Source: Burkholderiaceae bacterium
GTDB taxonomy: Bacteria; Pseudomonadota; Gammaproteobacteria; Burkholderiales; Burkholderiaceae_E
Assembly (NCBI GenBank): GCA_900299025.1
Contig: OMIE01000096.1
Location: 1-48,018 of the forward strand
Length of the DNA stretch: 48,018 nucleotides
Direction of reading: 5' to 3'
In this document: in pieces, positions 1 through 48,018 of the stretch
Position numbering within the stretch: position 1 is the stretch's first letter
Layout of the letters: the number at the start of each line of letters is the position of its first letter
Made by a program: the position numbers and the translations under genes
The notes under the pieces: generated by a model
Database searches by the model: none
What the model saw: the letters and a program-made list of their open reading frames with translations, nothing else
Told to the model about the DNA's origin: nothing

Positions 1-6
1 AAGCAT
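1..6 (-). CDS. first two codons of the probable RND pump gene (CzcA/CusA type), cut by the window edge
   Basis: Three bases after the adaptor stop codon, the minus strand reads ATG CTT (Met-Leu) and then leaves the window. Pumps of the CzcA/CusA heavy-metal RND family often begin Met-Leu, and the pump gene normally follows the adaptor gene in these operons. The identification rests on position and two residues only. Confidence 0.4.
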
Positions 7-9
7 GGC

Positions 10-1299
10 TTACTCCAATTCAGCGCGCTTGCGCTCGTTGTTGAGGTGAAAGGCGCCGCGCATGACGATGGGCTGCCCTTCTTGGAGACCTCTAATCACA
101 GGTCGTTGACCATTGATCGATGGACCTAACTCAACAGGTAAGAGTTTGAAGCTGCCGTCTTGTCGATGCAAGAAAACGTGGTCACGGTCTGCGTCACGAA
201 CAACGGCGCTATCGGGAATTGCCAGGCGTTCTTCACGCTCGCCAAACAATCGCATGCTCGCAAGCATTTGCGGTTTGAGTTCGCGCGATGCATTGTCGAC
301 TTCTGTCCGTACCGTAATTGTTCTAGTTTCCGGTTGTATCGTGTCACTTACAAAAACGATTCGACCGCGAAAGCGTTTCTCACCCAGTGCAGGAACCAAG
401 ACGTCAACAACTTGCCCCATTTGGACAGAAGCCGCTGCTTGCTCGGGTAAAGCGCCGACAGCCCAAACCGTTGTAAGATCAGCAACGGTGAATAAGGCGT
501 CGCCAGGTTGCGCGACTTGGCCCTGACTTACCTTGCGCTCAACAATGACCCCGCCTCGGGTCGCGATCACACCGACTGTGGGGTCAAGTTGACCACTTTC
601 ACGAAGTCGCCTTTGCATAGCCTGGTCAAACCCCAGAAGCGTTAATTGATCAGAGGCCGCTCTAAGCTCTGCCTTGGCAATCGATTGCTCCGATTCTCTT
701 CGCTGCAATTCGGCGGCAGAAATAACATCAGCCTTGTAGAGTTGTTGGGCACGCTCGAGTGCACGCTCTGAAAGTGAGAACGATGCATTAGAGCGTAGAT
801 AGTTCAACTGTGCCTGGGTAAGCTCTGTGCTGCTAATTCTTGCAAGTACCTCGCCAGGCTTCACCCGGTATCCAACGTCGACTGAGGTCTCAACGACACG
901 GCCGGTTACTGAGGCGCCAATGCGCGTGATCCGCTTTTCATCAACTTCAATGCGACCTGGTATTTCTTGCGTGCGTTCAATGCTGGCCTTTGATACCTTC
1001 CCGACCTCAAAGCGCTTGAGCATGTCCTCTCGAGGCCGGACGATGCTTGCGTCATCATCGCCTGCATCGTTACTCTGAGCGCTTTGGTTCGCATTCGCTG
1101 ACTTACTCGGGGCATTGGTTGCCGCATCTTTTGTTGCAGTCTTATCCTCGTGTTGCTTTGCTTCCTGGTTGCAGGCAGCAAGTACGAGGCAAATGATTGA
1201 CATAACCATAGCGCTCGTGGCGCGCTGACGGGCGCTGCTTGTATTGATCATGGTAAACGTATCCGAACTTGATATGGGAGAAGGGGTGGAGTTCATCAT
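10..1299 (-). CDS. efflux RND transporter periplasmic adaptor lipoprotein (CzcB/CusB, HlyD-like)
   Basis: This is the periplasmic membrane-fusion subunit that would link an inner-membrane RND pump to the outer-membrane channel encoded just upstream. The N-terminus has a signal peptide with a lipobox (LAAC, Cys at about residue 43), suggesting a lipid-anchored protein. Next comes a low-complexity Ala/Asp/Ser linker (about 45-85). A biotinyl-lipoyl-like half follows at about 105-150 (GRIEVDEKRI...GYRVKPGEVLARI), then a helical hairpin (about 150-230) and the second lipoyl half with a beta-barrel (VWAVGALPEQAA). A C-terminal membrane-proximal domain completes it. The start overlaps the stop of the channel gene as ATGA, implying translational coupling. 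A second candidate start lies 16 codons in and would give a more usual signal peptide. The 429-residue length is normal. Metal specificity cannot be read: no His-rich or Met-rich binding segment is seen. Confidence 0.9.
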   Translation of the reverse strand: MMNSTPSPISSSDTFTMINTSSARQRATSAMVMSIICLVLAACNQEAKQHEDKTATKDAATNAPSKSANANQSAQSNDAGDDDASIVRPREDMLKRFEVGKVSKASIERTQEIPGRIEVDEKRITRIGASVTGRVVETSVDVGYRVKPGEVLARISSTELTQAQLNYLRSNASFSLSERALERAQQLYKADVISAAELQRRESEQSIAKAELRAASDQLTLLGFDQAMQRRLRESGQLDPTVGVIATRGGVIVERKVSQGQVAQPGDALFTVADLTTVWAVGALPEQAAASVQMGQVVDVLVPALGEKRFRGRIVFVSDTIQPETRTITVRTEVDNASRELKPQMLASMRLFGEREERLAIPDSAVVRDADRDHVFLHRQDGSFKLLPVELGPSINGQRPVIRGLQEGQPIVMRGAFHLNNERKRAELE

Positions 1300-2567
1300 T
1301 GCGGCCTTGAATCACTCGTCAAGACCTGAATCGCAATCGAAGCGGCCTGTTGTTCAAAGCGTGCGTTTAAAAGATCTGCTCTTATAAGCCTTAGAACACG
1401 CTGTGCATCGATCACGTCAAGAATGCCACGTTCGCCAAAACGGTATGCGGCTTCAGCCACCCGAAGTGCCGCCTCTGCTTCGCGGACAGCACCCTCGTTC
1501 AGGGACTTCACGCGTAACGCTGCGATCTCTAAAGTGGCCCATGCGCTATCGAACTCTCGCAAAAGGCTTTGTTCGCGAGCCCTTAAAGCCAGTCTTGCCC
1601 GCTGAACTTGCGATTGTGCAAGATCGATGGCAGCGCTGCGAGGATCGAGAATTGGTACGGAAATCGAGGCGCCGACCAAGGTTTCATAACGACTGGGACG
1701 GTCGAGTCCACGGTCTCTGAGCTGTGATAACTGGACATCGACGCCCGGCCATCGGCTCGCTCTAGCTTCTTGGACACGTTCAGACGCCGCCTGAAGTTCT
1801 GCTCTTAATGCCATGAGGTCAGGATGTCTTTTAAGCAGCTGTGCTCGGACCGATTCGCGATTCGGTACTTGCACCGGGTCTTCAAGGCTAGCTTGAATAC
1901 TCCAGGCGGGTGGCAGGTCAATGCCAACGATTTGTTGGAGTCGAATCCGTGATTGCTCAAGCGCTAATCTTGCAACCTGGCTGCGCTGCTGCGCGCCGAT
2001 CAATTCGGCATCGGCCTTGATCAGCTCGTATCGAGCAGCGTCGCCACTCTCAACCCGCAGCTTGACACGCGATCTTGTGGACTCGAGTAATGCGCGTGCG
2101 TCGTCGGCTGCAACAATTTCTGCCTGTCTCAGTAAGACCTCATACGCGGCTCGACGAACCAGGCCTCCCACTTGAACCCGAGTTGCATCGAGTCGCGCAG
2201 CCTGCGCTTCGGATTGTGCAGCAAAGGATGACACCCTTGCACTACGAAGCGCAGGATTCTCGATAAACTGACTCAATGATAGATTTTGCAGCGTTGACGA
2301 AGGATCTTGCAGAGCAGCCCTCGCCGATTCGCGCCCAAGTCCAATCTCAATGCGAGGGTTTGGAAGCACAGCAGCAAGACCTTGTGCCGCTTTGGCTCCA
2401 ATCAAGTCCGCTCTTGAAAGTGACAAGTCGGGATTATGTTCAAGTGCAAGTGACACCAATGTCTCAGGCCGCAACAACTCCGGCGACTGAGCGATAGCAG
2501 AGCTCGATAGTGACGTAATAAAGAATGAAGCAATGAGTGATGTGCAGCCATTTTTGAATGCTTGCAT
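1296..2567 (-). CDS. TolC-family outer membrane efflux protein (CzcC/CusC type)
   Basis: This is an outer-membrane channel subunit of a tripartite efflux system. The first 26 residues form a Sec signal peptide (basic start, hydrophobic core, Ala-Ile-Ala before Gln). The mature part is made of long amphipathic helices rich in Ala, Arg, Gln and Glu, with the two-fold internal repeat typical of outer membrane efflux proteins (LALEHNPDLSLSRADL near 35 and LLKRHPDLMALRAEL near 245). The length of 423 residues fits the family. It is the first gene of a minus-strand operon: its TGA overlaps the ATG of the adaptor. Upstream lie 112 bases to the end of the HtrA-like gene, where a promoter could sit, but none was recognised with confidence. 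Confidence 0.9.
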   Translation of the reverse strand: MQAFKNGCTSLIASFFITSLSSSAIAQSPELLRPETLVSLALEHNPDLSLSRADLIGAKAAQGLAAVLPNPRIEIGLGRESARAALQDPSSTLQNLSLSQFIENPALRSARVSSFAAQSEAQAARLDATRVQVGGLVRRAAYEVLLRQAEIVAADDARALLESTRSRVKLRVESGDAARYELIKADAELIGAQQRSQVARLALEQSRIRLQQIVGIDLPPAWSIQASLEDPVQVPNRESVRAQLLKRHPDLMALRAELQAASERVQEARASRWPGVDVQLSQLRDRGLDRPSRYETLVGASISVPILDPRSAAIDLAQSQVQRARLALRAREQSLLREFDSAWATLEIAALRVKSLNEGAVREAEAALRVAEAAYRFGERGILDVIDAQRVLRLIRADLLNARFEQQAASIAIQVLTSDSRPQ

Positions 2568-2679
2568 AGTGGTATCGACCTTGGGCGCCTTGGAGAGGAG
2601 TGAAAGCGCATGGAGGATACCGCCGGCTGATTACCCTTTATTCATCAATGGTCATGGGGTTGCTTGCTTAACGGTAGGC

Positions 2680-3654
2680 CTAATGGGTGGTCGGTTTAAT
2701 GAGTCGCTCGCTTCGATTTATGGAGCGAATATTGATGGTCATCAGTTCGGCGCCCCTAGCGATTTGCAAAGGGACCTCGACACCCGCTTGCCCGATCGAC
2801 CAGACATGGCGATAAAAATTAGCAAGATCCTGGACCCGTTGCCCTGCTACAGACACAAGCAAATCTTCAGGTAGGATGCCAGCCTCCTCAGCTGGTCCTT
2901 GTGGGCTTGCATGCTGGACCACAAGTTGTTCATCGTGCTCTTCGAGATACAGGCCTAGCCAAGGCCTGGGAGGAAGTCCGCTATGCCCTTGTTTAATAAG
3001 ATTATTTAGAATAGGGACAAGAAGATCAATCGGGACGACCATATTGCTTTGTTGAGTTTGGCCTTGCTTTAACTCCTGGGTGAGCAAGGAGCCGATCCCA
3101 ACCAATTCGCCCTTGACATTTAAGAGCGGCGAACCACTCCATTCCGGATGAGCGGGCTCGATGAACAAGGCCTGCTCGAGCAAGTACTCCCAAGACCCTG
3201 CAAATGGCTTCACGGCGGCTATGCTTGTCTTTAAGCATTGGTGTATGCCGCCATGCCCAAGCATATAAACCTTATCATGTTTCCTTAAGTCATTAGCCTT
3301 ACCGATCGGTATGTAGCCGCATTCAAGCTTGCTAAAACTTTTGAGGATGCCAAATCCCGTAGGTTGATCATAGGCAAGAACGTCGGCTTGCACGACTGAG
3401 CCGTCACGTTTGCGACACCAAATTTGCTGAGCCTCGGTAACAAGGTAGCCGATTGTGAGAATGTGGCCTTCGCTATCGATGACGACGCCGTGACCACTGC
3501 GGGTTGTCCCCAGAATAGGCGCGGTATAGGCGTGATCAGGCACTTGAATATGCAATTGAAGCAGTGCATCGAGTCGTTGTTCTAGGTCGAACTCGAGTTT
3601 CAGTGGGTCTGGGCGAAGCGATTTGGGAAAAGACCATGGATCAAGGCTAAACAT
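2680..3654 (-). CDS. HtrA-like S1C family protein with PDZ domain, catalytic His and Asp missing
   Basis: The fold resembles DegP/HtrA: a trypsin-like domain (about 40-215) followed by one PDZ domain (about 230-315, PWLGLYLEE then SPQGPAEEAGILPEDLL). Aligning by eye to HtrA motifs, TNNHVV corresponds to TIGYLV, so the catalytic His is Tyr70. TDLAVLK corresponds to TGFGILK, so the catalytic Asp is Gly100. GNSGGPL corresponds to EWSGSPL, so Ser173 is kept but the oxyanion glycine is changed. No signal peptide is visible, so it may be cytoplasmic. These replacements argue against normal proteolysis; a scaffold, chaperone or peptide-sensing role is possible. The reading frame is intact and PDZ residues look conserved, which argues against a decaying pseudogene. 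It is divergent from dtd. Confidence 0.8.
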   Translation of the reverse strand: MFSLDPWSFPKSLRPDPLKLEFDLEQRLDALLQLHIQVPDHAYTAPILGTTRSGHGVVIDSEGHILTIGYLVTEAQQIWCRKRDGSVVQADVLAYDQPTGFGILKSFSKLECGYIPIGKANDLRKHDKVYMLGHGGIHQCLKTSIAAVKPFAGSWEYLLEQALFIEPAHPEWSGSPLLNVKGELVGIGSLLTQELKQGQTQQSNMVVPIDLLVPILNNLIKQGHSGLPPRPWLGLYLEEHDEQLVVQHASPQGPAEEAGILPEDLLVSVAGQRVQDLANFYRHVWSIGQAGVEVPLQIARGAELMTINIRSINRSERLIKPTTH

Positions 3655-3710
3655 CGGTGCATACTCGGAGGAATCGGATATCTGAATTATTTGGAGCCAT
3701 TCTAGGGCCT

Positions 3711-4175
3711 ATGAAAGCAGTGATTCAAAGGGTGAGTCGAGCGTCGGTTAGCGTAGAGCAAAAGCCCGTTGGCTCGATCGGCGCTGGCATGCTCATTTTT
3801 GTGTGCGCAGAGCCAAATGATGGGCAAAAGGTCATCCGAAAATTTGTTGATAAAGTTTTGAAGCTCCGCATTTTCGCAGACGATGAAGGCAAGATGAACC
3901 GAAACATTGTCAATATCGATGGTAAAGGGCAGTGCGGCGGCCTATTGATCGTGAGTCAGTTCACCCTCGCTGCCGACATATGGGCTGGCAATCGACCGAG
4001 CTTTACCGCAGCAGCACCACCCGAACACGCACGATATTGTTATGAAGCATTACTTGCATACGCCAAAAGCCAACACCCCATCGTTCAAAGCGGAAGCTTC
4101 GGTGCTGATATGAAGGTTGAACTCATTAATGATGGCCCAGCCAGCTTTTTAATGGATCTATGCGAAACCCCATGA
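3711..4175 (+). CDS. dtd: D-aminoacyl-tRNA deacylase (DTD)
   Basis: This cytoplasmic enzyme hydrolyses D-amino acids (and glycine mischarged on tRNA-Ala) from tRNA. The start at 3711 gives MKAVIQRVSRASV, the typical DTD N-terminus. An upstream in-frame start at 3657 would lie two bases from the divergent HtrA-like start and adds non-homologous residues. The SQFTLAAD...GNRPSFTAAAPPEHA motif holds the first active-site region. The C-terminal Gly-cisPro motif reads NDGPASF, whereas the common form is NDGPVTF; the Gly-Pro pair itself is kept. Length is 154 residues, slightly longer than the usual 145. The stop overlaps the next start as ATGA. Confidence 0.95.
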   Translation: MKAVIQRVSRASVSVEQKPVGSIGAGMLIFVCAEPNDGQKVIRKFVDKVLKLRIFADDEGKMNRNIVNIDGKGQCGGLLIVSQFTLAADIWAGNRPSFTAAAPPEHARYCYEALLAYAKSQHPIVQSGSFGADMKVELINDGPASFLMDLCETP

Positions 4176-4867
4176 GCGAAGCCTTAACCGATAGGCCCGA
4201 TCAGCTTGACGTGAAGTCAAGCGGTTTGCTCTATGTCGATCCGATCTCACCTTATGCGTATTTTTATCTCAAGCAGCTCGGTCGGCTCGATACATATATC
4301 GATGTAAAGATTATTCCTATACTATTTGGTGCGGTGCTCGCACACTGGGGCCAACTGGGTCCTGCGGAAATTGAAACAAAGCGCCGACACACGTATCAAC
4401 AATGTGTTTGGCTTGCCAAGCGCTTTGGAATCAAGTTCCAAATGCCGAACCGACATCCATTCAACCCGCTTGCTGCGTTGCGTTTACTTGTCTCGATGGG
4501 CAATTCGCGGCAAGCCATCGTTCAAACAAGTTCCTTTGTTTTTCAAGAAGGCAGAGACCCCGAATACGACTTCGCCGGATTGTGCGAGCGACTGGGCGTG
4601 GTCGACGGTGATCAAAGAATTCAAGACGACCATGTGAAGCAAGCGCTCAAGCAACAGACTCAAGCTGCAATCGATGCCGGCGTTTTTGGTGTACCCACCC
4701 TTGTCATTGACAGGCATTGTTTTTGGGGAGTCGACACTATCGATTGGGTGATTGATTATTTAGCAGACCCGGCCATGTTTGAACGCTCGGAAATGCAGGC
4801 GATCGAGCAGGTCGCTTGGGGCGTGCGTCGAAAGCGCGGATCAGGGGGGGGAGTGCATGAAAGCTGA
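4172..4867 (+). CDS. 2-hydroxychromene-2-carboxylate isomerase-like protein (kappa-class GST / DsbA fold)
   Basis: The protein has the DsbA/kappa-GST thioredoxin-like fold of NahD, which uses glutathione to isomerise 2-hydroxychromene-2-carboxylate in naphthalene degradation. The signature at about residues 23-29 (DPISPYAY) keeps Ser26, the position that activates glutathione in NahD. The cis-Pro loop is GVFGVPTLVID, followed by FWGVDTIDWVIDYL, also typical. Length (231 residues) fits. The chosen start at 4172 overlaps the dtd stop (ATGA); another ATG lies four codons upstream. No other naphthalene-pathway gene is near, and homologues are widespread in beta-proteobacteria without such pathways, so the real substrate is unknown. 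Its end overlaps the start of the BLUF gene. Confidence 0.85.
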   Translation: MSEALTDRPDQLDVKSSGLLYVDPISPYAYFYLKQLGRLDTYIDVKIIPILFGAVLAHWGQLGPAEIETKRRHTYQQCVWLAKRFGIKFQMPNRHPFNPLAALRLLVSMGNSRQAIVQTSSFVFQEGRDPEYDFAGLCERLGVVDGDQRIQDDHVKQALKQQTQAAIDAGVFGVPTLVIDRHCFWGVDTIDWVIDYLADPAMFERSEMQAIEQVAWGVRRKRGSGGGVHES

Positions 4868-5282
4868 CGATGCATTTGTCCATCTGAGCTATTGTAGTCA
4901 GGCGCGTGCTGATCTTAGTTCGACTGATTTGGACTGTTTGCTTGATATATCCAAAAAAAACAATAAAAGGGATCAAATCACGGGATTGCTCACTTATAGC
5001 GGCGATATCTTCATCCAGTTTATCGAGGGTCCGAAGCGATCGATTGATCAATTGATGTACCGTTTGCGTGGTGATCTGAGGCACCGGGATTTGATCGTGT
5101 TATCCGAGGGGGAGGGGCATGTCCGTCTGCTCCCCGATTGGGACATGGAGCTAGTGAGTGCCTATGAAGCGCATCACCTGCTTCGCGATGCGCTTAGGGA
5201 ATCTGATCGTTATAGTACGGTTATCGCATTATCAAGATTACTCGCGAAGTTGCAACCTGAGTTTTATCGGGATCCTGAATAA
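4857..5282 (+). CDS. stand-alone BLUF-domain blue-light sensor
   Basis: This 141-residue cytoplasmic protein consists of one FAD-binding BLUF domain plus a short helical tail. All photocycle residues are present at the spacing known from AppA: Tyr12 (AppA Tyr21), Asn36 (Asn45), Gln54 (Gln63), Trp95 (Trp104) and Met97 (Met106). The surrounding text also fits (LSYCSQA, NNKRDQITGLLTYSGDIFIQ, FIEGPKRS, DLRHRDL). The start at 4857 is preceded by a G-rich ribosome-binding site (AGGGGGGGAG) and overlaps the end of the NahD-like gene by 11 bases, suggesting co-transcription. There is no fused output domain, so signalling must go through a partner, as in PixD/PapB-type short BLUF proteins. No candidate partner such as an EAL or GGDEF protein is seen in the window. 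Confidence 0.92.
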   Translation: MKADDAFVHLSYCSQARADLSSTDLDCLLDISKKNNKRDQITGLLTYSGDIFIQFIEGPKRSIDQLMYRLRGDLRHRDLIVLSEGEGHVRLLPDWDMELVSAYEAHHLLRDALRESDRYSTVIALSRLLAKLQPEFYRDPE

Positions 5283-5395
5283 GAGCACCAAAGCTTGTAT
5301 AAACCCCAGTGCGAGGCTTTATGTGTTTGGAGAATCCTTGCATTCCGGATCAGGCTACGTTGTTTCCCAAGCGTATCGTAGCTGATAATCAGTGT

Positions 5396-6325
5396 ATGAA
5401 CCCTGAAATTCCAACCCTTAGCCTTCGCAGTCTCGACCAAGCCCAAAGCATTGAGCAATTGAGGAGGGCTTACGAAGAAGTTGGTTTTGTGGTCATTACC
5501 GACCATGGCATTTCGCGGGCACTGATCGATCCTTTCCTTGCGATGTTCCAGCTTTTTTTTCAATGGCCTGAGCCCAAAAAGTTGGCCTATCGTCTAGCCC
5601 ATGGTGCTGGCGCGAGAGGTTACACACCCTTTGGTGTAGAGACGGCGAAGGGTAGCGATCATGTTGATCTCAAAGAGTTTTGGCATATCGGCCGTGAGTT
5701 AATTGCAGGTCATCCCTATCGGCGCTACATGCCTGAAAATTTGTGGATCGAGGAGATCCACGGATTTAGGTCACTTTGCCTGGAAGTTTTCCACGCGTTC
5801 GATCAAACCGGCCAGCGCCTTTTGCGGGCCATCGCCCAAGTGTTGGGGTTGGCCCCTGATTTTTTTAATGACAAAGTGAATCTTGGCAATAGTGTATTGC
5901 GTGTGATTCACTATCCGCCGATATCGTCTTCGCCGACTCAGAGCCTCCGCGCAGGTTCGCACGAAGATATTAATGTGATTACATTGTTGTTAGGTGCTGA
6001 AGAGCCGGGCTTACAGGTGCGTACCCGCGCTGGTGAGTGGATACCGGTTAATCCGCAACCTGGGTCCATGGTGGTCAATGTTGGCGACATGTTGCAGCGA
6101 CTTAGCAACGGCGTGCTGAAGTCAACGAGCCATCGGGTGGTCAATCCTGCTGGAGAACGGTCGAAACGCTCGAGATACTCGATGCCTTTTTTCTTGCACT
6201 TTAATCCAGATTTTTTGATTGAGGCGATTGCCTCATGCTGCGGACCTGGGCGTCCGACACCAGCTGTGCCAATGCTCGCTGATGATTACTTACAAGAGCG
6301 TTTGCGCGAGATCCGCCTCAAATAG
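5396..6325 (+). CDS. isopenicillin N synthase-like Fe(II)/2-oxoglutarate-dependent dioxygenase
   Basis: This is a cytoplasmic non-haem iron oxygenase of the DIOX_N plus 2OG-FeII_Oxy architecture. The N-terminal domain starts PEIPTLSLRSLDQ and includes GFVVITDHGI. The iron ligands are His189, Asp191 (GSHEDIN) and His246 (TSHRVVNP). The co-substrate motif is Arg260-x-Ser262 (RYSMPFFLHFNPD). The call of 309 residues uses ATG 5396. ATG 5321, preceded by GAGG, would add 25 residues and cannot be excluded. Bacterial members of this family include enzymes on pyrimidines, small acids and 2-oxoglutarate-to-ethylene; the substrate here is not evident. The next gene is a nucleoside transporter 15 bases downstream, which makes a nucleoside or base substrate conceivable but unproven. 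Confidence 0.85.
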   Translation: MNPEIPTLSLRSLDQAQSIEQLRRAYEEVGFVVITDHGISRALIDPFLAMFQLFFQWPEPKKLAYRLAHGAGARGYTPFGVETAKGSDHVDLKEFWHIGRELIAGHPYRRYMPENLWIEEIHGFRSLCLEVFHAFDQTGQRLLRAIAQVLGLAPDFFNDKVNLGNSVLRVIHYPPISSSPTQSLRAGSHEDINVITLLLGAEEPGLQVRTRAGEWIPVNPQPGSMVVNVGDMLQRLSNGVLKSTSHRVVNPAGERSKRSRYSMPFFLHFNPDFLIEAIASCCGPGRPTPAVPMLADDYLQERLREIRLK

Positions 6326-6340
6326 CATAGGCCAATAGGT

Positions 6341-7591
6341 GTGAATTCGTCATTGCAAGCAGCTCTTGGGATCATCGTTTTCGTGGTCCTAGTACTGCCC
6401 TTATCCAAGGATAGAAAACGCATCAGCTGGCGTCTTGTACTAATCGCTATTGCGTTGCAATTTGCAATATGCTGGTTAATGCTTAAAGCGCCGCTTGTTA
6501 AAGAAGTGCTTTTGCAACTAAACCTTGCGGTAAGTGCACTTGGCACCGCAACGCTGCGAGGAAGCTCCTTTGTCTTCGGTTATTTGGGTGGTGGTGATAC
6601 ACCTTTTAGCGTTAGCAATCCAAACAGTTTGGTGATTTTCGCTTTTCAAGTGTTGCCGCTTTTGATTGTGATGTCTGCGCTTTCTGCACTCCTTTGGTAT
6701 TGGCGTGTCTTGCCTTGGCTCATACGATCGATCGCCTTGGTCTTTGAGCGAACACTCGGGGTTAGAGGGCCGGCGGGGTTGGTTTCGACAGCCAACATCT
6801 TTCTGGGTCAAACCGAAGCACCTTTGCTGGTGCGCCCCTATTTGGCCAGTATGTCCTCGCATGAACTCCTACTGGTGATGACCGCTGGCATGGCTACGAT
6901 CGCAGGTTCGGTCATGGTGATTTATTCAGCGATGTTAGGAGATTTGTTTCAAGGTGCGATGGGGCATTTAATCACCAAGTCGGTGATGTCGGTGCCTGCA
7001 TCGGTTTTGTTTGCCCATTTGCTCTTACCCGATGCCGGTCATCATGCGCAAACACTTCAAGCGCCTCCGCGAATTTACGAAAGTTCGATGGACGCAATCA
7101 CGCGCGGGACTAGCGATGGTTTATCGCTCTATTTAAATATTATTGCGATACTTATTGTCTTGACGGCCTTGGTTGCACTGGCCAATGGTCTGGTGGGTTT
7201 TCTGCCCGACGTATTAGGTGCGCCACTTACGCTCGAGCGGATTGCGGGCTGGATATTTGCACCCATCGCCTGGCTTATGGGGATTGATTGGACTGAGGCG
7301 GCTAAAGTGGGTTCGCTGCTTGGCGTGAAAAGCGTGCTCAATGAGTTCATTGCCTACATACAGCTAAGTGCCATGCCTGCTGACGCTTTATCGGATCGAT
7401 CGCGTCTCATCGCCATGTATGCCTTGTGCGGATTTGCCAATCTCGCAAGCATTGGCATCCAGATTAGTGGAATTGGCACGATGGCACCTGAGCGCCGAGC
7501 GGACCTAGCAGCGCTGGCATGGCCCGCCTTCTTGGCTGCAACGCTTGCTTCATGTATGAATGCAAGCGTTGTTGCGATCATAACGAACTAA
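6341..7591 (+). CDS. concentrative nucleoside transporter, CNT/NupC family
   Basis: This is an inner-membrane symporter expected to take up nucleosides with H+ or Na+. The 416-residue protein contains about ten hydrophobic segments. It carries the CNT family markers: GQTEAPLLVRPYL (the QTE substrate/ion site) near residue 168 and LNEFIAYIQLS near 337, which contains the conserved Asn-Glu. The SNPNSLVIFAFQVLP region and GVRGPAGLVSTANIF are also typical. The start is GTG, 15 bases after the oxygenase stop, so the two are probably co-transcribed. Whether it prefers purine or pyrimidine nucleosides cannot be read here. Confidence 0.93.
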   Translation: MNSSLQAALGIIVFVVLVLPLSKDRKRISWRLVLIAIALQFAICWLMLKAPLVKEVLLQLNLAVSALGTATLRGSSFVFGYLGGGDTPFSVSNPNSLVIFAFQVLPLLIVMSALSALLWYWRVLPWLIRSIALVFERTLGVRGPAGLVSTANIFLGQTEAPLLVRPYLASMSSHELLLVMTAGMATIAGSVMVIYSAMLGDLFQGAMGHLITKSVMSVPASVLFAHLLLPDAGHHAQTLQAPPRIYESSMDAITRGTSDGLSLYLNIIAILIVLTALVALANGLVGFLPDVLGAPLTLERIAGWIFAPIAWLMGIDWTEAAKVGSLLGVKSVLNEFIAYIQLSAMPADALSDRSRLIAMYALCGFANLASIGIQISGIGTMAPERRADLAALAWPAFLAATLASCMNASVVAIITN

Positions 7592-7619
7592 TATTTAAAC
7601 CAAAATTTTGCTCTGCACC

Positions 7620-9221
7620 ATGATCTCCAACAGCATGCCTATGCATTTTCCCTTAAACGACCCGTGCACAATGGGTGATTTGATTATTCGTGCGATACAG
7701 CGTGGCGCAGATCGCATTGCGTTTGTGCTCGATGAACAGCAAATAAGCTATCGCGCGTTTGGCGACATGCTTAGCAAAATGTTCCAGTTTATGCAGTCCA
7801 AAGGGCTAAAGCGTGGCGATGCAATCGCTTGCCTTTCCTCGAATCGTCCCGAGGCTTTTCTAGTGAACGCAGCTGCCTACCTGCTGGGACTTCGGTCGAC
7901 CTGGATGCATCCACTCGCTTCAGAAGACGATCATGCTTATTTGATTGAAGACTCCGGAGTAAGTCACTTATTCGTCGACCCTTTAGCCTTCGAAGCAAGA
8001 GCACATGCTTTGGTGGCAAGACTACCGGGACTTCAAGCAGTTTTTAGTCTTGGTCCCTGTCGTAATCCCAAGCCTCTCGGTGACGATGCGCTTGAGGGTA
8101 TGAATGACTTTCATCCTCAGCCTTTGCGGTGCTTGGCTCACGCAGACGACATATGCACGCTCATTTACACAGGGGGTACAACTGGCAAGCCTAAGGGGGT
8201 TATTCACACCCATCGGGTGCAAGTGACCATGGTCATGAGCGAACTGTGCGACTGGGATTGGCCAGAAGAGGTGCGCTTTTTGGCGATGACGCCAATCACC
8301 CATGCAGCAGGTGCCATGATTGTTGCGGTGATGGCAAAGGCCGGTTGCTTCGTAATGAGTAAGGGCTTTGATCCACAGCGATTCTTTGAACTGGTCGAGC
8401 GGCATCGAATCACCTGTACCTTTTTGGTCCCCACCATGATTTATGTACTACTCGATCATCCAGGGATAGAGCAAGCGGATTGCTCAAGTTTAAAGACGGT
8501 GATTTATGGGGCCTCGCCGATGGCTCCCGCCAGGCTCATCGAAGGTATGCGGCGTTGGGGACCGGTGTTTATGCAGCTCTATGGCCAATCAGAGGCGCCC
8601 AATTGTGTGACAAGCCTGAGAAAAAGTGAGCATGACCCGATTCATCATCCCGAGCGTCTTGCCTCGTGCGGATTGCCTACGACCGCAGTTCAGCTCGCTT
8701 TACTCGATGAAGAAGGCCGCGAGGTTGCGCTCGGCGAAGTCGGCGAGATCTGTGTTCGTGGGCCGCTTGTGATGACAGGCTACTGGGCAAAGCCGGAGGA
8801 AACAGCGAAGGCATTGCGTGGCGACTGGCTGCACACCGGTGATCTAGCCAGGCGTGATGAAGCGGGTTATTTATATATTGTTGATCGTAGTAAAGATATG
8901 ATCATTACCGGGGGATTCAATGTATTCCCAAGGGAAGTCGAAGATGTGCTGACCAAACACCCTAACGTAGCAGCGGCTGCAGTCATTGGAGTACCCGACC
9001 CCAAATGGGGCGAGGCAGTCAAAGCGATTGTAGTCCTCAAGCCAGGCGCAAAGGTAAGCGAGGAGGCCTTGATTGCTCTTGTTAGAGAGGCTAAGGGGGC
9101 CGTCCAAGCTCCTAAATCTATTGATTTTATCGATCAATTACCTGTAACAGGTTTGGGCAAACCAGACAAAAAGGCGCTTCGAAGCCGTTATTGGGGTGGG
9201 AAGGAAAGGGCGGTCAACTGA
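7620..9221 (+). CDS. AMP-dependent acyl-CoA synthetase (ANL superfamily)
   Basis: The enzyme activates a carboxylic acid to acyl-AMP and then acyl-CoA. Motifs in order are the P-loop-like IYTGGTTGKPKGVIHTHR, YGQSEAP (A5), LHTGDLARRDEAGYLYIVDRSKDMI (A7-A8, with the TGD and DR residues), GGFNVFPREVEDVL (hinge/linker) and GLGKPDKKALR with the catalytic Lys. Length is about 533 residues. ATG 7620 is the chosen start; TTG 7608 and ATG 7635 are alternatives, and none has a clear ribosome-binding site. It resembles medium/long-chain fatty acid and aromatic acid ligases; the substrate cannot be told. It lies 28 bases after the nucleoside transporter on the same strand. Confidence 0.88.
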   Translation: MISNSMPMHFPLNDPCTMGDLIIRAIQRGADRIAFVLDEQQISYRAFGDMLSKMFQFMQSKGLKRGDAIACLSSNRPEAFLVNAAAYLLGLRSTWMHPLASEDDHAYLIEDSGVSHLFVDPLAFEARAHALVARLPGLQAVFSLGPCRNPKPLGDDALEGMNDFHPQPLRCLAHADDICTLIYTGGTTGKPKGVIHTHRVQVTMVMSELCDWDWPEEVRFLAMTPITHAAGAMIVAVMAKAGCFVMSKGFDPQRFFELVERHRITCTFLVPTMIYVLLDHPGIEQADCSSLKTVIYGASPMAPARLIEGMRRWGPVFMQLYGQSEAPNCVTSLRKSEHDPIHHPERLASCGLPTTAVQLALLDEEGREVALGEVGEICVRGPLVMTGYWAKPEETAKALRGDWLHTGDLARRDEAGYLYIVDRSKDMIITGGFNVFPREVEDVLTKHPNVAAAAVIGVPDPKWGEAVKAIVVLKPGAKVSEEALIALVREAKGAVQAPKSIDFIDQLPVTGLGKPDKKALRSRYWGGKERAVN

Positions 9222-9234
9222 GGATGGATGATCA

Positions 9235-11286
9235 ATGACAATCAATGATCTTCACTTTGCGTTCATTACTTGTATGACATGTTTGGCTATTGGCTCGATG
9301 GGTCCAGTATCGCAAGCTTGCGCGCAGGCAATCTTGCCGACGAGCTCAGAAGTACATGTCCTTCCGAATAATCAGTTGGTTGCCCAAGCAATACCACCAA
9401 TTCCGCGTCAGATAGCAAAATATGTTGAACGTTATACTGAGTTTCGTGGGCATTCGTTTGTTGGATGGCATCCGCATAAGCGCGAAATGTTGGTGAGTCA
9501 TCGGCCGCAGGGGTCGAGTGTTAGTCAAATCTTCCGCCTTAGTGAGCCTCTCGGTACACTCGAGCCCATCACAAGTAGTGACGAGCCTATTCGGTTTGCC
9601 AGCTACGAGCCGAAGCATGCAAGATACATCGTCTACTCAAAATTTTCGGGTGGTAATGAAGCATCACAACTTTACCGGAAGGACCTCGATGAATTGGGCT
9701 CAGAGGTTTTGCTGACAAACCCGGACGAACGCCATACGTTTCATGCTTGGAATCGTTTCGCTTCCACCATGATCTACAGCTCAGTTCCGCTTGATCGAAC
9801 TGCGAAAGGCGGGTCGAGAAAGCAGGTAAGCACCTCGCTAAGGGAAATCGATCCTTTGCGAATTGATAGTTCACGCGAAATTGCGCAATTACCCGGCGTG
9901 GGCTGGTTTGCGGGAGAGGTGTCCCCAGATGGGCGCTTCATCGTTGTCAATCGATATATTTCTGCAAATGAATCAGAGGTTTGGTTACTGGATTTAGACA
10001 GTGGAGGACGGCAACGCCTGCTTCCAAAAATCGACGATAAAGAGCCGGCCATCCACTTTGCAGGGGAGTTTCTACCCGATCAATCTGGCCTTGTTGTGCT
10101 TACGGACCGACATGGTGAGTTTCGAGAGGCGTCAATTTTTGATTTCAAATCGGCATCATTGAATCGACTGACAAGCCATATTCCCTGGGATATTGCAGCT
10201 GGATCACTTAGTCGTGACGGCGGTCGCCTTGCACTTTTGGCTAATGAAGACGGAAAGCGTTCACTGCGACTTCTTGTCGGCAAGGCGCTGACGGAGTACC
10301 CTGCGGTAGGACTCCCTGAAGGCTCTCTAGACGCCATTTCATTTCACGAGCGTGAGCCTTTGTTGGCGTTTGGTGTAAGGAGCGCGCAAAGCCCAGGCGT
10401 AATTTACAGCTATCAGCCAGAGTCTGGGGTTGTTTTGCAGTGGACAAAGCCTTACGCCCATCCAGATGTTGATGTTTCGGCATTTGCAGAGCAGAGCATT
10501 ATTCGATGGCAGAGCTTTGATTCACGCTCCATTTCTGGCTTGATTTCGCGTCCACCGGCACGCTTTACTGGAAAGCGTCCGGTTCTCATCGATATTCACG
10601 GTGGGCCCGAAGCACAAGCTGGCGTTGAATTCCTCGGACGTATGCAGTTTTTCGTTCAGGATCTTGGTATAGCAGTTATTCGACCAAATGTTCGCGGCTC
10701 CACTGGCTTTGGAAAACGATTTGTTGCTCTTGATAATGGCAGGTTGAGAGAAGATGCTGTCAAGGACATCGGCGCACTTCTTGACTGGATCGCAGGCCAA
10801 CCGGACCTCGACGCGAGTAAAGTCGTGGTGGCGGGTGGGAGCTACGGCGGCTACATGAGCCTTGCGACTGCTGTGCACTACAGCGACAGAATCGCTGGCG
10901 CTATCAATGTTGTCGGTATATCGCATTTCGTTACTTTTCTTGAAACAACAGAGAGCTATCGTAGGGACTTGCGCCGAGTGGAATATGGTGACGAACGAGA
11001 CCCAGAGATGCGTGCCTTTTTGCATAGCATTTCACCACTGACCAATGCCGCTCGTATTACAAAGCCTTTATTCGTTATTCAAGGCAAAAACGATCCGAGG
11101 GTTCCCTATACTGAAGCAGAGCAAATTGTTGCAGAAGTTAGAAAAAATGGCACTAGCGTGTGGTATCTCCGAGCGGAGAATGAGGGTCATGGATTTGCTA
11201 GAAAGGAAAACGCAGATTTTCAGTTTTACGCTATGGTTATCTTTTTAAAGCGATACCTACTAGGCGAGGCCTTTTCTAGCAATTAG
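9235..11286 (+). CDS. secreted S9 family (prolyl oligopeptidase-like) serine peptidase
   Basis: This is a 683-residue exported peptidase. A Sec signal peptide (about residues 1-32, ending QACAQA) precedes a seven-bladed beta-propeller region (about 50-420; WD40-like PD40 segments such as SPDGRFIVVNRY and SRDGGRLALLANEDG). The alpha/beta-hydrolase domain follows (about 430-680). The catalytic triad is Ser536 in GGSYGGYMS, Asp620 in GKNDPRVPY and His652 in NEGHGF. The oxyanion-type motif DIHGGPEAQ is at about 453, and RGSTGFGKRF is typical of acylaminoacyl-peptidase/DPP-type S9 enzymes. Likely location is the periplasm, with a role in oligopeptide breakdown. It ends facing the MFS gene, with only 45 bases between the two stops. 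Confidence 0.92.
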   Translation: MTINDLHFAFITCMTCLAIGSMGPVSQACAQAILPTSSEVHVLPNNQLVAQAIPPIPRQIAKYVERYTEFRGHSFVGWHPHKREMLVSHRPQGSSVSQIFRLSEPLGTLEPITSSDEPIRFASYEPKHARYIVYSKFSGGNEASQLYRKDLDELGSEVLLTNPDERHTFHAWNRFASTMIYSSVPLDRTAKGGSRKQVSTSLREIDPLRIDSSREIAQLPGVGWFAGEVSPDGRFIVVNRYISANESEVWLLDLDSGGRQRLLPKIDDKEPAIHFAGEFLPDQSGLVVLTDRHGEFREASIFDFKSASLNRLTSHIPWDIAAGSLSRDGGRLALLANEDGKRSLRLLVGKALTEYPAVGLPEGSLDAISFHEREPLLAFGVRSAQSPGVIYSYQPESGVVLQWTKPYAHPDVDVSAFAEQSIIRWQSFDSRSISGLISRPPARFTGKRPVLIDIHGGPEAQAGVEFLGRMQFFVQDLGIAVIRPNVRGSTGFGKRFVALDNGRLREDAVKDIGALLDWIAGQPDLDASKVVVAGGSYGGYMSLATAVHYSDRIAGAINVVGISHFVTFLETTESYRRDLRRVEYGDERDPEMRAFLHSISPLTNAARITKPLFVIQGKNDPRVPYTEAEQIVAEVRKNGTSVWYLRAENEGHGFARKENADFQFYAMVIFLKRYLLGEAFSSN

Positions 11287-11300
11287 TCAACTTTTTGTGC

Positions 11301-11314
11301 GCCTTAGCCAAGGC
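11301..11314. terminator. weak hairpin between the convergent peptidase and MFS genes
   Basis: GCCTT-AGCC-AAGGC forms a five-base-pair stem with a four-base loop in the 45-base gap between two facing stop codons. There is no clean T-run on either side, so it may only be a weak or bidirectional terminator. Confidence 0.3.
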
Positions 11315-11331
11315 TTGAATCGCTTTAATAG

Positions 11332-12567
11332 TTACATGCTTAAGGATTGCCTTTTCGATAACAAAAGAGCCATACCAGCACCGAGCGTTAAGAACAGGAT
11401 GGCCGAGCTTACTTGTAGGATTTCAAAACCAAAGCTGCTGAGGATGGGCGACCCAATCGCAACGCCAATCGACTGGCCCGAGAAAAGCCCCGCGGCGAAA
11501 GCTGCAATACCGGTACCGCGAGCATGGGGTGCCATTTGAGTTGCTTGAACTTGTAATGTGTTGTGCACCATAAAAAAGCCAATCCCCATGAGTGTGCAAA
11601 ACACCAGCTGGACCGGCCACCATGCGCCGCCAAGACAAAACATACCCAGTGCGAACAGGCCTGAACCGCCAAGCAGCAGTCCTTTCTCGCCAAGGGTTCT
11701 AATCAAATAGCCCGCGGCGAGGCTATAGCAAACACCACCCAGTCCAAACCCGGCCGCGGCAATGCCTGCCTGCCATAGGCTAAGTTGATACTGAAGGTGT
11801 AACCAACTTGGTACATAGGCAAAGGCGCTGTAAACCACAAGACCCTCGAGAAAGACGACTGCAAGGATCACGCGAGCCCAGGGGATTGTTACGATGGATC
11901 CAAATTGTGTAGCCATGGAAGCAACAGTTGGCCTTTGGCCGATGGCGTCTGTCGGATTGACCTGACCCGGCTTGTATGCGGTTTTGCGTGAGTCGATGCT
12001 GAGTATGACGGCTACGATCGCGAGAACAATCGCCGGTAGTGCAAAACTTAGCCGCCAGCCGATGGTGTCTGCCATGAGTCCGCCTGCGACCTGCCCAATG
12101 ACCGCGCCCGCAGTTGACCCGGTCATTAACTGAGCAAGCACAGCTTGGCGTGCCTGATAGGGTACCGAGTCGCCAATCCAGGCTAGCGATAGCGGAATCA
12201 ATGCTGCGCAGGCGGCTCCTGCAAAAAACCGTAGCAGTAATAGCTGGGGAAGCGAAACAGCGAGCATGCAGGCCGCTGAAGCGATGGCCGCTGCAATCGT
12301 GGCATAGCGAATCCAGCGAAGCTTGCCAGCATAGTCGCCCATAGGTCCGTGAATGAGCTGAAATAGGCCGTAGGCAATACTGAAGCTAGTAATAACGTAG
12401 GCGACTTCGCCGATGCTGCGATCAAAGTCTTGCGCTAATTGGGGCAGCATCGGGTCACATAAGCGAACCGATGTTTGGCTTGCAAAGGCACCAAGCGATA
12501 AGGTTAGGAGCGTTCGGACCTGTGTATTACCTGCAGGTGGCGGGCCATCGCGCTTTGAAGCTTGCAT
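11332..12567 (-). CDS. MFS transporter, 12 membrane segments (drug:H+ antiporter-like)
   Basis: This is an inner-membrane major facilitator of 411 residues. The N-half shows the loop 2-3 motif in the form HGPMGDYAGKLRWI, and PYQARQAVLAQLMTGSTAGAVIGQVAGGLMAD resembles motif C of antiporters. The start at 12567 shares one base with the last base of the dehydrogenase stop (TAATG arrangement), so the pair is translationally coupled. An upstream extension to 12603 exists but would overlap the dehydrogenase further. The substrate is unknown. Its coupling with the dehydrogenase and its position next to an acid-uptake ABC cassette suggest export or import of a related metabolite. Confidence 0.9.
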   Translation of the reverse strand: MQASKRDGPPPAGNTQVRTLLTLSLGAFASQTSVRLCDPMLPQLAQDFDRSIGEVAYVITSFSIAYGLFQLIHGPMGDYAGKLRWIRYATIAAAIASAACMLAVSLPQLLLLRFFAGAACAALIPLSLAWIGDSVPYQARQAVLAQLMTGSTAGAVIGQVAGGLMADTIGWRLSFALPAIVLAIVAVILSIDSRKTAYKPGQVNPTDAIGQRPTVASMATQFGSIVTIPWARVILAVVFLEGLVVYSAFAYVPSWLHLQYQLSLWQAGIAAAGFGLGGVCYSLAAGYLIRTLGEKGLLLGGSGLFALGMFCLGGAWWPVQLVFCTLMGIGFFMVHNTLQVQATQMAPHARGTGIAAFAAGLFSGQSIGVAIGSPILSSFGFEILQVSSAILFLTLGAGMALLLSKRQSLSM

Positions 12568-13265
12568 TAGGTGGCAACACCACCAACGCCTGCTCCGCCA
12601 CACACATATAGGACTTGCCCTGTGACAAAAGCACTATCTTCACGCATAAAAAACGCAACGGCTGCAGCCACATCTTCAGGCTCTCCCATGCGACCGACGG
12701 GTATGTTATCTAGAATTTGCTTGGTTCGAGGTGAGTCAGCGGGATTAGCTTGTTTGAAAAGTTCGGTAGCGATCGGTCCAGGTCCGATGACATTGCTAGT
12801 GATGCCCAGCCTTCCCAACTCCAAAGCCCAAACCCGTGATAAGCCAATCAATCCAGCCTTGCTTGCCGCGTAAGCGCTGCGCAATGTCTTACCCAGCGCT
12901 GCGCGAGAGGCGATGCTAACGATCCGACCGAACCCGGCATCGGTCATGCCAGGAATCAGCGCCTGTGTGCACTGCATGGCACAGCGCAAATTGAGTGCGA
13001 TCACTCGGTCGAACTGTGCTAGGGTTTGCTCCTGAGCAGATGCCGCTTCAACGGTGCCTACGTTATTGAGCAAGCGCGTAATCGGGCCTGTTTTGAGTGC
13101 TTTTTCAAGCGCTTCAGCGGTCTGATCGGGGCAGGATAAATCGGCCCGAATCCCGTCACCCGTTTGGTCGATGATCAGTACTTCGTAGCCTTCAGCGACG
13201 CAGCGTTGTGCGCTTGCCTTGCCAATGCCATGGGCTCCACCAGTAATAAGGACACGCTGCTTCAT
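12567..13265 (-). CDS. short-chain dehydrogenase/reductase (SDR)
   Basis: This NAD(P)-dependent oxidoreductase is a 232-residue classical SDR. The cofactor motif TGGAHGIG lies near residue 8 and the structural NNVG motif near 65. The catalytic Ser-Tyr-Lys residues are in SIASRAALGKTLRSAYAASKAG (about 115-140). An NVIGPGPIATELF tail loop and a C-terminal GQVLYVCGGAG complete it. An acidic residue after beta-2 (LIIDQTG) suggests NAD rather than NADP. The start at 13265 is chosen because AAGGAGAG stands just upstream; a frame extending to 13307 lacks this. It leads a two-gene minus-strand operon with the MFS gene, divergent from the ABC importer cassette. The substrate is not evident. Confidence 0.9.
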   Translation of the reverse strand: MKQRVLITGGAHGIGKASAQRCVAEGYEVLIIDQTGDGIRADLSCPDQTAEALEKALKTGPITRLLNNVGTVEAASAQEQTLAQFDRVIALNLRCAMQCTQALIPGMTDAGFGRIVSIASRAALGKTLRSAYAASKAGLIGLSRVWALELGRLGITSNVIGPGPIATELFKQANPADSPRTKQILDNIPVGRMGEPEDVAAAVAFFMREDSAFVTGQVLYVCGGAGVGGVAT

Positions 13266-13433
13266 GGCTTGATCTCTCCTTGCTTGGCTAAGGTGTTGAA
13301 TGAACAATGATTGTAGATGCTGCTTTCTTCGTTCGAATGCTCATCGTAAAGATTTTGAAAGCCTGCTTGCGCCAAGGCCTTGCGATCGGCGACACTTCGG
13401 GGTGAAGCTTTTTAAAACAAGGGAGGATAAGGC
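13266..13433. promoter_or_regulatory. divergent intergenic region between the SDR and ABC-importer operons
   Basis: This 168-base gap must hold promoters for both operons. A weak minus-strand pair was seen: TTCGAA then, 16 bases on, TACAAT (complement of 13310-13315). A perfect 10-base palindrome, CAAGGCCTTG, lies at 13373-13382 and might be an operator, though it is short. No regulator gene is encoded next to it. A good ribosome-binding site (AAGGGAGGA) precedes the importer start at 13434. Confidence 0.35.
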
Positions 13434-14576
13434 ATGAAAAAGGCAACAGCAGCAGGCTTACTGGCCATTGTGGCGTCGTTGGCTCAGCCAGTTTTGGCTC
13501 AAATTAATATTGGTGTCACGGTTTCGGCGACCGGTCCGGCTGCCTCGCTGGGCATTCCAGAGAAAAATACGATATCGCTTTTGCCAACGACCATGGGTGG
13601 GCAGAAAGTGAACTATATCGTTCTGGATGATGCGACTAATCCAACAGAAGCCAACAAAAATGCCAAGCGGCTCGTTAGCGAGCATAAGGTCGATGCCATT
13701 ATTGGGTCAACCACCACGCCGACCTCACTAGCGGCTATTGAAGTAGGCGCCGAGTCGGGCACACCTGTCATCACCATGGCACCGATTCCACCGCAAACGG
13801 GCGACAAGCACACCTGGTCCTTTGTCACGCCGCAAGGGATTGGGATCATGGCAAGTGCACTGGTCGATGTGATGAAGAGCGCCGGCGTGAAAAGCCTTGG
13901 CTTTATCGGTTTTGCAGATGCATACGGGGAAGTTTGGCTTCAAGCCATGAAAGCACCACTCGCTACCGCTGGTATAAGTATGAATACAGTGGAGCGCTTC
14001 CAGCGTACGGACACGTCGGTAACTGGGCAGACGCTCAAGTTGGTGGCCGCCAACCCCGATGCTGTGCTTGTAGTTGGTTCTGGCACACCTGCCGTGCTGC
14101 CGCAAGCGAGCTTGCGTGAACGCGGTTATAAGGGAAAAATTTATCAGACGCATGGCGTTGCGAATCGGGACTTTTTGCGCGTGGGCGGCAAGCAGGTTGA
14201 GGGTGCCGTGTTCCCGGTCGGGCCAATGCTTCTTGCTGAAGAGCTGCCCGATAGTCATCCGAGCAAGCGCGCGGCGCTCGACTATGTCAACGCCTACGAA
14301 AAAGTACATGGCAAAGACAGTCGTTCAACCTTTGGAGCTCATGCTTGGGATGCAGCTTTGCTGCTCGGCAATGCAGTACCACAGGCTTTAAAGAAGGCTA
14401 AGCCAGGCACCCCAGAGTTCAGAAAAGCCTTGCGTGACGCTATCGAAACGACCAAGGAATTGCCCGCCTCGCATGGTGTTTTCACGATGAGTCCAAGTGA
14501 TCATAATGGTTTGGATCAACGCGCAAGGGTAATGGTCCGCGTCGAAGGCGGTAATTGGAAACTCATGACGCCTTAA
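13434..14576 (+). CDS. periplasmic substrate-binding protein, branched-chain amino acid (HAAT) ABC family
   Basis: This 380-residue type I periplasmic binding protein is of the LivJ/LivK kind. A Sec signal peptide (residues 1-22, ending PVLAQ) leads into INIGVTVSATGPAASLGIPEKN, the usual first strand and ligand-binding loop. VNYIVLDDATNPTEANKNAKRLV and DAIIGSTTTPTSLAAIEVGAESGTPVI follow, as in the family. Many such proteins next to CoA ligases bind aromatic acids (for example CouP-type coumarate binders) rather than amino acids. A strong AAGGGAGGA ribosome-binding site precedes it. It is the first gene of a plus-strand cassette with a ligase, permeases and ATPases. Confidence 0.93.
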   Translation: MKKATAAGLLAIVASLAQPVLAQINIGVTVSATGPAASLGIPEKNTISLLPTTMGGQKVNYIVLDDATNPTEANKNAKRLVSEHKVDAIIGSTTTPTSLAAIEVGAESGTPVITMAPIPPQTGDKHTWSFVTPQGIGIMASALVDVMKSAGVKSLGFIGFADAYGEVWLQAMKAPLATAGISMNTVERFQRTDTSVTGQTLKLVAANPDAVLVVGSGTPAVLPQASLRERGYKGKIYQTHGVANRDFLRVGGKQVEGAVFPVGPMLLAEELPDSHPSKRAALDYVNAYEKVHGKDSRSTFGAHAWDAALLLGNAVPQALKKAKPGTPEFRKALRDAIETTKELPASHGVFTMSPSDHNGLDQRARVMVRVEGGNWKLMTP

Positions 14577-14605
14577 ACCGCGTTCTTCACAGCTTGTTAC
14601 CTATC

Positions 14606-16525
14606 GTGAGTCAACTAAATCAGCCCTGCTTAGCCGGATTCGCAGAACCCTTGCTAAGGATTGAGAAGCCTTCGGAGTATTGTTTTTTACTTTCCTCCGG
14701 CCATCGTTTATTGCCTTATTCACGATGCGTCGGTGAGTGGCTCGAACATTGGGCTGAAGTAAGCCCTGAGCAGATCTTTCTTGCCGAGCGAAGCCTTGCC
14801 GGTGAGGTTCCAGGCCAAGCGCCTGCAGGCACAAAGCCGTGGCGAAAAGTAAGCTATAGCCAAGCGCGTGATCAAATTTACCGCTTTGGCGAAGGACTAC
14901 TGGCTCATGGCTTGAATCAACAAAGACCGCTCGCAATACTGTCAGACAATAGTGTTGATCACGCTTTATTGAGTCTTGCCGCCATGCATGTTGGTGTGCC
15001 TGTTGCACCTGTTTCAGCAGCGTATTCACTTTTATCGAGTGATTTTGCCAAGCTGATTCATATTCTAAAACTCATAAAGCCAGGCCTGATTTATGTGAGT
15101 GATGGCGCGCTGTATGCAAAGGCGCTTGCGGCCGCTCTAGCTGCACTCGGTGATTTAAAGCCTGGTGTTCTTGTCTCAAGGCAGCTGAGTGATGGCTTAA
15201 GGGGTATCGATGGAAGTGGCATTGCTGTCGAGCAGCTAGACGATTGGACGCTTATTGAACCGAGCTCGCGGGTGGCTGATGCCTTTCAATCGTTGAGTGG
15301 CGATAGCCTTGCCAAGATTCTCTTCACCTCGGGTTCGACAGGCATGCCCAAAGGGGTCATCAATACTCAGCGTATGCTGTGCTCGAATCAACAAGCGATC
15401 AGTCAACTATGGCCCTTCTTAGCAAAAAGACCCCCAGTGATTGTCGACTGGCTGCCTTGGAGCCACACCTTTGGCGGCAACCACAATGTCAACCTAATAC
15501 TCCGCCACGGTGGTAGCCTTTATATCGATAACGGCAAGCCAGCCCCAGGCTTGATCGAACGAAGCATTGAGAATCTGAAAGAAATTGCACCGACACTGTA
15601 TTTTAATGTCCCTCGCGGATTTGATTTATTGTTGCCGTTTTTAGAGCAAGACAACCACTTACGCGCCCACTTCTTTTCAGAGCTTGAGCTTGTTTTTTAT
15701 GCAGCAGCAGCATTGCCTCAGCCACTCTGGGATCGATTTAAAAAATGTACTCAGCTAGTGGCAGGAAAGCCTCCCGCCATGGTTTCGGCCTGGGGGTCCA
15801 CTGAAACAGCCCCGCTTGCTACCTCGGTTCATTACGCCATTGATCAACCTGGAATCATCGGCCTGCCAGCGCCTGGCGTGAGGATAAAGATGAAGGCCAA
15901 TGCTGGTAAGTGGGAGCTTTTAGTCAAAGGCCCTAACGTTACACCCGGCTACTTTGATGCGCCTGAGTTAAGCGCTCGAGCTTTTGATGAGGAGGGCTTT
16001 TATCGCATTGGTGATGCGGGGCGGTTCTTTGATGTCGAACATCCTGAAAAAGGCTTGGTTTTTGACGGACGGATTGCCGAGGACTTTAAGCTCAGTTCGG
16101 GCACTTGGGTGCATGTTGGTGCATTGAGGGTGAGGGTGATTGCGCAGTGTTCGCCCCTGATCCAGGATTGCGTCATCACGGGACACGATCGAGACGAGAT
16201 TGGTTTGTTGATGTTTCCTAACTGGGCGGCCTGCCGGTCTTTGTGCGGCGAGAGCAACGAGCTGTTAAGCAACGAGGTACTGGTGCAGCACCCGACCGTG
16301 AAGCAGGCGATTCGACATGCTTTGCGTGATCTTGTGCATGCAGGTACCGGCTCCTCGACGATGCCGGCGCGAGCGATGCTCATGCTCGAGCCCGCATCGA
16401 TCGATGCCAACGAGATGACTGATAAGGGTTATATCAACCAACGTGCCGTGCTCGATCACAGGCACTCCTTGGTTTCGCGCCTGTATGCTGCTGAGGGCGA
16501 TTCCGCGGTGATCTTGCTGCGCTAA
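14606..16525 (+). CDS. feruloyl-CoA synthase-like acid-CoA ligase
   Basis: This ANL-superfamily ligase has the features of the feruloyl-CoA synthase branch. The adenylate motif is [19 protein letters not shown], followed by [43 protein letters not shown] and the C-terminal [25 protein letters not shown] then [14 protein letters not shown]. In this branch the text FKL(S/A)(S/T)GTWV replaces the usual RxKdxIxxxG hinge. There is no ATG near the N-terminus. GTG 14606 is my choice and TTG 14555, overlapping the binding-protein gene, is the alternative (656 residues). Its placement inside an ABC importer cassette implies that the imported acid is its substrate. Ferulate or another hydroxycinnamate is plausible but not shown: no enoyl-CoA hydratase/lyase or vanillin dehydrogenase is in the window. 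Confidence 0.85.
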
Positions 16526-16566
16526 GGCACAGCATCTCCGGTCGATCTGCCGATGGACATGGTTCT

Positions 16567-17625
16567 ATGAACTTAGATATTGTGCTTCTTCTTGCGCAAG
16601 ATGGGTTGACCAACGGAGCTATTTACGCGCTGCTCGCTTTAGCCTTGGTTATGGTTTTTGCAGTGACGAGGGTGATTTTCGTGCCGCAGGGTGAATTTGT
16701 TGCCTTTGGCGCGCTAACGCTGGCCTCGTTTCAAGGCAACAAACTGCCGGGCACGCTTTGGCTTTTACTGCTCGCGGGAAGCATATGTTTTTTAATGGAC
16801 TGGCGCTATCAGCAAGGTCTAGGGAAGGGGATGGCGAGGCGCTTACGCTGGTCTTTGATGTGGCAAGTGCTATTTCCGTTGGGTCTGGCTTTATTGGTCT
16901 TTTTTTTACAATCGTCGCCATTGGGCCTGGCAAAGCTACCCTTATGGGTGCAAATCATTCTCGCCTTACTGGTAGTGGTACCACTTGGACCTATGATTTA
17001 TCGGCTCGCCTTTCAGCCCATGGCTCAGGCGCCGATCCTCGTGCTTCTTATTGTTTCAGTAGCGGTCCATTTAGTGCTTGTGGGAATCGCGCTTGTCTTT
17101 TTTGGCGCTGAAGGCTCTCGGACGCCACCCTTCAGCGAAGGCGGCTTTGCCTTAGGATCGGTGCCGGTTCAAGCGCAAACGCTATGGGTTTTGGGAACAA
17201 GCTTATTGTTCATGATCGCGTTGGGACTCTTCTTTGAAAGAAGCCTCTTTGGGAAAGCGTTGCGTGCGACGGCAGTCAATCAGACAGGGGCACGCCTCAT
17301 GGGGATCGCACCCGTGTTTGCCGGTCGACTTGTCTTCCTGCTCGCTGCACTTATGGGTACTTACTCAGGCATGTTGATTGGACCAATCACCACCATTTAC
17401 TATGACACCGGATTTTTGATCGGATTAAAGGGTTTCGTTGGTGCCATTATCGCGGGGCTTGCAAGTTATCCGCTTGCCGTAGGGGGAGCCTTGTTGGTCG
17501 GTTTGCTCGAAGCGTACTCGTCTTTTTGGGCAAGCTCTTTTAAAGAAGTCATCGTCTTCGCTCTGATTATTCCAGTCTTGCTCTGGCGCTCATTGCGCCA
17601 TCAGGATTTAGATGACGAGGCATAA
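16567..17625 (+). CDS. ABC transporter permease, LivH-like
   Basis: This inner-membrane permease is one of two in a branched-chain-amino-acid-type importer. The opening [39 protein letters not shown] is the standard LivH start. The C-terminal half has the EAA-like loop ([25 protein letters not shown]) and [33 protein letters not shown]. At 352 residues it is about 60 longer than typical LivH. The extra material, at about 55-115, holds a basic stretch and at least one more hydrophobic segment. Its stop lies inside the start region of the next gene (14-base overlap if the next gene begins at 17612). Confidence 0.9.
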
Positions 17626-17629
17626 GCAT

Positions 17630-19471
17630 ATGGCTCAAAGGGCGGATCAATCTCGACAAGGCTTTCGCTATGGGTGGATGGCGCTGTGCTTGCTGTGGGT
17701 TGCTGGGCCTTTGTATTTACCTGCCTACTACCTCACGATCGCGAACCATATTGGGATGGTCGCTTTGGTTGCTTTAGGCTTAGTGCTGATGACGGGTGTT
17801 GCTGGACTAACCTCGTTTGGCCAGGCCGCATTTGTCGGGCTTGGGGCCTATGTGAGTGCGGTATTGTCGACCGCTTATGGCCATTCTCCCTGGCTTGGCT
17901 TACTTGCGGTGGTTCTCGTAACTATTTCGGTTGCTTTCGCACTAGGTGCGATCACGCTTCGCCTTTCAGGCCACTACTTACCGCTTGGAACAATAGCCTG
18001 GGGACTTAGTCTTTATTTTCTCTTTGGTAATTTGGAAATACTTGGTGGCCACACCGGCTTGTCATCGATTCCGCCGATTGAGGTTTTTGGATATGGCCTG
18101 AAGTCTGCCGGTTCGATTTATTATCTAATTTGGGTCGTTCTTTTTCTTGCCATCGTTCTCAGTGACAATCTGCTTCGTTCGCGAGAGGGCCGTGCAATTC
18201 GTGCGCTTAAGGGCGGTGTGATTGTTGCCGAGTCGATGGGTGTTAACACGGCTCGCTCCAAAATGATTGTTTTTTTGCTCGCGGCCCTTTACGCGGGGAT
18301 ATCGGGCTGGATTTACGCGCATTACCAACGTTTTGTAAATCCCTCGCCGTTTTCCTTGCACATCGGTATCGAGTACTTATTCATGGCGGTGCTTGGCGGG
18401 GCGACCCAAGTCTGGGGAGCTTTGCTTGGTGCTGGGCTCGTTACCCTACTTAAGGAATGGCTACAAGATCTACTGCCACGACTGCTAGGTTCATCGGGCA
18501 ACTTTGAGACCATTATTTTTGGTTTGTTTTTAGTACTTTTACTTCAGCATGCTCCCAACGGGCTTTGGCCCCATGTCGAGCGCCTATTTCGACGATCAAG
18601 TTTGAAGTCTCAGAAGATCGATTCAATACAACCCTCGATTAATGATACGAATCACATCGATCTAAGCGCTCCAGCATTACCCAAGCGTTTGCGTCAATCA
18701 GGGGCAGGCTCCGATTACTTGCTTGAAGCCCGTGGCCTTGAAAAGCGCTTTGGTGGCTTGATTGCAAACCAAGACATTAGTCTCGGGCTCAGGCGGAGCG
18801 AGATACTCGCACTGATCGGCCCAAATGGTGCGGGCAAGAGCACGCTCTTTGACTTATTGACCGGTGTCCAAAAACTTGATGCCGGGACGATTTATTTCTC
18901 AGGCGAAGCAATTCATGGCAGGCGAGCCAGGGATATCGCCCGGCTTGGCTTGTCTCGCAGCTTTCAGCATGTTCGTTTACTACCCGAAATGAGTGTCCTG
19001 GAAAATATAGCCTTAGGAGCTCATTTGCGCGGCAGACATGGGCCTTTACGCGCAGCGCTTCACCTAGAGCGTGAAGAAGAACGCGCCTTGATGAACGAGG
19101 CACGAAATCAGGCCACACGGGTGGGATTGTCAGATGTTATGCACGTGCCAGCCGGATCGCTTGCACTTGGGCAGCAGCGTACCCTTGAGATAGCCAGGGC
19201 ACTCGCTGGCGACCCGCTCGCCATACTGCTCGATGAGCCTGCAGCAGGCTTGAGGTTTGGTGAAAAGCAAAAGCTTGCTGACTTGCTTAGAGCCCTAAGA
19301 GCTGATGGTTTGGCTATTTTGCTGGTTGAGCACGATATGACCTTTGTTATGAATCTTGCTGATCGTGTTGTCGTCATGGAGCATGGCGTTGTCATCGCCC
19401 AAGGCGAGCCTGCAAGGATTCAGCAGGATCCTCGAGTGATCGAGGCCTATTTGGGTGTTGATCTGTCATGA
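17630..19471 (+). CDS. fused ABC permease-ATPase (LivM-LivG fusion)
   Basis: One reading frame encodes a LivM-type permease (about residues 1-325, with [30 protein letters not shown] and an EAA loop [24 protein letters not shown]). After a polar linker of about 45 residues comes a LivG-type ATPase. The ATPase has Walker [10 protein letters not shown] (about 397-405), the Q-loop region [23 protein letters not shown], signature [15 protein letters not shown], Walker [11 protein letters not shown] and the switch His in [23 protein letters not shown]. The signature has Ala where Ser is usual (LSYGQQR). ATG 17630 is preceded by GAGG at a 9-base distance. ATG 17612 overlapping livH is an alternative. 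No frameshift is apparent; both halves are intact. Similar fusions are known in proteobacterial HAAT systems. Confidence 0.92.
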
Positions 19472-20274
19472 CAGTAGGCAATGCCAGCGAGCTCGGCCTT
19501 GGGGTATCCAAGCCCGAACAGGTAGGCTTCACGCCAATAGGTGATGAGCTATTGCGACTTGAGGGTATCCATGTGTCGTATGGCGAAGTCGAGGCTGTTC
19601 AGGGATTGAGTCTTTGTATGCGACAAGGTCAAGTGTTAACCGTTATAGGGGCTAACGGCGCGGGGAAATCAACACTTTTGCAGTCTATGATTGGTCTACT
19701 CGGCTATCGAGGGACCATGAGCCTTGACGGTCGATCGATTGATGGGGCTGACGTCGAGTCGAGAGTACGTTTCGGTATGAATCTTGTACCAGAAAAGCGA
19801 GAGCTTTTTGTCTCAATGAATGTTGAGGATAACTTGATTCTTGGCGCGTTCCACCGGCGTCGCTTTGGAGCCAGCGATCGCCAGCATCAGCTTAGCGAGG
19901 TATACCAGCGATTTCCTCGGCTTAAAGAACGAAAGCAACAACTCGCTGGAACCCTTTCAGGCGGTGAACGCCAAATGCTGGCTATGGGAAGAGCGCTCAT
20001 GGGCCAGCCAAAGCTTTTGCTCCTTGATGAGCCTAGCCTCGGCCTCGCACCCCGCGTAGTTGCCGATGTGTTTCGGGTGATTCGCGATTTGAAACAAACC
20101 GGTGTTTCGATCCTGCTTGTGGAGCAAAATGCAAGAGCTGCCCTTCAGGTCGCCGATTATGCTTACGTGATGGAAACTGGACGTGTGGTCTTGCAGGGCG
20201 AGGCGGAAGACCTACTCAGGGATCAGCGTTTGATGAAAAGCTACCTTGGCGGCTTACCTAAGGACCTTGACTGA
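19468..20274 (+). CDS. ABC transporter ATP-binding protein, LivF-like
   Basis: This is the second ATPase of the importer, 268 residues. Motifs are Walker A GANGAGKST (about 63-71), Q-loop and helical region NLVPEKRELFVSMNVEDNLILGA, signature LSGGERQMLAMGRAL, Walker B LLLDEPSLGLAP and the H-loop replaced, as usual in LivF, by VEQNARAAL (Gln in place of His in the family's LLVEQN). The start overlaps the stop of the fused gene as ATGA. The first 25 or so residues before LLRLEGIHVSYGEVEAV are a poorly conserved extension. It closes the cassette: substrate-binding protein, ligase, LivH, LivM-LivG, LivF. Confidence 0.93.
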   Translation: MTVGNASELGLGVSKPEQVGFTPIGDELLRLEGIHVSYGEVEAVQGLSLCMRQGQVLTVIGANGAGKSTLLQSMIGLLGYRGTMSLDGRSIDGADVESRVRFGMNLVPEKRELFVSMNVEDNLILGAFHRRRFGASDRQHQLSEVYQRFPRLKERKQQLAGTLSGGERQMLAMGRALMGQPKLLLLDEPSLGLAPRVVADVFRVIRDLKQTGVSILLVEQNARAALQVADYAYVMETGRVVLQGEAEDLLRDQRLMKSYLGGLPKDLD

Positions 20275-20289
20275 CAGAAATCGAGTATT

Positions 20290-20364
20290 TGGTGGGTGGT
20301 ACAGGGTTTGAACCTGTGACCCCTGCCGTGTGAAGGCAGTGCTCTACCGCTGAGCTAACCACCC
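20290..20364 (-). tRNA. tRNA-Val (anticodon CAC)
   Basis: On the minus strand the 75-base sequence folds as a full cloverleaf. The acceptor stem GGGTGGT pairs with ACCACCC, followed by discriminator A and an encoded CCA end. The D-arm has TAGCTCAGCGGTAGAGCA, the anticodon stem CTGCC/GGCAG encloses the loop TTCACAC (anticodon CAC, reading GUG), and the T-arm contains GGTTCAAACC. It stands alone, 15 bases after livF on the opposite strand. Confidence 0.95.
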
Positions 20365-20386
20365 AGGCTCTCGAGAACGGATCAGA

Positions 20387-20392
20387 AGTATA
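20387..20392 (-). promoter_or_regulatory. possible -10 element for the tRNA-Val gene
   Basis: The minus strand reads TATACT (five of six match TATAAT) 22 bases upstream of the tRNA 5' end. No good -35 hexamer is found at 16-18 bases, so confidence is low. Confidence 0.35.
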
Positions 20393-20442
20393 AAGCGATT
20401 AAGGAAAATTTTCGGCACAATCCGACAAAATTTATTCAGCAC

Positions 20443-21279
20443 ATGCTAATCGACGAGCTCAAAACAGCCTTGGATGGTCTGCGTAGCCAATGGACAGGGC
20501 AGTGGCTTGGCTTGCCTTATGTGCTGTCGGATTGTCTGGCTCGACTTCAGCACGACTCAAATCAGCATCCTAAACGTGAGCGTTATCATAAGTTGCGCCG
20601 AGCTGCAGGTGGTCTTGCCTTGGAGGTCGAGGCAGTTCACGCTTTAATGGCACATAACGGACTTGAGGCGGCCTACCATAATCGCTTGCATTTTGCAGAT
20701 ACCCTGTGGTGTATGACCGCACTTTTGCTTGCCTGCAGGCAGGCTTCGGTTGAGCCCAGATTGCAGGACGAGCAGGAAATGCTTGCGATCTTGGTTATGG
20801 TAGGCCATGATTTTCACCACGATGGTCGCGTCAACCAGCATCTAATGGAGATGGAAAACCGCTCCGTGACACTTGCAGCGCCTGTGCTCGATCAGTTTGG
20901 TATTGCTGAGGACGACCTTGAGTGCATGAAACGTCTGGTTCAGCACACCGACCCAACAACGGTTGCAGAAAATCACAGCGTGGCGCTTCAACGACCCTTT
21001 AGCATAGGCGATCAAGCCTGGCTGCAAGTGCTGGCAAACGAAGCCGATGTTTTGGCAAGTTCGCTGCCAGACTACGGCGAGTCGCTCGGCGAAGCGCTTT
21101 CTCGAGAATGGGCAGCAAAACACGCTGACATGGCGAGATCGGTGATTAGTCCTGCAGGGCGGCTTTACTTTCTTGAAAAGGTTGCTATTTTTAGCACGCC
21201 TGGCAGTCGCAGACTCGGATTGCAACAGCTGCGTGAAATGCAGATTGCGGCCTTAAAGCAAACACTCAATAAGGTCTGA
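20443..21279 (+). CDS. HD-domain phosphohydrolase resembling class I cyclic-nucleotide phosphodiesterases
   Basis: The 278-residue soluble protein has metal-site motifs like those of the PDEase_I (eukaryotic-type) family. YHNRLHFAD (residues 78-86) matches the YHNxxHAxD signature. GHDFHHDGRVN (121-131) matches HDxxHxGxxN. NEADVLAS (Asp202) supplies the last metal-binding Asp. Likely ligands are His83, His122, Asp123 and Asp202. The whole protein is one helical domain with no sensor or membrane segment. Likely activity is hydrolysis of a phosphodiester or nucleotide; cyclic AMP or GMP is a guess from the motif. It lies between tRNA-Val and gltX and probably has its own promoter in the 78 bases upstream. 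Confidence 0.75.
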   Translation: MLIDELKTALDGLRSQWTGQWLGLPYVLSDCLARLQHDSNQHPKRERYHKLRRAAGGLALEVEAVHALMAHNGLEAAYHNRLHFADTLWCMTALLLACRQASVEPRLQDEQEMLAILVMVGHDFHHDGRVNQHLMEMENRSVTLAAPVLDQFGIAEDDLECMKRLVQHTDPTTVAENHSVALQRPFSIGDQAWLQVLANEADVLASSLPDYGESLGEALSREWAAKHADMARSVISPAGRLYFLEKVAIFSTPGSRRLGLQQLREMQIAALKQTLNKV

Positions 21280-21293
21280 TAGCTTCACAGCGG

Positions 21294-21316
21294 TATAGTG
21301 ATGGTTTGACCCATCA
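21294..21316 (+). promoter_or_regulatory. possible -10 element and leader hairpin upstream of gltX
   Basis: TATAGT at 21294-21299 resembles a -10 box, though no convincing -35 was found 16-18 bases before it. Immediately after, TGATGG (21299-21304) can pair with CCATCA (21311-21316) around a six-base loop. The gltX start is 15 bases further on. Confidence 0.3.
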
Positions 21317-21330
21317 CATGCTGCAAAAAC

Positions 21331-22818
21331 ATGGCTTCAGTTGTTGTTAATCAATCGATTAGTTCTGGGATTCGGACCCGGTTTGCGCCTAGCCCAACCG
21401 GTTTTTTGCATATTGGCGGTGCTCGAACAGCCCTCTTCGCATGGGCATTTGCGCGTCACTTTGGCGGCCAATTCGTACTTCGGATTGAAGATACCGATGT
21501 AGAACGATCGACGCCAGAGGCAACACAGGCGATTTTGGATGGAATGACTTGGCTGAATTTGCAGGCTGATGAGGGCCCTTTTTTCCAGACAAAGCGGATG
21601 GATCGATACCGCGAGGTCATCGCGATCATGTTGGACAAAGGCCTTGCCTATCGATGCTGGGCATCTCCTGAAGAACTCGATGAGATGCGGGAATCTCAGC
21701 GTGAACAAGGCCTAAAGCCTCGCTATGATGGCCGCTGGCGACCCGAACAAAGCCCTGGAAAGTCACCGCCTCCGAATGTCTCACCCGTTATACGCTTTAG
21801 AAATCCCGACGACGGTTCTGTTGTTTGGAAAGATATGGTAAAGGGAACGATATCGATTGCCAACAGCGAACTTGATGACTTGATCATTGCCCGCTCTGAT
21901 GGGACGCCTACTTATAATTTTTGTGTGGTTGTCGACGATCTCGATATGGGCATTAGTCATGTCATTCGGGGAGACGACCACGTTAACAACACGCCAAGGC
22001 AAATCAATATTTTACGTGCATTAGGCGGTCAGGAACCCGTCTATGGTCACTTACCAATGATTCACGGCCCCGACGGGCAAAAGCTTTCCAAGCGTCACGG
22101 TGCAGTATCGGTTACCGAGTTTGATCGACAAGGATTCATTCCCGAGGCCGTCGTCAATTATCTTGCCCGGCTAGGTTGGAGTCATGGCGACGATGAGCTC
22201 TTTAGCCGCGAAGATTTTATTGCGTGGTTTGATGGGTCCTCGCTATCTCATTCGCCGTCGCAGCTCGATTACGATAAGTTGCGCTGGGTCAATCAGCACT
22301 ACATTAAGCAAGCAAGCGAAGCCTATTTACTTGCGGAATTGCAGCGAAGGCTGGCTTGGCGTTCGCTACATGCCAAATGGTTTGGCGATGATGCAGCGAT
22401 GGTTATGATCGCTCTTGTGAGAGATCGCCTCAATACGCTTGAAGATCTAGCGGACTGGGCTTGTTCATTGTTGCTTGCTCCGAATCTTGAAGACCCTGTT
22501 ATCGCACAAGGTATAGGTCAGGCACTAAAACCGGAAGCTGTGCCCGCTGTTGAGGCCTTCCTTGGAAAGCTTAAAACCGAGGCTGTGACAGGCGATCAAT
22601 CCCTGGCCTGGACAGCTGACCATATAGCCCAGGAAATAAAACGAGTCATTGGCCTTCACGCCATCAAAATGCCGCAGCTTGCCATTCCATTGCGGTGGTG
22701 GTGTTTTGGTCGCGGGCAAACCCCAGCGGTTGATGCAATGCTCAGCATCTTGCCGCCTTCCGTCATGGCCGAGCGTATCGAGGCTGGGTTGAATCATTAT
22801 CGGGGAGCCGGGTCGTGA
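21331..22818 (+). CDS. gltX: glutamate--tRNA ligase
   Basis: This class I aminoacyl-tRNA synthetase charges tRNA-Glu in the cytoplasm. The N-terminus has [28 protein letters not shown], which contains the HIGH-type motif (HIGG). [10 protein letters not shown] follows, and the KMSKS loop reads KLSKRHG at about residue 250. [22 protein letters not shown] is also diagnostic. The length of 495 residues is slightly above the usual 465-470, mainly from the N-terminal extension and the C-terminal anticodon-binding part. The frame runs four bases into the start of the cytochrome gene (GTGA overlap). Confidence 0.97.
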
Positions 22819-23171
22819 GGCTAAATCCTATAACTGGCTCAAGAGCTTTGAGCTCCAGCCCTAGGACATTGCTAGCTCGATGGGGTCTGATCGCAGCGCT
22901 CCTGTCGTCTGTGGTTTCGACCTGCCACGCGTCAGATGGCGCAGCGCTTCACCGCAAAAGTTGTGCAAGTTGTCATAACGGTATGTTTCCTGGCGGAGAT
23001 GGCGAAATGATTTATTCGGCTGAGTTTCGAAAAATCAAACAACTCACACAGTTGCGTCAACGGGTTGAAACCTGTGCCTCAAGGGTCAACGCGGGCTGGT
23101 TTGATGAAGAAATTGATGGGGTTACCCAGTGGCTCAATCAGCGCTTTTATCGTTTTCAATCCGGCAAATGA
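22815..23171 (+). CDS. small periplasmic c-type cytochrome
   Basis: This 118-residue protein starts at GTG overlapping the gltX stop. An N-terminal signal anchor or signal peptide (hydrophobic [13 protein letters not shown], about 23-35, ending CHAS) is followed by one haem-binding CASCH (Cys50, Cys53, His54). [15 protein letters not shown] and a C-terminal [20 protein letters not shown] resemble small green-haem-type cytochromes found in beta-proteobacteria. Met57 and Met65 are possible axial ligands. The electron-transfer partner is unknown. The frame is intact despite the short length. Confidence 0.8.
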
Positions 23172-23180
23172 GGCCCGATC

Positions 23181-24284
23181 ATGTCTGGCAATAGCATTGG
23201 GCATTTGTTCACCGTGACAAGCTTTGGTGAATCGCACGGGCCTGCAATCGGTTGCATTGTGGATGGTTGTCCGCCGGGTATGCTGCTTTCTGAGCTGGAT
23301 ATACAGCCTGATTTAGACCGCAGACGTCCTGGTACCTCTCGGCATGTCACGCAGCGTCAAGAGCCAGACCAAGTACAAATTCTTTCGGGCGTTTATGAAG
23401 GACGAACGACTGGTACACCGATCGCACTTTTTATCCAAAATCAAGATGCACGCAGCAAAGACTATAGCGCTATTGCTCAAAGCTTTAGACCCGGACATGC
23501 CGACTACAGTTATTGGCAAAAATACGGTATTCGTGACCCACGCGGAGGCGGGCGCTCTTCAGCCAGACTGACTGCCCCTGTTGTTGGCGCTGCTGCAATT
23601 GCGCGTAAATGGCTCAATGAGCAGTATGGTGTGCATGTGCGTGCTTGCTTGAGTCAGTTGGGAAGCCTGGCCATTGCCAAGGATGATTGGTCTAGAGTGC
23701 ATCACAATCCATTTTTTGCCGCCACTGATCAAGGTATTGCAGGCCTTGAGGCTTATATGGATGATTTGCGTAAGGCAGGCGACTCGTGTGGAGCCCGGGT
23801 CGATGTTGAGGCGCATGGTGTACCGGTCGGTCTGGGTGAGCCTTTGTTCGACCGCCTCGATGCCGATTTGGCCCATGCACTGATGGGTATCAATGCGGTT
23901 AAAGGTGTTGAGATCGGAGCTGGCTTTCGTAGCGTCGTCCAACTTGGCAGCGAACACGGTGATGCGCTCACCCCAGAAGGCTTTGCTAGCAACCATGCCG
24001 GAGGCGTTTTGGGAGGCATTTCAACGGGGCAGCCGGTCACTGCATCGGTTGCGATTAAGCCAACCTCGAGTATTCGTAAGCTCAAACCGTCGATTGATTT
24101 GCAGGGACGAGCCACCGAGGTTCAGACCCTAGGACGTCATGATCCCTGTGTGGGAATTCGCGCTGTACCGATTGTCGAGGCCATGGTGCTTTTGGTGCTC
24201 ATGGATCATGCCCTTCGCCATCGCGCTCAGTGTTCCGACGTTCAAACCATCACACCGAGAATCGCCGGCACCCGCATGGCATAA
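23181..24284 (+). CDS. aroC: chorismate synthase
   Basis: The enzyme converts 5-enolpyruvylshikimate 3-phosphate to chorismate using reduced FMN, the last shared step of aromatic amino acid synthesis. The 367-residue protein has all signature blocks: [18 protein letters not shown] near residue 12, [35 protein letters not shown] near 48-80, [24 protein letters not shown] near 113, and [18 protein letters not shown] in the C-terminal part. It begins nine bases after the cytochrome stop. A hairpin with a T-run follows its stop. Supplies precursor to the tryptophan genes further along. Confidence 0.97.
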
Positions 24285-24289
24285 TCAAC

Positions 24290-24312
24290 CCCCTGATTTA
24301 CAGGGGATTTTT
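24290..24312 (+). terminator. hairpin with T-run between aroC and leuC, overlapping the leuC ribosome-binding site
   Basis: CCCCTG (24290-24295) pairs perfectly with CAGGGG (24301-24306) around ATTTA, and ATTTTT follows. This has the form of an intrinsic terminator for aroC. The right arm contains AGGGG, the only visible Shine-Dalgarno sequence for leuC, whose ATG lies at 24316. The structure could therefore also control leuC translation or transcription. Confidence 0.65.
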
Positions 24313-24315
24313 CTG

Positions 24316-25740
24316 ATGGCTGCTCAAGCGAGAACGCTTTACGACAAGCTTTGGGATGAGCATGTGGTGCGTACCGAATCCGATGGTACGGCCTTGCTCT
24401 ACATTGATCGTCATTTGGTGCATGAAGTGACTAGCCCGCAGGCTTTTGAAGGCTTGCGTATGGCGAAACGACCTTTATGGCGCGCCGAATCGATTGTTGC
24501 GACCGCCGACCACAATACGCCGACCACAGGTTGGGAACGTGGGCTTGACGGTATCGATGATCCGATTTCACGTGAACAAGTGGTCACACTTGATCAAAAC
24601 ATTGCTGCATTCAAGGTGCCAGTGTATTTCCCGTTTCTTGATCAGCGTCAGGGCATTGTGCATGTGATCGGACCAGAGCAGGGCGCGACACTGCCTGGGA
24701 TGACGGTGGTGTGTGGCGACTCGCACACCAGCACCCACGGCGCTTTTGCCTGCCTCGCCTTTGGTATTGGAACTTCTGAGGTTGAGCATGTGATGGCGAC
24801 CCAGTGTCTGGTCGCCAAAAAGATGAAGAACATGCTTGTGCAGGTGGAGGGCAATCTTCAGCGTGGGGTGACCGCTAAAGATATGGTGCTTGCCATCATC
24901 GGTCGAATCGGTACGGCGGGCGGTACTGGTTATGCGATTGAATTTGCTGGCTCTGCGGTTCGATCGCTGAGCATGGAAGGTCGGATGACGCTTTGCAATA
25001 TGGCGATCGAAGCCGGTGCAAGATCGGGTATGGTCGCGGTCGACGATACAACGATTCAATACCTGCAACAACGCCCCATGGCACCTAAGGCTGAGGATTG
25101 GGATCGTGCAGTCAGCCACTGGCGAAGTCTTAAAAGCGATGACGCTGCGCACTTCGATCATGTTGTCCGCCTCGATGCAGCGCACATTGCGCCCCAGGTG
25201 ACTTGGGGAACCTCACCCGAAATGGTGGTTGCAGTCGATGGCCGTGTGCCTGATCCGGACAAGGAAAAGGACGCGGTGCGTCGAGAAGGCATGGAGCGTG
25301 CCTTGCAATACATGGGCTTGCAGCCTAATACCGCGATACAAGATATTGCGGTGGATAAGGTCTTCATCGGCTCTTGTACAAATTCTAGAATCGAAGATCT
25401 TCGGATCGCCGCTTCAGTGGTGAGGGGCAAGCGCAAAGCCGCTCGCGTGAAGCTTGCGATGGTGGTGCCTGGTTCTGGCTTGGTCAAGCGACTCGCAGAG
25501 GCTGAAGGGCTCGATCGGATTTTTAAAGAGGCAGGATTTGAGTGGCGAGAGCCCGGTTGCTCGATGTGCCTGGCAATGAATGCAGATCGCTTAGAGCCAG
25601 GAGAGCGCTGTGCGTCCACATCCAATCGTAATTTTGAGGGTCGTCAGGGTAATGGAGGGCGTACGCACCTGGTAAGCCCAGCGATGGCAGCCGCTGCCGG
25701 TGTGATGGGTCATTTTGTTGACATTCGAAGGATGGGCTAA
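24316..25740 (+). CDS. leuC: 3-isopropylmalate dehydratase, large subunit
   Basis: With LeuD this aconitase-family enzyme isomerises 2-isopropylmalate to 3-isopropylmalate in leucine synthesis. The [4Fe-4S] ligands are Cys354 ([11 protein letters not shown]), Cys415 and Cys418 (GCSMC). The N-terminus is [14 protein letters not shown], and [29 protein letters not shown] is diagnostic. Length is 474 residues, typical for the bacterial two-subunit type. The frame is open further upstream into aroC (to 24139), but ATG 24316 gives the family N-terminus and has AGGGG nine bases before it. The leuD start is two bases after the stop. Confidence 0.97.
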
Positions 25741-25742
25741 GC

Positions 25743-26399
25743 ATGAGAGCGCTCACGGTACATCGTGGCTTGGTGGTTCCATTGGATCGTGCCAATGTTG
25801 ATACCGATGCCATCATTCCCAAACAATTTTTAAAATCAATCAAACGATCGGGATTTGGGCCCAATCTTTTTGATGAGTGGCGCTATCTTGATCATGGCGA
25901 ACCTGGCATGGATCACGGCAAGCGCCCCTTAAACCCTGAATTCACGCTCAACCAGCTGCGCTTCAAAGGTGCTTCGATCCTGGTGGCGAGAAAGAACTTT
26001 GGCTGTGGTTCTTCACGAGAGCATGCGCCCTGGGCGCTTGAGGATTTTGGCTTTCGGGCGATCATTGCGCCATCATTTGCTGACATTTTCTATAATAACT
26101 GTTTTAAAAACGGACTCCTGCCCATCGTGCTTCCCGAATCGGAAGTGGATGCGATTTTTCATGCGGTGGCTGCTTTTCCGGGTTTTGAGTTATTGGTCGA
26201 TCTGCCTGCGCAAACGGTTACATTTGTGGATGGATCTCGATCGATGAGTTTTGAAGTTGACCCTTTCCGAAAAGATTGCTTAGTCAATGGCTATGACGAG
26301 ATCGGTCTCACACTCAGACATGCTGAGATCATCCGCGAATTCGAAGCTAAACGGCACCATGCTCAGCCTTGGTTGCGTGCCACAAGGAATGTTTCATGA
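25743..26399 (+). CDS. leuD: 3-isopropylmalate dehydratase, small subunit
   Basis: This is the swivel-domain partner of LeuC, 218 residues. It opens with [33 protein letters not shown], and [44 protein letters not shown] is the family signature, with the SSREHAPW substrate loop. In many Burkholderiales a small entericidin-like gene stands between leuC and leuD. Here the two are two bases apart, so it is absent. Its stop overlaps the leuB start as ATGA. Confidence 0.97.
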
Positions 26400-27478
26400 C
26401 GAAGAAAATTGCTGTCTTACCCGGCGATGGGATCGGCCCAGAAATTACTGAACAATGCGTTCGGGTCTTGCAAAGCCTGCGTCCTTCGGGCTTAGCTCTC
26501 GAATTTGAAACAGCTGCTGTCGGCGGCGCAGGATTCGACCAGGCCAAGGATCCCTTGCCTCAAGCAACCGTTGACCTTTGTGAATCAGCCGATGCTATAT
26601 TGTTTGGAGCTGTCGGGGGGCCGCAATACGATAATTTGCCCCGCCCTATGCGCCCAGAACAAGGGCTTTTGAGACTGCGCAAACATTTTGATCTGTTTGC
26701 GAACCTTCGGCCAGCCACCGTGTTTCCCGAATTGGCCCATGCATCAACCCTCAAGCCTGAATTCGTTGCAGGACTTGATCTGCTGATTCTGCGCGAATTA
26801 ACCTCCGATATTTATTTCGGGCAACCGCGGGGCATTCACCAAAACCCTCAAGGTCTTCGTGAGGGCTTTGACACCATGCGCTACAACGAAGCTGAAATCA
26901 GCCGGATTGCTCATGTCGGTTTTCAGACAGCGATGAAGCGCCAACGACGTTTATGCTCGGTCGACAAGGCCAACGTGCTTGAGACAACACAGTTATGGCG
27001 CGAGGTAATGATCGAGATTGCCAGGGACTACCCCGATGTCGAGCTCTCGCATATGTATGTAGATAACGCAGCGATGCAACTTGTCCGCAGGCCTAAGCAA
27101 TTCGATGTAATCGTTACAGGCAATATGTTTGGCGATATTCTTTCGGATGAAGCCTCCATGCTGACTGGTTCGATTGGCATGTTGCCCTCAGCGTCGCTTA
27201 ACGATAAAAAGTTTGGCCTTTACGAGCCGATTCATGGGTCTGCTCCCGATATCGCAGGAAGAGGGCTTGCCAATCCACTGGCAATCATCCTGTCTGCCGC
27301 GATGATGCTTCGCTATTCGCTCGATCTTGCAGGCTTTGCTGATCAACTCGAGGCAGCGGTAAGGAAAGTGCTCGCGCAGTCCTATCGAACCGCCGATATT
27401 GAGGAGCCTGGCTGTAAGTTGGTCGGTACATCGTCAATGGCCGATGCGGTCATCAACGCCTTGCGCGAGGGGAGCTAG
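26396..27478 (+). CDS. leuB: 3-isopropylmalate dehydrogenase
   Basis: This NAD-dependent oxidative decarboxylase is the third leucine-specific step. The 360-residue protein starts [15 protein letters not shown]. Substrate-binding Arg and Tyr lie in [16 protein letters not shown] and [14 protein letters not shown]. The metal-binding Asp residues occur in [36 protein letters not shown] is bound by the [17 protein letters not shown] segment. The open frame reaches back to 26369, but ATG 26396 overlapping the leuD TGA gives the right N-terminus. asd follows after five bases. Confidence 0.97.
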
Positions 27479-27483
27479 CCTGT

Positions 27484-28605
27484 ATGAAGCCTTTGGTCGC
27501 TATGGTTGGTTGGCGCGGCATGGTTGGTTCGGTTCTCATGAAGCGCATGCACGAGGAACATGATTTTGATCTCATTCGTGCTAAATTTTTTTCGACATCA
27601 AACGCTGGTGGTTCAGCGCCAGTGGGTGACTTAGCCCTGGCCGATGCCTCAGATCTCGATGCCTTATCTGCCTGCGACATGGTCCTCACTTGTCAGGGGG
27701 GTGACTATACCCAGGCTACTTATGCTGCCTTGCGTGCTAAAGGTTGGAACGGATACTGGATCGATGCTGCTTCAAGCCTGCGGATGCAAGACGATGCTAT
27801 CGTGATTCTTGATCCTTTGAATCGAGCGCTTATCGACCAAGGCGTGAAGCAAGGTATTAAAAATTATATTGGTGGTAACTGCACCGTTAGTTTGATGATG
27901 CTCGCGCTCAACGGTTTGTTCCGTGAAGATTTGATCGAGTGGATTACCGCCATGACTTATCAGGCGGCATCGGGTGCAGGTGCGCAAAACATGCGCGAGC
28001 TTATCGCCCAAATGGGAGCAATCCATCAAGACGCCGCAGCGCTACTTGCCAATGAGCAAAGTAGCATTCTTGATATCGATGACCGAGTTGCTTCCTCGCT
28101 TCGCTCTACCGCGCTACCCACAGCGCATTTTTCGGTACCACTCGCAGGAAGCCTGATACCGTGGATCGATAAGGATTTGGGCAATGGCATGTCTAAGGAG
28201 GAGTGGAAGGGCGATGCCGAGTGCAACAAGATCCTGGGAAAACCTGCGGCGGGTCCGGGACGAATACCGATTGAATCGCTGTGTATTCGCGTTGGGGCTA
28301 TGCGCTGTCATTCGCAAGCGCTCACGATTAAGTTGAAGCAGGACTTGCCTATCGCTGAGATTGAAGCATTGATCGCTAAGGGTAACGAGTGGGTGCGCCT
28401 AGTGCCCAACGAACGTGATGCAAGCATCAAGCAGTTATCGCCTGCGGCGGTCACGGGCAGTCTTGATATCGCGATTGGACGTTTGCGCAAGCTTTCGATA
28501 GGCGAGGGCTATTTGAGCGCGTTTACGGTGGGTGACCAGCTCTTGTGGGGGGCCGCTGAGCCCTTACGCCGCATGTTGCGCATTTTGTTGCAAACACTGA
28601 ACTGA
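27484..28605 (+). CDS. asd: aspartate-semialdehyde dehydrogenase
   Basis: The enzyme reduces L-aspartyl-4-phosphate to the semialdehyde, feeding lysine/diaminopimelate, threonine and methionine synthesis. The 373-residue protein starts KPLVAMVGWRGMVGSVLM (the GWRGMVG nucleotide motif of proteobacterial Asd). The catalytic Cys133 lies in GGNCTVSLMML. QAASGAGAQNMRELI and the acid/base His in RVGAMRCHSQALTIKL are family markers. It continues the leucine operon by five bases, a conserved neighbour relation in Burkholderiales. Confidence 0.97.
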   Translation: MKPLVAMVGWRGMVGSVLMKRMHEEHDFDLIRAKFFSTSNAGGSAPVGDLALADASDLDALSACDMVLTCQGGDYTQATYAALRAKGWNGYWIDAASSLRMQDDAIVILDPLNRALIDQGVKQGIKNYIGGNCTVSLMMLALNGLFREDLIEWITAMTYQAASGAGAQNMRELIAQMGAIHQDAAALLANEQSSILDIDDRVASSLRSTALPTAHFSVPLAGSLIPWIDKDLGNGMSKEEWKGDAECNKILGKPAAGPGRIPIESLCIRVGAMRCHSQALTIKLKQDLPIAEIEALIAKGNEWVRLVPNERDASIKQLSPAAVTGSLDIAIGRLRKLSIGEGYLSAFTVGDQLLWGAAEPLRRMLRILLQTLN

Positions 28606-28611
28606 CAGGTC

Positions 28612-29670
28612 ATGAGCTTGCCAAGGGCCATCATGCGCCTGGCTGTCGCGGGCTTTTTGCTCGCATTAAGCGAGAGCGCCTTGGCGCAATCGCGGTGCGG
28701 TGGGACGAGGCTTGAGACATTGCCTGGTCAAAGTTTGAGTGAAGTACTTGGGGCCTATGTGAGTGAGCACTGTCCGCTCAATGCGCTTATGTGGGCCACT
28801 TATCAATCGAATCCGCATGCGTTTTATGGATCGATTCACCACCTTCGTGCAGATACCGTGCTTGAACTGCCGCCGTTTCCTGCGCCTGATGAGTCGCAAC
28901 GACTCGAGGCCAATCGGCAAATTAATGCCCAACGCGCCATTTTTGAACGTTATAGAAGTTTGATTGCAAAAGGGGTTCCGAAGTTTCGTGCCAGACAGAT
29001 GGCAGCTGGATCATCAAGTCCGGCTCAACCGTCAGTGCCACCTCCCAAGGTTTCAGAGCGAGCAGCGGGTTCAGAACAACTCAAGCTTGCACCGGTAAAG
29101 CCAGAGGCAGGCGCATCGGCGGCCGGAAGCGAGCAAGCACTCATGAATGAGTTGGCGCTTCGTGAGGCTCAGGCACGGATTCAACTGCTTGAGCAACAAC
29201 TTGCCGATTTAAAGCGCTTACTCGAGCAACGCGAGCAATTGCAAGCGGGCGGTTCTGTGGGGCAAGTACCCAGTAAGTCGGCAGCCAACCAGTCAGAGGC
29301 GGCATCCAATGCACGGCCGCAGACCGCTGCAGGATCGGATCCAGGTAGTGATCGGGTGGCTCCAGCCTGGTTACAAACCACGGAAGGTAGCGTGCTTGTA
29401 AGCCTCTTGCTGACTGCACTTTTGGCGGGTTTTGTTTTGCTCTGGCGTATGCGTTCGCCCATAAGCCCGTCGCCAAGCACTAGCGAAGCGTCTTGGCCAC
29501 CCGAGCTGCGTCAGGCCCGCGATGCGATCAATCGGGCAGCAGGCCGCGACGCTGCGTTGCAAGGTGAAACCGATCTTGAAAAGGCGGTTGCAGGTCGTTT
29601 TCCATTGCCTAAGCTTGATTTCGTGCAGGGGGTTCGTGATAAAGACAAGGCAAAGCCCGATGGGACTTAA
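28612..29670 (+). CDS. short FimV-like protein
   Basis: Position (between asd and truA) and parts suggest a reduced FimV, the inner-membrane/periplasmic polar hub for type IV pili. A signal peptide (about 1-25, ending ALAQ) precedes a FimV N-terminal/LysM-like region (about 30-125: GQSLSEVLGAYVSEHCPLNALMWATYQSNPHAFYGSIHHLRADTVLELP). Next come a Pro/Ala/Ser linker, a coiled coil (about 180-210: LREAQARIQLLEQQLADLKRLLEQREQLQ) and a transmembrane helix at about 260-280. About 65 cytoplasmic residues end the protein. Typical FimV proteins are 700-1000 residues with cytoplasmic TPR repeats and a FimV C-terminal domain. Those are absent here, and no frameshift is evident before truA starts four bases later. 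Confidence 0.75.
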   Translation: MSLPRAIMRLAVAGFLLALSESALAQSRCGGTRLETLPGQSLSEVLGAYVSEHCPLNALMWATYQSNPHAFYGSIHHLRADTVLELPPFPAPDESQRLEANRQINAQRAIFERYRSLIAKGVPKFRARQMAAGSSSPAQPSVPPPKVSERAAGSEQLKLAPVKPEAGASAAGSEQALMNELALREAQARIQLLEQQLADLKRLLEQREQLQAGGSVGQVPSKSAANQSEAASNARPQTAAGSDPGSDRVAPAWLQTTEGSVLVSLLLTALLAGFVLLWRMRSPISPSPSTSEASWPPELRQARDAINRAAGRDAALQGETDLEKAVAGRFPLPKLDFVQGVRDKDKAKPDGT

Positions 29671-29673
29671 GGC

Positions 29674-30528
29674 ATGGCTCGTATTGCCCTGAAGCTTGCC
29701 TATGTGGGAACGGGTTATCGAGGTTGGCAGACGCAGCTTGATGGTCAGGGTTTACAAGACGATTTAGAGCTAGCCTTGGCAACGATTGCGCTTGAGCCGG
29801 TGCGCGTGGTTTGCGCAGGTCGAACCGACGCCGATGTGCATGCACTGTCCCAAGTGGTCCACTTTGATACTGAGGCTGTGAGACCGTTGAGGGCTTGGGT
29901 GAAGGGCGTCAATCGCTGTCTCGCCGAACACTACGAGCAAGTGAGGCGGGGTGGCTTTGGACGCATGATGGTCCGTGAGGCCGAAGAGACAAAAGCAAGT
30001 TTTCATGCGAGATTCAGCGCAATCGCGCGAACCTATTATTACGTGATATATAACGATAGGGATTGGCACCCGCACTGGATCGATCGATCCGGATTTTATT
30101 ACCGTCCATTAAGTCTCGAGGCCATGAAAGAAGCTGCAAGTCATCTCATCGGTCGCCATGATTTTTCGTCGTTTCGGGCCGCTCAGTGTCAGGCTACGTC
30201 GCCTGTTCGAAGCGTTCATGCGATCACGATCAACGCCTACCGACCTTTGATTCTGGTCAAGGTCAAGGCTGATGGCTTTTTGCATCACATGATCCGCAAC
30301 ATGGTCGGGGCCCTGCTCGCGATTGGTTGCGGTGATGAGCCGCCGATTCGCATGAGGCATTGGTTGAAGGCAACTGAGCGAAGTCTCCTGCCACCAACCT
30401 TTGCTGCTGGTGGGCTATATTTTGCCGGCGCTGACTATGCGCCCGATGCCTTGTCATTTCCGACGGTAAGTGGCATGAATGAGATTTTTCCAGCAGGATG
30501 CTTGGTAAGCGCCACACTCGATGATTAA
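29674..30528 (+). CDS. truA: tRNA pseudouridine(38-40) synthase
   Basis: The enzyme modifies U38-U40 in the anticodon stem of many tRNAs. Start RIALKLAYVGTGYRGWQTQ, catalytic Asp in CAGRTDADVHALSQVVHFDTEA (about residue 52), then ARTYYYVIYNDRD and a C-terminal VKVKADGFLHHMIRNMVGALLAIG are all family signatures. Length 284 residues is slightly above the common 260-270. It lies four bases after the FimV-like gene and 25 bases before trpF. Confidence 0.96.
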   Translation: MARIALKLAYVGTGYRGWQTQLDGQGLQDDLELALATIALEPVRVVCAGRTDADVHALSQVVHFDTEAVRPLRAWVKGVNRCLAEHYEQVRRGGFGRMMVREAEETKASFHARFSAIARTYYYVIYNDRDWHPHWIDRSGFYYRPLSLEAMKEAASHLIGRHDFSSFRAAQCQATSPVRSVHAITINAYRPLILVKVKADGFLHHMIRNMVGALLAIGCGDEPPIRMRHWLKATERSLLPPTFAAGGLYFAGADYAPDALSFPTVSGMNEIFPAGCLVSATLDD

Positions 30529-30553
30529 AGCGCAACGTGAAGGCTAAGTTCCG

Positions 30554-31249
30554 ATGGTAAAGATCAAGTTTTGTGGTTTGGTTCGCAAGGATGATCTGAT
30601 GATTGCCTGCGGGCTTGGCGTTGATTTTGTCGGACTCGTGCTCTACGCCAAAAGCCCCCGCGCGCTGCAATTAAGCGATGCATGGGAACTGCGCCGCGCC
30701 TTGCCCTCCTCGGTGCCATGTGTTGGCTTGTTTGTGAATGCACATCCTGAGCATGTGCATGCAGTCCATAGACGCCTAGGACTCGATTTGATTCAGTTTC
30801 ACGGCGACGAATCCCCCCAACGCTGCCTTTTGTCCTCACCGGTACCATTTTGGCGAGCAGTCCGCATGCAACATGCCAAAAGCCTCGATCAGGCAATTCG
30901 TGATTTCGACTTGCAAGCTAACAATCGTGTTGAGGTGTACAAAAAGGTATCCTGTGAGGCGTTCCTGGTCGATGCAGATGCCAAATCCGCCTACGGGGGC
31001 ACAGGGCACGCATTTGATTGGTCCTGGCTTGAATCAAGCAAGTATCGACCAGAGCGTTTGGTCCTAGGCGGGGGATTAGGCCCTGACAATGTCAAGCAGG
31101 CTATTCAACAATTGAAGCCTTGGGCGGTCGATGTTTCCTCTGGCATTCAGGGTGCTTCGCCACGCGTCAAGGATGCAGGCAAAATGGAGGCTTTTGTGGA
31201 CGCAGTACGTTCAGTAAATTGTGATAACTTTTACCAAAAGGCCCATTGA
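30554..31249 (+). CDS. trpF: phosphoribosylanthranilate isomerase
   Basis: This is the third step specific to tryptophan synthesis, an Amadori rearrangement in a TIM barrel. The catalytic Cys is in [12 protein letters not shown], and the catalytic Asp in [38 protein letters not shown] and [29 protein letters not shown] are the phosphate-binding region. Length is 231 residues, within the usual range. The stop overlaps the trpB start (TGATG). Confidence 0.95.
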
Positions 31250-32472
31250 TGAAGCCCTATGATTTACCTGATGCAAATGGGCATTTTGGCCCCTATGGGG
31301 GCATTTTTGTGTCCGAAACCCTTATGCATGCGCTTGAAGCATTAAAGGATGCCTACGAGCACTATTGCAAGGACCCGAGCTTCATTGCCGAATTTCAGAC
31401 AGAACTAAAGCATTTTGTCGGACGGCCAAGTCCGATTTATCACGCAAGAAACTGGAGCGAACGACTTGGCGGTGCTCAGATCTACTTTAAACGTGAGGAT
31501 CTAAACCACACGGGTGCGCACAAGGTCAACAATACGATAGGGCAGGCCTTGCTCGCCAAGCGCATGGGTAAGCCGCGGGTGATCGCAGAGACAGGGGCGG
31601 GCCAGCACGGCGTGGCCAGTGCTACAGTCGCTGCCCGATTTGGCATGCAATGCGTGGTCTACATGGGTGAGGAAGATGTCGGTCGGCAGGCGGCCAATGT
31701 GTATCGGATGAAACTGCTTGGCGCAGAAGTCGTGCCAGTCACGAGCGGTTCGCGCACCTTAAAAGATGCGCTCAATGAGGCGATGCGTGACTGGGTCACC
31801 CATGTTGAAAATACCTTCTACATCATTGGCACGGTTGCAGGTCCGCACCCTTATCCCATGATGGTTCGCGACTTCAATTCAGTGGTCGGCAAGGAGTGCA
31901 TCGAGCAAATGCCGCAAATTGCAGGGCGACAGCCCGATTACGTACTTGCTTGTGTTGGTGGCGGCTCAAATGCAATGGGCATTTTCTACGATTACATTCC
32001 CCACGAACGGGTGCGCTTGGTCGGTGTCGAAGCGGCGGGTGATGGGCTCCACACCGCAAGACATGCGGCGAGTTTGCAATGTGGTGTGCCTGGTGTGTTG
32101 CATGGCAATCGAACTTATTTGCTTCAGGACGATAACGGACAAATACAGGAAACCCACTCCCTGTCAGCAGGGCTTGACTATCCTGGCGTTGGCCCGGAGC
32201 ACGCATGGCTCAAGGACAGCGGCCGGGCGGACTATGTTGGGGCAACCGATGCGCAAGCGCTTGCTGCCTTTCATGACTGCTGCCGGATCGAGGGCATTAT
32301 TCCTGCCCTTGAGTCCAGCCACGCGTTGGCCTACGCTGCTCAATTAGCACCGACGCTTGCCAAAGATCAGATCATTCTTGTCAATCTAAGCGGACGCGGC
32401 GATAAGGACTTGCACATTGTTGCCGAAGCCAGTGGGCTTGATTTTTTCTGCCGCCCAAGTTGTCGGAAGTGA
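31249..32472 (+). CDS. trpB: tryptophan synthase, beta subunit
   Basis: This PLP enzyme joins indole and serine. The PLP-binding Lys92 is in [23 protein letters not shown], the [11 protein letters not shown]-type loop reads [20 protein letters not shown], and [15 protein letters not shown] is the phosphate cup. Length is 407 residues. An in-frame TTG just before the ATG is less likely. It is followed by trpA after seven bases. The order trpF-trpB-trpA without trpC, trpD or trpE is the split arrangement usual in beta- and gamma-proteobacteria. Confidence 0.97.
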
Positions 32473-32479
32473 GTAGGTC

Positions 32480-33283
32480 ATGACAAGCTCGCGCATCGAT
32501 GACCGCTTCAAACACCTCAAAGCCATTGGAAGAAAGGGCTTGATTCCCTACATTGCGGCAGGCGATCCGAGCCCCTCACACACCGTGGCATTGATGCACA
32601 CGCTTGCAGCTGCAGGTGCCGATGTGATTGAGCTCGGCGTACCTTTCTCTGACCCCATGGCCGATGGGCCAGCGATTCAGCGCGCTACCGAACGCGCGAT
32701 TCGTCAGGGCGTTGGATTGCGTCAATGTTTAACCATGGTGGCGAGCTTTCGTCAAAGCGATCAACAAACACCAGTGGTCCTCATGGGCTATGCCAATCCG
32801 ATTGAGCGTTTTGGTCGGCAGGCCTTTGTCGACGAAGCAAAGTCGGTTGGCGTTGATGGGGTATTAGTGGTCGATTACCCCCCAGAGGAGTCCACCGAGT
32901 TTGCACAGTCGCTTAAAAGCGCTGGCTTAGATCCGATTTTCCTGCTTTCACCAACAAGTACGGAGGCACGTATTCGCGATATTGTGAAACATGCCCGAGG
33001 CTATGTTTATTATGTCAGTCTAAAAGGTATTACGGGTGCTGCCCATCTTGATGTTGATGCGGTCGCAAACAAGATGCCGATGATAAGAAAGTATACCGAT
33101 CTGCCGATTGGCGTTGGTTTTGGGATTCGAGACGCAGCAAGTGCGCGCGCAGTTGCTGAAGTTGCCGACGCTGTGGTTATTGGAACAAGATTGATCCAGG
33201 AAATGGAGCATGTTGGAGCTGATCAGGCTCAGGCCGCAGTGGGTAAGCTGCTTGGCGAAATTCGTCAGGGTATGGATGCTTAG
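32480..33283 (+). CDS. trpA: tryptophan synthase, alpha subunit
   Basis: The subunit splits indole-3-glycerol phosphate to indole for TrpB. Family signatures are [15 protein letters not shown], the catalytic Glu and Asp in [22 protein letters not shown], and [15 protein letters not shown] (loop 6 region). [13 protein letters not shown] and [30 protein letters not shown] follow. The length of 267 residues is standard. AccD starts 41 bases later behind AAGGAG. Confidence 0.97.
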
Positions 33284-33324
33284 CAAAACTGCCGAACACA
33301 ACGAGGCGATGCAAGGAGTCAGGC

Positions 33325-34209
33325 ATGAGTTGGCTAGATAAGTTACTTCCACCAAGGATACAGCGGGCGCCCGGCTCGGCAAAGAAAATTCCCGAGGGTC
33401 TGTGGGTCAAATGCCCGAGCTGTGATGTTGTTTTGTACTCAGCCGATTTGCAAACGAATGTGAATGTCTGCCCGAAGTGTACCCATCACTTGAGAATGTC
33501 GGCGAGAGAGCGTATCAATAGCTTACTCGATCCAGAGGGTCGCTTTGAAATTGGTCAGGAAGTGCTTGCGGTTGATGCCTTGAAATTCAAGGACTCACGC
33601 AAATACAGCGAGCGTTTGCAAGAGGCCATCGATCAGACTGGCGAGACCGATGCCATCGTCGTCATGGGGGGCGCGATTTGTAGTATTCCTGCCGTGGTGG
33701 CAGCCTTCGAGTTTGACTTTATGGGCGGCTCGATGGGAGCCGTAGTTGGCGAGCGATTTTCCCGCGGTGTGCAGGCAGCCATCGATCAACGTATGGCTTT
33801 TGTATCGGTTGCCGCCTCGGGCGGCGCCAGGATGCAAGAGGGTTTGATCTCGCTGATGCAAATGGCAAGAACCACGGCCATGCTCAGTGAACTTGCCTCG
33901 CGTCGACTGCCTTATATTTCAATACTTACCGACCCAACCATGGGAGGCGTGTCAGCGAGTTTTTGTTTTTTAGGCGATGTGGTGATTGCTGAACCCAAGG
34001 CGTTGATTGGTTTTGCAGGTCCGCGGGTGATCGAGCAAACGGTACGTGAAAAACTTCCCGAGGGATTTCAGCGTGCTGAGTTTTTACTGGAAAAGGGTGC
34101 GGTCGATATGATTCTTGACCGTAGACAGCTTCGCGAAACCATTGCACACCTTGTTGCATTATTGATGCGTCAGAGTAGCGACGCAGTGGTGACGGGATCG
34201 ACTGCTTGA
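33325..34209 (+). CDS. accD: acetyl-CoA carboxylase carboxyltransferase, beta subunit
   Basis: The protein is part of the carboxyltransferase that makes malonyl-CoA for fatty acid synthesis. A four-Cys zinc finger occurs near residues 30-52 ([10 protein letters not shown]...CPKC). The crotonase-like core follows: [79 protein letters not shown]. Length is 294 residues. A strong AAGGAG stands seven bases before ATG 33325. The stop meets the folC region directly. Confidence 0.97.
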
Positions 34210-34223
34210 CAGCCTTGCATCCC

Positions 34224-35504
34224 ATGTCACTTGCCGATTGGTTATCGCATTTAGAGCAAGGCCCTCGTGGCGGTATTGCGCTCGGTCTTGACCGTGTGCG
34301 CGTACTTGCCTCGCGGTTGGGCATTGGTTTTGAGTGTCCGGTTATTCTGGTGGGTGGAACCAATGGTAAAGGTTCGACTTGCGCCATGCTTGAATCGATT
34401 CTCACGCAAGCAGGGTACCGGACAGCGCTTTACACCTCGCCACATCTGCTTCGCTTTAATGAGCGCTTAAGAATTGGCCAGCAAGCGATTGACGATGCAA
34501 GGCTTTTGACATCGTTTGAAGCAGTTGAGTCAGCTCGCGGCGATGAAGCGCTCACCTTCTTTGAATTCACAAGCTTGGCGATTTTTCATACGGTGATGAA
34601 GGCAAAGCCCGATGTTTTCATTGCCGAGATCGGTCTTGGTGGAAGACTCGATGCAGTCAATATCCTTGATCCCGATTGTTCGATTGTGACGGCAATTGAT
34701 ATCGATCACGCGGAATGGCTCGGCTCGACGCGTGAGCAAATTGCCTGGGAAAAGGCTCATATCTACAGGCCAGGACGGCCAGCGATTTGCTCAGATCCCG
34801 CGCCGCCGCAAAGTCTTATTGACCATGCAGAGCATATAGCTGCTGATCTTTATTTAATCGGTCGCGACTTTAACTACGCTGGTGATCGCCAACAATGGTC
34901 TTGCGCAGTAAGGGGTCGTCGCAGGCCCAGTCTGGCCTATCCGGCCTTGCGTGGTGCTAATCAACTGCTTAATGCCTCTGGTGTGTTGGCTGCACTCGAT
35001 GCCTTGCGGATGCGTTTACCCGTGCCTGCTCATGCGATCCGTCAGGGTTTTGCCCTGGTTGATCTTGCTGGACGTTTCCAAGTCTTGCCGGGACAGCCTA
35101 GTCTGATTCTTGATGTGGCTCACAACCCACATGCCGTGGCTCATTTGGCGGCAAACCTGGATCAAATGGGTTTTTTCCCAGAAACCTACGGCATCATCGG
35201 CATGCTCGCTGATAAAGACGTCGAAGCATCGATGCGTGCGATCTCGTCGCGGATTCAACATTGGATGTTGTGCACCTTACCAGGTCCTCGAGGGCTGAGT
35301 GCTGAGCAGCTTGAGAAAACATTGCTGAATAGCCAGTCGCTTGCAGTCGACGCGCTCGGCCAGAAGGCGAGCGTTCATTGCTATGAATCACCCCGAAAAG
35401 CATTGGCAGCAGCCCGAGTCTGCGCTCAAGACAATGATAGGATCGTCGTTTTCGGATCATTTCTAACGGTTGCCGACGTTCTCGCTGAACAAGGCGAGGT
35501 CTAG
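34224..35504 (+). CDS. folC: bifunctional folylpolyglutamate synthase / dihydrofolate synthase
   Basis: This Mur-ligase-like enzyme adds glutamate to dihydropteroate and folates. The ATP loop reads VGGTNGKGSTCAMLESIL (about residue 45). YTSPHLLRFNERLRI and ITAIDIDHAEWLGSTREQIAWEKAHIYR contain metal- and substrate-binding residues, and LILDVAHNPHAVAHLA begins the C-terminal domain. The start is uncertain: ATG 34224 (426 residues) or TTG 34206 overlapping the accD stop (432 residues). Neither has a clear Shine-Dalgarno sequence, consistent with coupling to accD. Confidence 0.95.
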   Translation: MSLADWLSHLEQGPRGGIALGLDRVRVLASRLGIGFECPVILVGGTNGKGSTCAMLESILTQAGYRTALYTSPHLLRFNERLRIGQQAIDDARLLTSFEAVESARGDEALTFFEFTSLAIFHTVMKAKPDVFIAEIGLGGRLDAVNILDPDCSIVTAIDIDHAEWLGSTREQIAWEKAHIYRPGRPAICSDPAPPQSLIDHAEHIAADLYLIGRDFNYAGDRQQWSCAVRGRRRPSLAYPALRGANQLLNASGVLAALDALRMRLPVPAHAIRQGFALVDLAGRFQVLPGQPSLILDVAHNPHAVAHLAANLDQMGFFPETYGIIGMLADKDVEASMRAISSRIQHWMLCTLPGPRGLSAEQLEKTLLNSQSLAVDALGQKASVHCYESPRKALAAARVCAQDNDRIVVFGSFLTVADVLAEQGEV

Positions 35505-35510
35505 ATCATC

Positions 35511-36269
35511 ATGAATAAGTCTGCGGACGAAGACGATCAGTTTTCGCTTCAAACCGCCTCGCCGTATCGCACTAAGGCAAGACAACGGCTTATTGGCGCG
35601 TTTGCACTTGTTGTGCTGTCGGCTATTGTGATGCCCATCTTTTTTCATGCTGAGCCTCGCATACCCTCGGTTGAGCCGAGGCTTGAGAAGTCCAGCGACG
35701 AAGCACGCAACGACCACAAGGCTCAAGCTTTGGGCACTTCAGTTATCGATAAGGAAGACATCGAGGGGGAGCACAAGTCCTCTCGCGAGGTTGAAGCTGC
35801 TACAAACATAGCTAAGCTTGAAGCACGGCCACCGAACGAAGCCGATCCAGCATCAGCTCAAAGTCCGACGGCATCGGAGCCCAAATCAGCAGCCCAAGCA
35901 AAGTTAGACGCGCAAGCTAAGGCAGATGTCGAAGCTAAGTCAGAAGTGCAAGCTAAGTCCGAAAAACCCCAGCAATCTGTAACCTCAGAAAAGCCCGACA
36001 AGGGAGCCAAGCAGCCATATCCAGAGCGATATCCTGATCGCTATGTTTTGCAGGCAGGTGCGTTTTCACAATCAGACAATGCGGAGGCTCAGGTAGCCCG
36101 TCTTAAGAAACTTGGGTTAAAAGTCTATACCGATCGCATCAAAACACCCAAGGGAGAGCGTGTCCGGGTGAGAGTAGGTCCGTTTGATAGCAAGGCTGAT
36201 GCGCTAAAAGCTCAAAGTAAACTGCGACAAGCGCACTTTGAAGCTTCGTTGGCAGGTCCCGATGCCTAG
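35511..36269 (+). CDS. SPOR-domain protein (DedD-like)
   Basis: This is a bitopic inner-membrane protein of 252 residues. A short cytoplasmic part is followed by one transmembrane helix (about 27-46: LIGAFALVVLSAIVMPIFF). Next is a charged periplasmic linker rich in Ala, Lys, Glu and Gln, with a repeated AKxDAQAKADVEAKSEVQAKSE pattern. A C-terminal SPOR domain (about 172-248: RYVLQAGAFSQSDNAEAQVARLKKLGLKVYTDRI) binds denuded septal peptidoglycan. Its place between folC and cvpA matches dedD. Function is likely in cell constriction. Seven bases separate it from folC. Confidence 0.9.
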   Translation: MNKSADEDDQFSLQTASPYRTKARQRLIGAFALVVLSAIVMPIFFHAEPRIPSVEPRLEKSSDEARNDHKAQALGTSVIDKEDIEGEHKSSREVEAATNIAKLEARPPNEADPASAQSPTASEPKSAAQAKLDAQAKADVEAKSEVQAKSEKPQQSVTSEKPDKGAKQPYPERYPDRYVLQAGAFSQSDNAEAQVARLKKLGLKVYTDRIKTPKGERVRVRVGPFDSKADALKAQSKLRQAHFEASLAGPDA

Positions 36270-36286
36270 TCGAGCCTTAGGCTCGA
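36270..36286 (+). terminator. strong short hairpin after the SPOR gene
   Basis: TCGAGCC-TTA-GGCTCGA forms a perfect seven-base-pair stem with a three-base loop directly after the stop codon. No T-run follows, so it is not a standard intrinsic terminator. It could slow RNA decay or mark partial termination before cvpA. Confidence 0.4.
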
Positions 36287-36316
36287 ATTGCCATCGACGA
36301 ATGAGGTTTTAGGAAC

Positions 36317-36820
36317 ATGGACTCGGCAACTTGGTTTCAGTTAAGCCTGTGGGACTTGATTAGTTTGATTGTCCTTAGTGCATCGGCTGTCGCAGGGATT
36401 CTAAGCGGTCTGGTTAAATCGGCTTTTGCCCTAGCTTCTTGGCTTGCTGCTTTTTTGTTTGCCAGCGATTTGGCCACCAAGCTCTCGACTTGGATTAGTT
36501 GGCCACAAGACCGTTTTGTGATGATGGCAATCGCATTTTTTTTACTCTTGCTCAGCACTCGCCTCCTAGGCATGATGACCGCCTCGGCCTTACGCTGGGC
36601 TGGATTGGGTATGGTCGATCGTTTTGGCGGACTTGCGCTGGGGCTTGCCCGAGCCATGCTCATACTCGCTTTGTTTGCACTACTCGCCCAGCGCCTTGAT
36701 TTGATGCAGCACGAGTCTTTCGATCGTGCCCATAGCCGAGGGCTGTGGATTTGGCTCGTGCAAACTGCAGAGCCTTATTGGGCCGATGTGGTTCACGGCG
36801 GCTTGCGAGGGGGGAGTTAG
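36317..36820 (+). CDS. cvpA: CvpA family inner-membrane protein
   Basis: The 167-residue protein has four hydrophobic segments (about 15-35, 40-55, 72-92, 105-125) and matches CvpA, named for colicin V production and found next to purF across proteobacteria. WDLISLIVLSASAVAGILSGLVKSAFALASWLAAFLFA and FGGLALGLARAMLILALFALLA are typical. AGGAAC stands just before the ATG. The exact function is uncertain; links to purine supply, envelope stress and biofilm are reported for the family. purF begins three bases after its stop. Confidence 0.92.
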   Translation: MDSATWFQLSLWDLISLIVLSASAVAGILSGLVKSAFALASWLAAFLFASDLATKLSTWISWPQDRFVMMAIAFFLLLLSTRLLGMMTASALRWAGLGMVDRFGGLALGLARAMLILALFALLAQRLDLMQHESFDRAHSRGLWIWLVQTAEPYWADVVHGGLRGGS

Positions 36821-36823
36821 GCT

Positions 36824-38392
36824 ATGTGCGGTGTGATTGGCGTTGCGGGCCACGGGCCCGTCAATCAGGCAATTTATGACGGTTTGTTGCTCTTGCAGCA
36901 CCGTGGTCAGGACGCAGCCGGTATTGCAACCGAGGATCGCGGTCGCTTTTATATGTATAAGGCCAATGGCCTGGTACGCGATGTGTTTCGCACACGCAAT
37001 ATGCGATCGTTGCCTGGCTTGCATGGGCTTGGCCATGTACGGTATCCCACAGCGGGCTCTGCGATGAACCCTGAAGAAGCGCAGCCTTTTTATGTCAATG
37101 CGCCATATGGGATCACGCTTGCTCATAATGGCAATCTCACGAATTCCCGCTCCTTGCAGCGTGAAATGTACGCTCTTGATAGGCGTCATATCAATACCGA
37201 TTCGGATTCGGAAGTCTTGCTTAATGTGTTTGCACACGCTTTGCAAGATCTTGGCGCGGCCTCAAAGCTCGAGAGCATGCGAGCGCATCATGCTCGTGTA
37301 CAGCTCAGTGTTGATGAGATTTTTGCTGCAGTAAGCATTCTCGGTGAGCGCGCTAGGGGTGCCTACGCAGTCGCGATGCAAATAGCTAATGTTGGCTTGC
37401 TAGCCTTTCGGGATCCTTTTGGGATCAGGCCAATGTGCCTTGGATTCCAGGAGACTGATCAAGGAACCGAATGGATGATTGCGTCTGAGTCGGTAGCCAT
37501 CGAAGGTCTCGGTTTTGAGTTGTTACGTGATTTGAAGCCGGGTGAGGCCATTCTGATCGATCGTGATGGTCAGTTACACCAACGCCAATGCATGCCGTCA
37601 CAAGGTTTACACCCATGTATTTTTGAATACGTTTATTTTGCAAGACCCGATTCGGTGATTGATCAGGTATCGGTCTACGATGCGCGCCTAAGTATGGGTG
37701 CTTTGTTGGCTAATGATGTAAAAACAGCACTTAGGCTTGGCGATATTGATGTGGTCATGCCTATACCTGATACCTCAAGACCTTCAGCGATGGAAATGGC
37801 AGATCGCTTGAACCTCCCTTACCGAGAAGGCTTTATCAAGAATCGATATGTGGGTCGCACTTTTATCATGCCCGGCCAGGCGGTGCGCCGAAAATCAGTA
37901 CGGCAAAAGCTCAATGCAATGAGCGTCGAGTTCAAGGGGAAAAGTGTTTTGTTAGTTGATGATTCGATCGTCCGAGGCACGACATCGCGGGAGATAATCC
38001 AAATGGCGCGTGATGCGGGTGCTCGGAAGGTTTATTTTGCTTCAGCATCACCGCCGGTGCGTTATCCGAATGTTTATGGCATCGATATGCCTACAAGAAC
38101 AGAACTTGTTGCCCATGGACGCAGCGATCAGGAAATTGCCAAGCTACTTGGTGCTGATGGGCTTGTCTATCAGTCGATCGAAAGCATGAAGCAAGCAGTC
38201 GCCGCATTAGGAAGTCAGTTTGATGGCTTTGAAGCATCGTGCTTTGACGGCCATTACATCACTGGTGATGTCAATCGGGAGTTACTCGATCACCTTGAGT
38301 CGCAACGTCTTGGTGCCGATGCTGCAGCCGAGGCGATGCAAGCCGACCTAAACGCTGCAATGAATTTACAGTTTTTACAACGCGAAGCCTAA
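36824..38392 (+). CDS. purF: amidophosphoribosyltransferase
   Basis: The first committed enzyme of purine synthesis transfers glutamine-derived ammonia to PRPP. It begins Met-Cys-Gly-Val-Ile, so Cys2 becomes the N-terminal nucleophile after Met removal. The glutaminase half includes LLLQHRGQDAAGIATEDRGRFYMYKANG and LAHNGNLTNS. The transferase half has the PRPP loop VLLVDDSIVRGTTSREIIQMARDAGA. YVYFARPDSVID is also diagnostic. The length of 522 residues is normal. metZ follows 16 bases later. Confidence 0.97.
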   Translation: MCGVIGVAGHGPVNQAIYDGLLLLQHRGQDAAGIATEDRGRFYMYKANGLVRDVFRTRNMRSLPGLHGLGHVRYPTAGSAMNPEEAQPFYVNAPYGITLAHNGNLTNSRSLQREMYALDRRHINTDSDSEVLLNVFAHALQDLGAASKLESMRAHHARVQLSVDEIFAAVSILGERARGAYAVAMQIANVGLLAFRDPFGIRPMCLGFQETDQGTEWMIASESVAIEGLGFELLRDLKPGEAILIDRDGQLHQRQCMPSQGLHPCIFEYVYFARPDSVIDQVSVYDARLSMGALLANDVKTALRLGDIDVVMPIPDTSRPSAMEMADRLNLPYREGFIKNRYVGRTFIMPGQAVRRKSVRQKLNAMSVEFKGKSVLLVDDSIVRGTTSREIIQMARDAGARKVYFASASPPVRYPNVYGIDMPTRTELVAHGRSDQEIAKLLGADGLVYQSIESMKQAVAALGSQFDGFEASCFDGHYITGDVNRELLDHLESQRLGADAAAEAMQADLNAAMNLQFLQREA

Positions 38393-38408
38393 GACTTCGG
38401 AAGCGCAT

Positions 38409-39629
38409 ATGGACGATTATTTTGCAATAGATCCGATTCAAGATCTAGACTTTAGTACACGCGCAGTGCGATCAGGCACCGATCGCACCAATATTGGTGA
38501 GCATGGTGAGGCAATGTTCCTCACCTCCAGTTTTGTTTTTAAGAGCGCTGCCGAGGCCGCAGCCCGCTTCGGCAATCAGGATCCGGGCTATGTTTACTCG
38601 CGTTTTACCAATCCGACGGTCCGTCAGTTCGAACGCAGGCTTGCAAGCCTTGAGCAAGGCGAGGCCTGTATGGCAACCGCGTCTGGTATGTCTGCGATCA
38701 TGACAACGGTGCTTGCCCTTATGAAGGCGGGCGATCATATGGTTTGTGCAAGCGCAGTTTTTGGTTCGACCTATCAACTATTTAGTATGCTTTCGCGCTT
38801 TGGCTTGCAGTGCAGCTTTGTACCACTCAGCGACTTAAAGGCCTGGGAAGCGGCGATAAAGCCCGAAACCAAGCTCTTTTATGTGGAAACGCCATCCAAT
38901 CCACTTACCGAGCTGGCCGATCTAGTTGGTCTAGCCAGCTTAACCAAGTCAAGAGCAATCAGCTTAGTGGTGGACAATTGTTTTTGCACACCAGCGTTAC
39001 AAAAACCACTTCTGCACGGCGCCGATATTGTTATTCATTCCGCTACAAAATATATTGATGGGCAAGGCCGCGTATTGGGTGGTGCAATCGTTGGGTCACG
39101 ATCATTTATCCATGACCAGGTACTGCCGCTTATGCGGACCACGGGGCCCAGCCTGTCGGCTTTTAATGCTTGGGTCTTGTTAAAGGGTTTAGAGACCTTG
39201 CAAATACGCATGGAACAGCAAAGCGCCAATGCCATGGAGACTGCCCAATGGTTAGCGGCCCATCCTTCAGTTTCTCGTGTTTACTATCCGGGCTTATCAA
39301 GTCACCCTCAACACGAGCTAGCCAAGGCTCAACAACGTCGATTCGGTGCTGTAGTCTCTTTTGAGTTAAGAGGCGGCGACGATGAGTCCTTGCGCCGGCA
39401 TGCTTGGTCAGTGATCGATGCGACCGAAGTCATATCGATTACGGGAAACCTTGGCGATACGAAGACGACGATTACCCATCCGGCAAGCACCACTCATGGA
39501 CGGCTCAGTCCTCAAGCTCGGCTCGATGCAGGCATCGGCGAAGGTCTTATCCGCTTGGCCGTAGGGTTGGAGTCGCCGCGCGATCTTTGCGCAGACCTTG
39601 CGCGAGGACTCGATAGGATTGCCAAGTGA
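38409..39629 (+). CDS. metZ: O-succinylhomoserine sulfhydrylase
   Basis: This PLP enzyme of the Cys/Met-metabolism family makes homocysteine directly from an acylated homoserine and sulfide. The 406-residue sequence starts near DFSTRAVRSGTDRTNIGEHGEAMFLTSSFVF. It contains YSRFTNPTVRQFERRLASLEQGEACMATASGMSAI, and the PLP Lys in VIHSATKYIDGQGRVLGGAIVG. The TSSFVF start, the GRVLGG text and position after purF are typical of MetZ in beta-proteobacteria and Pseudomonas, separating it from cystathionine gamma-synthase. The stop overlaps the GTG start of the pirin gene. Confidence 0.93.
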   Translation: MDDYFAIDPIQDLDFSTRAVRSGTDRTNIGEHGEAMFLTSSFVFKSAAEAAARFGNQDPGYVYSRFTNPTVRQFERRLASLEQGEACMATASGMSAIMTTVLALMKAGDHMVCASAVFGSTYQLFSMLSRFGLQCSFVPLSDLKAWEAAIKPETKLFYVETPSNPLTELADLVGLASLTKSRAISLVVDNCFCTPALQKPLLHGADIVIHSATKYIDGQGRVLGGAIVGSRSFIHDQVLPLMRTTGPSLSAFNAWVLLKGLETLQIRMEQQSANAMETAQWLAAHPSVSRVYYPGLSSHPQHELAKAQQRRFGAVVSFELRGGDDESLRRHAWSVIDATEVISITGNLGDTKTTITHPASTTHGRLSPQARLDAGIGEGLIRLAVGLESPRDLCADLARGLDRIAK

Positions 39630-40501
39630 ACAAGGCTGTTGTTGAGCAGCTTATAAAAGCTATGCCTAGTACCGATGGGGCAGGCGTTAAGCTTTTGCGC
39701 GCGTTGCATGGCCCGAGCATGCAGCGCAGACTTGATCCCTGGCTTATGCTGGATTATTTTTCCTCAGACAAGCCCGATGATTATTTGGCAGGCTTTCCAG
39801 ACCATCCGCATCGTGGGTTTGAAACGATCACGATCATGCTTGAGGGGCGTATGTTGCATCGCGATAGCCGAGGCAATCAAGGCCTGTTAGAGCCGGGTGA
39901 TGTGCAATGGATGCGTGCTGCCCGTGGCATTGTGCATTCGGAAATGCCACAACAAGTGAGTGGCAGGCTTGCAGGCTTTCAGCTTTGGCTTAATTTGCCT
40001 GCTTCACACAAAATGAGCGAGGCCCAGTGGCGAGATATTGATGCATCGTTGATTCCCCGCTGGGAACATCCCAAGGGACATTTTTTGCGTCTCATCGCTG
40101 GTGAACTGCCCAAACAACTCGATCAATTTCGCTGTGTTGACGATCATTCAATCGGCCCGCTTGAGCAAAGTTTGAGTGAACCAATGATTTTGCACGGCGA
40201 GTTTGTGAGCGCTTTACAAGCTGACGAGGCGCTCGAGATAAGTATTTCTGAAGATCATAATGCTTTTATTTATATGATCGATGATGGTCTCATCATCAAT
40301 CAGCAAGCGGTGCCTGGTGCTTGTATGGCTGTTCTTTCAAGACAATCCGACAGGCTGCGGTTATATGGGCAAGGTGCTTTTCTGCTTGTGAGCGGCAGGC
40401 CTATTAACGAGCCGATTGCGCAAATGGGACCCTTTGTTATGAATACACGCGCGGAACTGATTCAAGCGGTTGAGGATTATCAACAAGGGCGCTTAGCTTA
40501 A
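39626..40501 (+). CDS. pirin family protein
   Basis: The 291-residue bicupin starts at GTG overlapping the metZ stop. Metal ligands expected from human pirin are visible: the two His in FPDHPHRGFETITIMLEG and the His and Glu in ARGIVHSEMPQ. The C-terminal cupin ends GRPINEPIAQMGPFVMNTRAELIQAVEDYQQGR, also a family signature. Some bacterial pirins show quercetinase activity and others modulate enzymes; the role here is unknown. Confidence 0.92.
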   Translation: MNKAVVEQLIKAMPSTDGAGVKLLRALHGPSMQRRLDPWLMLDYFSSDKPDDYLAGFPDHPHRGFETITIMLEGRMLHRDSRGNQGLLEPGDVQWMRAARGIVHSEMPQQVSGRLAGFQLWLNLPASHKMSEAQWRDIDASLIPRWEHPKGHFLRLIAGELPKQLDQFRCVDDHSIGPLEQSLSEPMILHGEFVSALQADEALEISISEDHNAFIYMIDDGLIINQQAVPGACMAVLSRQSDRLRLYGQGAFLLVSGRPINEPIAQMGPFVMNTRAELIQAVEDYQQGRLA

Positions 40502-40513
40502 GCTGCAAGTCCT

Positions 40514-41020
40514 ATGGATCATATAAATGACGATAAGCGGCCCTGGTATGTTTGTCATACCAAGCCCAAGCAGGAGTTTCGAGCAGCTGAGAATCTTGAT
40601 CGACAAGGCTATCAAATTTGGTTGCCGCAAATGCGTGCCTGGCAGCGGAAAAAGTCCGTGCTGATTCCGATGTTTCCTCGATATATGTTTTTGCGCCCTG
40701 CGCACGAACAACACAGCATTGCCCCAGTACGTTCAACACTAGGCGTCTTTGGTTTGGTTCGATTTGGGACTGAGCCGGCGACGATTCGAGACCCTACCTT
40801 GCAATCTCTCCGAGCGCTTGAAGAAAAGTTACGAGCGGCTGAGTTTGCAAGCTTCTCGCCGTTTAAGCAAGGTGATCAAGTACTAATTGTTGATGGACCA
40901 TTTAAAGGGCTCGAAGGTATTGTCAGTAAGGTGGCAGAAGAAAGGGTAAGTGTGTTGATGACGCTGTTAGGACGCGAGCGCTCGCTTGATTTTCCTGCTG
41001 CATTACTCAAGGTGAGTTAA
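40514..41020 (+). CDS. RfaH/NusG-like transcription elongation factor
   Basis: This 168-residue protein has a NusG N-terminal (NGN) domain (about 9-105: RPWYVCHTKPKQEFRAAENLDRQGYQIWLPQM...FPRYMFLRP) and a C-terminal KOW domain (about 115-165: FKQGDQVLIVDGPFKGLEGIV). Length and NGN text place it with RfaH-type specialised paralogues rather than housekeeping NusG, which lies with secE and rplK. Such factors suppress pausing in long polysaccharide or surface operons after recognising an ops-like element. Two sugar-nucleotide epimerase genes follow on the same strand, which fits. No ops-like sequence was identified by eye in the window. Confidence 0.85.
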   Translation: MDHINDDKRPWYVCHTKPKQEFRAAENLDRQGYQIWLPQMRAWQRKKSVLIPMFPRYMFLRPAHEQHSIAPVRSTLGVFGLVRFGTEPATIRDPTLQSLRALEEKLRAAEFASFSPFKQGDQVLIVDGPFKGLEGIVSKVAEERVSVLMTLLGRERSLDFPAALLKVS

Positions 41021-41035
41021 TTAAGGGTTAGGGTG

Positions 41036-42070
41036 ATGACAAAACCCAATGCTGTGCTGCTTACCGGTGGGGCAGGTTATATCGGTTCACATACCGCCAT
41101 AAGCCTCGTTCAGGCAGGCTATTTCCCCGTGTTGCTTGATAATTTTTGTAATTCAGATCGACGCGTGCTTGGGCGTTTGAAGCAATTACTCGGAGATCAG
41201 GCCTTTGCTGTTCAGGAAGCCGATGCTTGCGATCAGTCGCAGATCGTTCAACTCCTAACAAGCTTTGATGTCACTGCCGTGATTCATTTCGCTGCTTTAA
41301 AGGCTGTAGGCGAGTCGGTGGTACAGCCTTTGCGTTATTTTGAAAATAACAATCAGGCTTTGCTTTCGGTACTCAAGGCGATCTCATCAATTGCTAAGGA
41401 TCGATACATTCATTTGGTTTATAGCTCGTCCGCAACAGTTTATGGTGATCCTGATCAAGTACCCATTACCGAGTCGGCTGCTTTGCGACCGACCAATCCT
41501 TATGCATGGACAAAAGTTATTGGCGAGCAAATCATTCTTGCCCAGCAGCAAGCGAATCCATCGTGCCGCGCGGTCATTTTGCGTTATTTCAATCCGGTGG
41601 GTGCCCATGAGTCTGGCATGATTGGGGAGCAACCCCAAGGCGTTCCCAACAACCTTATGCCCTACGTTCAGCAGGTGGCTGTTCGGAAACGTGAATACCT
41701 CTCGGTGTTTGGTCAGGACTGGCCCACGCCTGATGGTACCGGGGTGAGAGACTACTTGCATGTGATGGACCTTGCTGAAGGTCATGTCAAGGCTGTTGAT
41801 TATCTTCTTGCCGGAGAGCGCTCAGAGATTATTAATCTTGGAACAGGAACCGGACGTTCGGTACTTGAGTTGATTCGTGCCTTTTCGCAAGCGAGCGGGC
41901 AAGACATCCCCTATCGATTTACACCAAGACGCCCGGGCGATATTGCGGTTTGTTATGCGGATTCTTCCAAAGCAGTCTCAGTGCTTGGCTGGCGGGCTCA
42001 GCGAGGGCTTGAGGCGATGTGTACGGATGCCTGGCGATGGCAGTCTGGTAATCCCGATGGTTATGTGTAA
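41036..42070 (+). CDS. galE: UDP-glucose 4-epimerase
   Basis: This NAD-dependent extended SDR interconverts UDP-glucose and UDP-galactose. It starts AVLLTGGAGYIGSHTAISLVQAGY (NAD motif GxxGYIG). VIHFAALKAVGESVVQPLRYFENN, the catalytic Tyr and Lys in TNPYAWTKVIGEQI, and RYFNPVGAHESGMIGEQPQGVPNNLMPYVQQVA are GalE-specific. Here the Tyr-x-x-x-Lys reads Tyr-Ala-Trp-Thr-Lys. Length is 344 residues. GTG 41033 immediately precedes ATG 41036; either could be used, with AAGGGTTAGGG upstream. It provides UDP-galactose for surface glycans. Confidence 0.95.
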   Translation: MTKPNAVLLTGGAGYIGSHTAISLVQAGYFPVLLDNFCNSDRRVLGRLKQLLGDQAFAVQEADACDQSQIVQLLTSFDVTAVIHFAALKAVGESVVQPLRYFENNNQALLSVLKAISSIAKDRYIHLVYSSSATVYGDPDQVPITESAALRPTNPYAWTKVIGEQIILAQQQANPSCRAVILRYFNPVGAHESGMIGEQPQGVPNNLMPYVQQVAVRKREYLSVFGQDWPTPDGTGVRDYLHVMDLAEGHVKAVDYLLAGERSEIINLGTGTGRSVLELIRAFSQASGQDIPYRFTPRRPGDIAVCYADSSKAVSVLGWRAQRGLEAMCTDAWRWQSGNPDGYV

Positions 42071-42103
42071 ATCCCCTTTGTTTATTACCATGAAGGGTTA
42101 TCG

Positions 42104-43108
42104 ATGCGTGTACTAGTTACTGGAGCGGCAGGCTTCATCGGTTTTCATGTGTGTCAATACCTGCTTGAACGTGGTGATCAAGTGCTAGGCATTGATTCAG
42201 TCAATGATTACTACGATCCAGTGATTAAACGTGCAAGGCTTGCGATCCTGGGTACCTTTGAGCGGTTTAGTTTCAGGCAAGGAAATCTTGCCGATGAGGC
42301 ATTCACTCAACATGTTTTTGACGAACCCCAGGATAGGGTGATTCATTTAGCAGCCCAAGCAGGTGTTCGTTACTCGCTTGTTAATCCGATGGCCTATGTG
42401 GAGAGCAATATCATCGCCTTCACCAGAGTTCTCGAAGCCTGTCGTCATCGTGAAATTGCCCATCTCACGTATGCCTCAACCAGTAGTGTGTACGGTGCCA
42501 ATACCAAGATGCCTTTCAGTGAGCATCAAGGTGTCGATCATCCGCTTCAGTTCTATGCGGCAAGCAAGCGCGCTAATGAATTAATGGCACATAGTTATAG
42601 CCATTTATTTGCGCTGCCAACCACAGGTTTGCGTTTTTTTACCGTGTACGGGCCTTGGGGGCGTCCGGATATGGCGCTTTTCTTATTTACCCGCAATATC
42701 TTGGAAGGAAAGCCGATTCAGGTTTTCAATCATGGCCGCCATACCCGAGACTTCACTTATGTAGCTGACATTGTCGAGGGCGTAGTGCGTGCCAGCGATC
42801 AAATTGCCCAGGCAAATCCGCTTTGGCAATCCGATGCTCCCGACCCTGCAACCAGCCGCGCACCATTTCGAATCTTCAATATTGGCAACAATGCCCCAGT
42901 GAGTTTGATCACCTATATTGAAGCCATCGAACAAGCGCTTAATCGCAAGGCTATTCAAGAGCATATGCCTTTGCAAGCGGGTGATGTGCCCGATACCTTT
43001 GCTGACGTTAGTACGTTGGTTGAACAGGTCGGCTATAAACCCTCAACTCCAGTGCAAGTGGGTGTCCAACGCTTTGTCGATTGGTATCGAAATTACTACA
43101 GGGTGTAA
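42104..43108 (+). CDS. UDP-glucuronate 4-epimerase-like NAD-dependent epimerase
   Basis: This extended SDR of 334 residues begins [38 protein letters not shown], the text of UDP-glucuronate epimerases (CapI/LspL type). Catalytic residues are in [11 protein letters not shown] and the Tyr-Lys pair in [73 protein letters not shown] strengthens the call. The product, UDP-galacturonate, is a precursor of capsules and LPS cores. It follows galE after 33 bases and the RfaH-like gene, forming a small glycan group. Confidence 0.92.
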
Positions 43109-43113
43109 AGCTG

Positions 43114-43130
43114 GGGCTTGTGCTAAGCCC
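43114..43130. terminator. hairpin between the convergent epimerase and dnaE2 genes
   Basis: GGGCTT (43114-43119) pairs with AAGCCC (43125-43130) around GTGCT, within the 24 bases between the two facing stop codons. There is no T-run on either strand, so it is a plausible but weak bidirectional terminator. Confidence 0.4.
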
Positions 43131-43132
43131 TA

Positions 43133-46100
43133 TCAACGAAAATCCCGGCTTGCCCGAGGTTGAAACATGCCGAGGTGCGCACTGTGGTCTTCAACGCGCA
43201 TAGCCAGCAAATGGGTAACGAGCCCCTCGGTATGAGGATCTCGCTGCCAACGGCCGTAAACAGTCATCAGTTGTGCATTGAAAATCGCGGGTCGATAACG
43301 ATTCACAAGATCGGGAAAGATCACAACTTGTATCACACCGGTCTCGTCCTCTAGTGTTACAAACATCACGCCTTTAGCTGTTTCTGGTCGCTGCCGATGG
43401 GTGACGATACCGCTTGCTCGAGCAAGAGCGCCATCTGCTAAGCGCCGCAAATCGATAGCGCTTCTTATGCGGTATTTTTGTAATAACGGTCTAATAAGAG
43501 CCATCGGGTGTTTACCCATGGAAACACCCAGATGCCTTAGATCAGCTGCCAGGTTTATGCATTCGTCCGGAGCTTCGATAGCACTTGGGGGTGTTTCAAA
43601 GGCAGAATGTTCGATGATCTTGAGCAAATGATGCTGAGGTTCCCATCCGCTGACTTGCCATAAGCTGTGTCGGCGATGTCCGCTTAGTTGATTCAATGCA
43701 TTAGCCTTGGCAAGCGCCTGGAGATCGGTTTGATCAAGTCCTGTCTGGCTTACGAATGATGCAAGCTCTCTTAGGTTTTCACAACGTTGCCAACGTTCAA
43801 TAGCTTGCGCAGCAGAAACGCTCAGCCCTCGCACCATATGCAAACCAAGTCTCACCGCATCGCTGCCGTCTGCTTGCCTTTCAAGTTTTGATTCCCATTG
43901 ACTGCGTAATACATCAACAGCAAGCACCTTGACTCCATGATGACGGGCATCCTGAATCAATTGTGCAGGAGCGTAAAAACCCAAAGGTTGACTGTTGAGC
44001 ATCGCAGCCAGAAAAGCTGCAGGTTCATGGCATTTAATCCAGCAACTTACATAAACCAGCAAGGCGAAACTTGCTGCATGGCTCTCAGGGAATCCATATT
44101 CTCCGAAGCCTTCAATTTGTCGAAAAATTTGTTGCGCAAACTCGGTTTCATAACCTCGCTCTTGCATGCCTTGAATTAAGCGTTGCTCAAACAATTCAAG
44201 CTTGCCGCGTCGACGCCATGCCGCGATGGCACGTCTAAGTTGATCAGCCTCGCCAGGGGTAAAGCCAGCAGCCAATATAGCGATTTGCATCACTTGCTCT
44301 TGGAAAATCGGCACGCCCAGGGTGCGTTCGAGTGCAGGTTTGATTTCTTCCTTGGGAAAGATCACTTTTTCCAGACCTTGACGCCTTCGCAAGTAAGGAT
44401 GAACCATACCGCCTTGAATCGGGCCAGGCCTCACAATCGCTACCTCGATCACTAAATCATAAAAACACCGAGGTTTGAGTCTTGGGAGCATAGCCATTTG
44501 TGCCCGAGACTCAATCTGGAAAACCCCCAAAGTGTCGCCTGCGCTAATCATGGCGTAGGTTTTGGGATCCTCAGCCGGAACATCCTGCATGCGAAATGGG
44601 CGCCCATCACGCGCACTGATCAGATCGAGCGCTCGACGAATCGCACTCAACATACCAAGGGCCAGAATGTCGACTTTTAATAGTCCGAGAGCATCTAAAT
44701 CGTCCTTGTCCCACTGAATCACCGATCGCCCTGGCATGGCCGCGTGCTCGATGGGAACCATGGTATCGAGCCGGTCGCGGGTAATCACAAAGCCGCCGCT
44801 ATGCTGCGATAAGTGGCGAGGAAAACCGATTAATTGCTTGCTTAAGCTGATCCATTGCTGCACTTTATAATGTTCGATCTTGAGTCCAGCCTCTTCAAAG
44901 GCGACAGCCTGAGGGCTTTCACGGCTTAATCCGCGGTGCGCCCTGAGGCATTGTTCGATATCGCGGCTTTCAAAACCCAAAGCTTTGCCTACTTCGCGAA
45001 GCGCTGATCGAAGTCGCCAGCTGAAAACAGCTGCTGTTAATGCAGCGCGATCGCGCCCATACTTACGGTATAAGTATTGGATAACTTCCTCGCGGCGTTG
45101 ATGTTCGAAATCAATATCGATATCAGGTGGCTCTCGCCGCTCTCGGGAAATAAAGCGTTCAAAAAGCACTGACATCCGCGCCGGATCAACTTCTGTAACA
45201 CCTAGTACATAGCAAACCGCTGAATTAGCTGCAGAGCCGCGCCCTTGGCACAAAATACCTTGTGCTCGCGCAAATTGCACAATATCGGCAACGGTTAGAA
45301 AGTAGGCTTCGTATTGCAATGCTTCGATTAATGCCAGCTCATGTTCAATTTGTTTGCGAACCGATGGGGGCACACCCATCGGATAGCGCTGCGCCATGCC
45401 CTGTTCACAAAGCATGCTGAGATAGCTTTGGGGACAATAGCCTTCGGGCACAATCTCTTTCGGATATTCATAACGCAAACTATCCAGCGAGAACTCACAA
45501 CGGGTTGCAATCTCAACGCTTGCTTGTAACCATGCTGCGGGATAGCGTTGTGCCAGCAATAGCCTGCTTCTAAGGTGTGCCTCGGCATTGGACAATGCGC
45601 TTGTACCCAGTTCGGCAACCGAAATGCCTCGAGCGATCGCATGAAGCACATCAGTCAGAGCCCGGCGCGATCGCCGATGAAAACGTACATCGCCACAGGC
45701 TGTGATGTTTACACCGGTATAGCGGCTCCATCGTTGTAGTTGTTGGATCCAAGCTTGATCCCATCCTCTTGCATGGCATACCGCGCCGATGAAAAGACGC
45801 TCGCCAAAGCAATCCACCAAATCCTTCAGCGCCGCTGGGCAAGTCGATCGCTGATCATTCGCTTCATGATGATTCAAGCCAACGGCGGGTATCCAAACGG
45901 CTAGGCAACCTGGAAGGCCATCTTGCCATTGCGCCCTAGTCCATCGATAAGAGCCTTTGGGTGCTTGTTGTCGCGCCTGGGAAATTGCCTGACTTAAATG
46001 CGCATAGCCCTGGCGATCCATCGCTAATAAAAGCAGACGATCGGTATGGCCCAGGCTTGCTGAATGATCCAAGCGCTGTGTGTGATCCTGATCCATACGA

Positions 46101-46366
46101 CATTGGCTACCGATGATCAAGGGCATCGCTCGTTGCTTGGCGCGTACATGAGCTCTCACAACACCTGCCAGTGAGCATTCATCGCTAATCGTGATGGCTG
46201 AATAGCCCAGGGCCTGGGCGCGCTCAACCAACTCTTCAGGGTGTGACCCACCTTGTAAAAAACTATAGTTGCTGATTGCCAATAACTCTGCGTAAGCAGG
46301 TAAATCAGTCGATTCGGCGTTTGCAAGTCGATGGCTTGGTGGGAATGGACATGTTAATGAAGGCAT
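43133..46366 (-). CDS. dnaE2: error-prone DNA polymerase DnaE2 (ImuC)
   Basis: This 1077-residue C-family polymerase works in SOS-induced translesion synthesis with ImuA and ImuB. It has a PHP domain (about 22-280: [45 protein letters not shown]), then the palm with the catalytic Asp residues in [25 protein letters not shown] and [58 protein letters not shown] is diagnostic. A C-terminal OB-fold (about 980-1060) contains [21 protein letters not shown]. The DnaE2 form lacks the C-terminal tau-binding region of DnaE1. No imuA or imuB gene is next to it: the window shows ugpB divergent upstream and an epimerase gene convergent downstream. A LexA box lies 43 bases upstream of the start. Confidence 0.95.
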   Translation of the reverse strand: [1077 protein letters not shown]

Positions 46367-46408
46367 GGTCGGGGCTAAAGCGCAAGATATGCAAATTGTG
46401 GTTTAAAG

Positions 46409-46424
46409 CTGTATAAATATACAG
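46409..46424 (-). promoter_or_regulatory. LexA-binding SOS box upstream of dnaE2
   Basis: The plus strand reads CTGTATAAATATACAG, which has the CTGT-N8-ACAG form of the E. coli-type SOS box, with an all A/T centre. It lies within a 20-base near-palindrome starting AG and ending CT. It is 43 bases upstream of the dnaE2 start codon and about 105 bases upstream of ugpB. A -10-like A/T stretch for dnaE2 lies inside the box, so LexA would block the promoter. Confidence 0.85.
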
Positions 46425-46529
46425 CTAAAAGGGTTTGCCTAGCTCACAACTTTTGTCCGGACTTTGTCATACTTCGCTTTGACAATACGAGAGACAACAT
46501 GTCAAGTCTGTCTTCCCAAGGAGATCCAA

Positions 46530-47888
46530 ATGAAAACTAGATCTGTTATTGAAAAGTCTACGACCAAGCTCTTATCCCGCCGGCACTGGGCACGCTTTAG
46601 TCTTGCATTTTGCGGTTTTGCCGCGCTTCCCATATCTGCACAGGCTGCCACAGAAATTCAGTTTTGGCATTCGATGGGCGGCAAACTCGGCGACTGGGTC
46701 AATGATATGGCAGCAGGGTTTAACAAAACCCAGTCCGATTACAAGGTGGTGCCGGTCTACAAAGGCACCTACGGCGAGTCAATGACAGCAGGTATTGCCG
46801 CTTTCCGTGCTGGCAACGCCCCTCATATTCTCCAGGTTTTTGAAGTCGGCACGGCTACGATGATGGCATCGAAGGGCGCTATCGTTCCTGTGGCTCAAAT
46901 GATGAAAGAGGCAGGCGAACCCTTTGATCCTAAAGCCTATGTGCCAGCCGTAGCGGGCTATTACACCAGTCGAAAAGGAGAGATGCTTTCGTTTCCTTTC
47001 AATAGTTCGACTACTGTTTTTTATTACAATAAAGATGTTTTCCAAAAAGCAGGCGTACGTAAAGTCCCCGAGACTTGGTCGGACGTTGCACTTGCTGGCG
47101 CACTGATCAAATCATCGGGTGCCGCTAAGTGTGCTTATACCTCGTCCTGGGTGAGCTGGGTCCATCTGGAAAATTTCTCGGCTTGGCACAATGTTCCAAT
47201 CGCTACAGCTAATAACGGCTTTGATTCGCCTGATGCAAAGTTGCTAGTCAACACGCCCTTGCATCAAAAGCATATCGGTAACTTGGAACAATGGTCCAAG
47301 CAGGGCCTGTTTACCTACGGCGGTCGAGCTGGTGCTGCAGATTCTAAGTTTCATTCGGGTGAGTGCGCCATGTTCACGGGATCCTCAGCAGCCTATGCCA
47401 ATATCAAGGCTAACGCGAAATTTAATTTCGGTATTGCAAAGCTTCCCCATTACTCCGATGTTCCAGGTGCTCCGCAAAACACCATCATCGGCGGGGCAAG
47501 TCTTTGGGTCATGGCTGGTAAAAAGAAGGAGGACTATAAGGGCGTTGCTAAATTCTTCAACTACATTGCCAGCCCGGAATTGCAGGCACAGTCGCATCAG
47601 ATGACAGGCTATTTGCCCATCACCTCGGCAGCGTATGAGCTCACCAAGAAGTCGGGGTTTTATGAGAAAAATCCTGGAACTGATGTCTCGGTTCAGCAAA
47701 TGATTGTCAAAACAACCGATAAGTCGCGTGGCTTGAGGCTCGGTAATTTTGTACAGATTCGGACCATTATCGACGAGGAGCTCGAGGGTGTTTGGGCCGG
47801 TAAACAGGATGCCAAGACTGCCTTAGGAAGGATTGAGCAGCGCGGCAACGAGCAACTCGCTCGCTTTGCGCGTACCGCCAAAGAATAG
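46530..47888 (+). CDS. ugpB: sn-glycerol-3-phosphate ABC transporter, periplasmic binding protein
   Basis: This type of solute-binding protein captures glycerol-3-phosphate or glycerophosphodiesters for the UgpABCE importer. The start at 46530 has a clean AAGGAG ribosome-binding site. An upstream frame start at 46464 lacks one and adds an unlikely N-terminus. A signal peptide (about 1-39, with SRRHWARFSLAFCGFAALPISAQA) precedes TEIQFWHSMGGKLGDWVNDMAAGFNKTQSDYKVVPVYKGTYGESMTAGIAAFRAG, typical of UgpB. The C-terminal part has MTGYLPITSAAYELTKKSGFYEKNPG. Length is 452 residues. ugpA begins directly after the stop. TTGACA at 46479-46484 could be a -35 box but lacks a convincing -10. Confidence 0.92.
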   Translation: MKTRSVIEKSTTKLLSRRHWARFSLAFCGFAALPISAQAATEIQFWHSMGGKLGDWVNDMAAGFNKTQSDYKVVPVYKGTYGESMTAGIAAFRAGNAPHILQVFEVGTATMMASKGAIVPVAQMMKEAGEPFDPKAYVPAVAGYYTSRKGEMLSFPFNSSTTVFYYNKDVFQKAGVRKVPETWSDVALAGALIKSSGAAKCAYTSSWVSWVHLENFSAWHNVPIATANNGFDSPDAKLLVNTPLHQKHIGNLEQWSKQGLFTYGGRAGAADSKFHSGECAMFTGSSAAYANIKANAKFNFGIAKLPHYSDVPGAPQNTIIGGASLWVMAGKKKEDYKGVAKFFNYIASPELQAQSHQMTGYLPITSAAYELTKKSGFYEKNPGTDVSVQQMIVKTTDKSRGLRLGNFVQIRTIIDEELEGVWAGKQDAKTALGRIEQRGNEQLARFARTAKE

Positions 47889-48018
47889 ATGGCAGCATCG
47901 CCAGACGCGCGCAGCACTTGGTTTAAGGGTTGGGGATTGCCAGCATTATTGCTGGCACCCCAGCTTTTGATTGTTTTAATTTTTTTCTACTGGCCATCGG
48001 TTCGGGCGGTATTCAGCT
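47889..48018 (+). CDS. ugpA: ABC transporter permease UgpA, N-terminal fragment cut by the window edge
   Basis: ATG 47889 follows the ugpB stop without a gap. The 43 readable residues contain a short polar start and a first membrane helix (LPALLLAPQLLIVLIFFYWPSVRAVFS), which fits the opening of UgpA-type permeases. The gene continues past the window. Confidence 0.85.
   Translation, partial: MAASPDARSTWFKGWGLPALLLAPQLLIVLIFFYWPSVRAVFS

Follow-up and report, generated by a model that had tools for sequence, protein, structure and literature searches.

In short BLUF photoreceptors the C-terminal helices pack on the face of the sheet that points away from the flavin. The cyanobacterial PixD proteins (Slr1694, Tll0078) are stand-alone BLUFs whose partner is PixE, and BlrB of Rhodobacter sphaeroides (2byc), with about 140 amino acids, is likewise short. 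Acinetobacter baumannii is not phototrophic; its short BLUF, BlsA, is reported, in the excerpts available, to act through a regulator.

AppA serves the control of photosynthesis genes via PpsR, as described in the available excerpts of PMC10890935, and continues past its BLUF domain into a SCHIC domain (PMC4844311, also in excerpt). For Congregibacter, the excerpted text of Spring et al. 2009 (PMC2654016) reports that pigment expression is changed by blue light only, that AppA is lacking and that one of two BLUF genes lies near ppsR, and it proposes modulation of PpsR, by an unspecified route, through a BLUF protein of a single domain. The protein concerned, KT71_19323 of Congregibacter litoralis KT71, is a stand-alone BLUF in a bacteriochlorophyll-bearing host (PMC2654016). 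The BLUF-PpsR idea is restated in excerpts of PMC3666943, according to which green light is active too in two relatives, and excerpts of PMC3176799 place a BLUF gene upstream of the photosynthesis cluster in the Congregibacter clade. The blue-light task has other solutions too, as in Dinoroseobacter, where the LOV protein LdaP is a blue-light antirepressor of PpsR and where, according to the excerpts of PMC10890935, there is no AppA homologue.

The gene described here occupies positions 4857..5282 on the forward strand (ATG at 4857, TAA at 5282) of the window, by which we mean the whole 48,018-nucleotide stretch analysed (contig OMIE01000096.1, our C96, of the Burkholderiaceae assembly GCA_900299025.1, our G000). 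Its product of 141 amino acids is identified as a short BLUF photoreceptor by Pfam, alignment and a structural model. The BLUF domain (PF04940) covers residues 8-98 (E = 2.7e-24; 85.5 bits against a cut-off of 25) and the Pfam scan found no other domain in the protein, in agreement with an earlier note on this DNA, which had described a BLUF protein without an output domain. A phmmer alignment pairs residues 7-101 with residues 16-110 of AppA chain 2iyg, an offset of nine at either end. This constant offset fits the register of the AppA pocket residues, which we take to be Tyr21, Asn45, Gln63, Trp104 and Met106. All five counterparts named in the earlier note are indeed present: the photoactive Tyr12 (its codon and that of Cys13 at 4890..4895, placed by translation and group alignment), Asn36 (4962..4964; a flavin contact by the AppA register), Gln54 of the photocycle (5016..5018), and Trp95 and Met97 of the BLUF pocket (codons for Trp95, Asp96, Met97 and Glu98 at 5139..5150), all on the forward strand. 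The orthologues in two congeneric genomes, G001 (78% identity) and G003 (60%), retain the photocycle residues, so this set of residues is not a matter of chance.

An AlphaFold2 model computed from an 80-sequence alignment (mean pLDDT 81.7, pTM 0.72) displays the BLUF sheet and helices followed by C-terminal helices at residues 102-115 and 119-132; together these two helices (residues 102-132; 5160..5252, forward strand) form a proposed output face. With no effector domain in Pfam and two C-terminal helices in the model, the protein falls into the short, stand-alone BLUF class. Since its chain stops at residue 141, it has neither the SCHIC domain nor any of the further C-terminal part that AppA carries, and it does not belong to the AppA family. 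Foldseek returned TePixD, Slr1694, BlrB, photoactivated cyclases and AppA among the top PDB matches, the PixD structures matching best and across the whole model; BlsA (6w72) was also matched, but lower, at rank 47. NCBIfam had no name for this protein or for those of the NahD-like and 2OG-dioxygenase genes on either side of it.

A profile of 12 relatives (A1) run on 84,980 species genomes gave 216 relatives, of which we kept the best 80, representing 79 loci; by record title these best-scoring loci are mostly from Burkholderiales, plus Halieaceae and some alphaproteobacteria. The relatives constitute a distinct group. An 80-row profile (A2) scores group members at 161-216 bits and 43 other BLUFs at no more than 94.5; AppA reaches 81-86 bits and PixD 70-76, against at least 161 for group members. 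The best PDB match of A2 is a photoactivated cyclase (91.8 bits) and not AppA, which we count against our main reading. A profile from which the window clade (the window protein, L114, L115 and L116) was left out still gives the window protein 129 bits and all other BLUFs at most 93.3, with the four other BLUFs of the window genome at 68-86 bits. A 73-row tree, which sampled 26 of the 76 remaining group rows along with the four window-clade rows and the 43 other BLUFs, places the 30 group rows on one side of a branch with support 97/86 and shows the window clade as a long, divergent branch.

Eleven positions are invariant in all 79 of these best-scoring loci: Tyr12, Cys13, Asn36, Gln54, Trp95, Met97, Glu98, Val100, Leu109, Ala112 and Leu125. 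Two of them make up a group signature, a Cys after the photoactive Tyr and a Glu after the active-site Met, and the window protein carries both; another set has Cys13 and Glu98 in 17/17 group rows and in 0/43 other BLUFs. BlrB, although it is the best single-sequence PDB match of the window protein (6.9e-14) and among the best fold matches, is without both signatures, having Arg after the Tyr and Arg after the Met. The window protein itself departs from several nearly invariant group residues, for example with Phe55 where the group has Trp and Ala105 where it has Ile, and because of this its partner or its tuning may have drifted from that of the group.

Each of 42 reaction-centre genomes that we profiled (44 such genomes minus G109 and G124) has one strong group member, at 169-212 bits; the next-best match is at 111 bits once (G120, partial, a possible second copy) and otherwise at 98 or less. 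One genome of the window's family, G023, has two group members, and one member per genome thus appears to be the rule, not a strict one. At six of the 79 loci (L127, L144, L161, L169, L181 and L189) the gene immediately after the group member is a second BLUF, from outside the group, which makes a tandem pair of photoreceptors. Viral contigs yielded a single relative, weak and outside the group, and a viral origin was rejected on these grounds. Among plasmid records, a 2.8-Mb record in the plasmid set from Methylobacterium bullatum encodes a group-like protein with both signature residues (62.9% identity, 201 bits); the others score no more than 69 bits among the best 40 of 197. A search for pufM found it on 11 plasmid records and not on that of Methylobacterium bullatum; as this record is the one replicon of its host that was covered, we regard it as neutral, or as a mild point against a link to phototrophy.

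Carriers of the group mostly have a reaction-centre gene. Among the 79 genomes from which the loci come, 73 (44 of 50 plus 29 of 29) have a match above cut-off to PF00124, which we read as the type-II reaction centre because the hosts are proteobacteria, a count that ignores kinship and concerns the best-scoring of 216 candidates, both of which weigh against it. Chromatocurvus halotolerans (L129), Rubrivivax pictus (L192) and Limnohabitans sp. 2KL-51 (L167) each have a group member and a reaction centre. The six genomes without a PF00124 match (L115, L116, L123, L137, L149, L151) are all titled as metagenome-assembled genomes (MAGs); L116 is G001, 62% complete, in which PpsR is present and puf was not found. 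This genome and G036 (78% complete), which carries the group and in which no reaction centre was found either, were counted against the link. Two loci titled Bordetella parapertussis (L161) and Akkermansia muciniphila (L182) come with reaction-centre genes as well as the group and are probably mislabelled MAGs.

Within the window's family (74 genomes, at least eight of them also among the 79, so that the two counts overlap) PF00124 was found in 13 of 15 carriers versus 14 of 59 other genomes (Fisher p = 1.2e-5, kinship ignored). Carriers were defined by an E value no higher than 2e-19, and the A2 profile scores their sequences in the range of the group. Set against the 16 family genomes with other BLUFs only, a list that is incomplete since the BLUF search covered 37 of the 74, the comparison is 13/15 versus 8/16 (p = 0.054, kinship again ignored), and this we count against the link, as we do the fact that no group member was seen in 14 of the family's 27 reaction-centre genomes. 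The window genome itself has pufL and pufM on contig C94 and PpsR on C143 (357.5 bits for the main stretch). This 3-Mb genome holds five BLUF genes, on C82, C92, C132 and C143 in addition to the window contig; those on C132 and C143 encode proteins of 224 and 211 amino acids with a long C-terminal part, and the C143 gene lies about 29 kb from PpsR on the same contig.

The group is not encoded in the photosynthesis cluster as far as draft genomes can tell: among the 42 genomes, G116 alone has a group member and puf on a single contig, 1.35 Mb apart, different contigs of a draft being no proof of distance, and we rejected such linkage to this extent. At one of the 79 loci (L134) some 4.3 kb separate the BLUF gene from a gene resembling what is presumably bchC, with puf on another contig. 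In five of the 42 genomes a BLUF gene does lie 8-30 kb from puf (G100:C2:24747, G101:C47:37759, G103:C3:63139, G105:C3:279675 and G129:C13:40062), but because these proteins score only 66-79 bits against the group profile they are a different paralogue. The group is thus a second BLUF candidate, outside the cluster, beside the near-cluster paralogue. It differs in this from KT71_19323, known to us from its published description, which lies close to ppsR according to the excerpts of PMC2654016. A search for the PpsR box in 80 upstream stretches gave 0/80 under strict and 1/80 under loose settings, versus 2.7 in shuffled sequences, and no box in the vicinity of the window gene. If the group acts on PpsR, protein contact is the route that this leaves.

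The immediate surroundings of the window gene invite a different interpretation. Its start has an 11-base overlap with the end of a DsbA-family gene at 4160..4867 (forward strand), as the earlier note had observed; we assume the name NahD for this gene, and DSBA is the sole Pfam assignment of its product. The NahD-like gene in turn overlaps a D-aminoacyl-tRNA deacylase (DTD) gene at 3657..4175 (forward strand), thought not to be a target. Downstream, the 2OG-Fe(II) dioxygenase gene that the earlier note had reported is also in place (5399..6325, forward strand), its likely start being the ATG at 5399, 116 bases past the BLUF stop codon; we prefer this start because the longer reading from the GTG at 5309 crosses the remnant of another gene. 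That remnant, some 25 decayed codons from the front of an amidohydrolase gene, with the start codon lost (5291..5368, reverse strand; longer in genome G002), marks a rearrangement junction. Promoter and terminator patterns between window positions 3500 and 6500 were close in number to shuffled counts.

Comparison with related genomes indicates how the BLUF and 2OG genes came together. The congener G001 retains the deacylase - NahD-like - BLUF order (72% identity for the NahD-like protein), followed by an ABC solute-binding gene. G002 aligns to window positions 5292-10453 at 92.7%, its 2OG protein being 95% identical to that of the window; the similarity ends 10 bases past the BLUF stop codon, and an amidohydrolase gene in the opposite direction stands ahead of the 2OG gene. 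A G002 contig, C69, terminates within the NahD-like gene. In the window genome itself, contig C109 carries an amidohydrolase gene and an ABC operon. Ahead of the operon's solute-binding gene stands the decayed 3' end of a BLUF gene, interrupted by in-frame stops (L111, about 8150-8290, reverse strand). This decayed stretch is 94.5% identical to G001, whereas elsewhere the G001 contig in question shows 71-76% identity to the window, and the stretch looks like a recent exchange. The start of C109 (1-62) resembles what we recognise as Illumina/Nextera adapter, an assembly artefact. The simplest history would be an older order BLUF - ABC operon - amidohydrolase - 2OG, of which the middle was lost in the window. 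Judged by these alignments, the adjacency of BLUF and 2OG genes is a rearrangement junction, and the decayed remnant makes a real event more probable than a misassembly of the window. In G003, the neighbours of the BLUF orthologue differ from those in the window. The earlier note had named neighbours that differ in every close relative as evidence against itself; the order upstream is kept in one close relative, G001, and the setting is changed in another, so that this objection applies only in part. We conclude from the sequences that the setting of the window gene is accidental for the most part.

No neighbour recurs widely at the 79 loci drawn from the best 80 of 216 relatives. The NahD-like and DTD genes stand beside the BLUF gene at one locus (L116, which is G001) and a 2OG gene at none. 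When neighbours were clustered by sequence, the two largest clusters were the BLUF frame and its presumed antisense frame (12 loci), and no further cluster was present at more than five of the 79 loci. Pfam was run on neighbouring open reading frames that had been called mechanically, 63 of the 78 on the upstream side and 59 of the 78 on the downstream side; short, very long and contig-end rows had been dropped by eye, as had the downstream rows of L115 (a frame with stops) and L186. Among the 63 upstream frames no Pfam family matched more than three rows, and among the 59 downstream frames MFS_1 matched six and inorganic pyrophosphatase four. With no widely recurring neighbour, with different neighbours in G003 and with a junction in front of the 2OG gene, we rejected a function read from the neighbours; gene neighbourhood misleads for this sensor.

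We favour, with moderate confidence, the view that the window gene encodes a blue-light sensor serving anoxygenic phototrophy via a remote protein partner. Because its relatives were found almost only in bacteria with bacteriochlorophyll-type photosynthesis genes, it probably serves the light response of phototrophs and not the unrelated adjoining genes. On this reading the protein would be a photoactive short BLUF of a distinct stand-alone group kept by bacteriochlorophyll-based phototrophs. Blue light would rearrange the hydrogen bonds between Tyr12, Gln54 and the flavin, as the residues suggest, and the strands that bear Tyr12/Cys13 and Met97/Glu98 would relay the change to the face under the two C-terminal helices. 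Tyr12 and Met97 should face the flavin, so the adjacent Cys13 and Glu98 should face the opposite side and would belong to the output face. That face may then bind or release a partner encoded elsewhere, most likely in a circuit that tunes photosynthesis or photoprotection genes to light; PpsR is the leading candidate, plausible and unproven, and the adjoining genes would not be targets.

Other readings were weighed against this one. The earlier note had suggested that light might control either a metabolic or redox step close by or a remote partner. Control of the local operon, in which the BLUF would regulate or bind the product of one of the adjoining genes (NahD-like isomerase, deacylase or 2OG dioxygenase), draws on the overlapping DTD, NahD-like and BLUF genes and on the retention of their order in G001; given the other neighbours of the G003 orthologue, the junction before the 2OG gene, and the recurrence of the NahD-like and DTD genes at 1/79 loci and of the 2OG gene at 0/79, we consider it the least probable of the readings, and this half of the suggestion finds no support in the comparisons. 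The remote partner is the better half: no neighbour is constant, but 73 of 79 genomes with the group also have the reaction centre. It is also very unlikely that the window gene is a vestigial copy, a group member that drifted in this genus and whose task is carried out by one of the genome's four other BLUFs. The long branch of the window clade, the loss of the nearly invariant Trp55 and Ile105 and the decayed remnant on C109 are what such a copy might leave behind, but the photocycle and signature residues are all kept at 60-78% identity among congeners, which points to selection.

A general sensor of light or photo-oxidative stress in bacteria of sunlit waters, acting on motility, biofilm or stress responses, deserves more attention, although we hold it to be rather unlikely. 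Co-occurrence with the reaction centre would then reflect shared light-exposed lineages and not regulation of photosynthesis. Such a role would accord with BlsA, since short BLUFs elsewhere act, in the excerpts available, on unrelated regulators, with the partial association of the family's other BLUFs with the reaction centre (8/16), and with the lack of both a PpsR box and cluster linkage. It accounts less well for a reaction centre in 73 of 79 carriers (from the best 80 of 216 relatives), a stronger association than that of the family's other BLUFs, and for a group with invariant residues of its own.

Returning to the sensor of anoxygenic phototrophy that we favour, the window protein adds a new member to the short BLUFs. 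The BLUF-PpsR idea itself is already in print for Congregibacter (PMC2654016, in excerpt). In the open-licence literature we found no description of a BLUF group with the two signature residues and a link to phototrophy. More tentatively, and as a possibility that we ourselves doubt, the group could be a blue-light input dedicated to anoxygenic phototrophy in proteobacteria, with its gene apart from the photosynthesis cluster. It would then be the sensor so far missing in phototrophs without AppA, by which they repress pigment in blue light, working on a remote partner (PpsR or its antirepressor) through Cys13/Glu98 and the face of the C-terminal helices. If this is true, presence of the group would mark a genome as that of a phototroph. 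What gives the group its relevance is the pigment response to blue light in Congregibacter and the 2009 proposal of a BLUF acting on PpsR, as excerpted from PMC2654016: with two signature residues and with an occurrence that follows the reaction centre across alpha-, beta- and gammaproteobacteria, the group offers a definite target for deletion in phototrophs that are in culture.
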